Part shown: positions 1 to 38,893 of the stretch, piece by piece
How the letters are laid out: each line of letters begins with the position of its first letter
Position numbering within the stretch: the stretch's first letter is position 1
Assembly: GCA_946490195.1 (NCBI GenBank)
Contig: CAMLWN010000007.1
Location: 1-38,893, forward strand
Direction: 5' to 3'
DNA from: an uncultured Mycoplasmatota bacterium
Lineage (GTDB): Bacteria > Bacillota_I > Bacilli_A > RF39 > UBA660
Length of the DNA: 38,893 nucleotides
Program-made: the position numbers and the translations under genes
The notes under the pieces: model-generated
The model's database searches: none
Seen by the model: the letters and a program-made list of their open reading frames with translations, nothing else
Told to the model about the DNA's origin: nothing

Positions 1-116
1 TATAACATTACAACGGTTTTTTTTCTCTTTTTTTTGCTTTTCTCCTTTTGTTATCAGCTTTCACACGTTTCTTTATTTTAAACTATACTTTTATCCTGAC
101 ATTGTTTTTTCTAGAA

Positions 117-145
117 TTTACATTTTTATGACTTCATGATATACT
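117..145 (+). promoter_or_regulatory. Sigma-A promoter of the pulF-pilD operon
   Basis: A -35 TTTACA (117-122), a 17-base spacer and a -10 TATACT (140-145) preceded by TG at 137-138 (extended -10). It ends about 32 bases before the PulF-like start codon. The first 116 bases of the window hold no gene that I can see. Confidence 0.6.
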
Positions 146-176
146 ATTAAAGTAGAATAGAAAGAGAGTAAGGGAC

Positions 177-1793
177 ATGAATACAAACGTAAATGTAAAT
201 AAGGAAAATCAAATGTTAAAACCTTTAAAATACCCAGGATTAGGACTATTCATGTCATTTAAAATATTTTTAGAAATTATTCTGTACATCTTAAAATGCG
301 CTTTAAGAGGCTTTCTCTTTGTTTTTAAAGACCTTCCAGTTATGGCATGGCAACAAGCAAGTGGTAAGGTCGATAAAGCGTACAAAGGAACAAAAAAAGT
401 ATTAGAGAAAAAAGAAGAGCCTGAAAAGAAAAAAAGTGTTTTGAATATGGATATTAACGACTTATTAAAAAACACAAAATTTATGCAAAAGAAAATCGCA
501 GCCTTAGAAAAAGAAAAAATGAACTTACTACAAGAACTTCAAGGACCAGGAAGAATAAGAAGCAAAGAATCACAAGTATATCGCTTCACGGCTAAGAACA
601 GAGAAGGAAAAGTAGAAACAGGAATTATCAATGGATTTTCTAAATTGGATGTAAACACATTTTTAGTTCAAGATGGTTATGACGTTTATAAAATCGAAAA
701 CAACAAATATATCGATTTTTTCTATGGTCAATCCAGTATTCTATCTCCAAAAATGAAGACAAAAGACTTATTGTTTTGGCTTACCCAATTATCTACGTAT
801 TTAAAAAGTGGAATTCCACTTGCTGAAGCGATTCGAATTTTAAATCAACAAATGAATAAAAAAGGACAATATAAACGAGCTTTTCAATCAATTATTTACG
901 AGTTAACTATGGGAGAATCTTTTTCTAAAGCCTTAGAAAAACAAGGCGGAATGTTTCCACCATTACTTATTAATATGATAAAAGCGGCGGAAGCAACCGG
1001 CGAACTAGAAGAAACTCTAGATGACATGGCAAATTATTATGAAGAGATTGATAAAACCAAAAAACAAATGGTTTCAGCCTTAACGTATCCATCCGTTATC
1101 ATGATTTTCAGTTTAGCAGTTATTACTTTTATTATGATTTATGTTATTCCAGAATTCATTGGGATTTATGAAAATGCAAATGCAGAAATTGGTGGAATAA
1201 CCTTATTGGTAATTAACATAAGTAATTTCTTGCAAAACAATGTGATAAACATTTTATTATTAATCATTATTGCAATCCTCGTCTTTATGTTCTGTTATCG
1301 AAAAATTAAAGCTTTTAGAAAAAGCCTTCAAACATTTGCAATGAAGCTACCCGTAATTGGAAACATTATTAAGTATAATGAAATGACGATATTCGCGAAA
1401 ACTTTTTCTTCACTTTTACGAAACAATGTTTTTATTACGGAAAGTATTGATATACTAAGTAAAATCACAAATAATGAAATATATAAAGAGATAATGTATA
1501 ATACTATTGACAACATCGTTAAAGGAGAAAAAATAAGCGTGGCATTTAAAGATCACTGGGCAGTTCCAGATGTAGCTTACTATATGATAGTAACTGGTGA
1601 ATCAACAGGTAAACTAGCCGAGATGATGGCCAAAGTAAGTACATATTATCAAGAAATGCATAGAAACCTTGTTGGTTCTTTAAAATCTTTTATCGAACCA
1701 ATAATGATCTCGTCACTGGCAATCGTTGTTGGAGCGATTATTTTAGCAGTTATTGTGCCAATGTTTAATTTGATGAACACTATTCAACAGTAG
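177..1793 (+). CDS. Type II secretion/type IV pilus platform protein, PulF/PilC/ComGB family
   Basis: Inner-membrane platform protein of a type IV pilus, competence pseudopilus or type II secretion-like machine. It would couple the cytoplasmic ATPase to pilin assembly. The C-terminal two thirds carry two T2SF repeats (about residues 190-320 and 395-525), each followed by strongly hydrophobic segments. The motif KAAEATGELEE in the first repeat and VTGESTGKLAEMM in the second are family signatures. At 538 residues it is longer than usual (about 400). The extra N-terminal part has a hydrophobic stretch (about 24-50), a Lys/Glu-rich coiled-coil-like region (about 70-120) and a small domain before the first repeat. 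The ATG at 177 has GAGAGTAAGGG upstream. It is followed 11 bases later by the prepilin peptidase gene. Family is clear; which machine it serves is not. Confidence 0.9.
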   Translation: MNTNVNVNKENQMLKPLKYPGLGLFMSFKIFLEIILYILKCALRGFLFVFKDLPVMAWQQASGKVDKAYKGTKKVLEKKEEPEKKKSVLNMDINDLLKNTKFMQKKIAALEKEKMNLLQELQGPGRIRSKESQVYRFTAKNREGKVETGIINGFSKLDVNTFLVQDGYDVYKIENNKYIDFFYGQSSILSPKMKTKDLLFWLTQLSTYLKSGIPLAEAIRILNQQMNKKGQYKRAFQSIIYELTMGESFSKALEKQGGMFPPLLINMIKAAEATGELEETLDDMANYYEEIDKTKKQMVSALTYPSVIMIFSLAVITFIMIYVIPEFIGIYENANAEIGGITLLVINISNFLQNNVINILLLIIIAILVFMFCYRKIKAFRKSLQTFAMKLPVIGNIIKYNEMTIFAKTFSSLLRNNVFITESIDILSKITNNEIYKEIMYNTIDNIVKGEKISVAFKDHWAVPDVAYYMIVTGESTGKLAEMMAKVSTYYQEMHRNLVGSLKSFIEPIMISSLAIVVGAIILAVIVPMFNLMNTIQQ

Positions 1794-1804
1794 GGGGAAA
1801 TATC

Positions 1805-2566
1805 ATGGAAGTTTTTTATACAATAATCTTTTTTGCCATTGGAAGCGCTTTAGCTTCTTTTTACTGTGTTTTAGCAACAAGATTACCTGAAGGAAAATCA
1901 ATTATCAAACCTAGAAGTCACTGCATCGAGTGTAATCATGAATTATCTTGGTATGAACTAATTCCAGTCATTTCATATATATTTTTAAAAGGAAAATGTC
2001 GTTCCTGTGGAAAAAGAATTCCAGTATATACCTTTATAGCAGAGATAGGAACAGGATTTCTTTTCTCTGCAGCCTATCTATATTTTGGTTTTTCCTACGA
2101 GTTTTATGTTTCACTTTTATTGATTTCATTATTAGTCCTAATTTTTATAAGTGATTTTCGTTACATGATTATTCTTGACTCGCCACTTCTTATTTCTGGA
2201 ATTTGTCTTTTCTTTTTAAAATGGCATTTTTACAATTTAGATACAGCATTATCTTCTTTAGTTGCTGGAGTCGTTCTTTTTGTATTCATGATTGCCGTGG
2301 CATTTTTAGGAAAATTTCTATTTAAAAGAGATGCTTTAGGTGGGGGAGACATTAAACTTTCATTTTTAATTGGTATGACTGTAGGAATTCCTTATGGTTT
2401 TATGGTTTTAGTTTTATCTACATTTCTTGCCTTGCCATACGCTACATTTAGTTTACTTACAAATACTTCTCATGAAGTCCCATATGGACCCTTTTTAATT
2501 TCAGCTTTATGCATTGTCTTTTTATACTATGATAAATTTTCATATATTTTAAATTTATTTACATAA
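1805..2566 (+). CDS. Prepilin peptidase / N-methyltransferase (A24 family, PilD/ComC)
   Basis: Membrane aspartyl protease that cleaves and usually N-methylates type IV prepilin-like proteins. Both catalytic aspartates are visible: D117 in ISDFRYMI and D182 in GGGDIKL. The N-terminal cytoplasmic loop carries the four-cysteine zinc motif C40-x2-C43 and C65-x2-C68 that marks enzymes with the methyltransferase domain. The rest is hydrophobic, with about seven or eight membrane segments. At 253 residues it has the normal length. The start has a strong AGGGGG ribosome binding site. It is co-transcribed with the PulF-like gene and ends at a terminator shared with the convergent ATPase gene. Substrate pilins must be encoded elsewhere, since none is in the window. 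Confidence 0.93.
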   Translation: MEVFYTIIFFAIGSALASFYCVLATRLPEGKSIIKPRSHCIECNHELSWYELIPVISYIFLKGKCRSCGKRIPVYTFIAEIGTGFLFSAAYLYFGFSYEFYVSLLLISLLVLIFISDFRYMIILDSPLLISGICLFFLKWHFYNLDTALSSLVAGVVLFVFMIAVAFLGKFLFKRDALGGGDIKLSFLIGMTVGIPYGFMVLVLSTFLALPYATFSLLTNTSHEVPYGPFLISALCIVFLYYDKFSYILNLFT

Positions 2567-2577
2567 TTACTATCAAA

Positions 2578-2602
2578 AAAAACGGATGAACAATCCGTTT
2601 TT
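2578..2602. terminator. Bidirectional intrinsic terminator between pilD and pulE
   Basis: Stem AAAAACGGAT (2578-2587) / ATCCGTTTTT (2593-2602) with a 5-base loop. It has A-runs on one side and T-runs on the other, so it can end transcription from both convergent genes. Confidence 0.85.
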
Positions 2603-3890
2603 ATAAGCTTAAAGTTTCTACACCAGCATCTGGCTTTTCTTGAGAGTATTTTTCTGTTTTTCCAATTAAAGCATTTTTTAATTCTTTTTCTTCTTCACCT
2701 AAGTCATCTTCAACATCGATAACACGCAATACCTCTTCAAAACTTGTTAATCCATTAATAACTTTAATTAAACCGTCATCCAAAATACTGGTGGTATTAC
2801 CTGATTGATAAATCAAATCTCGAATTTTTTCTTTAGGAGCATTATTTACAATGGCATCTCTAATATCTTGATTTAAAAGCATGACTTCATGTAAGGCAAT
2901 ACGACCAGAGTATCCTTGATAACAAGAAGGACATCCAACAGGCTTATAAATATAAGGAATATCCATTCCTAAAGCAGCTTTAAAAACACGTTTTTCATAA
3001 GGGGTAGTTGGTCTTGAAGTACGACATTTTGGACAAAGCTTTTTACATAGTCGTTGGGAAATAATAGCTTCTAAAGCACTACCTAGCAAATATCTTTCAA
3101 CATCCATGTCAACTAAACGCTCAATAGTGGTCAAAGAGTTATTTGTGTGGACAGTAGACAAAACTAAGTGTCCTGTAATACTGGCTCTAACCGCAATTCT
3201 AGCCGTTTCATTATCTCTTATCTCTCCAATCATAATAACATTGGGGTCTTGTCGCAAAATAGAACGTAAAGCACTCGCAAAAGTTAAACCGATTTCGGAC
3301 ATAACTTGAACTTGATTGACACCAGATATTTTCATTTCAACGGGATCTTCAACCGTAATAATATTTCTAGAAATAGTATTTAAATGTTGCAAGATTGCAT
3401 AAACCGTAGTTGATTTACCTGTTCCTGTCGCACCAGTAACTAAAATAATACCATTAGGCTTATTAATTGCTTTCATAACCTTTTCTAAATTCGTATCTGA
3501 AAAGCCTAAAGCATCTAGCTTCGATAAAGATTCCGAATAATCGAGTAACCGGATAACAATCTTCTCACCATAGACAATTGGAAGAGTAGAAACACGAAGA
3601 TCCAAGCCTTTTCCATCAACTTGCATTTTAATTGCGCCATCTTGAGGAACACGAGATTCAGTGATATTCATACCTGCTAAAATTTTAATACGTGTAGTCA
3701 GATTTCTTTTTACAGATTCTGGAACATTAGCATATAAAATAAGTTCTCCATCGACTCTTATTCGAACAGTTAGATTTGTTGGAGTTGGGTCAAAGTGAAT
3801 ATCGCTCGATCTCTTCCTTGCAGCATCAATAATCATTTCATTAACAATATCCACGATTGGCTCATTCGCGTAATCATATTCAGTATACAT
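2601..3890 (-). CDS. Type II/IV secretion ATPase, GspE/PulE/PilB family
   Basis: Cytoplasmic hexameric ATPase that drives pilus or pseudopilus assembly. Visible parts: N2-like domain (about 1-120), Walker A GATGTGKS (153-160), the Asp/Glu box around IITVEDPVEMK (177-187), Walker B NVIMIGEIRD (217-226), a His box HLVLSTVHTN (241-250) and a tetracysteine zinc site (C286/C289 and C320/C323). The 429 residues lack the long N1 domain of classical GspE, as in ComGA-type proteins. The ATG at 3890 follows AGAAAGCGG. It lies on the opposite strand and tail-to-tail with the platform and peptidase genes, unlike the usual single operon. ATPase assignment is secure; whether it builds pili or a DNA-uptake pseudopilus is open. 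Confidence 0.93.
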   Translation of the reverse strand: MYTEYDYANEPIVDIVNEMIIDAARKRSSDIHFDPTPTNLTVRIRVDGELILYANVPESVKRNLTTRIKILAGMNITESRVPQDGAIKMQVDGKGLDLRVSTLPIVYGEKIVIRLLDYSESLSKLDALGFSDTNLEKVMKAINKPNGIILVTGATGTGKSTTVYAILQHLNTISRNIITVEDPVEMKISGVNQVQVMSEIGLTFASALRSILRQDPNVIMIGEIRDNETARIAVRASITGHLVLSTVHTNNSLTTIERLVDMDVERYLLGSALEAIISQRLCKKLCPKCRTSRPTTPYEKRVFKAALGMDIPYIYKPVGCPSCYQGYSGRIALHEVMLLNQDIRDAIVNNAPKEKIRDLIYQSGNTTSILDDGLIKVINGLTSFEEVLRVIDVEDDLGEEEKELKNALIGKTEKYSQEKPDAGVETLSL

Positions 3891-3987
3891 GTCAAAACCC
3901 GCTTTCTATTATTTATAGTGTAGCATATCAAAAGATAAAATTCAATGAGTCTTTCTATGTATTTTTCTTTTCCAAATAAGAAAAATT

Positions 3988-3996
3988 TGCTATAAT
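3988..3996 (+). promoter_or_regulatory. Extended -10 promoter of the 4020 gene
   Basis: TGcTATAAT at 3988-3996, with no good -35. It lies 24 bases before the start codon, in the intergenic region divergent from the PulE-like gene. Confidence 0.5.
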
Positions 3997-4019
3997 AAGC
4001 GAAAGCGAGGAGAGTAGTC

Positions 4020-4487
4020 ATGAAAAAAAATAAGAAAATAAGCGCAACCAAAAAGGCAATTGCTTTACTAAGTTTTTCTTTGTTTTTAATATTAGCTTTA
4101 GTGATTTTTTCTTTGGATAACTATCTTTTTACTATTCAACGTACTGAAAGACTAAGTAAACTAGAAAATTACGATAATTTTACAATGACTGCCAATTTTG
4201 AAAAACGTTGCCAAAATCATGAGATTATGACAATTGATGGAAAGAAACTATATTATGACTGTATTGACCAAATCTATGTTCATTACGGTTCAATAAGCTT
4301 ATTTTTAGAAGAGGCACTAGAAAAAGAATACATCACAATAGAAAGCTTATTAAGTCACACAATTAAAATGCCTTCAAAAGAAGAAACAACTTCCATTTAT
4401 CTTTATCAAAACACCCGAAAAAATCTTTGCTTTGAAATTTATATTGACGAAACTTCAATTACATTTAGACCGGTTGTATCTTCTTAA
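4020..4487 (+). CDS. Hypothetical membrane-anchored protein
   Basis: I do not recognise this 155-residue protein. It starts with a basic stretch (MKKNKKISATKK) and one hydrophobic segment (about 13-36), so it is probably anchored in the membrane with the remaining ~115 residues outside. The soluble part contains three cysteines (in EKRCQN, YYDCID and KNLCFE) that could form a disulfide. A ribosome binding site (GAGGAGAG) precedes the ATG at 4020, and an extended -10 promoter lies just upstream. Its last 23 bases overlap the end of the convergent flippase gene. It could be a minor pilus-related or cell-envelope protein given the neighbouring pilus genes, but that is inference from position only. 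Confidence 0.7.
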   Translation: MKKNKKISATKKAIALLSFSLFLILALVIFSLDNYLFTIQRTERLSKLENYDNFTMTANFEKRCQNHEIMTIDGKKLYYDCIDQIYVHYGSISLFLEEALEKEYITIESLLSHTIKMPSKEETTSIYLYQNTRKNLCFEIYIDETSITFRPVVSS

Positions 4488-5772
4488 TTGAACGATAAAC
4501 ACTTTTGGCATTTAAGAAAACAACAAATAAAATATTCAAAATTTCACTAATGACCAGCGCATAAAGCCCGATTTTAAAGCAACATAAAATGGCCATTATG
4601 GTTAATTTTAAAATACTTCCATACAAAGTGATTTGCATTGCTCTTTTTGATTCATCTAAAGCTTGTAAAGCACTAGATAAAGGAGCTTCTAAGTAAAAGA
4701 AAACAAAGAAAGGAGCCAAAGCAAAAATATATTCACTTCCTCTCGTTGTGTTATAAATTACAGAAAGCAAGATGTCTCGAAAGAAAAATAGAAGCATAGA
4801 AGAACAAAATCCGATAACAAAAGAATAAAATAAAGCTTGAGAAAGTCTTCTTTTTATCATAGGAATATTTTTTTGGCTATGATATTTACTAATTTCAGGG
4901 ATTAAAATTTGACAGATTGCTGCGATAAAAAAAGAAGGTATAGTTAAAAGTCCAATCGCGTAGGCATTATAAGAGGCATATTCTTCTAAAACGTAGGTAT
5001 TCGTATATCCAAATAAAAGAAGCATATTGGTAAGAATAATCGGTTCAAGAAAAAAAGCAACATTACCAATCAACCTTCCAGAAACCGAAGGGACACTAAT
5101 TTTTAAAATTCGTTTAATAATACTTTGATTAGGTATCATATCATTTTTCTCAATAGAAACATGTTTAGGCAGAAAACACCAAAAAGTAAATATGCTCACA
5201 ATTTCAGTTACAATATTAAACAAAATATAGGAAGCAACACCAAGCATTACACTTTTTGAAACGAGCAAAGGAAGAAGAAATAACAAAAACAAAATACGAA
5301 CAGTTTGTTCAAAAATATTAGATATCGTATTAGGAGCTACATTCAGTTTTCCCAAAAAGTATCCTTTTAGAATTGCAGTTATGCTGATAAAAGGAAGAGT
5401 AAAAGCCATAGCGTACAACAAAGGAGTAACCGTGGGCTGTTTTAACAAATATGTAGCAATTAAAGGAGCAGTTAATAAAACCAAAAGAATTAAAATAAGA
5501 TTAAAAAATAAAATAAAAAAAATTGAAGAAAAGACAATTTTTTTACTGCGAACTGTATTCTCACTTACAAGCTTGGATATACTGATTGGAAGAGCAAAAG
5601 AAGCAAGAGTAATGAATAAACTAAATGTTGGAGTTACAATAGTGTATAAATTAATTCCTTCTTCTCCTATAACTCGTGTATACAAAACTCGGATAACAAA
5701 ACTAAGTATTTTAGTAATGAAACCCCCAATCAAGAGAATAATAATTGATGTCTTAAATGTGTCTTTTTTCAA
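4465..5772 (-). CDS. SpoVB-like MOP-superfamily flippase
   Basis: Polytopic membrane protein of the MOP (MATE/flippase) superfamily, closest in feel to stage V sporulation protein B and YkvU. These are lipid-linked polysaccharide or lipid II flippase relatives, and SpoVB is needed for spore cortex synthesis. The N-terminal motif GGFITKILSFVIRVLYTRVI followed by GEEGINLY is typical of the SpoVB group. About 12 hydrophobic segments run along the 435 residues; SpoVB proper is about 515, so this is a shorter member. It overlaps the convergent unknown gene by 23 bases and is divergent from the comN-like operon. The superfamily is certain; a sporulation role is inferred and fits spoIVB and spoIIM elsewhere in the window. 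Confidence 0.82.
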   Translation of the reverse strand: MKKDTFKTSIIILLIGGFITKILSFVIRVLYTRVIGEEGINLYTIVTPTFSLFITLASFALPISISKLVSENTVRSKKIVFSSIFFILFFNLILILLVLLTAPLIATYLLKQPTVTPLLYAMAFTLPFISITAILKGYFLGKLNVAPNTISNIFEQTVRILFLLFLLPLLVSKSVMLGVASYILFNIVTEIVSIFTFWCFLPKHVSIEKNDMIPNQSIIKRILKISVPSVSGRLIGNVAFFLEPIILTNMLLLFGYTNTYVLEEYASYNAYAIGLLTIPSFFIAAICQILIPEISKYHSQKNIPMIKRRLSQALFYSFVIGFCSSMLLFFFRDILLSVIYNTTRGSEYIFALAPFFVFFYLEAPLSSALQALDESKRAMQITLYGSILKLTIMAILCCFKIGLYALVISEILNILFVVFLNAKSVYRSIKKIQPV

Positions 5773-5855
5773 TATTCATCTTTCCTATTCTTTTACTATG
5801 AGCTATAATATATAGTATGTATTTAAGAAAAATTATAGAAGTTAGGAGTAAAATC

Positions 5856-6104
5856 ATGGATGCATTTACAAGCTTAGAAGAACTATATAATCGTTTGTTG
5901 CCAGCCTTAAAAAGTAAAAAAAGAGAAATGAAAAAAGAAAAAATGCTTCAAATTACAGAAATGGATATTTGGCTTTATTTTTGTCGCAATATTTGGCCAA
6001 ATAAAAACAATTTGACTTTAGGTGAAATGGTAAACGATATTTTAAACACCGATAATTTTACAATTTATAGGGAAGAGAGGGAAAGAGACTATGGAACCAA
6101 TTAA
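5856..6104 (+). CDS. ComN-like post-transcriptional regulator
   Basis: Small cytoplasmic protein (82 residues) matching the 'post-transcriptional regulator' family typified by Bacillus subtilis ComN (YrzD), which affects comE mRNA localisation. Recognisable features are TEMDIWLYFCRNIWPNKN followed by L-x-L-x-E-M-V-N-D-I-L-N, equivalent to the LW-YL-KKW...VNDIL core of the family. A longer reading from 5817 exists, but the ATG at 5856 has a proper ribosome binding site (TTAGGAG, 5842-5848) and gives the expected length. It is the first gene of a five-gene operon ending with dtd. With pilus/competence-type genes 2 kb away a link to competence is tempting but unproven. Confidence 0.75.
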   Translation: MDAFTSLEELYNRLLPALKSKKREMKKEKMLQITEMDIWLYFCRNIWPNKNNLTLGEMVNDILNTDNFTIYREERERDYGTN

Positions 6105-6717
6105 TGTGAATATTCAAAGTAGTATTTGTATAAGAGGAAGTAAAGTAATGTATTTTGACCCATTAGAAGTGGAATCCAAACATGATGCAGATTACATCTT
6201 TATCACGCATCCTCATTTTGACCATTTTTCCTTACTGGCAATATTAGAATTAAAAAAAGAATCAACCGTTTTTATTACTCCAAAAGATATTGTTGAAGAA
6301 CTATTATCAATTGGCATCCAAGAAGAATACATTATCATCGTAAAACCCAATCAACAATACGCATTTAAAAATATTGAATTTAAAACAATCCCAGCATACA
6401 ATCTTCATAAAAAAAATCATCGCAAAGACGACGGGTGGGTATCATATATTGTTACATTAGATAAAGTGATTTACTATATAGCAGGAGATACGGATGTAAC
6501 CAAAGAAGCAAAAGAAGTAAAATGTGATGTAGCGTTCGTCCCAGTTGGTGGAACTTATACAATGGATTGTCTTGAGGCAGCAAACCTTTGTAATATTATA
6601 AAACCCAAACTTGCTATTCCCATTCATTATGGTTATGTAGTAGGCTCAATAAAAGATGCCGAAATTTTCAAAAAAAGACTAGACAAATCGATAGCTTGTA
6701 AAATATTTATAAAGTAG
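6091..6717 (+). CDS. MBL-fold metallohydrolase (UlaG/YtkL-like)
   Basis: Metallo-beta-lactamase-fold hydrolase of about 208 residues. The metal-binding motif HPHFDH (H40, H42, D44, H45) is intact, with further likely ligands in AGDTDV and PIHYG near the C-terminus. Size and the N-terminal strand pattern (INIQSSICIRG...YFDPL) resemble the small UlaG/YtkL-type 'metal-dependent hydrolase' group, whose substrates are mostly unknown. The start overlaps the end of the comN-like gene by 14 bases, with AGGGAAAGAG as ribosome binding site, so translation is probably coupled. No substrate can be read from the sequence. Confidence 0.85.
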   Translation: MEPINVNIQSSICIRGSKVMYFDPLEVESKHDADYIFITHPHFDHFSLLAILELKKESTVFITPKDIVEELLSIGIQEEYIIIVKPNQQYAFKNIEFKTIPAYNLHKKNHRKDDGWVSYIVTLDKVIYYIAGDTDVTKEAKEVKCDVAFVPVGGTYTMDCLEAANLCNIIKPKLAIPIHYGYVVGSIKDAEIFKKRLDKSIACKIFIK

Positions 6718-6729
6718 GTGAAAAAACTT

Positions 6730-8865
6730 ATGAAAGAAAAAATGTTTGAAGAATTAGTAGAAAAATGTGAAAAAATATACTCTGGAGAAGAAATTTCAAA
6801 TATCAAAAAAGCTTATGAATTTGCTTCAGAAAAACACAAAGGAAAAATGAGACTTAATAAAACTGATTATATGACTCATCCTTTAGGTGTTGCCTTAATA
6901 CTATTAGATTTAGATGTAGATAGTATTACCATCACGGCATCGTTGATTCATGAAACAATAAATCATGCTGGAGCGACAAAAGAAGAAATTGAAAATCTTT
7001 TTGGAAGCGAAGTAGCAAATATTGTGGATGTCATTTCTAAATTAAATCGTTTGGAATTAACTGACGACTCCGAGCACGCTGCTTTAAATTTACGAAAAAT
7101 TTTAGTAGGAATGAGTGAAGATGTGCGAGTTTTATTCTTAAAACTAGCCGACCGCTTGCATAACTTACGAACTGCAGATGCACTAGATAAAGAAGCTTTG
7201 AAGAAAAAAGTTCATGAAACCATGACCGTATTAATTCCAATAGCTCATCGTCTTGGTATGTACAAAATTAAAGGAGAAATGGAAGATTTATGTTTAAAAT
7301 ATAGTAAACCAGATGTTTATGAAGATATTTTAGAAAGATTAAATGCATCGTATGCCGAACTTCATGACTCCCTAGACGAAATGGAATTTGCTATTTCTGA
7401 AATGTTGATGGAACAAAACATTCCATTTAAAATAAAGAGCCGTGTCAAAAGCGTTTACAGCATTTACAATAAATTAAACAACGGAAAAAAATGGGAAAAT
7501 ATCTATGATATACTAGCCTTGCGAGTAATCGTTGAAAAGGTAAGTGAGTGTTACCTAACTATCGGTCTCATCCACGCCAAATATCGTCCAATTCCAGGAA
7601 GATTCAAAGACTATATCGCAATGCCCAAAGCAAATATGTATCAAAGCTTGCACACAGGTGTTTTTGGCCCAGATGGACATCGATATGAAATTCAAGTACG
7701 AACAGAAGAAATGGATGAATTTGCAGAGAAAGGTGTTGCCTCTCACTTTGCTTATAAAGAAAAACATTACATGCAAAACGTAATGGAACAAAGATTAGAA
7801 AGTTTAAGAAACTTAATCGAGTCCAGCGAATCTTTAAGTGATATTGAATTTGCTAGCAATATTGAACAGGAATTTGTCAATGAAAGCATATATGTATTTA
7901 CTCCAAAAGGAGATGTTTTAGAACTTCCTAAAGGTGCTACTCCTCTTGATTTTGCATATCGAATTCACTCTGATGTTGGAGATAGAACAGTCCAAGCAAT
8001 AGTGAACGATACAAGTGTACCTTTAAACTATGAACTTCAAAATAATGATATTGTAAAAATAAGAACCAATCCATCAAGTACACCAAGTAAAGAATGGTTA
8101 AATTTTGTAAAAACTTCCCATGCAAAAAATAAAATTAAATCATATTTCAGCAAACAAGATAAAGAAAATTACACAGAAAAAGGAAAAAATATTCTAACAA
8201 GCGAAATTAGAAAACGAAAATTATCTATTGAACAAGTATTATCCGCAGAAAATATAAAAAAAATATGTGACGATTTAAAATTAGAAACTTTAGAAGATAT
8301 TTATTTTTCAATCGGTTCACTTCGTTATACAGCATCTTATATTATTAATTTAACAACCGAAGATAAGAAAAATGTTGAAGATATCTTACTTGAAAAAGTA
8401 ATGATGTCCAATAGCCGCGCTAAACCAAAAACCGCTAAAGGAGAGATTTTAGTCGATAATCAAGAAGGAATTTTAGTAAATCTAGCTAAGTGTTGTCATC
8501 CGGTTTTTGGAGATGAGATTGTAGGATACATTACCAAAGGAGAGGGCGTTACAGTTCATAAGAAAAATTGTATAAACGTTCAAAATAAAGAAAATCGTTT
8601 TATCAAAGTCGAATGGAATAAAGATATTACTTCAAATTTCGAAACAGATGTTGTAATAACAACAGATTCAGGTAAAAATTATTTGCTAGATATAATAAGT
8701 AAAGCTACAACAAAAAAAGTATATGTTGATGGAGTGAAAACCAAAAATGACAATCTAGATACAGTTTATACCATCACAGTAAAAGTAACAAACAAAGAAC
8801 AACTTGAGGACTTTATGAATAGTTTGTATGCTTACAAATTTGTAAAGAAGGTGGAAAGAAAATGA
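6730..8865 (+). CDS. rel: Rel/SpoT-family (p)ppGpp synthetase with a degenerate hydrolase motif
   Basis: Long RelA/SpoT homologue (711 residues) of the stringent response. Order: HD hydrolase domain (about 20-180), synthetase (about 230-350; RVKSVYSIYNKL, YDILALRV with catalytic Asp, RFKDYIAMPK, EIQVRT with catalytic Glu), TGS (about 390-450), a zinc-finger region (KCCHPVFGDEIVGY) and ACT. The synthetase looks intact and has the RxKD loop of bifunctional enzymes. In the hydrolase, H50, H74, D141 and N145 align with H53, H77, D144 and N148 of Streptococcus Rel. The usual HD-x2-ED is H74-E75-T-I-N78-H79, so three acidic catalytic or metal positions are changed. Start: the GTG at 6718 lies inside the AGGTG ribosome binding site, so ATG 6730 is preferred. 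It sits upstream of dtd, a common arrangement, and overlaps the CYTH gene by 4 bases. Confidence 0.95.
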   Translation: MKEKMFEELVEKCEKIYSGEEISNIKKAYEFASEKHKGKMRLNKTDYMTHPLGVALILLDLDVDSITITASLIHETINHAGATKEEIENLFGSEVANIVDVISKLNRLELTDDSEHAALNLRKILVGMSEDVRVLFLKLADRLHNLRTADALDKEALKKKVHETMTVLIPIAHRLGMYKIKGEMEDLCLKYSKPDVYEDILERLNASYAELHDSLDEMEFAISEMLMEQNIPFKIKSRVKSVYSIYNKLNNGKKWENIYDILALRVIVEKVSECYLTIGLIHAKYRPIPGRFKDYIAMPKANMYQSLHTGVFGPDGHRYEIQVRTEEMDEFAEKGVASHFAYKEKHYMQNVMEQRLESLRNLIESSESLSDIEFASNIEQEFVNESIYVFTPKGDVLELPKGATPLDFAYRIHSDVGDRTVQAIVNDTSVPLNYELQNNDIVKIRTNPSSTPSKEWLNFVKTSHAKNKIKSYFSKQDKENYTEKGKNILTSEIRKRKLSIEQVLSAENIKKICDDLKLETLEDIYFSIGSLRYTASYIINLTTEDKKNVEDILLEKVMMSNSRAKPKTAKGEILVDNQEGILVNLAKCCHPVFGDEIVGYITKGEGVTVHKKNCINVQNKENRFIKVEWNKDITSNFETDVVITTDSGKNYLLDIISKATTKKVYVDGVKTKNDNLDTVYTITVKVTNKEQLEDFMNSLYAYKFVKKVERK

Positions 8866-9410
8866 ATCAAGAGACAGAAATACGAATTTTAGAAATAAAG
8901 CAAGAAGAATGGATAGCTAAACTAGAAGAGATAGGTGCCATATTAGAAGGCAATTGGCTTCAAAAAAGAAAGGTTTATGATTTTCATCCAGTAATTGAGA
9001 ATAAATGGATACGTCTAAGAACAAATGGAAAAACAACAACACTTGCAATTAAAGAAATAACGGATGAAAATATAGCTAGTGGAACTAACGAATTAGAAAT
9101 TGAAGTTTCCGATTTTGAAAAAACAGCCCAAATATTAGAAGAATTAGGATATCACTACCGAAGCTTAGAAGAAAATAAAAGAATAAGATACCGTTACAAC
9201 AATATTGAAATTGACATAGACACGTGGCCTTTAATCCCAACTTATGTAGAAATCGAAGCTCCAACTGAAAAAGAAATCACAGACTTTTTAAAAAAATTTA
9301 CTTTTGATAAAGGAAAGATAACCACACTTGGAGTGCAATCTATATATGAAAAAGTCTATCAAATCCCTTTCGATTTTAAAGTTTTAACTTTTGAGAGTCA
9401 GATAAAATGA
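8862..9410 (+). CDS. CYTH-domain protein (class IV adenylate cyclase / triphosphatase-like)
   Basis: A 182-residue CYTH-fold protein, the family of triphosphate tunnel enzymes (CyaB-type adenylate cyclase, thiamine triphosphatase, inorganic tripolyphosphatase). The N-terminal signature reads ETEIRI, an E-x-E-x-R version of the canonical E-x-E-x-K. Alternating charged strands follow (IRLRTNG, TLAIKE, NELEIEV, RIRYRY, IEIDIDTWPLIPTYVEIE), and these line the tunnel. The start codon overlaps the rel stop (ATGA), so expression is coupled to (p)ppGpp metabolism and to dtd. The probable activity is on a triphosphate or polyphosphate; the actual substrate cannot be read. Confidence 0.85.
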   Translation: MNQETEIRILEIKQEEWIAKLEEIGAILEGNWLQKRKVYDFHPVIENKWIRLRTNGKTTTLAIKEITDENIASGTNELEIEVSDFEKTAQILEELGYHYRSLEENKRIRYRYNNIEIDIDTWPLIPTYVEIEAPTEKEITDFLKKFTFDKGKITTLGVQSIYEKVYQIPFDFKVLTFESQIK

Positions 9411-9841
9411 GAGTAGTAGTACAAAGATGTAAAAATGCCTCTGTAACTGTCAATCAAAAAGTAGTAGGGCATATTTCAGATGGGCTTTGTTTACTTGTCG
9501 GGTTTACCAATGAAGATAACGAAAAAACTATTGAAAAAATGGTAGGAAAAATAGTAAAACTTCGAATATTTCCTGATGAAAATGGTGTTATGAATAAAAG
9601 TGTAATCGACAGCAATGGAAGCATTTTATCAGTAAGTCAATTTACTCTATATGCAGATACATCAAAAGGAAATCGTCCAAGTTATATGAAAGCTTTAAAT
9701 GGTGACGAAGCTAGTAAACTATATGAATATTTTAATAATGAACTAAGAAAATATATAAAAGTAGAAACAGGAATTTTTGGGGCAGATATGCAAGTATCCT
9801 TAATAAATATGGGACCTACAACAATTCTATTAGAAATGTAA
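9407..9841 (+). CDS. dtd: D-aminoacyl-tRNA deacylase
   Basis: Removes D-amino acids mischarged on tRNAs, protecting translation fidelity. The 144 residues have the normal length and the family motifs: MRVVVQRCKNASVTV at the start, SQFTLYADTSKGNRPSY (the SQFTLY motif) and a C-terminal GP motif in NMGPTTILLE. The usual form is NxGPVT, so T replaces V here. It overlaps the CYTH gene by 4 bases (ATGA) and closes the comN-like / MBL / rel / CYTH / dtd operon. Rel-dtd adjacency is common in Firmicutes. Confidence 0.96.
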   Translation: MRVVVQRCKNASVTVNQKVVGHISDGLCLLVGFTNEDNEKTIEKMVGKIVKLRIFPDENGVMNKSVIDSNGSILSVSQFTLYADTSKGNRPSYMKALNGDEASKLYEYFNNELRKYIKVETGIFGADMQVSLINMGPTTILLEM

Positions 9842-9854
9842 GAATATATATCGG

Positions 9855-10665
9855 CAAAATAAGACAAAACCTATCAATTTCTTCTCTTGAAAAGAAAGAA
9901 AATAAAAGTAAAATAAATTCTCAAGAAATGGAGAATTTTTTTATGAATACAAAACTACTAGAAAAACAAAACGAAAAATTTTATACTGCAAAATACGACC
10001 GAGCATTTAAAGAAATCTTTTTAAATGAAAAAAATGAAAAACTTTTATTAGCTGTCTTAAAAGAAAGTTTACATACTGAGGTCATGAAAGTTATTCAAAG
10101 AAATATTGAACTAAATAGTGGTAATGTTTTTATTAGAAGAAAATATTTAGACATATTATTGGAAACGGATCAAGGACTTATTGGAATTGAAATAAATAGT
10201 TCAGTAGAAGATTATTTACATCCAAGAAATTTAGCTTTTCAATGCGATAACTATGCTCATTACACTTTAGTGGGACAAAACTATACAGAAGACGTCCAAA
10301 TCATTCAAATCAATCTAACTTATGGAATGAAAGATGAGGAGCTAGTAAGAAAATATTTTATTCAAGATAAGACAGGAAAAAAATATGCCCAAAACTTTCA
10401 AATTATCGAATGGAACATGGACAAATTGATGGAGTTTTGGTATGATAAAAACGAAGAGAAAATAGAAGAATATAAACATTTAATTATGTTAGATTTATCA
10501 AAAGAGGAATTAAAAGAGTTAGCTAAAAGAGATAGAGAGGTAGAAAAATATATGAAAGAAATAGAAAAAGTAAACCAAGACCCCAGATTTCGAGAGTATA
10601 TGACTAAAGAAGAAGACCAGAAAAAAATCTATAATACCCAGATGTTTAAAGCTTTTAATGATGGA
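9855..10665. repeat. Direct repeat, copy 1 (811 bp)
   Basis: Matches 16935-17745 at a constant offset of 7080 bases with three mismatches that I can see (9883, 9905 and 10646). It starts 13 bases after the dtd stop and contains the leader hairpin and most of the nuclease gene. Beyond 10665 the copies differ by a 36-base indel and then about 10 changes in 114 bases. No terminal inverted repeats or target-site duplication are evident. Confidence 0.95.
9915..9942 (+). promoter_or_regulatory. Hairpin over the ribosome binding site of nuclease copy 1
   Basis: Stem AAATTCTC (9915-9922) / GAGAATTT (9931-9938), loop 9923-9930, then a T-run to 9942 directly before the ATG at 9943. The GGAG ribosome binding site (9930-9933) lies in the 3' arm. 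The hairpin should block translation and may end read-through transcription. An ATG at 9928 falls in the loop. The same element occurs at 16995-17022. Confidence 0.55.
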
Positions 10666-10779
10666 GAAAAAGAAAACTCCAAAGCAATTGCTAAGAAAAT
10701 GCTTGATAAAGGAAAAGAAATTTCAGAAATTATGGAATTTACAAATCTATCTAAAGAAGAAATAGAAAGTCTAAAATAG
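9943..10779 (+). CDS. PD-(D/E)XK nuclease, Rpn / putative transposase family, copy 1
   Basis: Member of the PD-(D/E)XK 'recombination-promoting nuclease/putative transposase' families (PDDEXK_2/Rpn type). The nuclease core near the N-terminus shows D in YLDILLETD and the E-x-N variant of the E-x-Q/K motif in IGIEINSS. The C-terminus has the typical tail AKKMLDKGKEISEIMEFTNL then SKEEIESL, a small helix-turn-helix-like end shared by these families. ATG 9943 (278 residues) has GGAG 9 bases upstream; ATG 9928 would add five residues (MENFF) but has no clear binding site. Compared with copy 2 it lacks 12 residues (ITQGISQGFLQG) before the tail. Acts on DNA; mobility is not demonstrated. Confidence 0.85.
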   Translation: MNTKLLEKQNEKFYTAKYDRAFKEIFLNEKNEKLLLAVLKESLHTEVMKVIQRNIELNSGNVFIRRKYLDILLETDQGLIGIEINSSVEDYLHPRNLAFQCDNYAHYTLVGQNYTEDVQIIQINLTYGMKDEELVRKYFIQDKTGKKYAQNFQIIEWNMDKLMEFWYDKNEEKIEEYKHLIMLDLSKEELKELAKRDREVEKYMKEIEKVNQDPRFREYMTKEEDQKKIYNTQMFKAFNDGEKENSKAIAKKMLDKGKEISEIMEFTNLSKEEIESLK

Positions 10780-10793
10780 ACATTCTTTTTTTT
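10765..10793 (+). terminator. Intrinsic terminator after nuclease copy 1
   Basis: GTCTA (10769-10773) / TAGAC (10777-10781) with a 3-base loop, extended by GAA/TTC across an A-A mismatch, followed by eight T residues. It overlaps the stop codon. Confidence 0.55.
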
Positions 10794-10829
10794 CGAATTT
10801 TGTCTTGCAAAATTGTAATTTTTGTATAC

Positions 10830-10858
10830 TTGTTATTTATCATACCATATGGTAAAAT
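10830..10858 (+). promoter_or_regulatory. Promoter of the CmpB-like/GT2 operon
   Basis: -35 TTGTTA (10830-10835), 17-base spacer, -10 TAAAAT (10853-10858) preceded by TGg (10850-10852). It ends 24 bases before the start codon at 10883. Confidence 0.65.
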
Positions 10859-10882
10859 GAGGTATAGATATGGAAGTGTGAT

Positions 10883-11575
10883 ATGACAAAAGAGATGGAC
10901 AAACCAAATAAAAAGTTTGCAGAAGGAATGTGTTTTTATAAACTTTTTTGGATTTTTTTGTTTGGCTGTATCTTCGGAGCTTATTACGAACAAATCCTAA
11001 ATTTAGTAATTCATTATAACTATCATCATGAAATTGTCTGGCAACTAAGAAGAGGAGTAATTTATGGGCCGATTTCACCAATATATGGTGCTGGAGCCGT
11101 ATTAATGATTGGATTACTAGGTAGAAAAAAAAGACCGGATTGGCAAACAATTTTATATGGCGCCTTAATTGGTGGAGGATTTGAATATTTAGTTAGCTTT
11201 TTACAAGAAATGTTTTTAGGAACAGTTTCTTGGGATTATACAAATGAATTTTTAAACATTAATGGAAGAACAACCATTCCTTTTGCAATTGTCTGGGGAT
11301 TACTTGCATTAGTATTAGTAAAGCTTTTCTATCCGACAATTTCAAACATTATTGAAGCCTTACCGAAAAAGTTTGGGACTTGGTTGACTAGAATATTAAT
11401 TGTTTTGCTTGCCTTAGATTTTGCAATCTCTTGGGGAGCTTTAATAAGACAGATTTTTAGGCATAACGGATATCCAGCTGTAACAATTGTCGGAGAATTT
11501 TTTGACGAATATTATCCAGATGAAGTCTTAAAAGAAAGCTATACGAATATGAAAGTTATTGAGGTGAAAAAATGA
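10883..11575 (+). CDS. CmpB-like 'putative ABC transporter permease' membrane protein
   Basis: Polytopic membrane protein (230 residues) of the PF06541-type family, annotated as putative ABC transporter permease (CmpB-like). Its real role is poorly known. Features: a hydrophobic first segment after MCFYKLFWIFLFGCIFGAYYE, the conserved RRGVIYGPISPIYGAG, then GGGFEYLVSFLQEMFLG and GRTTIPFAIVWGLLAL. No ATP-binding partner is nearby. It follows its own promoter and overlaps the glycosyltransferase gene by 4 bases, so the two are co-translated. That suggests a joint envelope function. Confidence 0.82.
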   Translation: MTKEMDKPNKKFAEGMCFYKLFWIFLFGCIFGAYYEQILNLVIHYNYHHEIVWQLRRGVIYGPISPIYGAGAVLMIGLLGRKKRPDWQTILYGALIGGGFEYLVSFLQEMFLGTVSWDYTNEFLNINGRTTIPFAIVWGLLALVLVKLFYPTISNIIEALPKKFGTWLTRILIVLLALDFAISWGALIRQIFRHNGYPAVTIVGEFFDEYYPDEVLKESYTNMKVIEVKK

Positions 11576-12801
11576 TTTTTTTCTATTCAGTTGCTTTATT
11601 ATCGATAATAGTCGGACTATGTTACTACGTGTATTTAATGTTCACGCCTAAAAAGAATCAATTACAAAAAGAAGAAAATTTGAAAGAAAATCCAAAGATA
11701 GCTATTTTAATTCCAGCTAGAAATGAATCCTTAGTAATTGAAGAACTATTAAAATCGATTGAGAGTCAATCTTATAAAATAAACTCACAAGATGTATATG
11801 TAATCGTTGAAAGTGAAAATGACCCGACAGTAGAAATAGTCCAAAATCATAAAATGAGTTATTTTGTACGAAAAAAACTTCATTTAAAAACAAAAGGTTA
11901 TGCCTTAGCAGAAATGCTTGAAGATTTAGAAAGTAAAAAAAACTACTATGATATCTATTTTATATTTGATGCCGATAATGTTTTAGATAAAGATTTTATT
12001 AAATATATGCTAGAAGATTATCAGCAAGGTTATGCTATTTCAACCGGATATAGGACATTTAAAAATACCAATCATTATTTTCCAATATGTGCCGGATTAA
12101 CTTTTTTTATGATTAACGAAATTCGAAATCGCAGTGCATTAAAGAAAAACGGAAATTTAATATTATCAGGAACCGGGTATTATATTCACGGAAAATATAT
12201 TAAAGAGTGGGGAACCTTTCCGTTTCATTCTTTAACTGAAGATTATGAAAGCTCATTATACTATGCACTTCATGGAATATCCACTCATTATCAAAGTAAA
12301 GCAGTTTTCTATGACGAACAACCAGAAAACTATAAAAAAAGTATCACACAAAGAAGTAGATGGATAAAAGGATATTTACAAAATTGGCTAGAGTATCGTC
12401 CAAAATTAAAGCAAAAATCAAAAGAGAAACCAATAAATCCTAGAAGCTTGATAGAAATGCAAATCGGAATAACTCCAGCATTATATATAGTATTTGGGTT
12501 AGTATTACTAATTATTTTAGTATTATTATCAACCAGTTTTAGTTCATCATGGCAATTAGCAATATATCTACTATGTTTCGTTGGAATTATTTATCTTTCT
12601 TTAGTTTTATTAACCGCAATTCTTTTATATATGGTTTCAAAGCAACTGAAACTCACTCCAAAAGTGTATTTTGAATCCTTACTATATCATCCTATATTTA
12701 TTATTTCTTATCTTCATGCTTTTGTAATAGCCATATGCAAAAAAAATCTTGGTTGGGACACAATCACTCATACAGCCAAAAAAACTTCTAAACAGGTGTA
12801 A
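11572..12801 (+). CDS. Membrane glycosyltransferase family 2
   Basis: Processive-type GT2 enzyme (409 residues). It has an N-terminal membrane segment (about 2-24), the GT-A core with IAILIPARNES (43-53), the metal-binding DAD at 133-135 in IFDADNV, an acceptor-site TEDYESS, the QxxRW motif as QRSRWIKG, and C-terminal membrane segments (about 300-365). QxxRW is typical of enzymes that make polysaccharides while exporting them, such as cellulose or hyaluronan synthases, and of related lipid-linked sugar transferases. It is coupled by an ATGA overlap to the CmpB-like gene and lies upstream of a secreted protein. The product cannot be predicted from sequence. Confidence 0.88.
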   Translation: MIFFYSVALLSIIVGLCYYVYLMFTPKKNQLQKEENLKENPKIAILIPARNESLVIEELLKSIESQSYKINSQDVYVIVESENDPTVEIVQNHKMSYFVRKKLHLKTKGYALAEMLEDLESKKNYYDIYFIFDADNVLDKDFIKYMLEDYQQGYAISTGYRTFKNTNHYFPICAGLTFFMINEIRNRSALKKNGNLILSGTGYYIHGKYIKEWGTFPFHSLTEDYESSLYYALHGISTHYQSKAVFYDEQPENYKKSITQRSRWIKGYLQNWLEYRPKLKQKSKEKPINPRSLIEMQIGITPALYIVFGLVLLIILVLLSTSFSSSWQLAIYLLCFVGIIYLSLVLLTAILLYMVSKQLKLTPKVYFESLLYHPIFIISYLHAFVIAICKKNLGWDTITHTAKKTSKQV

Positions 12802-12839
12802 AAAAACTGCTTTTAAATTGTCTTAAATAGAATTTAAAG

Positions 12840-12868
12840 TTGTGAATTACTAAGATTTATGTTAAATT
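12840..12868 (+). promoter_or_regulatory. Promoter of the secreted protein gene
   Basis: -35 TTGTGA (12840-12845), 17-base spacer and -10 TAAATT (12863-12868), 49 bases before the ATG at 12917. Confidence 0.5.
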
Positions 12869-12916
12869 ATTCATAGAAAATAGTAAAAGTTCTAATACTA
12901 AGAATGGGTGAGAAAA

Positions 12917-14524
12917 ATGAGCAAAACAAAAAAAATAACTTTAGGAGTTATTGGAGTATTATTAATTTTTTCATTAGTAATAGGAATAAGTTATGCTGCT
13001 TGGAGATTAACTTTAACTCAAACAAATCAAAACACACTTGCTTCAAGCTGTTTTGATATTACTTTTGAAGAAGAAAATCCGATTCTCCTTGAAAATACTT
13101 TTCCAATGTATGATGAAGATGGAAAAACATTAACTCCATATACATTCACAATAACAAATAATTGTAGTGCCTATGCAACATATCAAATTCAATTAGAAAT
13201 CATAAATACTTCAACATTAAAGGATGAATATTTAAAGATTATGATTGATGAAAAAAATCCAGTAATTTTAAACACATTACAATCAGGAGAAAAAACATTA
13301 AGTGAAGCAAGTAGAGCATACATCATTGACAATAATGCCCTAGATGTTAACGAAGAAAAAACATATAACATAAGAGTATGGTTAGATGAAAATGTCACAA
13401 CTGAAACAGAAGGAGTACAAAATAGTAATTGGAGTGCAAAAATTACAATTAATGCACAGTACAGTGATCGCTTGCCAACAGATTACGAAAAATGTGTAGC
13501 CAACTATGGAGAAGATAGTATTAATTGTCAAATTATAGCGCAGTTAGATACTACAGGTGCTTGTCCAACAGTAAATGAAGATGGAACAATTACTGTTACT
13601 AATACAGAAAGTGAAAATGGGTATGTTTGCAGTGCTCCAGATGATTATGGAACAAGTTATTACTTCAGAGGAAACGTAGAAAATAACTGGGTAAAATTTG
13701 CAAATACATATTGGAGAATTCTAAGAATCAATGGCGATGGTTCAATTAGAATGATTTATGCAGGAGATGCTACAGTCATAGATGCATTAGAAAATAAAGA
13801 AGAGGTCTTAAAAAATGGATATGATGATGGAAGTACTGACTACACTCAAATAGGAACCAGTGCATATAATGAATCATACGATGACAATGCCTACGTAGGA
13901 TATATGTATGGTGCACCAGCATCTTCTAGTTATGAAGAAACCCATGCAAACATCAATAATAGTACAATCAAAACAAAAATAGATGAATGGTATGAAAGTC
14001 ATATCAAAGATACAGAACATGAACAATATATCAGCGATACCTTATTTTGTAATGATCGAAGTATATCAGAATATAAGCCAGATAGTGATTATATAAATTC
14101 AGGAATAGGAAAGGAAAAAACAGCATACCGATGGAGGTATGGACCGTGGGATAGTAATAAACAATATCCAAGACTCACATGTAGCCAGCAAAATGACCGA
14201 TTTACAGTAAATGATGAAATATTAGGAAATGGATCTTTAACATATCCAGTAGGATTACTAACAGCAGATGAAGCAACAGTAGCAGGAGGATACAGTTCGA
14301 GTAATTCAAAATATTATCTATATACTGGAAACAGATATTGGACCATGTCTCCTAGCGATTTCAACGGCTCGCGTGCGTACGAGCGTGGCGTCGACTACGA
14401 TGGCGATGTCTACGACGGCAACTACCGCGCGAGTAGCTCGTATGGTGTGCGTCTGGTTCTCAATCTGAAGTCTGATAGTCTGAAAAAGGGCTCAGGAACG
14501 GCCAATGACCCATATACAGTATGA
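12917..14524 (+). CDS. Secreted protein with a C-type-lectin-like C-terminus, possible DGR target
   Basis: A 535-residue exported protein. The basic N-terminus and hydrophobic segment ending ISYAAWRLTLTQTNQN resemble TasA/camelysin-type (SipW-dependent) leaders. An immunoglobulin-like or TasA-like region (about 35-185) follows, then a linker with cysteines (about 190-240), then a domain starting YYFRGNVENNWVKFAN-YWRI and ending WTMSPSDF...YGVRLVLNLKS, the pattern of C-type-lectin/formylglycine-enzyme-like domains. Codons for residues ~476-535 are far richer in GC than the rest (60% against about 32-37%). Most codons between 480 and 507 end in C or T and encode Asn-derivable residues, as in DGR variable regions. 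The GTG at 12908 is in the ribosome binding site, so ATG 12917 is used. It follows, but is probably not co-transcribed with, the GT2 gene. The precise function is unknown; surface display and ligand binding are inferred. Confidence 0.8.
   Translation: MSKTKKITLGVIGVLLIFSLVIGISYAAWRLTLTQTNQNTLASSCFDITFEEENPILLENTFPMYDEDGKTLTPYTFTITNNCSAYATYQIQLEIINTSTLKDEYLKIMIDEKNPVILNTLQSGEKTLSEASRAYIIDNNALDVNEEKTYNIRVWLDENVTTETEGVQNSNWSAKITINAQYSDRLPTDYEKCVANYGEDSINCQIIAQLDTTGACPTVNEDGTITVTNTESENGYVCSAPDDYGTSYYFRGNVENNWVKFANTYWRILRINGDGSIRMIYAGDATVIDALENKEEVLKNGYDDGSTDYTQIGTSAYNESYDDNAYVGYMYGAPASSSYEETHANINNSTIKTKIDEWYESHIKDTEHEQYISDTLFCNDRSISEYKPDSDYINSGIGKEKTAYRWRYGPWDSNKQYPRLTCSQQNDRFTVNDEILGNGSLTYPVGLLTADEATVAGGYSSSNSKYYLYTGNRYWTMSPSDFNGSRAYERGVDYDGDVYDGNYRASSSYGVRLVLNLKSDSLKKGSGTANDPYTV
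14357..14455 (+). other. Putative DGR variable region (GC-rich 3' patch)
   Basis: Codons 481-513 of the secreted protein. GC is 36/60 in 14341-14400 and 35/60 in 14401-14460, against 19/60 in 14281-14340. Codons such as AGC, GAT, AAC, GGC, CGT, TAC, GAC and CGC dominate; about 20 of 30 variable-looking positions are NNC or NNT, as expected if AAC/AAT codons in a template were randomised at their adenines. Five are NNG. The conserved frame WTMSP...GVRLVLNL flanks it. No template repeat or reverse transcriptase is found in the window. Confidence 0.5.
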
Positions 14525-14537
14525 GCGAAGCGAATAC
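14519..14537 (+). other. Short hairpin just after the putative variable region
   Basis: GTAT (14519-14522) / ATAC (14534-14537) enclosing GC/GC around a GAA loop, overlapping the stop codon. DGR targets often have a small hairpin or cruciform just downstream of the variable region. This one is weak, so the role is speculative. Confidence 0.25.
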
Positions 14538-14609
14538 AACCAAAATCCTAAGACGATAAAACATTATCAATTCTTACCTACGGACAGTTTTAGAAAAAGC
14601 AAGGAAAAT

Positions 14610-14667
14610 AAAGAAAAAAAGATGTAAAAATACTCGCCCAGAGAGTAATGAATTCCATCTTTTTCTT
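14610..14667 (+). terminator. Structured element, probable terminator, after the secreted protein gene
   Basis: An A-rich arm ending AAGATG (14610-14624) can pair with CATCTTTTTCTT (14656-14667). Inside lies a second perfect stem, TACTC (14631-14635) / GAGTA (14643-14647). The U-rich 3' arm suits an intrinsic terminator, though the large loop is unusual. From 14670 to 15036 I see no gene, only AT-rich sequence. Confidence 0.35.
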
Positions 14668-15036
14668 AAAAGTAGAAGAAAGTACAATTTTTTTGAAAAA
14701 TAAGACATGACGAAAATAATTTGAATGAATCAAATTAAAAAAAGAAAAGAAAAAATAAATTAAATGTCATATAAAATAAATTTAAAGGGAATTCGAATAT
14801 ATTTTATAGAATTAAAGGCTCGATGAAATAAAATTAATCCTGTATTAAACAGAGACATCGCTCGCTTTTTAATTTTTTCCATTAATGACATATGTTTTAT
14901 GAGAAAAGTAACACATACATACACTAAATAGAAGGAACTCCTTTATATTCTTTGTTTTATAGGTATATTATACCGTTGATTTCTTTCTTTTTTATATCAC
15001 CAGATAAATTTAGACCTCATCAATTCAAAATTCTGA

Positions 15037-15065
15037 TTGACGAACGTCTAGTTTTATTTTAAAAT
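15037..15065 (+). promoter_or_regulatory. Promoter of the T-box/asnS transcript
   Basis: -35 TTGACG (15037-15042), exactly 17 bases, then -10 TAAAAT (15060-15065). Transcription would start near 15072, right before Stem I of the T-box. Confidence 0.7.
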
Positions 15066-15071
15066 AAAAGT

Positions 15072-15285
15072 GTCTTCTTAAGAAAGAAACGAGTAAAAAA
15101 TGTCTTTTTTGAACAGAGAAGGTTAATTAGGTGAAAATACCGCTTAAAAGCATTTTTGAAAAACACTTCTTTACATACTTAAGAACGGGTTAACACTCGA
15201 TAAAATGAATGAGTACCTAGGTAAAATAAGGTGGCACCGTGGGATTTATTCTCACCCTTATGTTATCTGGGTTTTTTATTTTTAT
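15072..15285 (+). promoter_or_regulatory. T-box riboswitch (tRNA-Asn) controlling asnS
   Basis: The T-box sequence AAGGTGGCACCGTG is at 15228-15241. Stem I closes with TTCTTAAG (15075-15082) / CTTAAGAA (15178-15185). The specifier loop has AGTA (15092-15095) on the 5' side and GAA-A-AAC on the 3' side, which puts the specifier codon AAC (Asn) at 15162-15164. The distal AGAGAAGG...GGTGAAAATACC (about 15116-15141) matches the AG-bulge/terminal-loop consensus. AAGG of the T-box can pair with CCTT (15256-15259) as antiterminator; the run of T at 15272-15277 belongs to the terminator. Uncharged tRNA-Asn should switch asnS on. Confidence 0.9.
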
Positions 15286-15304
15286 AATGAAAGGAAGATT
15301 TTAT

Positions 15305-16672
15305 ATGTTTTTAAACGAAGTTTTTGAAAAAAAAGAAGAATTACTAGGAAAAGAAATTACAGTTCATGGTTGGATTAGAAATCATCGTCCCCAAAAAGAA
15401 TTTGGTTTTATTGATTTTTCTGATGGAACTTGCTTCAAACATTTACAAATTGTATATGATAAAGAATTGAAAGATTTTGAAGATATTGTTTCTTTTAAAA
15501 ATGGTTCTTCTATTGAAGTAAAGGGAATCTTACAAAAAAGTGAAGGAAAAGGCCAAGAAATCGAATTAAAAGCTTTAAAAGTTGTTTTATTAGGAGATTG
15601 TCCTCTAGATTATCCTTTACAACCTAAAAGACATTCAAACGAGTTTTTACGAAGCATCGCGTATCTAAGACCAAGAGCAAATCTATTTCAAGCTGTTTTT
15701 CGAATTCGCAGCTTAGCGGCCTTAGCAATTCATGAATATTTTGGAAAAAATGGATTTGTCTATTTTCATGCTCCAATTATTACAGCGTCAGACTGTGAAG
15801 GAGCAGGAGAAATGTTTCAAGTCACGACTTTACCTCTAGATAAAGTAAATGGAGAAGTAGACTATAAAAAAGATTTTTTTGGAAAACTTACTTCATTAAC
15901 TGTTTCAGGTCAACTACAAGCAGAAACATTTGCTACAGCATTCTCTAAAGTTTATACTTTTGGTCCAACTTTTCGTGCCGAAAACTCAAATACAAAAGTA
16001 CACGCTTCAGAATTTTGGATGATTGAACCTGAAATGGCTTTTGTAGACATTAATGGGGATATGGATATTATGGAAAGCATGCTTAAATATGTTGTAAGCT
16101 ATTGTTTAGAAAAAGCTCCAGATGAGTTTCAATTTTTAGACCAATTTGTAGAAAAAGGATTAATAAAAAAATTAGAAAAACTAGTGAACGCAAAATTTAC
16201 AAGAATTACCCATGAAGAAGTAATTACTATTCTAAAAAAAGCGGATGTGAAATGGGAATTTACTCCAGAATATGGCGAAGATATTGCTAAAGAACATGAA
16301 AAATACATTACAGAATATTTTGATGGACCTGTATTCATAACAGATTGGCCAAAAGACATTAAAGCTTTCTATATGAAACAAAATGAAGATGGAAAAACAG
16401 TTGCCGCTGTCGATTTAGAAGTACCAGGAGCTGGAGAATTAATGGGCGGAAGTCAAAGAGAAGAAAACTATGATAAATTACTTACACGCATGAAAGAATT
16501 ACACATGAATACTTCAGAATTAGATTGGTATTTGAATTTAAGAAAATACGGAACTTGTGTTCATTCAGGCTTTGGTATGGGCTTTGAAAGACTTTTAATT
16601 TATTTAACAGGAGTCGATAATATTCGCGATGTAATTCCATATCCAAGAACTCCAGGAAACTGTGATTTTTAA
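15305..16672 (+). CDS. asnS: Asparaginyl-tRNA synthetase
   Basis: Class IIb aminoacyl-tRNA synthetase that charges tRNA-Asn in the cytoplasm. 455 residues, normal length: N-terminal OB-fold anticodon-binding domain (ITVHGWIRNHRPQKEFGFID), motif 2 with FRAENSNT and EFWMIEPEMAF, and motif 3 GFGMGFERLLIYLTG. The ATG at 15305 has GAAAGGAAG seven bases upstream. An in-frame upstream reading from 15239 runs through the T-box terminator region and is not used. Regulated by the Asn-specific T-box just upstream. The stop codon overlaps by one base the start of a 77-residue gene. Confidence 0.97.
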   Translation: MFLNEVFEKKEELLGKEITVHGWIRNHRPQKEFGFIDFSDGTCFKHLQIVYDKELKDFEDIVSFKNGSSIEVKGILQKSEGKGQEIELKALKVVLLGDCPLDYPLQPKRHSNEFLRSIAYLRPRANLFQAVFRIRSLAALAIHEYFGKNGFVYFHAPIITASDCEGAGEMFQVTTLPLDKVNGEVDYKKDFFGKLTSLTVSGQLQAETFATAFSKVYTFGPTFRAENSNTKVHASEFWMIEPEMAFVDINGDMDIMESMLKYVVSYCLEKAPDEFQFLDQFVEKGLIKKLEKLVNAKFTRITHEEVITILKKADVKWEFTPEYGEDIAKEHEKYITEYFDGPVFITDWPKDIKAFYMKQNEDGKTVAAVDLEVPGAGELMGGSQREENYDKLLTRMKELHMNTSELDWYLNLRKYGTCVHSGFGMGFERLLIYLTGVDNIRDVIPYPRTPGNCDF

Positions 16673-16905
16673 TGACTGAAAAAGAATTATATGGGTTGGC
16701 TAGAAGTTTAGCAAGAGTTTTTAAAATTTATCAAAGCCAACAAACCTTAGAAGGAAAGAAAAGATGGCTTACAAATTTAAAAGCTTATAGTTTTTCTTTT
16801 CAAGAAGCTTGTAATAACTTTTATAAAGATAACCAAAGCACCTCATATTGGTTAAAATTTCTTAACAAAAAACAAGACAATCTCATAAAAAGAGGAAATC
16901 CATAA
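16672..16905 (+). CDS. Small unknown protein coupled to asnS
   Basis: A 77-residue, Lys-rich soluble protein that I do not recognise. It reads as mostly helical (MTEKELYGLARSLARVFKIY..., EGKKRWLTNLKAYSFSFQEA). Its ATG shares one base with the asnS stop codon (TAATG), with only a distant CAGGAAA as ribosome binding site, so it depends on translational coupling. It ends at a good terminator that closes the asnS transcript, so it falls under the same T-box control. No enzyme motif or membrane segment is visible. A role near tRNA-Asn or asparagine is only a guess from position. Confidence 0.65.
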   Translation: MTEKELYGLARSLARVFKIYQSQQTLEGKKRWLTNLKAYSFSFQEACNNFYKDNQSTSYWLKFLNKKQDNLIKRGNP

Positions 16906-16931
16906 CAAAAGTAAAAGGATTTCTTCTTTTT
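16892..16931 (+). terminator. Intrinsic terminator of the asnS operon
   Basis: GAGGAAATCC (16892-16901) / GGATTTCTTC (16917-16926), ten pairs with one G-U, 15-base loop, followed by TTTTTA. The direct repeat copy 2 begins four bases later. Confidence 0.75.
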
Positions 16932-16934
16932 AGA

Positions 16935-17745
16935 CAAAATAAGACAAAACCTATCAATTTCTCCTCTTGAAAAGAAAGAAAATAGAAGTAAAATAAATTC
17001 TCAAGAAATGGAGAATTTTTTTATGAATACAAAACTACTAGAAAAACAAAACGAAAAATTTTATACTGCAAAATACGACCGAGCATTTAAAGAAATCTTT
17101 TTAAATGAAAAAAATGAAAAACTTTTATTAGCTGTCTTAAAAGAAAGTTTACATACTGAGGTCATGAAAGTTATTCAAAGAAATATTGAACTAAATAGTG
17201 GTAATGTTTTTATTAGAAGAAAATATTTAGACATATTATTGGAAACGGATCAAGGACTTATTGGAATTGAAATAAATAGTTCAGTAGAAGATTATTTACA
17301 TCCAAGAAATTTAGCTTTTCAATGCGATAACTATGCTCATTACACTTTAGTGGGACAAAACTATACAGAAGACGTCCAAATCATTCAAATCAATCTAACT
17401 TATGGAATGAAAGATGAGGAGCTAGTAAGAAAATATTTTATTCAAGATAAGACAGGAAAAAAATATGCCCAAAACTTTCAAATTATCGAATGGAACATGG
17501 ACAAATTGATGGAGTTTTGGTATGATAAAAACGAAGAGAAAATAGAAGAATATAAACATTTAATTATGTTAGATTTATCAAAAGAGGAATTAAAAGAGTT
17601 AGCTAAAAGAGATAGAGAGGTAGAAAAATATATGAAAGAAATAGAAAAAGTAAACCAAGACCCCAGATTTCGAGAGTATATGACTAAAGAAGAAGACCAG
17701 AAAAAAATCTATAATACCCAGATGTCTAAAGCTTTTAATGATGGA
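16935..17745. repeat. Direct repeat, copy 2 (811 bp)
   Basis: Second copy of the unit at 9855-10665 in the same orientation, with three mismatches. It begins immediately after the asnS operon terminator. Both copies sit just behind housekeeping operons, as would be expected of insertions tolerated only there, or of duplication by recombination. Confidence 0.95.
16995..17022 (+). promoter_or_regulatory. Hairpin over the ribosome binding site of nuclease copy 2
   Basis: Identical to 9915-9942: an 8-bp stem with loop, the GGAG in the 3' arm and a T-run ending just before ATG 17023. Confidence 0.55.
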
Positions 17746-17895
17746 ATTACTCAAGGAATATCTCAAGGATTTTTGCAAGGAGAAAAAGAAACCTCCATAG
17801 AAATTGCTAGAAAAATGCTTGATAAAGGAAAAGAAATTTCAGAAATTATAGAATTTACAAATCTATCTAAAGAAGAAATTGAAAGTTTACAATAA
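17023..17895 (+). CDS. PD-(D/E)XK nuclease, Rpn / putative transposase family, copy 2
   Basis: Same protein as the copy at 9943, identical over about the first 245 residues except Phe to Ser in IYNTQMSKAF. It then carries an extra ITQGISQGFLQG, coded by three 12-base units each ending CAAGGA. The tail differs at several residues (ETSIEIARKMLDKGK, EIIEFTNLSKEEIESLQ). Such Gln/Glu-Gly repeats before the tail are common and variable in this family. The core motifs YLDILLETD and IGIEINSS are intact. 290 residues from ATG 17023; ATG 17008 would add MENFF. It lies between the asnS terminator and the mutS promoter, and closes with its own terminator. Confidence 0.85.
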   Translation: MNTKLLEKQNEKFYTAKYDRAFKEIFLNEKNEKLLLAVLKESLHTEVMKVIQRNIELNSGNVFIRRKYLDILLETDQGLIGIEINSSVEDYLHPRNLAFQCDNYAHYTLVGQNYTEDVQIIQINLTYGMKDEELVRKYFIQDKTGKKYAQNFQIIEWNMDKLMEFWYDKNEEKIEEYKHLIMLDLSKEELKELAKRDREVEKYMKEIEKVNQDPRFREYMTKEEDQKKIYNTQMSKAFNDGITQGISQGFLQGEKETSIEIARKMLDKGKEISEIIEFTNLSKEEIESLQ

Positions 17896-17908
17896 CTTTC
17901 ATTTTTTT
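17881..17908 (+). terminator. Intrinsic terminator after nuclease copy 2
   Basis: GAAAGTT (17881-17887) / AACTTTC (17894-17900), six-base loop, then ATTTTTTT. It overlaps the stop codon. Confidence 0.75.
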
Positions 17909-17981
17909 ATAAAAAAAGAATAATGAACTAAAGGATATAACAAACATAAAGAAGAAAAAAATGTTTTTTTTAAAGGGTTTG

Positions 17982-17990
17982 TGATATAAT
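17982..17990 (+). promoter_or_regulatory. Extended -10 promoter of mutS
   Basis: TGaTATAAT at 17982-17990; the -35 region is only T-rich. The ATG at 17989 lies inside this box, which argues against it as the mutS start. The leader would be only about 13 bases. Confidence 0.55.
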
Positions 17991-18009
17991 GCTTGTACAG
18001 GTGGTAAAA

Positions 18010-20550
18010 GTGAAACGTAGTGAAGTGAATTATGATGATTTAAGTCCTATGATGAAACAATATATGGATATAAAAAAAGAGTACGAAGAAGAACTCCTTT
18101 TTTATCGAATTGGCGATTTTTATGAACTCTTTTTTGAAGATGGACTAACCTCATCAAGAGAATTAGAACTAACATTAACTGGTAAAAACGCTGGTCTAGA
18201 AGAAAGAGTACCAATGTGTGGTGTTCCATTTCATTCAGTAAAACCTTATATCGAAAAGTTAGTAAATAAAGGATACAAAGTCGCGATATGTGAACAACTA
18301 GAAGACCCAAAAGATACCAAAGGTATGGTTAAAAGAGGAGTTGTTCAAGTAATTAGTAAAGGAACGGTAGTAGATTTAGAGCTTTTAAACGAACACGACA
18401 ATCATTATATCGCGTCAATCCTAGACTTTACTTATATCTACACCATTTGCTACGCAGATATCTCCACTGGGTCAATCTTTGTTTCTATTTTACCTCATCA
18501 AACAGATAAATTGATTAGCACGATATTAAACTTAGGAATCTTAGAAGTAGTTTTAGAAAATAATGAAAATCTAGAACTTATTTCTCTTTTAAAAGGAACC
18601 TATGGTATCGAAGTATCTATAAGTAACAATTTCTTAGAAAATGAATACACATCAGTGTACGTCTCTTTAGAAGACGAACACTATATCAAAGCAGTAAAAC
18701 ATTTATTTTACTATTTAGTTGTTAAAGAGCTAAAAGATTTAAGTCATTTCAAAGAAGCTGAAATTATTTATCCAGATGACTATTTAGAAATGGATATTCA
18801 TACAGTAAGAAATCTGGAATTAGTAGAAACCTTACGTTTGAAAGAGCGAACCTTTTCATTACTATGGCTTTTAGATAAAGCAAAAACAAGTATGGGTTCA
18901 AGAAAATTAAAAAATTGGTTGATGAACCCATTAAAAAATGAAGAACTCATTACAGAACGATATGACAAAATTGAAAAATTAAACAACGAATTTATTTTAA
19001 AAGAGCAATTACGAGAATATTTGTATCAAATTTATGATATGGAACGTCTTTGTGGTAAAATTTCCTGTGGTTCATTAAATGCAAGAGATTTATTACAATT
19101 AAAAACAAGTTTAAAAGTTTTACCAGAAGTAGAAAAAATAGTCGAAGAACTAGGATTTGATATTCAACTGAAAACGCATCAAGATATTTATGAATTATTA
19201 GAACAATCTATTTATGAAAATCCGCCTGTCACAATTAAAGAAGGATTTTTAATTAAAGAAGGATATAATAAAGAACTTGATGAATTAAAAAGTATTCGAA
19301 GTGGTGGAAAAGACTTCATTGCCAATTTTGAAACCAAATTAAAAGAAGAAACAGGAATTAAAAACTTAAAGGTTGGATATAACAAAGTATTCGGATATTT
19401 CATTGAAATAACCAAAGGACAACTTGCTAACGTAAGTGAAAGTTTTCATTGGGAACGAAGACAAACTCTTACAAATGCGGAGCGATATATTAGTCCAGAA
19501 CTAAAAGAAAAAGAAGCATTAATTTTAAATGCGGAAGAAAAAATAATCGAAATGGAATATACAATGTTCAATGAAATTAAAGAAAAAATCAAAGAACATA
19601 TATTAGAGTTGAAAGACACAGCGGATTGTATCGCAACACTAGACGCTTTAGCTTCTTTAGCGGTATGTGCAGAAGAATATCGTTTAGTAAGACCAACTCT
19701 TAATCATGAACATATCATTGAGATTAAAAATGGAAGACATCCAGTTATTGAAAAAGTAAGCAATATGGAATATGTTGCAAATGATTGCATAATGGATGGA
19801 AGCATTAACACTCTGTTAATTACCGGCCCAAATATGAGCGGTAAATCAACATACATGCGTCAATTAGCTATAATAATTATCATGGCTCAAATGGGCTCAT
19901 TCGTGCCAGCTAGCAAAGCAAATTTACCAATTGTAGATAAAATATTTACAAGAATTGGAGCAAGCGATGATTTAGTAAGTGGCGAATCAACCTTTATGGT
20001 GGAAATGAAAGAAGCCAAAAATGCGATTTGTAATGCAACAGAAAACAGCTTAATTTTATTTGACGAGTTAGGACGAGGAACAGCTACTTACGATGGCATG
20101 AGTCTTGCCGAAGCCATATTAAAATATGTAAGTACCAAAATTCGCTGCAAAACACTTTTTTCTACTCATTATCATGAGCTTACAGTTTTAGAAAACAGCA
20201 TTTCCAGTATTAAAAATGTTCATGTAAGTGCTATTGAAGAAGATGGAAAAATCACCTTTCTACATAAAATCAAAAATGGAGCTGTAGATAAGAGTTATGG
20301 AATTCATGTAGCAAAACTGGCAGGACTACCAGATGAAGTGATTAATGATGCATTAGAAATTTTATCAATGTATGAACAAAAACCAAAAGTCAAAAAAGCA
20401 GATACTCAATTACAGTTAATCATGGATTTTCCAGAAGAGAAAAAAGACCCAATAAAAGAAAAATTAGAAAAAATAGATCCTTTAAGAATGACACCAATGG
20501 AAGCATTAAATACGTTATACGAATTAAAAATGGAAAACAATCATAAATAA
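18010..20550 (+). CDS. mutS: DNA mismatch repair protein MutS
   Basis: Recognises mismatches and starts mismatch repair. 846 residues from the GTG at 18010, which has AGGTGG (17999-18004) five bases upstream; the ATG at 17989 overlaps the -10 box. The mismatch-contacting F37-x-E39 is in RIGDFYELF. The connector, lever and clamp regions follow. The ATPase has Walker A GPNMSGKS (606-613), FDELGRGTATYDGMSLAE (Walker B and signature) and a THYHEL switch. The C-terminus carries the dimer tail. mutL, usually next, is missing here: a 179-residue unknown gene and then nusB follow. Confidence 0.97.
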   Translation: MKRSEVNYDDLSPMMKQYMDIKKEYEEELLFYRIGDFYELFFEDGLTSSRELELTLTGKNAGLEERVPMCGVPFHSVKPYIEKLVNKGYKVAICEQLEDPKDTKGMVKRGVVQVISKGTVVDLELLNEHDNHYIASILDFTYIYTICYADISTGSIFVSILPHQTDKLISTILNLGILEVVLENNENLELISLLKGTYGIEVSISNNFLENEYTSVYVSLEDEHYIKAVKHLFYYLVVKELKDLSHFKEAEIIYPDDYLEMDIHTVRNLELVETLRLKERTFSLLWLLDKAKTSMGSRKLKNWLMNPLKNEELITERYDKIEKLNNEFILKEQLREYLYQIYDMERLCGKISCGSLNARDLLQLKTSLKVLPEVEKIVEELGFDIQLKTHQDIYELLEQSIYENPPVTIKEGFLIKEGYNKELDELKSIRSGGKDFIANFETKLKEETGIKNLKVGYNKVFGYFIEITKGQLANVSESFHWERRQTLTNAERYISPELKEKEALILNAEEKIIEMEYTMFNEIKEKIKEHILELKDTADCIATLDALASLAVCAEEYRLVRPTLNHEHIIEIKNGRHPVIEKVSNMEYVANDCIMDGSINTLLITGPNMSGKSTYMRQLAIIIIMAQMGSFVPASKANLPIVDKIFTRIGASDDLVSGESTFMVEMKEAKNAICNATENSLILFDELGRGTATYDGMSLAEAILKYVSTKIRCKTLFSTHYHELTVLENSISSIKNVHVSAIEEDGKITFLHKIKNGAVDKSYGIHVAKLAGLPDEVINDALEILSMYEQKPKVKKADTQLQLIMDFPEEKKDPIKEKLEKIDPLRMTPMEALNTLYELKMENNHK

Positions 20551-20569
20551 TATTAGAAAGCGGGATAAA

Positions 20570-21109
20570 ATGGAACAAGATATAAAAATTTATTATTCAA
20601 CAAAGGAAAAAAAAGAAAGAATCGAAACATTTATGCAAAGAATACTTTTCGCAAGCACAATGGAAGATGCAATTCAGGCCTATTTAGACATGAAAACTTG
20701 TAACTCCCAAGTCTGGTTAGAGGAATATCTAAATCGTCCAGTCGTATCAAATGGAAAAATCATCAAAGTTAAAGATTTACCCATTTTAAAAAAAGTTAAG
20801 AAAGAAGCCAAAAAATACGTAATCGCAAATTTCGAAGTAATTATGGGAGTTACAGAAAATGAATTAGGTCAAAAGATATTTTTAACAACAACTAAAAAAG
20901 AGCTACTACATGGAAATACAGATAGAGAAGTTAAAGAAACATTCTATCAAAAAAAGGAAATATATCAAACGATAAATCAAGCAATTAATAATGCAGATAA
21001 TAAAACTTTAGAAAATTTTTATTCTTATATAGAAACAGATCCTTGTTATAAATGGGTAATCAACTATTTCAAACTTCAAAAACCTGTCCAACTCGAAAGA
21101 AAACAATGA
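20570..21109 (+). CDS. Hypothetical protein downstream of mutS
   Basis: A 179-residue soluble, Lys/Glu-rich protein that I do not recognise. It begins MEQDIKIYYSTKEKKERIET, contains WLEEYLNRPVVSNGKIIKVK and a Cys near each end (KTCNSQ, DPCYKW), and shows no catalytic motif or membrane segment. A good ribosome binding site (AAAGCGGG) lies before the ATG. It starts 19 bases after the mutS stop and ends at a terminator, so it is probably co-transcribed with mutS and occupies the place where mutL is often found. It does not resemble MutL: no GHKL ATPase motifs are present. Confidence 0.7.
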   Translation: MEQDIKIYYSTKEKKERIETFMQRILFASTMEDAIQAYLDMKTCNSQVWLEEYLNRPVVSNGKIIKVKDLPILKKVKKEAKKYVIANFEVIMGVTENELGQKIFLTTTKKELLHGNTDREVKETFYQKKEIYQTINQAINNADNKTLENFYSYIETDPCYKWVINYFKLQKPVQLERKQ

Positions 21110-21110
21110 T

Positions 21111-21138
21111 AAAAAACTAGCCTTACCTAGTTTTTTTT
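21111..21138 (+). terminator. Intrinsic terminator between the mutS unit and nusB
   Basis: AAAAAACTAG (21111-21120), loop CCTTAC, CTAG plus eight T residues (21127-21138). It is followed at once by the nusB promoter. Confidence 0.85.
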
Positions 21139-21146
21139 GATACAAT
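21138..21146 (+). promoter_or_regulatory. Extended -10 promoter of the nusB operon
   Basis: TGaTACAAT at 21138-21146, starting in the T-tail of the preceding terminator, 17 bases before the nusB start. The leader would be about 11 bases. Confidence 0.5.
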
Positions 21147-21163
21147 AAAAAAGGTGATAAATT

Positions 21164-21559
21164 ATGCAAACGAGAAGCGAATTAAGACAAATTGCCATGA
21201 CGTGTTTATATCAAATAGACATCTTAAAACAAACACATCTCTCCTATGATGTAGAAGAAGTTTTAAAAGAAAATTTAAGTGTAGATAATGAGTTTGTTAA
21301 AGACTTAGTTTATGGAGTAATTACTGGAGAAAATGAAATTGACGAGATTGCTAACAAATACTTAAAAGACTGGAAAATCAATCGCTTGGATAAGACCGGC
21401 GCAGCTATTTTACGTATGGCAATTTACGAACTGAAATATATGGAGACCCCACCAATAGTTGTCATTAATGAAGCTGTTGAATTAGCAAAAAAATACACAG
21501 ACGAAGATTTAGTAAAAATGATTAATGCTGTATTAGACAAATTTATGAAGGAATTATAA
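21164..21559 (+). CDS. nusB: Transcription antitermination factor NusB
   Basis: Helical RNA-binding protein that acts with NusE (S10) on boxA during rRNA transcription. 131 residues, normal length. Family signatures: MQTRSELRQIAMTCLYQIDI at the N-terminus, DLVYGVITGENEIDEIANKYLKDW, and the C-terminal PPIVVINEAVELAKKY...MINAVLDK. It is first in an operon nusB / HipA-like / xseA / xseB / proS. The nusB-xseA-xseB neighbourhood is conserved in many Firmicutes, except for the HipA-like gene. Confidence 0.96.
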   Translation: MQTRSELRQIAMTCLYQIDILKQTHLSYDVEEVLKENLSVDNEFVKDLVYGVITGENEIDEIANKYLKDWKINRLDKTGAAILRMAIYELKYMETPPIVVINEAVELAKKYTDEDLVKMINAVLDKFMKEL

Positions 21560-21561
21560 AA

Positions 21562-22545
21562 ATGAATCGTGAAAATGGAATAATACTTTTAGATAGCCTT
21601 ATTCCTGATTGGAGAAAAGCACTAAAAAGTAAAAAAGTAGTACCTAATACTTTATGTGGTCCATATTATGATGGATATTGGTTAAATAATATAGAAGATA
21701 AAAACTATTTTTTGAAAATCTGTAAGAATAACGGACTAAATAATCAGTTGTTTATGCAAATTTTTATGGAAGAATTAGCTAAAACAGTTTCTATAAATAC
21801 AGTAAACTCTGAAATAGTTCGGGTAAATGCTAAAAGCAATACATATGGGATAATTTCTGATAATTATCAAATAAATGGGTACGAAATTATTTCTGGAAAA
21901 GAAATTATCTGGTCATATTTAGAAGATTTAGAATCAAAGAGAAAATTAAAAGAAACTATAGGAATAAATTCGTTAGATGAATTATCTGACACTCAATTTT
22001 CTGAGCAATTTTCATTAAATTCGCTTTCTTTTATCTGGGAAGCTTTAGAATATTATTATCGAAATAATCCTAATAAGCATTTATCCATCTATAAAATTGT
22101 TGAGGAACTAGCAAGAAGATACATATATTCATTCATAACAATGCAACATGATTTTCATTTAGGAAACTGGGAACTTTTAGATAATAAAACCCATGCCTTC
22201 CTAGTGCCAATGTATGATATGGAATTGGGTTTTCAGAACAGATTTTTTGATATATCAAGAAATAATTCTATGAGAACATATGAAAGTTCCATTAAAAATA
22301 TATATGATTCGTTCAAACAATTTTTCTATAGTTCTTCATCCAGTTTTCAATTAGAAGCTATGAGGCAACTCTATATTTTGACTCCAGAAACACTTTTAAA
22401 TATTGTGACAAATTTAGAAAAAAAATATCAAGTAGATAAAGGAACAAAAATCCGCGAAAATATCAACACTCTTTATAAAGAACACTATAAAGAATTGATA
22501 AATATTACTCAAACACTTGAAAAAAAAGAAGGTAAGCATTTATGA
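21562..22545 (+). CDS. HipA-like kinase-fold protein
   Basis: A 327-residue protein with features of a HipA-type protein kinase fold. They are an N-lobe lysine in YFLKI (K52), a Glu-rich helix after it (FMEELAKT, E70/E71), a catalytic-loop-like HDFHLGN (196-202, with D197, H199 and N202) and a metal-binding-type VPMYDME (D219). HipA proper has GN-x-D-x-H-x-K-N and a PLYD motif, so the catalytic set is similar but diverged. No HipB-type antitoxin is adjacent. It starts 2 bases after nusB and overlaps xseA by 4, so it is firmly inside the operon. It may be a regulatory kinase rather than a toxin. Family assignment is by motif only. Confidence 0.65.
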   Translation: MNRENGIILLDSLIPDWRKALKSKKVVPNTLCGPYYDGYWLNNIEDKNYFLKICKNNGLNNQLFMQIFMEELAKTVSINTVNSEIVRVNAKSNTYGIISDNYQINGYEIISGKEIIWSYLEDLESKRKLKETIGINSLDELSDTQFSEQFSLNSLSFIWEALEYYYRNNPNKHLSIYKIVEELARRYIYSFITMQHDFHLGNWELLDNKTHAFLVPMYDMELGFQNRFFDISRNNSMRTYESSIKNIYDSFKQFFYSSSSSFQLEAMRQLYILTPETLLNIVTNLEKKYQVDKGTKIRENINTLYKEHYKELINITQTLEKKEGKHL

Positions 22546-23873
22546 ATCATGAATATATTACAATTTCTCAAATAAACAACTTTATTAAAATGATTTTTGA
22601 TGGCAACTCTTATTTGCAAAAAGTATACCTAAAAGGAGAAATTAGTAATTTCAAAAGACATTCATCTGGACATTTATATTTAACTTTAAAAGATGAAGAA
22701 TCTAGAATAAGTGCCATCATGTTTCGTAGCATGGCTTCCAAATTAACATTTGTCCCGGAAGATGGAATGAATGTCTTAGTAGAAGGAAGGATAAGTGTCT
22801 ATCCAGCTGGCGGAAATTATCAAATTTATATAGATAAAATGGAGCAAGATGGCTTAGGCAATCTGTATGTAGAATTTGAAAAATTAAAAAAGAAATTAGC
22901 AGGAGAAGGATTGTTTGATGTAAGTCATAAAAAGCCCATTCCAAAATTTCCCAAAAAAATAGGAATTGTCACGGCTCCAACAGGCGCTGCAATCAAAGAT
23001 ATTTTAAGTACGATAACTAGACGTTTTCCTTTGTGTGAAACCATTCTTTTCCCGTCACTTGTTCAAGGGGTGCAAGCTAAAGAAGATATTGTCAAAAACA
23101 TAAAAAAAGCAAATGAATACGATTTAGACGTCTTAATTGTCGGACGTGGGGGAGGCTCAATTGAAGATTTATGGGCATTTAATGAAGAAATCGTTGCAAG
23201 AGCAATCTATGAATCCAAAATTCCTATAATAAGCGCAGTCGGTCATGAAGTAGATGTAACAATAGCCGATTTTGTTGCCGACAAACGAGCCCCAACACCA
23301 ACAGGCGCCGCGGAAATGGCTGTTCCAACTATTGAAGAAGTAAAAAATTTATTTCAAACCAAACAAATCGAAATATCAAACGCCTTTTTAACTAGATTAA
23401 ATGAGAAAAAACATCATTTAAAGAAACTTGCAGATAGTTTTATTTTAAAAAATCCAATGGTTTTATATGATGTAAAAATCCAAAAATTAGATGATTTAAC
23501 TGACAAATTAAAAAATGCAATGGATAGTTTTCTTGAAAACAAAACAAAAGAAATAAATCATTTAAAAGAACATTATATTATGAAAAATCCATTAATTATG
23601 TATCAAAACAAAATTGAAGAAATCAATAAAAATCAAGAAATTTTACAAAAAAATATCGAGGCAATTTTAAACAAAAAAAATCACGACTTTGCCTTTATTG
23701 TTCAAACTTTAAAATTAGTAAATCCATTAAATATTTTAGACAAAGGATATTCATTAATAAAAAAGGATGGACATATACTTAAAGAAAGTAGTAAGATAAA
23801 AGAAAAAGATATATTAAATGTTCGCCTATCTAAAGGTGAGCTTAGTGTAGAAGTAAAGGAGATTATATCATGA
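22542..23873 (+). CDS. xseA: Exodeoxyribonuclease VII large subunit
   Basis: Catalytic subunit of ExoVII, which degrades single-stranded DNA to oligonucleotides in repair. 443 residues: N-terminal OB-fold (ITISQINNFIKMIFDGN, VYLKGEISNFKRHSSGHLYL), then the nuclease core with GIVTAPTGAAIKDILSTI, VGRGGGSIEDLWAFNEE and SAVGHEVDVTIADFVAD, then a long coiled-coil part (about 270-390) and a C-terminal strand region (LDKGYSLIKKDG). The coiled-coil arm binds XseB, encoded next with an ATGA overlap. It starts by a 4-base overlap with the HipA-like gene. Confidence 0.97.
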   Translation: MNHEYITISQINNFIKMIFDGNSYLQKVYLKGEISNFKRHSSGHLYLTLKDEESRISAIMFRSMASKLTFVPEDGMNVLVEGRISVYPAGGNYQIYIDKMEQDGLGNLYVEFEKLKKKLAGEGLFDVSHKKPIPKFPKKIGIVTAPTGAAIKDILSTITRRFPLCETILFPSLVQGVQAKEDIVKNIKKANEYDLDVLIVGRGGGSIEDLWAFNEEIVARAIYESKIPIISAVGHEVDVTIADFVADKRAPTPTGAAEMAVPTIEEVKNLFQTKQIEISNAFLTRLNEKKHHLKKLADSFILKNPMVLYDVKIQKLDDLTDKLKNAMDSFLENKTKEINHLKEHYIMKNPLIMYQNKIEEINKNQEILQKNIEAILNKKNHDFAFIVQTLKLVNPLNILDKGYSLIKKDGHILKESSKIKEKDILNVRLSKGELSVEVKEIIS

Positions 23874-24115
23874 ATGAAATTACATTTGAAAAAGCATTAC
23901 AAGATTTAGAAGAAATTATTAAAGATTTAGAAAGTGGAAGTATTCCGTTAGAAGAAGCAATTAACAAATACACAGATGCGATGAATTTAGTTAAAATTTG
24001 TCAAGAAAAACTAGATAAAGCAACCAAACAAGTTAATAAGATTTTAAGCGAAAATGATGAATTAAAAGACTTTGAATTAGAAAGTAAGGAAGAGAGTCAT
24101 GAGCAAATTAGTTAG
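23870..24115 (+). CDS. xseB: Exodeoxyribonuclease VII small subunit
   Basis: Small helical subunit (81 residues) that coats the XseA coiled-coil arm. The family signature is FEKALQDLEEIIKDLESGSI followed by PLEEAINKYTDAMNLVKICQEKL. It has an AAAGGAG ribosome binding site inside the end of xseA and overlaps xseA by 4 bases. Its last 17 bases overlap proS. Confidence 0.95.
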   Translation: MNEITFEKALQDLEEIIKDLESGSIPLEEAINKYTDAMNLVKICQEKLDKATKQVNKILSENDELKDFELESKEESHEQIS

Positions 24116-25520
24116 TAAAATTACCGACCGTGATGTAGATTTTGCCAAGTGGTATACAGACGTAGTAAGAGAAGCTGATTTAGTAGCTTATTCATCTGTC
24201 AAAGGCAGTATGATTATCAGACCCTATGGCTATGCGATTTGGGAAAATATACAGAGAATATTAGATAAAGAATTTAAAAAAACAGGTCATGAAAACGTTC
24301 AGATGCCAATGTTTATTCCAGAGTCTTTATTAAATGTAGAAAAAGAACACGTTAATGGTTTCGCGCCAGAGGTAGCTTGGGTTACACATGGTGGAAACGA
24401 AAAATTAGAAGAGAGAATGTGTGTAAGACCAACAAGTGAAGTTTTATTTTGTGAACACTATAAAAACATTATCAAGTCTTATCGGGATTTACCTAAACTA
24501 TATAATCAATGGTGCACAATCGTTCGTTGGGAAAAAACAACAAGACCATTTTTAAGAAGTAGAGAAATTCTTTGGCAAGAAGGACACACGATGCACAAAA
24601 CAAGCGAAGAAGCCAAAAAAGAAACTCTAAGAATGTTAAAAATATATGAAGATTTTCAAAGAAATATCTTAGCTTTACCTGTTTTAGTTGGTAGAAAAAC
24701 AGAAAAAGAAAAATTCGCTGGTGCTGAAGAAACATACACTCTAGAAGCAATGATGTATGATGGAGTAGCACTACAAAACGGAACGAGTCATTATTTTGGC
24801 AACCATTTTGCTAAAGCTTTTGGAATTCAATTTCTAGATGAGAACAATACATTGCAAACTCCATATCAAACAAGCTGGGGAGTTTCAACAAGAATGATTG
24901 GTGGAATAATTATGACTCACGGAGACAATCACGGTCTAGTACTTCCGCCAAACATCGCTCCAATTAAAATAATCTTTATTCCAATTACACAAGAAGAAAG
25001 TATTTTAAATACCATTGATGAAATTATTAAAAAAATACCTGAAGAATACACCTATAAAATCGATGATTCAGATAAAAGCCCTGGCTATAAATTTGCTGAA
25101 GCAGAAGTTAAAGGGATTCCAATTCGTGTCGAAGTTGGAAAAAGAGATTTAGAAAACGATGAAGTAACTGTAGTTAGAAGAGATACTTTAGAAAAATATA
25201 AAGTGAAAACAAATGAAGTAGCAGACTACATCTTAAAACTTTTAGAAACAATTCAAAAAGATATGTATGATAGAGCTTTACAAAGAAGAAACGAAAAAAT
25301 CTTTGATGTAAAAGACTATGATGACATGAAAGAATTAATTAAAGAAAAAACAGGTTTTATCAAGATAAATTGGTGTGGAAAAACAGAATGTGAAGAACAA
25401 ATTAAAAATGATACAGGATATAAAAGTCGCTGTATTATTGAAGAAGAAAAACCAACCGGAAAATGTATTGTATGTGGAAAAGAAGCAACTTGTCGTATAT
25501 ATGTAGGTAAACAATATTAA
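24099..25520 (+). CDS. proS: Prolyl-tRNA synthetase, eukaryote/archaeal-like (type 3)
   Basis: Class IIa synthetase that charges tRNA-Pro. 473 residues and no YbaK-type editing insertion, which marks the short ProS3 form. Motif 1 region GSMIIRPYGYAIWENIQ, motif 2 RWEKTTRPFLRSREILWQEGHT and motif 3 HGDNHGLVLPPNIAP are present. The C-terminus has a zinc-type domain with cysteines in WCGKTECEEQ and CIVCGKEATC, again typical of this form. It overlaps xseB by 17 bases with GGAAGAGAG as ribosome binding site, and ends the nusB operon at a terminator. Confidence 0.96.
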   Translation: MSKLVSKITDRDVDFAKWYTDVVREADLVAYSSVKGSMIIRPYGYAIWENIQRILDKEFKKTGHENVQMPMFIPESLLNVEKEHVNGFAPEVAWVTHGGNEKLEERMCVRPTSEVLFCEHYKNIIKSYRDLPKLYNQWCTIVRWEKTTRPFLRSREILWQEGHTMHKTSEEAKKETLRMLKIYEDFQRNILALPVLVGRKTEKEKFAGAEETYTLEAMMYDGVALQNGTSHYFGNHFAKAFGIQFLDENNTLQTPYQTSWGVSTRMIGGIIMTHGDNHGLVLPPNIAPIKIIFIPITQEESILNTIDEIIKKIPEEYTYKIDDSDKSPGYKFAEAEVKGIPIRVEVGKRDLENDEVTVVRRDTLEKYKVKTNEVADYILKLLETIQKDMYDRALQRRNEKIFDVKDYDDMKELIKEKTGFIKINWCGKTECEEQIKNDTGYKSRCIIEEEKPTGKCIVCGKEATCRIYVGKQY

Positions 25521-25545
25521 GAAGGAAACTATCCTTCTTTTTTTG
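25519..25545 (+). terminator. Intrinsic terminator of the nusB-proS operon
   Basis: AAGAAGGA (25519-25526) / TCCTTCTT (25532-25539), five-base loop, then five or six T residues. Confidence 0.85.
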
Positions 25546-25665
25546 CGTCTATCTAATATATCTTCATGTAAAATAATTCAACTAAAAATCTTTTTCCTTG
25601 CATTTCCATTAAAATCGTGTCATACTGAATATAGTTTTCAAAATCGTTTTCCGAAGAGGAGGAAA

Positions 25666-26154
25666 ATGGATAAAATTTATGTTTCAAAAGAAGGTTTGCA
25701 AGAATTTCTAGAAGAATTGGAGAAAAAAAGAAAATTTCTAGAAAAAAATTTACAATTTCAAGGCGAAGCAATTCGAAATGCTCCAGGAGATGGATGGCAT
25801 GATAATTTTGCTTTCGAAGAAGCTATTCAGGAAGAAAGAAGGATTTCTAACGAGCTTCAAAAAATGATTTTAGATAAGCAAAAACTAGAAATCATCTCTG
25901 AAGAAAAAAAAGACAACAATCTAATTTACCTTGAAGACATAGTATGTATACGTTTCTTTTATAGCGAAGAGGACTATGAAAAAGATACAGTTAAACTCAC
26001 TGGAAAATATTTTCCTGTAGTAACAGCAAAAATAAAAGAAATAACCATAAATAGTCCTTTAGGAAAAGCACTCTATTTACAAAAAATAGGTTCAAAGGTA
26101 AAATATTCTGTTAACGAAAAAGAAATAATGGTAGAAATCCTAGAAAAAAGATAG
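25666..26154 (+). CDS. GreA/GreB-family transcription factor
   Basis: A 162-residue protein with the GreA layout: N-terminal coiled coil (about 1-75) and a C-terminal FKBP-like domain with INSPLGKALYLQKIGSKVKY, the typical Gre C-terminal signature. At the coiled-coil tip the sequence is GDGWHDNFAFEEA (41-53). The acidic DLSENAEY tip of GreA is altered, though D46 and E51/E52 remain. Gre factors rescue backtracked RNA polymerase; the altered tip leaves the exact activity open. A longer reading starts at 25543, but the ATG at 25666 has a perfect GAGGAGG site. It stands alone between two terminators. Confidence 0.85.
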   Translation: MDKIYVSKEGLQEFLEELEKKRKFLEKNLQFQGEAIRNAPGDGWHDNFAFEEAIQEERRISNELQKMILDKQKLEIISEEKKDNNLIYLEDIVCIRFFYSEEDYEKDTVKLTGKYFPVVTAKIKEITINSPLGKALYLQKIGSKVKYSVNEKEIMVEILEKR

Positions 26155-26171
26155 AAAACTCTATCTTTTTT
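26144..26171. terminator. Bidirectional terminator between greA-like and nitroreductase genes
   Basis: AAAAAAGATAG (26144-26154) / CTATCTTTTTT (26161-26171) with a six-base loop; it serves both convergent genes and includes both stop codons. Confidence 0.85.
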
Positions 26172-26691
26172 CATTATAAATAATATAATTCTCCTTTCTT
26201 TCTGCAGGAGCAAGAAGGTTTCCATCACGATAGCCTAAGATTACATTTGCAATTCCTTCATAATTTTCGCCTAATCCCCATTTTTTCATGAGTTCTTTTC
26301 CTTCAAAAGTTTCAAAAGTTTCTTTAGCTCGATGAATCCAACAAGAGTCGATACCTAAACTATACGCAGCATGAATAAGATTAGAAGCAACCGCAGCACC
26401 ATCTTGAACATAAGTACTTACATTTTTATCTGCAAAAAGGATAAGGAGAGTAGGGGCATCGTAAAAAGGGTTAATGCCTTCCTTTCGAATAAAACTACTA
26501 TTAATTTTAGCAATCTTTTTAATAAGATTGGCATCTTGAATAACCACAATAGAAGCACTTTGTTTTCCTTTTCCATTCGGAGCATAAGTGCCACATTTTA
26601 AAATGATTTGTAAATCTTCTTCTGGAATTTGTTTTTTTAAGTACTTTCTACAACTTCTTCTATTACATAAAACATGGATAACATCATTCAT
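26161..26691 (-). CDS. Nitroreductase-family protein
   Basis: FMN-dependent oxidoreductase fold of 176 residues. Signatures: NRRSCRKYLKKQIPEEDLQI at the N-terminus (the RxSxRxF/Y flavin-binding motif), CGTYAPNGKGKQSASIVVIQ, DGAAVASNLIHAAYSLGIDSCWIHRA and the C-terminal VILGYRDG. These enzymes reduce nitro compounds, quinones or enones with NAD(P)H; the substrate is not readable. A longer reading starts at 26751, but the ATG at 26691 has AGAAAGGA upstream and matches the family start. It is divergent from spoIVB. Confidence 0.9.
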   Translation of the reverse strand: MNDVIHVLCNRRSCRKYLKKQIPEEDLQIILKCGTYAPNGKGKQSASIVVIQDANLIKKIAKINSSFIRKEGINPFYDAPTLLILFADKNVSTYVQDGAAVASNLIHAAYSLGIDSCWIHRAKETFETFEGKELMKKWGLGENYEGIANVILGYRDGNLLAPAERKENYIIYNEKR

Positions 26692-26815
26692 ATTATTTCT
26701 ATCCTTTCTAATAAAAGTATACCATAAAAGAGCCAAATTTTTCCATAGCAACTATTTCCATACTTTTTAAAGCAAAGTTGTTTATACTACATGATGATTA
26801 GAAAGGAAGAGTAAA

Positions 26816-27805
26816 ATGAAAAAGAATTATAAAAACATGATTTTATTTTTAGTAGCCATATTTTTATTTCCTTTACAAGTATTTGCCTATTCAAATAAAG
26901 TTATCTTAGGTGGAGAAAGTGTTGGAATTCATATTGAAACACCTGGTGTCATGGTTATAGGTTTTTACCCTGTAAATGGCGAATATTTAAAAGGTACACC
27001 CGAAATCCAAATAGGAGATTTAATCATTAAAGTAAATCAAACACAAGTATCTTCTATTAGCGATTTAACATCTGTCATTGAAAAAGAAATAATGAATAAT
27101 GAAATCGAATTAATTGTAAATCGTGACAATGAAGAAAAGAAAATCAAAATGACGTTAGAAAAAGTAGACGGAATTTATAAAACCGGACTCTATGTAAAAG
27201 ATAGCATTACAGGTATTGGCACACTTACCTATATTGACCCGGAAACCAAAGTCTATGGAGCTTTAGGACATGAGATTCTTGAAAGTACTACAAGTGAAAT
27301 AGTTGGAGTAAGAACAGGTAGAATTTTTGAAAGTACAATTACAAGCATTAACAAAAGTAGTACCGGTGTAGCTGGCGCTAAAAATGCAAATTTCAATTAC
27401 AAAAATATTTATGGAAACATCCTAACAAATGGTTCACATGGTATTTATGGAATTTATGAGGCCGACCTAAATCCTAAAGTAATAGAGATTGCTAATCCAG
27501 ATGAAATTAAAATTGGAAAAGCCTCAATTTATACGGTTTTAGATGGTCAAGAAAAAAAAGAATATGAAATTGAAATTACAAGCATTAAAGAATATAGTGA
27601 TGTAAAAAATGTTACATTTGAAATAACAGATAAAGAACTCATTGAAAAAACCGGTGGAGTAGTGCAAGGAATGAGTGGTTCTCCAATCGTCCAAAACGAT
27701 AAACTAATCGGAGCAGTTACTCATGTTATTGTCGACAACCCACTTACTGGATATGGAATATTCATTACAACCATGCTAGAAACCGGAGATGAATATGCAG
27801 AATAA
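26816..27805 (+). CDS. spoIVB: SpoIVB serine peptidase (S55)
   Basis: Secreted signalling protease; in Bacillus it is made in the forespore and activates pro-sigma-K processing in the mother cell. 329 residues: signal peptide or anchor (about 8-24, ending VFA), PDZ domain (about 35-115, IGDLIIKVNQTQV) and S55 peptidase domain. Likely triad: H152 in GALGHEI, D272 in EITDKEL and S287 in GMSGSP, with spacing close to the Bacillus enzyme. It is shorter than B. subtilis SpoIVB (about 426). A strong AGAAAGGAAGAG ribosome binding site precedes the ATG. Good evidence that the lineage has, or recently had, sporulation. Confidence 0.92.
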   Translation: MKKNYKNMILFLVAIFLFPLQVFAYSNKVILGGESVGIHIETPGVMVIGFYPVNGEYLKGTPEIQIGDLIIKVNQTQVSSISDLTSVIEKEIMNNEIELIVNRDNEEKKIKMTLEKVDGIYKTGLYVKDSITGIGTLTYIDPETKVYGALGHEILESTTSEIVGVRTGRIFESTITSINKSSTGVAGAKNANFNYKNIYGNILTNGSHGIYGIYEADLNPKVIEIANPDEIKIGKASIYTVLDGQEKKEYEIEITSIKEYSDVKNVTFEITDKELIEKTGGVVQGMSGSPIVQNDKLIGAVTHVIVDNPLTGYGIFITTMLETGDEYAE

Positions 27806-27808
27806 AAA

Positions 27809-27834
27809 AATCGAGACTTAACTCGATTCTTTTT
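27809..27834. terminator. Terminator after spoIVB
   Basis: AATCGAG (27809-27815) / CTCGATT (27822-27828), six-base loop, then CTTTTT; the A-run on the other side also suits the convergent micro-ORF. Confidence 0.8.
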
Positions 27835-27928
27835 ATTGAAATGCATAAACTGCAATACTAGCAACAATTCCAGCTACCATGATAAATAAAATAATCCATG
27901 TAACTACTTGTCGTACTCTTTTATTCAT
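27833..27928 (-). CDS. 31-residue single-pass membrane peptide (DUF4044-like)
   Basis: A short reading frame with a clear ribosome binding site (AGAGAGGTC, nine bases before the ATG at 27928) and a terminator at its end. It encodes a basic start (MNKRVRQ) and one hydrophobic helix (VVTWIILFIMVAGIVASIAV). Size and layout resemble the tiny DUF4044-type membrane proteins of Firmicutes, whose function is unknown. Divergent from spoIIM. Confidence 0.6.
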   Translation of the reverse strand: MNKRVRQVVTWIILFIMVAGIVASIAVYAFQ

Positions 27929-28005
27929 AAAAATGACCTCTCTTTTTCTTATTAAATTTATCATAAAATCTTGTGTTTGTAAATATACTTTCTTAGGTGA
28001 TTAAC

Positions 28006-28584
28006 TTGAAATGTTGCAAAGAATATTTTAAAAAAAATCGATATTTCGTACTATTCTTAGCAGTTCTACTTATATTTGGTATTGTCATCGGATTATATCT
28101 CGGTATTTCTCATATCGATATGTTAAAAGAAGAAGTCACTTATTTTGCAGAAAATATATCAAATCGTACATATAATTATTTATTTTTTCATTTTTTTGTT
28201 TTCGTAGTTGGAATACTCACAAGCTTTTTTGCAATCGGGATTCCCTTTTTATGTACTCTGATTTTTTATGAAGGGATGAGTATCGGTTTTCTCTTAGGAA
28301 TTTTTAGTTTAACATATGGCTTAACCGGATTTATTTTTGCTTGCATTTTTATTCTAATTACAAAAGTATTCTATCTCATTTGTCTTTTGTTTTTATTTTC
28401 AAAATGTCTTCGAATAGCCAGAAAAATGATTGGAAAATACATCTACAAAACCGACCCAAGTATTATTGTTGTGCATTTAGTCAAAGGCTGTGCATTATGC
28501 ACCTTTCTCCTAATAATTTATGATGCTTTACTATGGGGATTAGGAAGCAGAATTCTACCACTTTTTAATTTTTTAATTCTTTGA
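28006..28584 (+). CDS. spoIIM: Stage II sporulation protein M family
   Basis: Membrane protein of the SpoIIM family. In Bacillus it forms the SpoIIDMP peptidoglycan-remodelling complex for engulfment. 192 residues with about five membrane segments; signatures are FYEGMSIGFLLGIFSLTYG and the C-terminal LVKGCALC...LLWGL region. The start is taken as TTG 28006, six bases after AGGTG; a GTG at 27997 lies inside that site. A TATACT at 27984-27989 could be the -10. A weak sigma-E-like pair (TCATAAA and AATATACT, 14 bases apart) is also possible. The stop TGA forms the TG of the mnmA extended -10. Non-sporulating bacteria also carry SpoIIM-like proteins, so spoIVB is the stronger marker. Confidence 0.82.
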   Translation: MKCCKEYFKKNRYFVLFLAVLLIFGIVIGLYLGISHIDMLKEEVTYFAENISNRTYNYLFFHFFVFVVGILTSFFAIGIPFLCTLIFYEGMSIGFLLGIFSLTYGLTGFIFACIFILITKVFYLICLLFLFSKCLRIARKMIGKYIYKTDPSIIVVHLVKGCALCTFLLIIYDALLWGLGSRILPLFNFLIL

Positions 28585-28590
28585 TATAAT
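28582..28590 (+). promoter_or_regulatory. Extended -10 promoter of mnmA
   Basis: TGaTATAAT at 28582-28590, built partly from the spoIIM stop codon, 24 bases before the mnmA start. Confidence 0.5.
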
Positions 28591-28614
28591 AGATAAAAGT
28601 TAAGGAAGTGCAAT

Positions 28615-29733
28615 ATGGAAAAGGAAAAAGTAATTGTTGGAATGAGTGGGGGAGTAGACTCTGCAGTAAGTGCTTATCTTTTACTAAAAGAAGGATATGA
28701 AGTAGAAGGCTTATTCATGCGAAACTGGGACGCATCATTAAATAACGATGTTTTAGGAAATCCAACTATAGATAACTCTATTTGTCCTCAAGAACAAGAT
28801 TATCAAGATGCTTTAAAAGCTTGTCAAATTTTAGGAATCCCTTTACATCGAGTAGATTTTATAAAAGAATACTGGGATAACGTTTTCACGTATTTTTTAG
28901 AAGAATTAAAAAAGGGTCGCACACCTAACCCAGATTTACTATGCAATAAATATATTAAATTTGATGTATTTAAAAAAGAAGCCTACAAACTAGGAGCAAA
29001 ATATATGGCAACTGGACATTATGCAAGAATGGAAAATGGCAAACTTTTAAGAGGAATAGACACGAACAAAGACCAAACCTATTTCCTAGCGCAGCTTACA
29101 CCTGACCAATTAAAAGACGTTTTATTTCCTGTTGGCAATTTAACAAAATCAGAAGTACGCAAAATTGCTGAAGAAGCAAAACTAAATGTAGCTTCAAAAA
29201 AAGATTCAACAGGCATTTGCTTTATTGGAGAAAGACATTTTCAAGAGTTTATTCATAATTATCTAAAACCAAATCCAGGAGATATTGTCAATGTAGAAAC
29301 TAATGAAGTTATCGGAAGACACACTGGCCTCATGAACTATACTATAGGTCAACGAAAAAATGTAGGTTTATCAGGATTTAAAGAAAGACATTATGTATGT
29401 GGCAAAAACGTTTCTAAAAATATATTATACGTTGCTTTTGGCGAGGATAACTCTTACTTAATGAGTGACAGCTGTACTTTAGAACAAGTTAATTGGATAA
29501 GTGCCACACATCCTACTTTTTGTACCGCAAAATTTCGATACCGTGGTAGCGATTATGCAGTTCAAATCGATTATTTAGAAAATGATGAAGTAAAAGTTAC
29601 ATATCCAGAACAAGTAAAATCCGTAACTCCAGGTCAGTTTTGTGTTTTTTATCTTGGCGAAGAATGCCTAGGGAGCGGGATTATAAAAGAAGTTTTTAAA
29701 AATAATGAAAAACTTTGGTATTTAAGTGATTAA
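28615..29733 (+). CDS. mnmA: tRNA-specific 2-thiouridylase
   Basis: Thiolates U34 of tRNA-Lys, -Glu and -Gln using persulfide sulfur and ATP. 372 residues, normal length. The PP-loop is GMSGGVDS (9-16); the catalytic cysteines are C110 (in NPDLLCNKYIKFD) and C202 (in GICFIGERHF), matching C102 and C199 of E. coli. Other signatures: MATGHYAR, DQTYFLAQL and GLMNYTIGQRKNVGLSG. AAGGAAG precedes the ATG. It stands alone between spoIIM and the XRE-type gene, with a short leader behind an extended -10. Confidence 0.97.
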   Translation: MEKEKVIVGMSGGVDSAVSAYLLLKEGYEVEGLFMRNWDASLNNDVLGNPTIDNSICPQEQDYQDALKACQILGIPLHRVDFIKEYWDNVFTYFLEELKKGRTPNPDLLCNKYIKFDVFKKEAYKLGAKYMATGHYARMENGKLLRGIDTNKDQTYFLAQLTPDQLKDVLFPVGNLTKSEVRKIAEEAKLNVASKKDSTGICFIGERHFQEFIHNYLKPNPGDIVNVETNEVIGRHTGLMNYTIGQRKNVGLSGFKERHYVCGKNVSKNILYVAFGEDNSYLMSDSCTLEQVNWISATHPTFCTAKFRYRGSDYAVQIDYLENDEVKVTYPEQVKSVTPGQFCVFYLGEECLGSGIIKEVFKNNEKLWYLSD

Positions 29734-29765
29734 AAGACTTTTCAAAAAATTTCATGCCCTTTTAC

Positions 29766-29794
29766 TTGACACAAAAATGTTAAGTAGATATAAT
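29766..29794 (+). promoter_or_regulatory. Perfect consensus sigma-A promoter of the XRE-type gene
   Basis: -35 TTGACA (29766-29771), exactly 17 bases, -10 TATAAT (29789-29794): 12 of 12 consensus bases. It is the strongest promoter seen in the window. Confidence 0.85.
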
Positions 29795-29831
29795 TATAAT
29801 GTAAATATTAAAAAGAGAGTAGGCATAGAAA

Positions 29832-30623
29832 ATGAACAAATTAAATGAATTATTACAAGAATTAGGAATTTCAAAGGTAAGACTAGCAAAATATCTAGGA
29901 GTTTCTAGACAAATGGTATACAACTATCTTGAACTCGATGATATAAATAAATGGCCTAAAGAGAAAAAAATTCTTCTTTATAAATTATTAGATATAACAG
30001 ATGATTCAGACAAAGCTTTAGAAAAAATCAATGTAACAACAGACTATTTAATGAGTGTTGAAAATCGTTTGAATCAAGGCATGAAAAACGCAAATGATAT
30101 AGACAATTATTTGGATTTAAAAAATTTAAATAAAGAGTCTCAAGTTCTTTTAACAGATATTGTAAATTTACTCAAAGAAAAACTCAGCGATGAAGAGAGA
30201 AGGGAAGAGAACTATTACGCTCTTTTATACTTATTCCATATGTTGCAATCAATGAGTAATGTACCAGAAATAAAATATATTTTTGGATATATGTCAAAAA
30301 TAACAGGATTTACAAAACCAGATGAATTTAAATTCAATGAAGACAAACAATTTATTTTCGAAGGAATTCTTTACTCTGCCCTAACGCTTTATAACAATGG
30401 GGGAGCCTCACGTAGCAAATTAGCAGAATCTCATCGTCGTTTCGTTCAAGAAATTGAAAAGAAAAACGAAGAAAAATTAAGTCGTACTCAACAATTAAAT
30501 ACCGTACGAATTCAAGCTTTAAAAGAACTTGGCTATACGGAAATTAATGTAAATAATGCTGAAGAAGTTTTTGAAAAAATCGCTGAAATTGAATCACGTG
30601 GTTCAATGATTGGTAACGAATAA
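29832..30623 (+). CDS. XRE-type helix-turn-helix protein of unknown role
   Basis: A 263-residue cytoplasmic protein. Residues about 3-55 form a Cro/C1-type helix-turn-helix (LNELLQELGISKVRLAKYLG then VSRQMVYNYLE), so it probably binds DNA. The remainder is helical and I do not recognise it. It contains a Lys/Glu-rich stretch (about 105-130), YYALLYLFHMLQSMSNV, and a C-terminal part beginning SRSKLAESHRRFVQEIEKKNEEK. The consensus promoter and a GAGAGTAGG ribosome binding site predict high expression, unusual for a plain repressor. It is followed by a terminator and stands alone. It could be a nucleoid-associated or global regulator, but that is inference. Confidence 0.8.
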   Translation: MNKLNELLQELGISKVRLAKYLGVSRQMVYNYLELDDINKWPKEKKILLYKLLDITDDSDKALEKINVTTDYLMSVENRLNQGMKNANDIDNYLDLKNLNKESQVLLTDIVNLLKEKLSDEERREENYYALLYLFHMLQSMSNVPEIKYIFGYMSKITGFTKPDEFKFNEDKQFIFEGILYSALTLYNNGGASRSKLAESHRRFVQEIEKKNEEKLSRTQQLNTVRIQALKELGYTEINVNNAEEVFEKIAEIESRGSMIGNE

Positions 30624-30624
30624 G

Positions 30625-30650
30625 ATACTAGACTACTCTAGTATTTTTTT
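30625..30650 (+). terminator. Intrinsic terminator after the XRE-type gene
   Basis: ATACTAGA (30625-30632) / TCTAGTAT (30637-30644), four-base loop, then six T residues. Confidence 0.85.
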
Positions 30651-30660
30651 GTTGCAAATC

Positions 30661-31022
30661 CCCTACTTTTTAAATCAAAAAAAAGAGGGGAGATAAAGAC
30701 TTTGATGCACTGAATGCATAATTATTGACCTTTTAAAATTTCGATGCAAATTAGCAAACCATACAATAATATAATAATAAGAACTAAATTAAATAATCAA
30801 TATAATATAATATAATCAATAATACATAATTAATTAAAAAATTAAAATTTAAAACAAAATTTAAAAACAAATGTATTTTATAAAAAACTAAATCAATACA
30901 AATAAAAAGTATGTAATCAAAAACAACAAACAATAAAAAAATAAAACAAATAAGTATTTATAAAACAATTCTCATTGCAAATTCAAATATTGCATAATGT
31001 ATGTTATGTAAACTGATTAAAA
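30661..31022. other. Extremely AT-rich intergenic desert
   Basis: No reading frame or RNA gene that I can support. By count, 30781-30960 has 19 G/C in 180 bases (about 11%). It contains short ATATAAT-type iterations around 30791-30820 and a small inverted repeat ATGCA/TGCAT near 30704-30718. It separates the XRE-type gene from an AT-rich membrane protein gene on the other strand. Confidence 0.6.
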
Positions 31023-31667
31023 TTATTTCAAATATTTTTGATGTTTATCATAATGAAAATAAATATAAGCTAAATTATCGATAAGTATGGCATAGATGCT
31101 CTCGCTTTTTATAGTATCATATCCTAAAAAGATTGTTTTAAATAAAAATGTATTAATGATATAAAATGCTCCATAAATTAATCCAATAAATACAGCTATT
31201 ACAATTATATATATTTTATTTTCATCAAAAAATATTGCTAAAATTGGAATGATAATAATCATTTGTTCAATAACTTTATTGAAAAAAGATTTAGGTTTAT
31301 AGGCTATTTCTTTGAGTTCATAATGTTCAATTAAAAACTTAATGTGTTCCTTAGTATTTATGTGGTATTTTTTCAAAAGATCATAAAATTCTTTTTTCTC
31401 TGTTTTACTTATTTGAAAAGAATTTAATTTAATTATGTTTTTAATACTCTTTTTTGGATATTTTTTATGAAGCTTATAAAGAAAGATTAAAGAACTAATT
31501 AAAAAGCAGCTAACATAAATAATAATAAATACTATGAAATTTATTTTATAAAATATTATGAAAAGTATAATTATAAAAGTTGCTAAAAAATAAGCTCCCC
31601 AAAAAAGATAGTCAAATGTTTTCATATGATTAATTTTCATAAATTCTTTTTCAAAATCCGTAAACAT
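31023..31667 (-). CDS. Hypothetical multi-pass membrane protein
   Basis: A 214-residue protein that I do not recognise. Four hydrophobic segments are visible (about 22-42, 44-64, 135-150 and 154-175). A charged cytoplasmic-type stretch of about 65 residues between the second and third includes KTEKKEFYDLLKKYHINTKE. An AAGAAAGAGAG ribosome binding site precedes the ATG. The gene is even richer in A/T than its neighbours and borders the AT-rich desert, which suggests an accessory or recently acquired gene. No catalytic motif is seen. Confidence 0.65.
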   Translation of the reverse strand: MFTDFEKEFMKINHMKTFDYLFWGAYFLATFIIILFIIFYKINFIVFIIIYVSCFLISSLIFLYKLHKKYPKKSIKNIIKLNSFQISKTEKKEFYDLLKKYHINTKEHIKFLIEHYELKEIAYKPKSFFNKVIEQMIIIIPILAIFFDENKIYIIVIAVFIGLIYGAFYIINTFLFKTIFLGYDTIKSESIYAILIDNLAYIYFHYDKHQKYLK

Positions 31668-31726
31668 ACTACTCTACTCTCTTTCTTATTCATAATCTTA
31701 TAATAAAAGAAAATGAAATACAAGTC

Positions 31727-32482
31727 TTAAAAAACGAAATAATTGATTGCTAAAAGAATTATTCCTGTTAAAAATCCAAGTAAAATATAGGTATTTTCAT
31801 GATAGCTTAAAGCTTTTGGTAGAAGTTCGTGAATAGCTAAAGTAATCATAAGACCAGCAACAAAAATCAAAATAAGTCCAATCATCGCATCAGTTATAAA
31901 ATTTCTTAAAAAAAGAAAAGCTAATACAGCACCCAAAGGTTCAGCTAAACCAGAAATAAAAGTCTTTTTTACAGCTTCTTTTCTACTGCCTGTAGCATAA
32001 TAAATCGGCACGGCTATACTAATTCCTTCTGGAATATTATGAAGCATAATGGCAACACTGATTTTTAAGCCTAATTCCATATCTTGATAGCTACTTAAAA
32101 ATGTGACAATTCCTTCTGGAAGATTATGTAGCATTAAAGCAAGCATAGAAAGTATTCCTAAACGATACAAATCTAAATCGTTACTACTACTCTTCTCTAT
32201 TTTTTTATTTATAAAATAAACACTTAAAACACCTATTAAAAAAATAAAAAGAGCAAGAATTATTCCTTTAGCCAATTTATATTCAGCAAGAATGGAATAA
32301 CTGGCTTCCGGTATTAATTCGGTTATAGAAATGCCAATCATAATTGATAAAGATAAACTTAAGCAAAATGTAATGAACTTATTAATGTTTTCTCTTTGCC
32401 ATTTTTTAAATATAACTAAAGAACCTAATACTGTAGAAAGGCCAGCAACAGAAGAAATAACTAAAGGCATGAAAAAAGACAT
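31727..32482 (-). CDS. ZIP-family metal transporter (ZupT-like)
   Basis: Membrane importer of divalent metals such as zinc, iron or manganese. 251 residues and about eight membrane segments. The metal-site motifs are HNLPEGIV in one helix and HNIPEGIS in the next, followed by GLAEPLGAV, and an earlier ITELIPEA. All are hallmarks of the ZIP/ZupT family. The ATG at 32482 has AGGTG six bases upstream. No metal-responsive operator is evident in the short upstream gap. Confidence 0.92.
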   Translation of the reverse strand: MSFFMPLVISSVAGLSTVLGSLVIFKKWQRENINKFITFCLSLSLSIMIGISITELIPEASYSILAEYKLAKGIILALFIFLIGVLSVYFINKKIEKSSSNDLDLYRLGILSMLALMLHNLPEGIVTFLSSYQDMELGLKISVAIMLHNIPEGISIAVPIYYATGSRKEAVKKTFISGLAEPLGAVLAFLFLRNFITDAMIGLILIFVAGLMITLAIHELLPKALSYHENTYILLGFLTGIILLAINYFVF

Positions 32483-32529
32483 AAAATCACCTGCTAAATT
32501 TTATGCTTCCTAACCATATTTTATTAAAA

Positions 32530-32561
32530 AAAGAAGGAGGATTACTACTTACTTCTTCTTT
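32530..32561 (-). terminator. Possible terminator of the 32545-33591 gene
   Basis: On the minus strand AAAGAAG (32561-32555) pairs with CTTCTTT (32536-32530), 18-base loop, followed by Ts. The stem begins inside the coding end. Confidence 0.4.
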
Positions 32562-33591
32562 GGTTCTTGTTATCATTTTGCAAATATTGATAAATTTTTG
32601 ACCAATTCATTTCTACATACTTCTGTATGGATAAAAGATTTAATTTTACTTTATCTTCATCAGTTAAAACTCCATAAATATCATTCGCATCCATGTTTTC
32701 AAATATTGCAGAAATTCCTCCTTGCTCATAATAATATTGCATTTCTGGATTTGAAAAAGGTTGTTGAAGAACATACTGAAAAATTTTTGCTTCAAAAGCG
32801 ACCATTTCATCTTCATGAGACACGGGTGGCACATAATCTTTAGGAATATAATTGATTTCATCAAGAGGTAAAGTAAAATCATAAGGATAGCCAAACAATT
32901 CACTTGGATATACATAATGTTTTCGTTCAAAATTCTTATCTTTAAAATTTGTTGGATTTAATGAATTAGACTGCAAAAACTCTAAACAAAATCCTCGTAG
33001 ATTCTTATAAGATTGCAAATCTGTTTCTAACTTATGATAAACTAAATAATCCGTACTTCTATAATAGCCTCGAATATTTTTTTTAATTTCCGGATCTACT
33101 ATACTTTCTGGTCGCAAAAGAAAACGTTTTGTATCAGGAGAACCGGTTGTATAAGAAAGTAAAAGATGAAGAAAATTTTTAAATTTATTATCCAATTGTA
33201 ATAAAATCTTTTGTTGATTTTGAACAGATTCCATTCTTTCTAAAGCTTCTTTTAGAATACCCTCTTCAATTTTTGGAGCTACTCTTAAAGAAGAATATCT
33301 GTATAAAAGGTCATAAAAACGAACTGCGTAGGTTTTTTTCTTCTCATTAAAGCTAACCCTAGCAATAAATATATCCATATCTTTTTCGTTTATATTTTTA
33401 AAAAAAGAAGGATTGTACTCTTGTAGTAAAGAGATAATTTCATTTTTAGTTAGATTTAAAGTAAAAAGCGCATCAATAAAAGTAATATCCGGAAATTCTC
33501 GTTCAACAAACATTTGGTCTTCTTGGATTATAGGAACTCGCAAAATATGCGCAACCTTATTTTTTGACCCCATTACATAATATTTCTTCAT
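32545..33591 (-). CDS. Hypothetical soluble protein
   Basis: A 348-residue protein without membrane segments that I do not recognise. It begins MKKYYVMGSKNKVAHILRVP, has a middle region rich in aromatic residues (GYYRSTDYLVYHKLETDLQS) and two Pro/Tyr-rich stretches (YPSELFGYPYDFTLP, IPKDYVPPV), and ends in a basic, Asn/Gln-rich tail. The start codon has AGGTGACGAGGA just upstream. It stands alone between the ZIP transporter and a small basic peptide gene. I cannot propose a function. Confidence 0.72.
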   Translation of the reverse strand: MKKYYVMGSKNKVAHILRVPIIQEDQMFVEREFPDITFIDALFTLNLTKNEIISLLQEYNPSFFKNINEKDMDIFIARVSFNEKKKTYAVRFYDLLYRYSSLRVAPKIEEGILKEALERMESVQNQQKILLQLDNKFKNFLHLLLSYTTGSPDTKRFLLRPESIVDPEIKKNIRGYYRSTDYLVYHKLETDLQSYKNLRGFCLEFLQSNSLNPTNFKDKNFERKHYVYPSELFGYPYDFTLPLDEINYIPKDYVPPVSHEDEMVAFEAKIFQYVLQQPFSNPEMQYYYEQGGISAIFENMDANDIYGVLTDEDKVKLNLLSIQKYVEMNWSKIYQYLQNDNKNQRRSK

Positions 33592-33658
33592 TCCTCGTCA
33601 CCTAAATACTATTTTACATGAAATACCAAACATTGGCAAATAAAATAAAATTTTCCTC

Positions 33659-33687
33659 GTATGAAAAAATAAACACCATCCATAATA
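33659..33687 (+). promoter_or_regulatory. Sigma-G-like (forespore) promoter
   Basis: GTATG (33659-33663), 17 bases, then CATAATA (33681-33687). This fits the forespore sigma-G pattern GYATR and CATnnTA at nearly the usual spacing. It sits 20 bases before a ribosome-binding-site-led micro-ORF. No good sigma-A alternative is seen. Confidence 0.4.
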
Positions 33688-33707
33688 CTAGTGGGAGGTA
33701 AATTGAA

Positions 33708-33812
33708 ATGAAAAAAAATAATAAGCAAAAACAAAATCGTTCTAGAAAAAATGAAAACAGACAAAATTCTAGAAAAGAAGAACAACGTAGAGAAGAACGT
33801 AAGAATTGTTAA
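33708..33812 (+). CDS. 34-residue highly basic peptide
   Basis: A micro-gene with a strong ribosome binding site (GGGAGG, 33692-33697) and a terminator right behind it. The product is almost entirely Lys, Arg, Asn, Gln, Glu and Ser (begins MKKNNKQKQNRSRKNENR, ends RREERKNC), with no hydrophobic core and a single C-terminal Cys. Such peptides are often nucleic-acid-associated or minor small spore proteins. The sigma-G-like promoter supports a forespore product, but that is inference. Confidence 0.6.
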   Translation: MKKNNKQKQNRSRKNENRQNSRKEEQRREERKNC

Positions 33813-33817
33813 TCACA

Positions 33818-33851
33818 AAAAAAGAATGATGATGTTTTATCATTCTTTTTT
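33818..33851. terminator. Bidirectional terminator between the basic peptide and xerD
   Basis: AAAAAAGAATGAT (33818-33830) / ATCATTCTTTTTT (33839-33851), eight-base loop. It serves both convergent genes. Confidence 0.85.
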
Positions 33852-34736
33852 ACTACGCGGATGTGCTTCAAGATATTCTTTTTTTACATGTTCTTTAGAT
33901 ACATGCGTATAAATCTGGGTAGTACTAATATTTTCATGACCCAAAAACTCTTGAATTACCCGCAAATCAGCTCCAGCATCTAATAGATGAGTAGCAAAAG
34001 AATGCCTTAAAATATGTGGACTTACGTTTTTCGTAATGGAAGCTTTTTGACATAAAGTTTTAAGAAGTTTAAATAATCCTTGTCTAGTCAGAGGGGTTCC
34101 ACGATTATTTAAAAAAAGTTCTTCATAATTTTTCCCATTTTTAATAAGTAAAGGACGATAGGTATAAATATATTTTTCTAAATATTCTTTACTTGTCTCA
34201 TTAAAAGGAATAACTCGTTCTTTACTCCCCTTCCCTTCAACACGAACCAAAAAATTTTCCAAATCTACATTAGTAAAACGTAAAGAAAGAAGCTCACTAA
34301 CTCGCATACCTGTGGCATACAAAAGCTCAAGCATTGCTTTAGTTCGGTAGTCATAAGGAGTATATAAAGGCATATTAAGAAGTCGATCAACCTCTTCATA
34401 AGTTAAATAATTAGGAAGTTTTTCTGGAAGTTTAGGCATATGAATCGTTTCACATGGATTTTCTTTAGTTAATCCTTCTTCGACACAAAAAAGATAAAAA
34501 TTTTGAATAACCGTAAAATAATGCGCTTTAGTCGTCGCAGCTTTTTGATTTTCTTGTTTTAAAAAAGCTAAAATATCTTCTTTAGTAACTTGAAAAAGAT
34601 CTTTTTGCTTCAAAAATTCTTGAAAAAGATAAAGATTTTCTTCATAAGAATTTACAGTATTTTTGCTAAGTTTTCTTTCATATTGTAAAGAATGCAAATA
34701 TTTTTTAATAGGTTCTTTTAAATGATATTCTTTCAT
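33840..34736 (-). CDS. xerD: Tyrosine recombinase XerD/XerC type
   Basis: Site-specific recombinase that resolves chromosome dimers at dif. 298 residues from ATG 34736; a GTG nine bases upstream is less likely because GTGAG there acts as the ribosome binding site. N-terminal SAM-like core-binding domain (about 5-95), then the catalytic domain with all residues in place: R145 (TGMRVSEL), K172 (GKGSKER), H241 and R244 (HILRHSF), H267 (LGHENI) and nucleophile Y276 (TQIYTHVS). They align with E. coli XerD positions 148, 172, 244, 247, 270 and 279. Divergent from rarA. Length and motifs favour the housekeeping enzyme over a phage integrase. Confidence 0.93.
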   Translation of the reverse strand: MKEYHLKEPIKKYLHSLQYERKLSKNTVNSYEENLYLFQEFLKQKDLFQVTKEDILAFLKQENQKAATTKAHYFTVIQNFYLFCVEEGLTKENPCETIHMPKLPEKLPNYLTYEEVDRLLNMPLYTPYDYRTKAMLELLYATGMRVSELLSLRFTNVDLENFLVRVEGKGSKERVIPFNETSKEYLEKYIYTYRPLLIKNGKNYEELFLNNRGTPLTRQGLFKLLKTLCQKASITKNVSPHILRHSFATHLLDAGADLRVIQEFLGHENISTTQIYTHVSKEHVKKEYLEAHPRSKKE

Positions 34737-34773
34737 AATTCTCACGAATTAAGTATAGAAAATATTTCCTCGA

Positions 34774-34802
34774 TTGTCAAACGATAGTTTGTTTGCTATA
34801 AT
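34774..34802 (+). promoter_or_regulatory. Promoter of rarA with an inverted repeat in the spacer
   Basis: -35 TTGTCA (34774-34779), 17-base spacer, TGc and -10 TATAAT (34797-34802). The spacer region contains the inverted repeat CAAAC-gata-GTTTG (34778-34791), a possible operator. Start codon 18 bases downstream. Confidence 0.7.
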
Positions 34803-34820
34803 GAATAAAGGTGGAGAATA

Positions 34821-36020
34821 ATGGAAAATCTAGCAAATAAAATGCGTCCGAAAAAACTTTCAGATATATTAGGTCAAGAACATTTAATCGGTGAAGGAAA
34901 AATCTTAACGAATTTAGTAAAAAACAACCATCTATGTTCGATGATTTTTTATGGAAAACCTGGAACTGGAAAAACTTCTATAGCCAATGCTTTAGTAAAC
35001 GAGGTAAAAATGCCTTATAAGTTTTTAAATGCAACAATTAACAATAAACAAGACTTTGATATTGCCATAGAAGAAGCTAAAATGTATGGAGAAATGATTC
35101 TAATCATTGATGAAATACATCGAATGAACAAAGATAAACAAGACCTTTTGCTTCCTCATATTGAATCTGGATTGCTTTTAGTAATTGGTCTTACAACATC
35201 AAATCCTTACCATAAAATTAATCCAGCAATCAGAAGTCGAGTACAAATATTTGAGGTCCACGAATTATCTATAAAAGACATTATTTTAGGTCTTCAAAGA
35301 GCTTTAGAATATTTGCCTGAAATAAAAATAGATGAAGAAAGCTTAGAATTTATTGCAACAGTTTCCAGCGGAGATGTAAGAAGCGCCCTAAATTTATTAG
35401 AAACTGCCTACTATGCATCTTCAGATAAAAAAATTACTCTAGAACTTCTAAAAAATATTCAAGCAAAACCTGTATTTTTTCATGATAAAAATGAAGATGG
35501 ACATTACGATGTTTTATCTGCATTTCAAAAATCTATTCGTGGTAGCGATGTAGATGCTGCCCTACACTATCTAGCAAGACTTATTGAAGCAGGAGATTTA
35601 GATAGTATTTATAGACGAATGAGTGTAATTGCTTACGAAGACATTGGGCTTGCCAATCCTTCTATTGGTCCCAAAGTCATGGCAGCCATTCACGCAAGTG
35701 AATTAGTGGGTCTTCCAGAAGCAAGAATCCCTTTAGGTACAATTGTTACCGAAATGGCCTTATCTCCAAAATCCAATAGTGCTCATCTTGCCTTAGATGA
35801 AGCTTTAAATGACATTCATAAAGGAAGCACAGGAAATGTTCCAGAGCATATTAAAACAAATTCAAAAACCTATCTATATCCACATAACTATCCAAATTCT
35901 TACGTAAAACAAGAATATTTACCTAAAAACTTACAAGGAAAAAAATATTATCATCCAAGAAAAAATAAATATGAAGACAATTTAAACAAATTATGGAAAG
36001 AAATGCGAGGTGAAAAATGA
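34821..36020 (+). CDS. rarA: Replication-associated recombination protein A (AAA+ ATPase)
   Basis: AAA+ ATPase of the RarA/MgsA/WRNIP1 family, acting at stalled replication forks. 399 residues. N-terminal MRPKKLSDILGQEHLIGEGK is the family box; Walker A GKPGTGKT (45-52), Walker B LIIDEIHRMNKDKQD, sensor 1 IGLTTSNPYHKINPAIRSR and sensor 2 GDVRSALNLLE are intact. The C-terminal tetramerisation part includes DVDAALHYLARLIEAGDLDS and YEDIGLANP. The ATG follows AAAGGTGGAG. It overlaps gpsA by 4 bases. Confidence 0.96.
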   Translation: MENLANKMRPKKLSDILGQEHLIGEGKILTNLVKNNHLCSMIFYGKPGTGKTSIANALVNEVKMPYKFLNATINNKQDFDIAIEEAKMYGEMILIIDEIHRMNKDKQDLLLPHIESGLLLVIGLTTSNPYHKINPAIRSRVQIFEVHELSIKDIILGLQRALEYLPEIKIDEESLEFIATVSSGDVRSALNLLETAYYASSDKKITLELLKNIQAKPVFFHDKNEDGHYDVLSAFQKSIRGSDVDAALHYLARLIEAGDLDSIYRRMSVIAYEDIGLANPSIGPKVMAAIHASELVGLPEARIPLGTIVTEMALSPKSNSAHLALDEALNDIHKGSTGNVPEHIKTNSKTYLYPHNYPNSYVKQEYLPKNLQGKKYYHPRKNKYEDNLNKLWKEMRGEK

Positions 36021-36943
36021 AAATAACATGTTTTGGAAGTGGCGTTTTTAGCATCGCCATTGCTAGCTTACTCTCAAAAAACAAAAATCAGCAAATTGTT
36101 ATATGGACACCAGACAACACTTTTTTAGAAAAAGCTCTTAAAGAAAATAAACTTTGTTTTGACGGAAAAAATCTGGAAAAACCTAAAAATATTACGGTTA
36201 CAACAAGTATTGAGGAAGCAGTTAAAGATACAAAAGCTATATTTCTACTTGTTGCAAGTCCATATGTAAAAGATACAATTTTAAAACTCAAAAAATATTA
36301 CAAGCCCTCTATACCCATTTACGTAGGTTCTAAGGGATTATTAGATAGCAAACCATACTTCTATAGCAAATATATCAAAAACACCTTAAACACCCACAAA
36401 ACAGCTTTTTTTGCCGGCCCTAACTTAGCATCAGATCTCATTTTAGGTTCAGAAGTATTTATAACAGTAGCAACAAAAGAAAAAAGCGTTTTTGACCTAT
36501 TTGTTTCTATGGTTCCAAAAAGAATTCATTTAGAAAGAACAAAAGAAGAAAGAGCTCTAGAACTTGGAAGTGTTTTAAAAAACATCTATGCAATCGGAGC
36601 AGGAATGGCATACGCAAAAAGTCCATTTCTTTCAACAATTTTTTCTTATCTAACAGAATGTTACAAAGAATATATTCAAATTTTATACTATATAGTAGAT
36701 TATCCTAGCGAAAATATTTATGCAGGAACTTTAGGAGATTTTTTCTTAACCGGCTCCACTATGAGTTCCAGAAATTTTTCTTATGGACGATTAGTAATCA
36801 AAACAAAAAAAGAAGCAGATTTATTTTTAAAGCAAAATACTGTTGAAGGATATATTGGATTAAAAAATATAAGCCCTTTAATAAAAAAGAAGGAAAAATT
36901 TCCTTTACTTTATAATATATATAAACAAGTATATGAAAAATAG
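36017..36943 (+). CDS. gpsA: NAD(P)H-dependent glycerol-3-phosphate dehydrogenase, divergent
   Basis: Makes sn-glycerol-3-phosphate for phospholipid synthesis. 308 residues, slightly short. Rossmann motif GSGVFSIAIA (7-16), where most homologues have GAGSWGTALA; VGSKGLL; FAGPNLASD in place of SGPSFAxE; catalytic lysine K188 in GSVLKNIYAIGAG; and GTLGDFFLTGSTMSSRNFSYG for the substrate-binding LGDL-x-x-T...SRN region. The order and spacing are right, so the enzyme is recognisable but unusually diverged. It overlaps rarA by 4 bases and runs into tcdA tail-to-tail with two bases between the stops and no clear terminator. Confidence 0.85.
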   Translation: MKITCFGSGVFSIAIASLLSKNKNQQIVIWTPDNTFLEKALKENKLCFDGKNLEKPKNITVTTSIEEAVKDTKAIFLLVASPYVKDTILKLKKYYKPSIPIYVGSKGLLDSKPYFYSKYIKNTLNTHKTAFFAGPNLASDLILGSEVFITVATKEKSVFDLFVSMVPKRIHLERTKEERALELGSVLKNIYAIGAGMAYAKSPFLSTIFSYLTECYKEYIQILYYIVDYPSENIYAGTLGDFFLTGSTMSSRNFSYGRLVIKTKKEADLFLKQNTVEGYIGLKNISPLIKKKEKFPLLYNIYKQVYEK

Positions 36944-36945
36944 AA

Positions 36946-37605
36946 TTAAAGATTATTTATTACAAAGGAAGCAAGTAAGCTACCAGCACTCATAGGAACA
37001 GAACAAATAGTTCCTAATTTTTTTTGTTTAACAGGTACTTCCCTACTCCATACTACTTTAGTTTTTAAAATAGAGCTGTTTTTAAAAGAATTTCGAATTT
37101 TTTTAGCCAATGGGTCATTATACGTTTTATCAAGAGTGGTAATTTCCAAGAATTCAGGATGAGTGCGATTAGCAGTACCCATGCAAGAAATAAATTTTTT
37201 CTTACTAAAAGAACACTGTTCAAATAAAGCTATTTTTACCATTACATCATCACATGCATCTATAACAAAATCAAAAGAAGATAAAAAGTCCCTCGTGATT
37301 TTATCTTGAGTAAGTCGTTCATTTATAATATGAACTGTTACATTCGGATTAATTTCATGGGCTCTAAAAGAAGCCACTTCACATTTACTTTTTCCAAAAG
37401 TTTTTTGAAGAGCATAGATTTGCCGATTCAAATTACTTTCTTCAAAAGTATCAAAGTCTACAATAGTAATATGTTCAAAACCACTTCGAACTAAAGCTTC
37501 AAATGCGTATCCCCCTACTCCGCCAAGACCAATTAGCAACACATTACAATTTTGAATTTTTTTTAACTTCTCTTCTCCTAATAAATCTAAAATTCTCTCA
37601 TTCAT
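36946..37605 (-). CDS. tcdA: tRNA threonylcarbamoyladenosine dehydratase (ThiF/E1-like)
   Basis: Cyclises t6A to ct6A at position 37 of ANN-decoding tRNAs, using ATP. 219 residues from ATG 37605, after GGAGTG; an adjacent ATG at 37608 is equally possible, while the longer reading from 37677 has a GC-rich odd N-terminus. E1-like nucleotide-binding GLGGVGG (26-32), VDFDTFEESNLNRQIYAL, the INPNVTV motif, DACDDVMVK and the C-terminal KKLGTICSVPMSAGSLLASF are all diagnostic. It lies tail-to-tail with gpsA. Confidence 0.92.
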   Translation of the reverse strand: MNERILDLLGEEKLKKIQNCNVLLIGLGGVGGYAFEALVRSGFEHITIVDFDTFEESNLNRQIYALQKTFGKSKCEVASFRAHEINPNVTVHIINERLTQDKITRDFLSSFDFVIDACDDVMVKIALFEQCSFSKKKFISCMGTANRTHPEFLEITTLDKTYNDPLAKKIRNSFKNSSILKTKVVWSREVPVKQKKLGTICSVPMSAGSLLASFVINNL

Positions 37606-37689
37606 CATCTTCACTCCATAAAAAAAACCAAATGTAAGCAAGTGTGATAAAATCCCGCTCACTCGAGAGGGGGGCATCTCATCTATACT

Positions 37690-37776
37690 TTAGGAGCCTA
37701 ATTCACTTAATGGATTAGTTTTCAACACCATATAGAGTTCTGATTCCCAATCATCACCATAGTCGGTTTTATGAAA
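37690..37776 (-). pseudogene. C-terminal remnant of an unidentified gene
   Basis: Upstream of tcdA on its strand, an open stretch with no own start reads as an ordered protein end: KTDYGDDWESELYMVLKT then NPLSELGS and TAA at 37692-37690. An in-frame TAG lies at 37779-37777. The downstream 37640-37680 segment is GC-rich and holds a hairpin-like CCC-CTC/GAG-GGG run (37654-37674) followed by T-rich bases on this strand. I cannot name the family. The rest of 37777-37867 shows nothing that I can support. Confidence 0.35.
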
Positions 37777-37867
37777 CTAACTTACCTTTGGTAATTCAAT
37801 TGTATCAAATAATTATAGAATGTGCAATAGATTTGACACATTGTATATCAACAAAAATTACTCAAAA

Positions 37868-38776
37868 TTAATTCTTTTTATATTGTAAAAGCAACTGTTC
37901 ATATTTACCATGATAATTTGTAATATAATAGTCTATATCTTCATGAGTAGCTCTTTCCAAGCGATATTTATCATCAAAGCACTTTAAAATATAAATGTCT
38001 TTCTGCATACAATCTCTTACAGCAAGAAAATTAATAATATCTGGATAAGGTTCAATTCTCCAATAAGGTTGAATTAAAATTTCATATCTTTCTTGGCTAG
38101 TCAGCAAATTTCTGCCTAAATAGCTTAAATAAAAATCTGTATCATGAAATTTTTTTACTTTTCGAGTATCATTAATAAGAGTTTGTAAAAGTTCAATTTT
38201 AAAAATAATTTGCTTATAGTCTACATTAGCAAATTCAAAAGAATTTTGATTATTTGTATAGCCATCTTCTAAAAAGTCTGTCTTTAATCTTTTTATAGCC
38301 TCATCCGTGTAAAGCATTTGCTTATAACCAATAATCTCATCAGAGAAATCAAGTTTTTGTAAAAAATCTTTACTAAAATGCAACGCCTTAAATCCATTAG
38401 TTGAACAACCAACTTTTACTCGTGATAAATCATATCCCTTAGTTGCATCGGCTACTATAGTCATGCCATTAAGCTCAAATAATACATAACAATGAGGAGG
38501 TACATCATTTACAATTCGAGCATCAATATCTAAAAAATGCAAAGCGTCCACAAATAATCTAGCCCAAGTACTACAAATGATATCCGTAACTGTAATATGA
38601 GAAATATCCAAAGTTAAATCATAAATCTCCTTTTTTTGAAAATCATTACCATAAAAATATTTCCAATCATAAGTAAAAATAGTACAAGTTTTTAAATAAA
38701 TCCATCTAACCAAAGTAAACAAATCCCATTCAGGATGGGACAACTGCATACTTAAAATTTCCTCTTTTAAGTTCAT
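37868..38776 (-). CDS. Transglutaminase-like cysteine protein
   Basis: A 302-residue soluble protein with a transglutaminase/papain-like core by pattern. C68 lies in DIICSTWARLFVDALHFLDI, H95 in PPHCYVLFELNG and D110 in TIVADAT. This is the Cys-His-Asp order, spacing and flanking strand pattern (small-residue helix after Cys, H before a beta-strand, D in a following strand) of bacterial transglutaminase-like domains. The C-terminal ~170 residues are not recognised. No signal peptide is present, so it acts in the cytoplasm or is exported by another route. The start has GGGGAG upstream. Such domains act as proteases, deamidases or cross-linkers; the substrate is unknown. The last 117 bases of the window hold no gene that I can see. 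Confidence 0.65.
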   Translation of the reverse strand: MNLKEEILSMQLSHPEWDLFTLVRWIYLKTCTIFTYDWKYFYGNDFQKKEIYDLTLDISHITVTDIICSTWARLFVDALHFLDIDARIVNDVPPHCYVLFELNGMTIVADATKGYDLSRVKVGCSTNGFKALHFSKDFLQKLDFSDEIIGYKQMLYTDEAIKRLKTDFLEDGYTNNQNSFEFANVDYKQIIFKIELLQTLINDTRKVKKFHDTDFYLSYLGRNLLTSQERYEILIQPYWRIEPYPDIINFLAVRDCMQKDIYILKCFDDKYRLERATHEDIDYYITNYHGKYEQLLLQYKKN

Positions 38777-38893
38777 ATAAACTCCCCTTTTTTGAATAAA
38801 GCTTATTCTAACATATGTTTTAAAAAAAAGCTAGCTAGAATCGTTACTATTCACAGCCAAAGTGAAACAACGGAAAAAATTGACTAGTTTTCT

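Follow-up and report, generated by a model that had tools for sequence, protein, structure and literature searches.

Cellular diversity-generating retroelements (DGRs) with C-type-lectin-like surface targets include those of the Legionella lipoprotein and of Treponema TvpA (summarised in PMC10907252). In DGR targets of gut phages, namely Faecalibacterium prophages (PMC11792537) and tentaclins (PMC10743442), the variable region (VR) is borne by the DUF6273 domain, whose fold was described as C-type-lectin-like (PMC10743442). The Thiohalocapsa strain PB-PSB1 possesses nine DGR loci and 15 targets, some of them remote, and diversification in trans was proposed for this genome (PMC10907252). For a single template repeat (TR), twelve VRs or more have likewise been reported (PMC6642488).

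We analyzed a stretch of 38.9 kb (the window), in which one gene ends in a GC-rich patch. This gene is very probably the target of a DGR, with the patch as its VR. The original prediction to this effect is supported by DGR cassettes of homologous targets in related genomes, by a template found in a congener, by VR changes relative to a second genome and by a GC excess in the homologues. The features are collected in Table 1.

Table 1. Features of the window gene and of DGR reverse transcriptases (RTs); positions are those of the window unless a locus is named
Feature	Position	Strand	Basis
Putative DGR target gene, encoding a surface protein of 535 aa that is secreted or membrane-anchored	12917..14524	+	ORF and translation
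N-terminal hydrophobic helix (residues 2-28), signal or membrane anchor	12920..13000	+	sequence KKITLGVIGVLLIFSLVIGISYAAW; helix 2-28 in AlphaFold2 model
N-terminal beta-sandwich domain (residues 46-183)	13052..13465	+	AlphaFold2 strands, block pLDDT about 70-91
C-terminal DUF6273-like domain carrying the VR	13613..14521	+	AlphaFold2 pLDDT 92, pTM 0.91; BFVD matches
Putative VR, codons 480-512	14354..14452	+	GC jump, NNY codons, strain differences, counterpart of template-paired VRs
GVRL motif, VR 3' boundary and expected initiation-of-mutagenic-homing position	14444..14455	+	end of TR/VR identity and of strain divergence
Conserved 3' coding tail behind the VR	14456..14521	+	1 difference in 66 nt vs L181; DNA conserved in L115 and L118
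Terminator-like hairpin with T-run, 3' of the gene	14616..14664	+	inverted repeat 14616-14627/14653-14664
Group II intron at the YMDD codons of DGR RTs, both clades	L015 (G000 C12) 13694; L156 2195-3698; L126 2-815; L282 1729; L177 1752-1823; L279 1-111		

The window gene and its GC-rich patch

The gene product was predicted to be a secreted protein with the patch at its C-terminus, and this holds: it has one N-terminal hydrophobic helix, and the patch lies between WTMSP and GVRLVLNL. A recount also bore out the coordinates of the patch and the jump to ∼60% GC between these two motifs. Codons 480-509 (14354-14443) have a GC content of 60%, as compared with 31.7% in the gene upstream, and the excess is seen at all three codon positions (57, 47 and 77% vs 39, 39 and 17% upstream). 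Counts in 60-nt segments are 37 at 14340-14399, 36 at 14357-14416 and 35 at 14400-14459, and a weaker excess (27/60) extends beyond GVRLVLNL to about position 14519. The most GC-rich 90-nt segment of the whole window starts at 14367 (63%), the runner-up being at 23233 (54%). The predicted excess of NNC and NNT codons is present, but their number was underestimated at about 20: 25 of the 30 codons in the patch are NNY, vs 231 of 479 upstream (Fisher p=2e-4). NNC codons alone account for 18 of 30 and 51 of 479, respectively (p=7e-10).

The same compositional feature characterizes the homologues of the gene, since VR GC exceeds that of the own upstream sequence in 43 of 47 of them (medians 0.46 vs 0.32). 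This excess arises because the non-adenine letters of the templates are GC-rich (54-69% GC vs 35-48% locally in the templates of homologues). Overwriting from a template had been proposed as the source of the GC-rich patch; the templates are indeed GC-rich, with the correction that their non-adenine letters come first and that randomisation of adenines adds to the effect. Extending this from the homologues to the window, the GC of the patch was probably inherited from a template and raised further by adenine replacement. In this AT-rich lineage, whose templates have GC-rich non-adenine letters, a jump in composition is thus sufficient to flag a DGR VR even when the template and RT are missing from the assembly.

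Horizontal acquisition of the patch, or its gene conversion, from a GC-rich donor, with no retroelement involved, would agree with the abrupt change in composition and with the generally mosaic structure of the gene between near-identical genomes. However, the excess is centred on the VR, is common to homologues across the family and is present in the templates too; the homologues have paired templates with adenine-biased differences; and such an acquisition would not yield NNY codons with changes concentrated at positions 1 and 2. We consider this origin extremely improbable.

The VR is positioned at the C-terminus of a domain that is DUF6273-like by its fold in BFVD and, weakly, by profile in homologues. 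Several DUF6273 phage proteins are among the BFVD matches of the domain model (E about 1e-4). An initial fold search, for which the model of the full-length, two-domain protein was used, returned nothing but unconvincing matches. No Pfam match reached the window protein, that of DUF6273 (PF19789) included; the latter was touched weakly by 21 of 48 homologues, at the C-terminal end in those inspected. A sequence profile search against the PDB found nothing, and fold searches of the PDB returned no C-type-lectin match; for the C-type-lectin fold we therefore rely on published work (PMC10743442). The protein may function as a surface receptor or adhesin.

In the neighbourhood of the target gene, a glycosyltransferase and a CmpB-type ABC transporter protein are encoded, and asnS is present together with a T-box. 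Judging by these neighbours and by just four relatives in the viral contig collection, the target does not have a phage or prophage setting. No remnant of avd or an RT was found inside the window. The T-box leader ahead of asnS (15077-15262) matches RF00230 with 65 bits, which is under the gathering score (E=3e-13). Directly behind the window VR no BPP-1-type hairpin was seen, the first inverted repeat reported being the terminator-like one about 160 nt downstream. The hairpin region is also conserved behind two other targets (L193 and L194). The noncoding segment 14573-14901 is 74% identical over 336 nt to the sequence behind one of these, a target of genome G155 (L194), including the terminator-like hairpin. 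A segment of the window at about 14575-15018 is absent from the near-identical contig L181.

DGR cassettes and templates in the own and related genomes

C-terminal homologues of the window gene were identified in 88 of 145 genomes of the family. Within the genus, protein homologues are present in all 37 genomes; the number of matches is 4-45 in each congener and 10 in the window's own assembly (G000). A second clade of DGR RTs adjoins such targets in the family and is widespread in the genus. The cassettes have the gene order target, template, Avd-sized ORF and RT; Avd was confirmed by profile (PF22296) in the congener G071 and on contig C12 of the own assembly, and the RT of G071 by PF00078. 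In nine template/VR pairs of homologous targets, differences affect 174 of 322 template adenines but only 9 of 692 other positions (pooled Fisher p 5e-92, sites being treated as independent). Because the scan that located the pairs requires adenine-biased mismatches, part of this bias stems from the selection; however, none of the scanned cassette regions gave a competing repeat, and the template of G071 described below had been predicted beforehand. TR/VR identity in these cassettes ends at about GVRP, and the GVRL motif of the window gene may correspondingly serve as the initiation-of-mutagenic-homing site. No template was found near the RT in genomes G097 and G083.

For G071, a template was predicted from six target VRs whose variable letters were left unspecified; its all-AAC/AAT version was subsequently located at C45:202-263, where Avd and RT come next. 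Twelve target ends from other contigs of this genome were compared with the template, and 10 fit it at the cut-off used, with differences at 204 of 436 adenines vs 45 of 647 other letters. Several targets have 0-2 non-adenine mismatches, amounting to zero in 66 for three targets and to 1 in 65 for one. As the targets come from different contigs, a single template accounts for more than one locus, and diversification probably works in trans.

In genomes G157 and G155, few of the sampled targets are accounted for by assembled templates, with one good fit among 16 in G157 and four among 19 in G155. Many VRs of the targets in these two genomes (L240-L276) fall into groups matching no assembled template. 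Among such groups is an FxGSxAxVR-like one, which the window VR resembles. A truncated homologue of the window gene was found in G148 (C84; L126 1277-1965), 91% identical over residues 71-221 and with a similar upstream region. Its placement directly behind a clade-B DGR RT exon suggests a past linkage of the target to a cassette.

The own assembly comprises 1.01 Mb in 52 contigs and is about 80% complete. The template repeat expected by the original prediction was not found in it by BLAST, whereas homologous targets of relatives do have templates with adenine-specific differences. An adenine-tolerant 64-nt pattern, in which any VR letter may be a template adenine and up to three mismatches are allowed, likewise had no match in the own assembly, and with three mismatches the adenine-tolerant pattern revealed no template for the window VR in the near-identical genome. 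An RT of the clade paired with window-type targets was not found in the own assembly, and a cognate Avd was found neither there nor in the near-identical G180, which was searched for Avd only. The DGR membership of the target is thus incomplete, because its cognate template and RT are missing from the incomplete assembly.

A DGR-type RT with an Avd partner, which had also been expected, does occur in the own genome on C12, but both belong to another target and the RT to another clade. This separate DGR locus (L015 10441-13737) consists of a target, a 104-aa ORF similar to MutS domain I, Avd (PF22296 bAvd, 75 bits) and a truncated RT; neither the locus nor the contig yielded a template. The target differs from that of the window, and its C-terminal end resembles templates of related loci. 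The RT, the sole DGR RT found in the own assembly, is a 201-aa open frame that is similar to the DGR RTs of relatives and runs to the contig end. A group II intron interrupts it at the YMDD codons, and it is one base short relative to G148, so its two halves lie in different frames. Another RT of the own genome, on C20, was rejected as a DGR RT, since it looks retron-like from its sequence and context. Paralogues of the window gene include one truncated and one second copy on C9 (L019), the end of which resembles the VR type of G153 (L157), and a gene on C10 (L020) that has no GC-rich patch (33% GC).

These observations bear on whether the target is active at present. The patch might be an orphan, fossil VR that was written by a DGR in the past, has lost its cognate template and RT, and now varies by recombination between paralogues only. 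This would fit the own assembly, which has no template or cognate RT, the near-identical genome, which has no template or Avd, and the several VR groups of G155 and G157 that match no assembled template. On the other hand, the assemblies reach about 80% completeness or are in fragments, with breaks at these very repeats in many of them. We regard a fossil VR as possible though somewhat unlikely; being a sub-case of a DGR target that denies present activity, it shares part of the confidence placed in the latter.

Variation between two near-identical genomes

The comparison of strains is limited to two genomes, the second being represented by a contig of another assembly (L181, CALWZB010000140.1). 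The flanks are nearly the same, with 99-100% identity over most of 10891-12690 and 97-100% over 15025-15384. Within the gene, the difference is 2-3% in codons 1-200, 7-12% in codons 201-478, 23% in VR codons 479-513 and 1.5% in codons 514-535. An excess of variation at the patch, as originally predicted, is therefore observed: 23 of 99 VR positions differ, as compared with one of 66 in the tail, and the divergence stops at codon 514. The genome accordingly does not pair a lack of DGR components with ordinary variation, as an RT and Avd are present on C12 and VR change is in excess.

The VR differences are distributed over codon positions 1, 2 and 3 as 9, 11 and 3, vs 26, 16 and 43 in codons 201-478; positions 1 and 2 thus account for 20 of 23 and 42 of 85 differences, respectively (p=0.0016). 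The third base is retained in changes such as GAT to AGT, TAC to GAC and GGC to ATC, in line with adenine randomisation of AAY codons. This retention of third positions, against 43 of 85 differences at position 3 upstream, argues against a VR that varies by paralogue recombination only. In favour of such a VR, mosaicism between the two genomes extends to the remainder of the C-terminal half. The divergence of codons 201-478 is about half synonymous, which suggests recombination with paralogues, so that both processes act; the difference of the whole C-terminal half (7-12%), and not of the VR alone, suggests that such recombination contributes. The two VRs are two codons apart in length, hence more than one template is involved or the template itself has changed, a single unchanged template being insufficient.

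Ordinary diversifying selection on a surface loop, without mutagenic retrohoming, would likewise give the observed excess of nonsynonymous over synonymous VR codon changes (16 vs 3), which is expected for any immune- or phage-exposed loop. Nevertheless, it leaves unexplained the third-position GC excess and the sharp 3' boundary, as well as the AAC/AAT templates beside Avd and RT and the few changes at their non-adenine letters (9/692). Selection of this kind is a very unlikely sole cause of the pattern.

For the preferred reading, a DGR target, the following mechanism can be proposed. A template repeat located elsewhere would be transcribed, and an Avd-assisted error-prone RT would copy it, placing random bases at template adenines. 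The cDNA would then replace the homologous patch in the target gene, so that the first two positions of AAY codons would be altered in a surface-exposed DUF6273/C-type-lectin-like domain. By analogy with its homologues, the window VR was probably written in this way, its template having since been lost or being absent from the assembly.

Group II introns in DGR RTs and comparison with known systems

In the RT of C12, YMD is followed by GGTGCGACTGTGTAGG, a sequence shared at this point with the RTs of G148 (C24) and G159. The same 5' end (GTGCGACTGTGTAGGTCGAATAAATTAGTGAG) is located behind the YMD codons in RTs of both clades, namely clade A (G000 and G148) and clade B (G159). In G159 (L156), an Rfam group II intron D1-D4-6 element lies about 35 nt beyond the sequence following YMD, and an ORF with YADD is found behind the intron 5' end. 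Ahead of its second RT exon, G148 (C84) has group II intron 3' domains; in G150, such domains border the RT fragment. Altogether, the 5' end of the intron was seen in G000, G148 (C24) and G159, and its 3' side in G148 (C84), G159 and G150. Judged by the sequences on both sides, splicing would rejoin the active-site codons and restore YMDD. Searches of the open literature, a body to which most subscription papers do not belong, revealed no title or abstract that reports a group II intron in the YMDD codons of a DGR RT. It can be speculated, although we hold this to be rather doubtful, that the genus keeps dozens of scattered hypervariable surface proteins that are rewritten in trans by a few templates, with the RT gated by a group II intron in its YMDD codons; if so, diversification depends on intron splicing. 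These observations point to DGR RTs with group II introns at the catalytic codons. They likewise indicate a gut bacterial lineage with tiny genomes that devotes many genes to hypervariable surface proteins and is a good natural case for diversification in trans.

Like the DGRs of Legionella and Treponema, the system described here has a C-terminal VR in a secreted or surface protein and, in relatives, adenine-specific template/VR differences, Avd and a DGR RT. In contrast to them, the window target is isolated, with a glycosyltransferase on one side and asnS on the other; neither a template nor an RT is close by, no template or cognate RT was found in the assembly, and many related targets are present per genome. 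As in the DUF6273 targets of gut phages, the window VR sits in a DUF6273-like domain, and the fold matches in BFVD include DUF6273 proteins. Unlike these, the targets are chromosomally encoded surface proteins that combine an N-terminal anchor with a beta-sandwich, only four relatives occur in the viral contig collection, and the window protein itself has no match to PF19789. Common to the present system and Thiohalocapsa PB-PSB1 are several cassettes and remote targets in one genome, as well as the proposal that diversification works in trans; the differences are up to 45 homologues per genome of about 0.8-1.6 Mb, the several template groups, and the window gene, in which no NACHT or conflict-system domain was seen. 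For a DGR of an otherwise known sort, the large target repertoire (37/37 congeners) and the intron-split RT are the less ordinary parts.

What the first reader, a model, noticed from the sequence alone, without database searches (positions are those of the whole stretch)
33659..33812. 34-residue basic peptide behind a sigma-G-like promoter
GTATG-17-CATAATA matches the forespore sigma-G pattern, followed by a strong ribosome binding site, a 34-codon Lys/Arg/Asn/Gln-rich frame and a perfect terminator. Together this looks like a real, previously unlisted small spore-type protein, in line with spoIVB and spoIIM in the same window.
Basis: partly seen in the sequence, partly recalled or inferred. 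Interest (0 to 1): 0.5.

Follow-up and report, generated by a model that had tools for sequence, protein, structure and literature searches.

The report
Protamine-like spore peptide in gut Bacilli
Some uncultured gut bacteria in which the usual proteins that coat spore DNA cannot be found carry, in one fixed place in the genome, a tiny gene with a spore-type switch that encodes a short, positively charged peptide almost without greasy residues, which may be their replacement DNA protector.

Summary
A sigma-G-type promoter (GTATG-17-CATAATA), ribosome site, 34-codon frame and hairpin lie at 33659-33851, and the genome has sigG. The unit is a real, conserved gene: 33 of 36 genomes of the genus (Candidatus Ventrenecus and relatives) have it beside xerD; the other three have a contig end or other DNA there. 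Eighteen other genera of the family carry, mostly in the same slot, peptides of different sequence but the same kind: 28-57 residues, rich in Asn, Ser, Arg and Lys, net +5 to +11, almost no hydrophobic residues (these were picked by a composition filter). No Pfam or NCBIfam family fits. No alpha/beta-type SASP was found in the 36 genus genomes, though 32 keep the SASP protease Gpr. In a 386-genome family sample 231 genomes have alpha/beta SASPs; none of the 43 genomes where the peptide was found does. Best reading: a forespore-made, protamine-like peptide that takes over the DNA-packing role of alpha/beta SASPs. Gene and promoter class are well supported; DNA binding and replacement are inferred, 112 further SASP-negative genomes showed no peptide, and the exclusion may reflect one evolutionary switch.

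The parts
33659..33663 (+). -35 element GTATG of the sigma-G-type promoter
   Evidence: GTATG in 25 of 33 genus loci, GTATT in 5, GTATA, GTATC and ACATG in 1 each
33681..33687 (+). -10 element CATAATA, spacer 17
   Evidence: CATAATA in 29 of 33 genus loci, CATATTA and CATACTA in 2 each; spacer 17 in 32 of 33
33693..33698 (+). ribosome binding site GGGAGG, 9 nt before ATG
33708..33812 (+). 34-codon gene for the polar basic peptide MKKNNKQKQNRSRKNENRQNSRKEEQRREERKNC
33818..33851 (+). hairpin terminator; right arm overlaps the 3' end of convergent xerD, so probably bidirectional
   Evidence: -15 kcal/mol, z -3.87; the 73 nt from the stop codon on fold at -10.2 to -21.5 kcal/mol in 32 of 32 genus loci folded (no shuffle control there)
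33626..33636 (.). dyad CCAAACATTGG upstream; lies in the spacer of a divergent sigma-A-like promoter read by eye (TTGCCA-17-TAAAAT, minus strand 33639-33611)
   Evidence: CCAANNNTTGG within 130 nt upstream in 32 of 32 genus loci checked
33840..34745 (-). xerD, convergent neighbour that marks the slot
   Evidence: TIGR02225 340 bits, over its cut-off
32545..33591 (-). divergent 348-aa gene without a family match over cut-off; a like gene stands there in 6 of the 7 genus loci whose frames were listed (window, L006, L008, L009, L010, L011; in L005 a zupT-like gene)
   Evidence: L010 judged by eye

Best explanation
The unit is a sigma-G-controlled forespore gene. Its product is a short, cationic peptide with no signal peptide and, in this genus, no hydrophobic residue after the start Met. 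It stays in the forespore, accumulates in the spore core and binds nucleic acid by charge and hydrogen bonds from Arg, Lys, Asn and Ser. It thereby packs or shields DNA, a role played in other endospore formers by alpha/beta-type SASPs, which were not found in this genus or in the peptide-bearing genomes of 18 related genera. Shown here: the gene, its conservation, its promoter class, its slot beside xerD, its composition, no detectable alpha/beta SASP and presence of Gpr in the genus. Inferred: forespore expression, core location, nucleic-acid binding, protection, and replacement.
For: Conservation: 33 of 36 genus genomes have the unit beside xerD; one exact promoter match per genome in 21 of 36 with 0 in the reversed-pattern control. 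Promoter: the 11 loci found by protein search alone all have GTATG-17-CATAATA (10) or CATATTA (1). Over 28 distinct promoters of all 33 loci, -35 and -10 carry 1.0-2.7 bits per position, the spacer 0.36 on average, its last base 1.9 (most loci were found with that motif, so part of this is imposed). In the wider family the motif, with up to 3 mismatches, lies before a spoVAC-like (PF03862) and an sspI (PF14098, 1.1e-18) frame; spoVAC is a sigma-G gene in C. difficile (PMC3789822, passages). sigG is in the genome. Protein: 29 unique complete genus peptides have 0 of I, L, V, F, W, Y, M, P in 1104 residues; Markov sequences of like composition without stops give 7.3 each. Six close pairs, not all independent: pS 0.067, pN 0.009, from 7 and 5 changes. 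Net +5 to +11, lowest pI 10.4, median 11.5 over 70 unique peptides. Context: 0 of 36 genus genomes match PF00269 while 231 of 386 family genomes do; Gpr PF03418 in 32 of 36. 0 of 43 peptide genomes (19 genera) are SASP-positive. Among 110 genomes with a fetched promoter hit the peptide is in 0 of 55 SASP-positive and 39 of 55 SASP-negative.
Against: No expression, spore proteomics or binding data. The 19 genera may form one clade, so the exclusion could be one event; the Fisher values treat genomes or genera as independent. The xerD slot of SASP-positive genomes was not read. 155 of 386 family genomes are SASP-negative and the peptide was found in only 43 of them; the other 112 may have it behind a more diverged promoter, may not sporulate, or may do without. 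In 16 SASP-negative genomes the fetched hit preceded another gene. The peptide set outside the genus was picked by a composition filter, and the pattern read backwards matched 15 family genomes against 147. Genomes are incomplete, so absences are not proof. Net charge is modest beside real protamines, and a third of residues are Asn. For the window peptide AlphaFold2 gives a low-confidence helix at 16-33 (mean pLDDT 65.8), so full disorder is not certain. Spores may be possible without any such protein: Erysipelotrichales lack essentially all SASP genes by KEGG annotation, yet some make spores (PMC10868615, section 21). Gpr was not found in the window's own, 80%-complete genome, nor in G003, which has the peptide.
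Confidence: 0.55

Rival explanations
1. A nitrogen- and amino-acid store: like gamma-type SASP (SspE), the Asn/Arg/Gln-rich peptide is made in the forespore and digested at germination, without coating DNA.
For: Asn is 32% and Asn+Gln+Arg+Lys about two thirds of all residues; Gpr is kept in 32 of 36 genomes. B. subtilis SspE is also unstructured and Asn/Gln-rich (recalled).
Against: One gene of 34 codons is a small store; the steady positive charge (+5 to +11 in all 70) and lack of hydrophobic residues are not needed for a store; no gamma-SASP model matches.
Confidence: 0.15
2. A forespore RNA- or ribosome-binding peptide, or a small regulator, rather than a DNA packer.
For: Charge and polarity suit RNA as well as DNA; each of the 21 genomes with an exact promoter match has just one.
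Against: A regulator would be expected to keep sequence motifs; here mostly composition is kept across genera (24% mean column identity in A4).
Confidence: 0.15
3. A forespore-made structural peptide with a cysteine that is cross-linked into another spore layer or protein.
For: 54 of 70 unique peptides hold a Cys, at or near the C-terminus in most genus members.
Against: Cys is absent in 16 of 70 and moves within the chain in other genera; no export signal is apparent.
Confidence: 0.1
4. Chance: an A-rich intergenic stretch between two genes that happens to be open.
For: The sequence is AT-rich and 34 codons is short.
Against: Promoter, ribosome site and frame found in 33 of 36 genomes; 0 hydrophobic residues in 1203 codons of frame 0 versus 440 of 1171 in frame +1; 251 stops in frame +2.
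Confidence: 0.02

Closest known systems
[quoted passage not shown]
   Same: Small protein behind a sigma-G-type promoter, inferred spore-core DNA protector, found in genomes that mostly have Gpr (genus).
   Different: No profile match; shorter (28-57 aa); almost no hydrophobic residues; sequence not conserved between genera; genomes where it was found lack a PF00269 match.
gamma-type SASP SspE and minor SASPs (SspH-SspP, Tlp)
   Same: Small, polar, often Asn/Gln/Lys/Arg-rich sigma-G products (recalled).
   Different: No such Pfam or NCBIfam model matches any of 37 peptides at E 0.1 (the only listing is an insect Transformer model, E 0.011, one member).
protamines and other short cationic chromatin-packing peptides (recalled)
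   Same: Length 28-57, basic, polar, simple repeats (for example NSAK, SRNE, SRSNNS), fast-evolving sequence with conserved composition.
   Different: Arg is only 16% of residues and Asn 32%; bacterial; no homology shown; DNA binding not shown.

Membership tests
alpha/beta-type SASP (PF00269) | Match to the family profile | tested here: not met
   0 families for the window peptide at E 0.1; none of 37 representatives matches PF00269
alpha/beta-type SASP (PF00269) | Transcribed by sigma-G in the forespore | tested here: inconclusive
   Promoter sequence fits and is conserved; no expression data
alpha/beta-type SASP (PF00269) | Binds DNA in the spore core and protects it | not testable with these tools
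   Needs biochemistry
alpha/beta-type SASP (PF00269) | Cut by Gpr at its recognition site | not tested
   Gpr is present in 32 of 36 genus genomes; cleavage of the peptide not tested
gamma-type and minor SASPs (Pfam/NCBIfam models) | Match to any of their profiles | tested here: not met
sigma-G regulon | GTATG/GNATR-17/18-CATNNTA type promoter (consensus recalled) | tested here: met
   like motif before spoVAC-like and sspI frames in the family
sigma-G regulon | sigG gene in the genome | tested here: met
   (below curated cut-offs, but the best-scoring model is SigG)
protamine-like peptides (analogy) | Short, basic, polar | tested here: met
   net +5 to +11, lowest pI 10.4, median 11.5; 9 hydrophobic residues of 2878
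protamine-like peptides (analogy) | Arginine as main residue | tested here: not met
   Arg 15.8%, Asn 32.4%

The most novel reading that the evidence does not exclude
A whole branch of gut Bacilli has replaced the alpha/beta SASPs of endospores by an unrelated, protamine-like family: a fast-evolving cationic peptide nearly free of hydrophobic residues, encoded in one fixed slot beside xerD under sigma-G. This would be a non-homologous displacement of the DNA-coating system of bacterial spores.
Probability: 0.45. Interest if true: 0.9.

Novelty: new variant of a known kind. Interest (0 to 1): 0.74.

Why it matters
Alpha/beta SASPs are regarded as the standard DNA armour of endospores. A published gene survey reports Erysipelotrichales without SASP genes that still make spores, and predicts spores in related uncultured orders (PMC10868615, section 21 read), which leaves open what guards their DNA. 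This family gives a concrete candidate for such a lineage, found because promoter, slot and composition were followed instead of sequence similarity. It also shows how such genes can escape annotation: no library profile tried here matches them. If confirmed, it makes spore DNA protection without alpha/beta SASPs directly testable, with synthetic peptides and a laboratory B. subtilis mutant.

Tried and rejected
A profile search of 386 family genomes with an 8-row alignment found only the window's own genome, G005 and two weak hits with stops, and missed G022 and G033, which have the gene; it was replaced by the promoter pattern. A shorter pattern without ribosome site in the own genome gave 8 hits against 4 in the control; the three looked at besides the window's own lay before a 177-aa membrane-protein frame, inside a veg-like frame and inside a permease-like frame (names by eye), so that pattern alone is too weak. 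Five loci were first aligned in the wrong orientation and re-read. Idea that the CCAANNNTTGG dyad belongs to the peptide gene: it is in 32 of 32 genus loci but was not seen in the 90 nt before the promoter in L071, L073, L079 and L096 (by eye), so it more likely belongs to the divergent promoter. Near miss: L160, in SASP-positive genome G219, has a 51-aa N/K/C-rich frame behind a promoter match; it fails the filter (73% N,S,R,K,Q,E,A; 6 hydrophobic residues). In three family loci with the peptide (L189, L214, L217) no XerD was detected in the fetched stretch and in L140 only ZupT. Loci were read downstream in 110 of the 147 family genomes with a match. Literature: the listings showed no paper on such a peptide (held PMC library only); PMC8035907 was opened but the held part does not name the genus, and PMC12451612 gave one passage naming it.

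Full report
What is there. Window 33659-33851 holds, on the + strand, GTATG, 17 nt, CATAATA, then CTAGTGGGAGG, an ATG 9 nt later, a frame of 34 codons ending in TAA, and a 15-bp hairpin. The promoter pattern alone is seen once against 0.01 expected, although with two mismatches allowed such matches are not above chance. With the ribosome site and up to three mismatches it is seen once against none in 100 shuffles. The hairpin's right arm overlaps the last codons of convergent xerD.

The genome. The window is contig C7 of a 1.01-Mb, 80%-complete genome in 52 contigs. Record titles of loci with the same unit name Candidatus Ventrenecus avicola, Ca. V. stercoripullorum and 'uncultured Bacilli bacterium'; isolate names point to chicken and, by the word Lapin, rabbit (taxonomy). 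SigG, SigE, SigK and a SigF-like factor are encoded; the factor-specific equivalog models all score below their curated cut-offs. SpoIVB and SpoIIM are in the window.

Conservation in the genus. A protein search finds 11 of 36 genomes at E up to 1; all 11 turn out to have GTATG-17 and CATAATA (10) or CATATTA (1) in front. The DNA pattern GTATG-16/18-CATANTANTANNGGGAGG finds 21 of 36, exactly one match each, none in the control, and each is followed by a polar peptide. XerD is found in 36 of 36. Reading its flank in the rest finds the unit in 12 more, with small departures in the -35 or just after the -10: G017, G018, G019, G020, G023, G026, G029, G033, G034 and G003, G021, G032. Total 33 of 36. 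Of the other three, the contig ends within xerD in G016, and other DNA adjoins xerD at a contig end in G030 and G002. In G027 the gene spans two contig ends that overlap. Over the 33 loci the -35 is GTATG in 25, the spacer 17 in 32 and the -10 CATAATA in 29; the spacer averages 0.36 bits per position with a conserved last base (1.9 bits). The 73 nt from the stop codon on fold at -10 kcal/mol or lower in 32 of 32 loci (G027 left out, no shuffle control).

It is translated as read. Genus peptides have no I, L, V, F, W, Y, M or P after the start in 1104 positions (29 unique) or 1203 codons (32 genes), while Markov sequences of like composition without stops have 7.3 per peptide; each of the 32 genes had P of 0.0033 or less in 300 draws; the +1 frame has 440 hydrophobic of 1171 and the +2 frame 251 stops. 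In six close pairs, three of which share one change, pS is 0.067 and pN 0.009 (few changes, weak evidence).

The wider family. An exact scan of the 84,980-species collection gave 30 stretches. In one search, 21 have genus-type peptides, four have other Ser/Asn/Arg-rich peptides (L071, L073, L079, L096) and five have unrelated frames or none (L072, L081, L086, L087, L093). In the four, the peptide lies between xerD and a zupT-like gene (by eye). In 386 genomes of the family the 40-nt pattern with up to 3 mismatches matched 147, the pattern read backwards 15. I read 130 loci from 110 of the 147. Thirty-nine hold a peptide, 28-57 residues long, that passes a filter (at most 75 residues, at least 75% N, S, R, K, Q, E, A, at most 2 hydrophobic); 35 of these have XerD within the fetched stretch. 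Other hits are useful controls: of seven frames sent to Pfam, three matched above cut-off (SspI, SpoVAC/SpoVAEB, DUF378), one weakly (DUF2383) and three not at all, so the motif does mark sporulation genes here. With four genus members of the sample (G000, G005, G022, G033), 43 genomes in 19 genera carry the peptide.

SASPs. Alpha/beta SASPs (PF00269) are found in 231 of 386 family genomes and 97 of 150 genera but in 0 of 36 genus genomes. None of the 43 peptide genomes is among the 231. Restricted to the 110 genomes with a fetched promoter hit, the peptide is in 0 of 55 SASP-positive and 39 of 55 SASP-negative genomes. In the whole sample 155 genomes are SASP-negative; in 112 of them I found no peptide. 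These tests ignore shared ancestry; one switch at the base of a clade would give the same table. The protease Gpr (PF03418), whose known substrates are SASPs (recalled), is in 32 of 36 genus genomes, in open frames mostly of 243-274 aa, followed by a SpoIIP-like gene in loci L031, L035 and L038 (name by eye, not searched).

What it is not. No Pfam or NCBIfam model matches the window peptide or, at E 0.1, any of 37 representatives except one insect Transformer listing at 0.011. So it is not a SASP by membership. By analogy it resembles protamines: short, basic (net +5 to +11, lowest pI 10.4), polar, simple repeats, composition kept while sequence runs free (mean column identity 24%). It differs by low Arg and high Asn. 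AlphaFold2 gives low confidence with a possible C-terminal helix.

Mechanism. Shown by sequence: gene, promoter class, slot, composition, no overlap with alpha/beta SASPs in the genomes where it was found. Established elsewhere: sigma-G drives SASP and spoVA genes in the forespore (C. difficile, PMC3789822, passages read) and SASPs bind and protect spore DNA (PMC3533761, passages read). The C upstream of the -10, where sigma-F promoters of C. difficile keep a G (PMC3789822, passages), fits sigma-G better than sigma-F. Inferred: the peptide stays in the forespore, binds DNA by charge and polar contacts and takes the SASP role. Rivals: amino-acid store, RNA or ribosome binder, cross-linked structural peptide.

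Literature. [quoted passage not shown] I did not establish in a call to which order the window belongs. The PF00269 result shows that many genomes of this family do have alpha/beta SASPs. The listings of the searches showed no description of this peptide.

Noticed in passing
window 33611-33639 (dyad 33626-33636): A CCAANNNTTGG dyad whose middle three bases vary lies upstream of the peptide promoter in 32 of 32 genus loci checked, in the window inside the spacer of a divergent sigma-A-like promoter; L005, where the divergent gene is zupT-like, has it too. It looks like an operator for an unknown regulator.
   Followed up: partly
window 32545-33591: 348-aa divergent gene with no Pfam match over cut-off and no NCBIfam match; four genus homologues are 30-46% identical, with a conserved C-terminal ENMxA motif.
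   Followed up: partly
L137, L152, L161, L180 and similar family loci: Other genes behind sigma-G-like promoters in the family: a 63-aa MTQKEL..EDAIGHE protein, an NTPTKKVEEFLGKYQ lipoprotein-like frame and a 75-aa frame without Pfam match, and a weakly DUF2383-like protein; perhaps uncharacterised spore genes.
   Followed up: partly
L031, L038: Gpr of this genus is about 100 residues shorter than the Pfam model and these two align only to about positions 22-230 of 353.
   Followed up: no
window 12908-14524: 538-aa frame starting with GTG without Pfam or NCBIfam match at the thresholds used.
   Followed up: no
L132 and L133: In G030 and G002 the peptide's place beside xerD is taken by other DNA at a contig end; Gpr was also not found in G002, which may mark loss of sporulation.
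   Followed up: no
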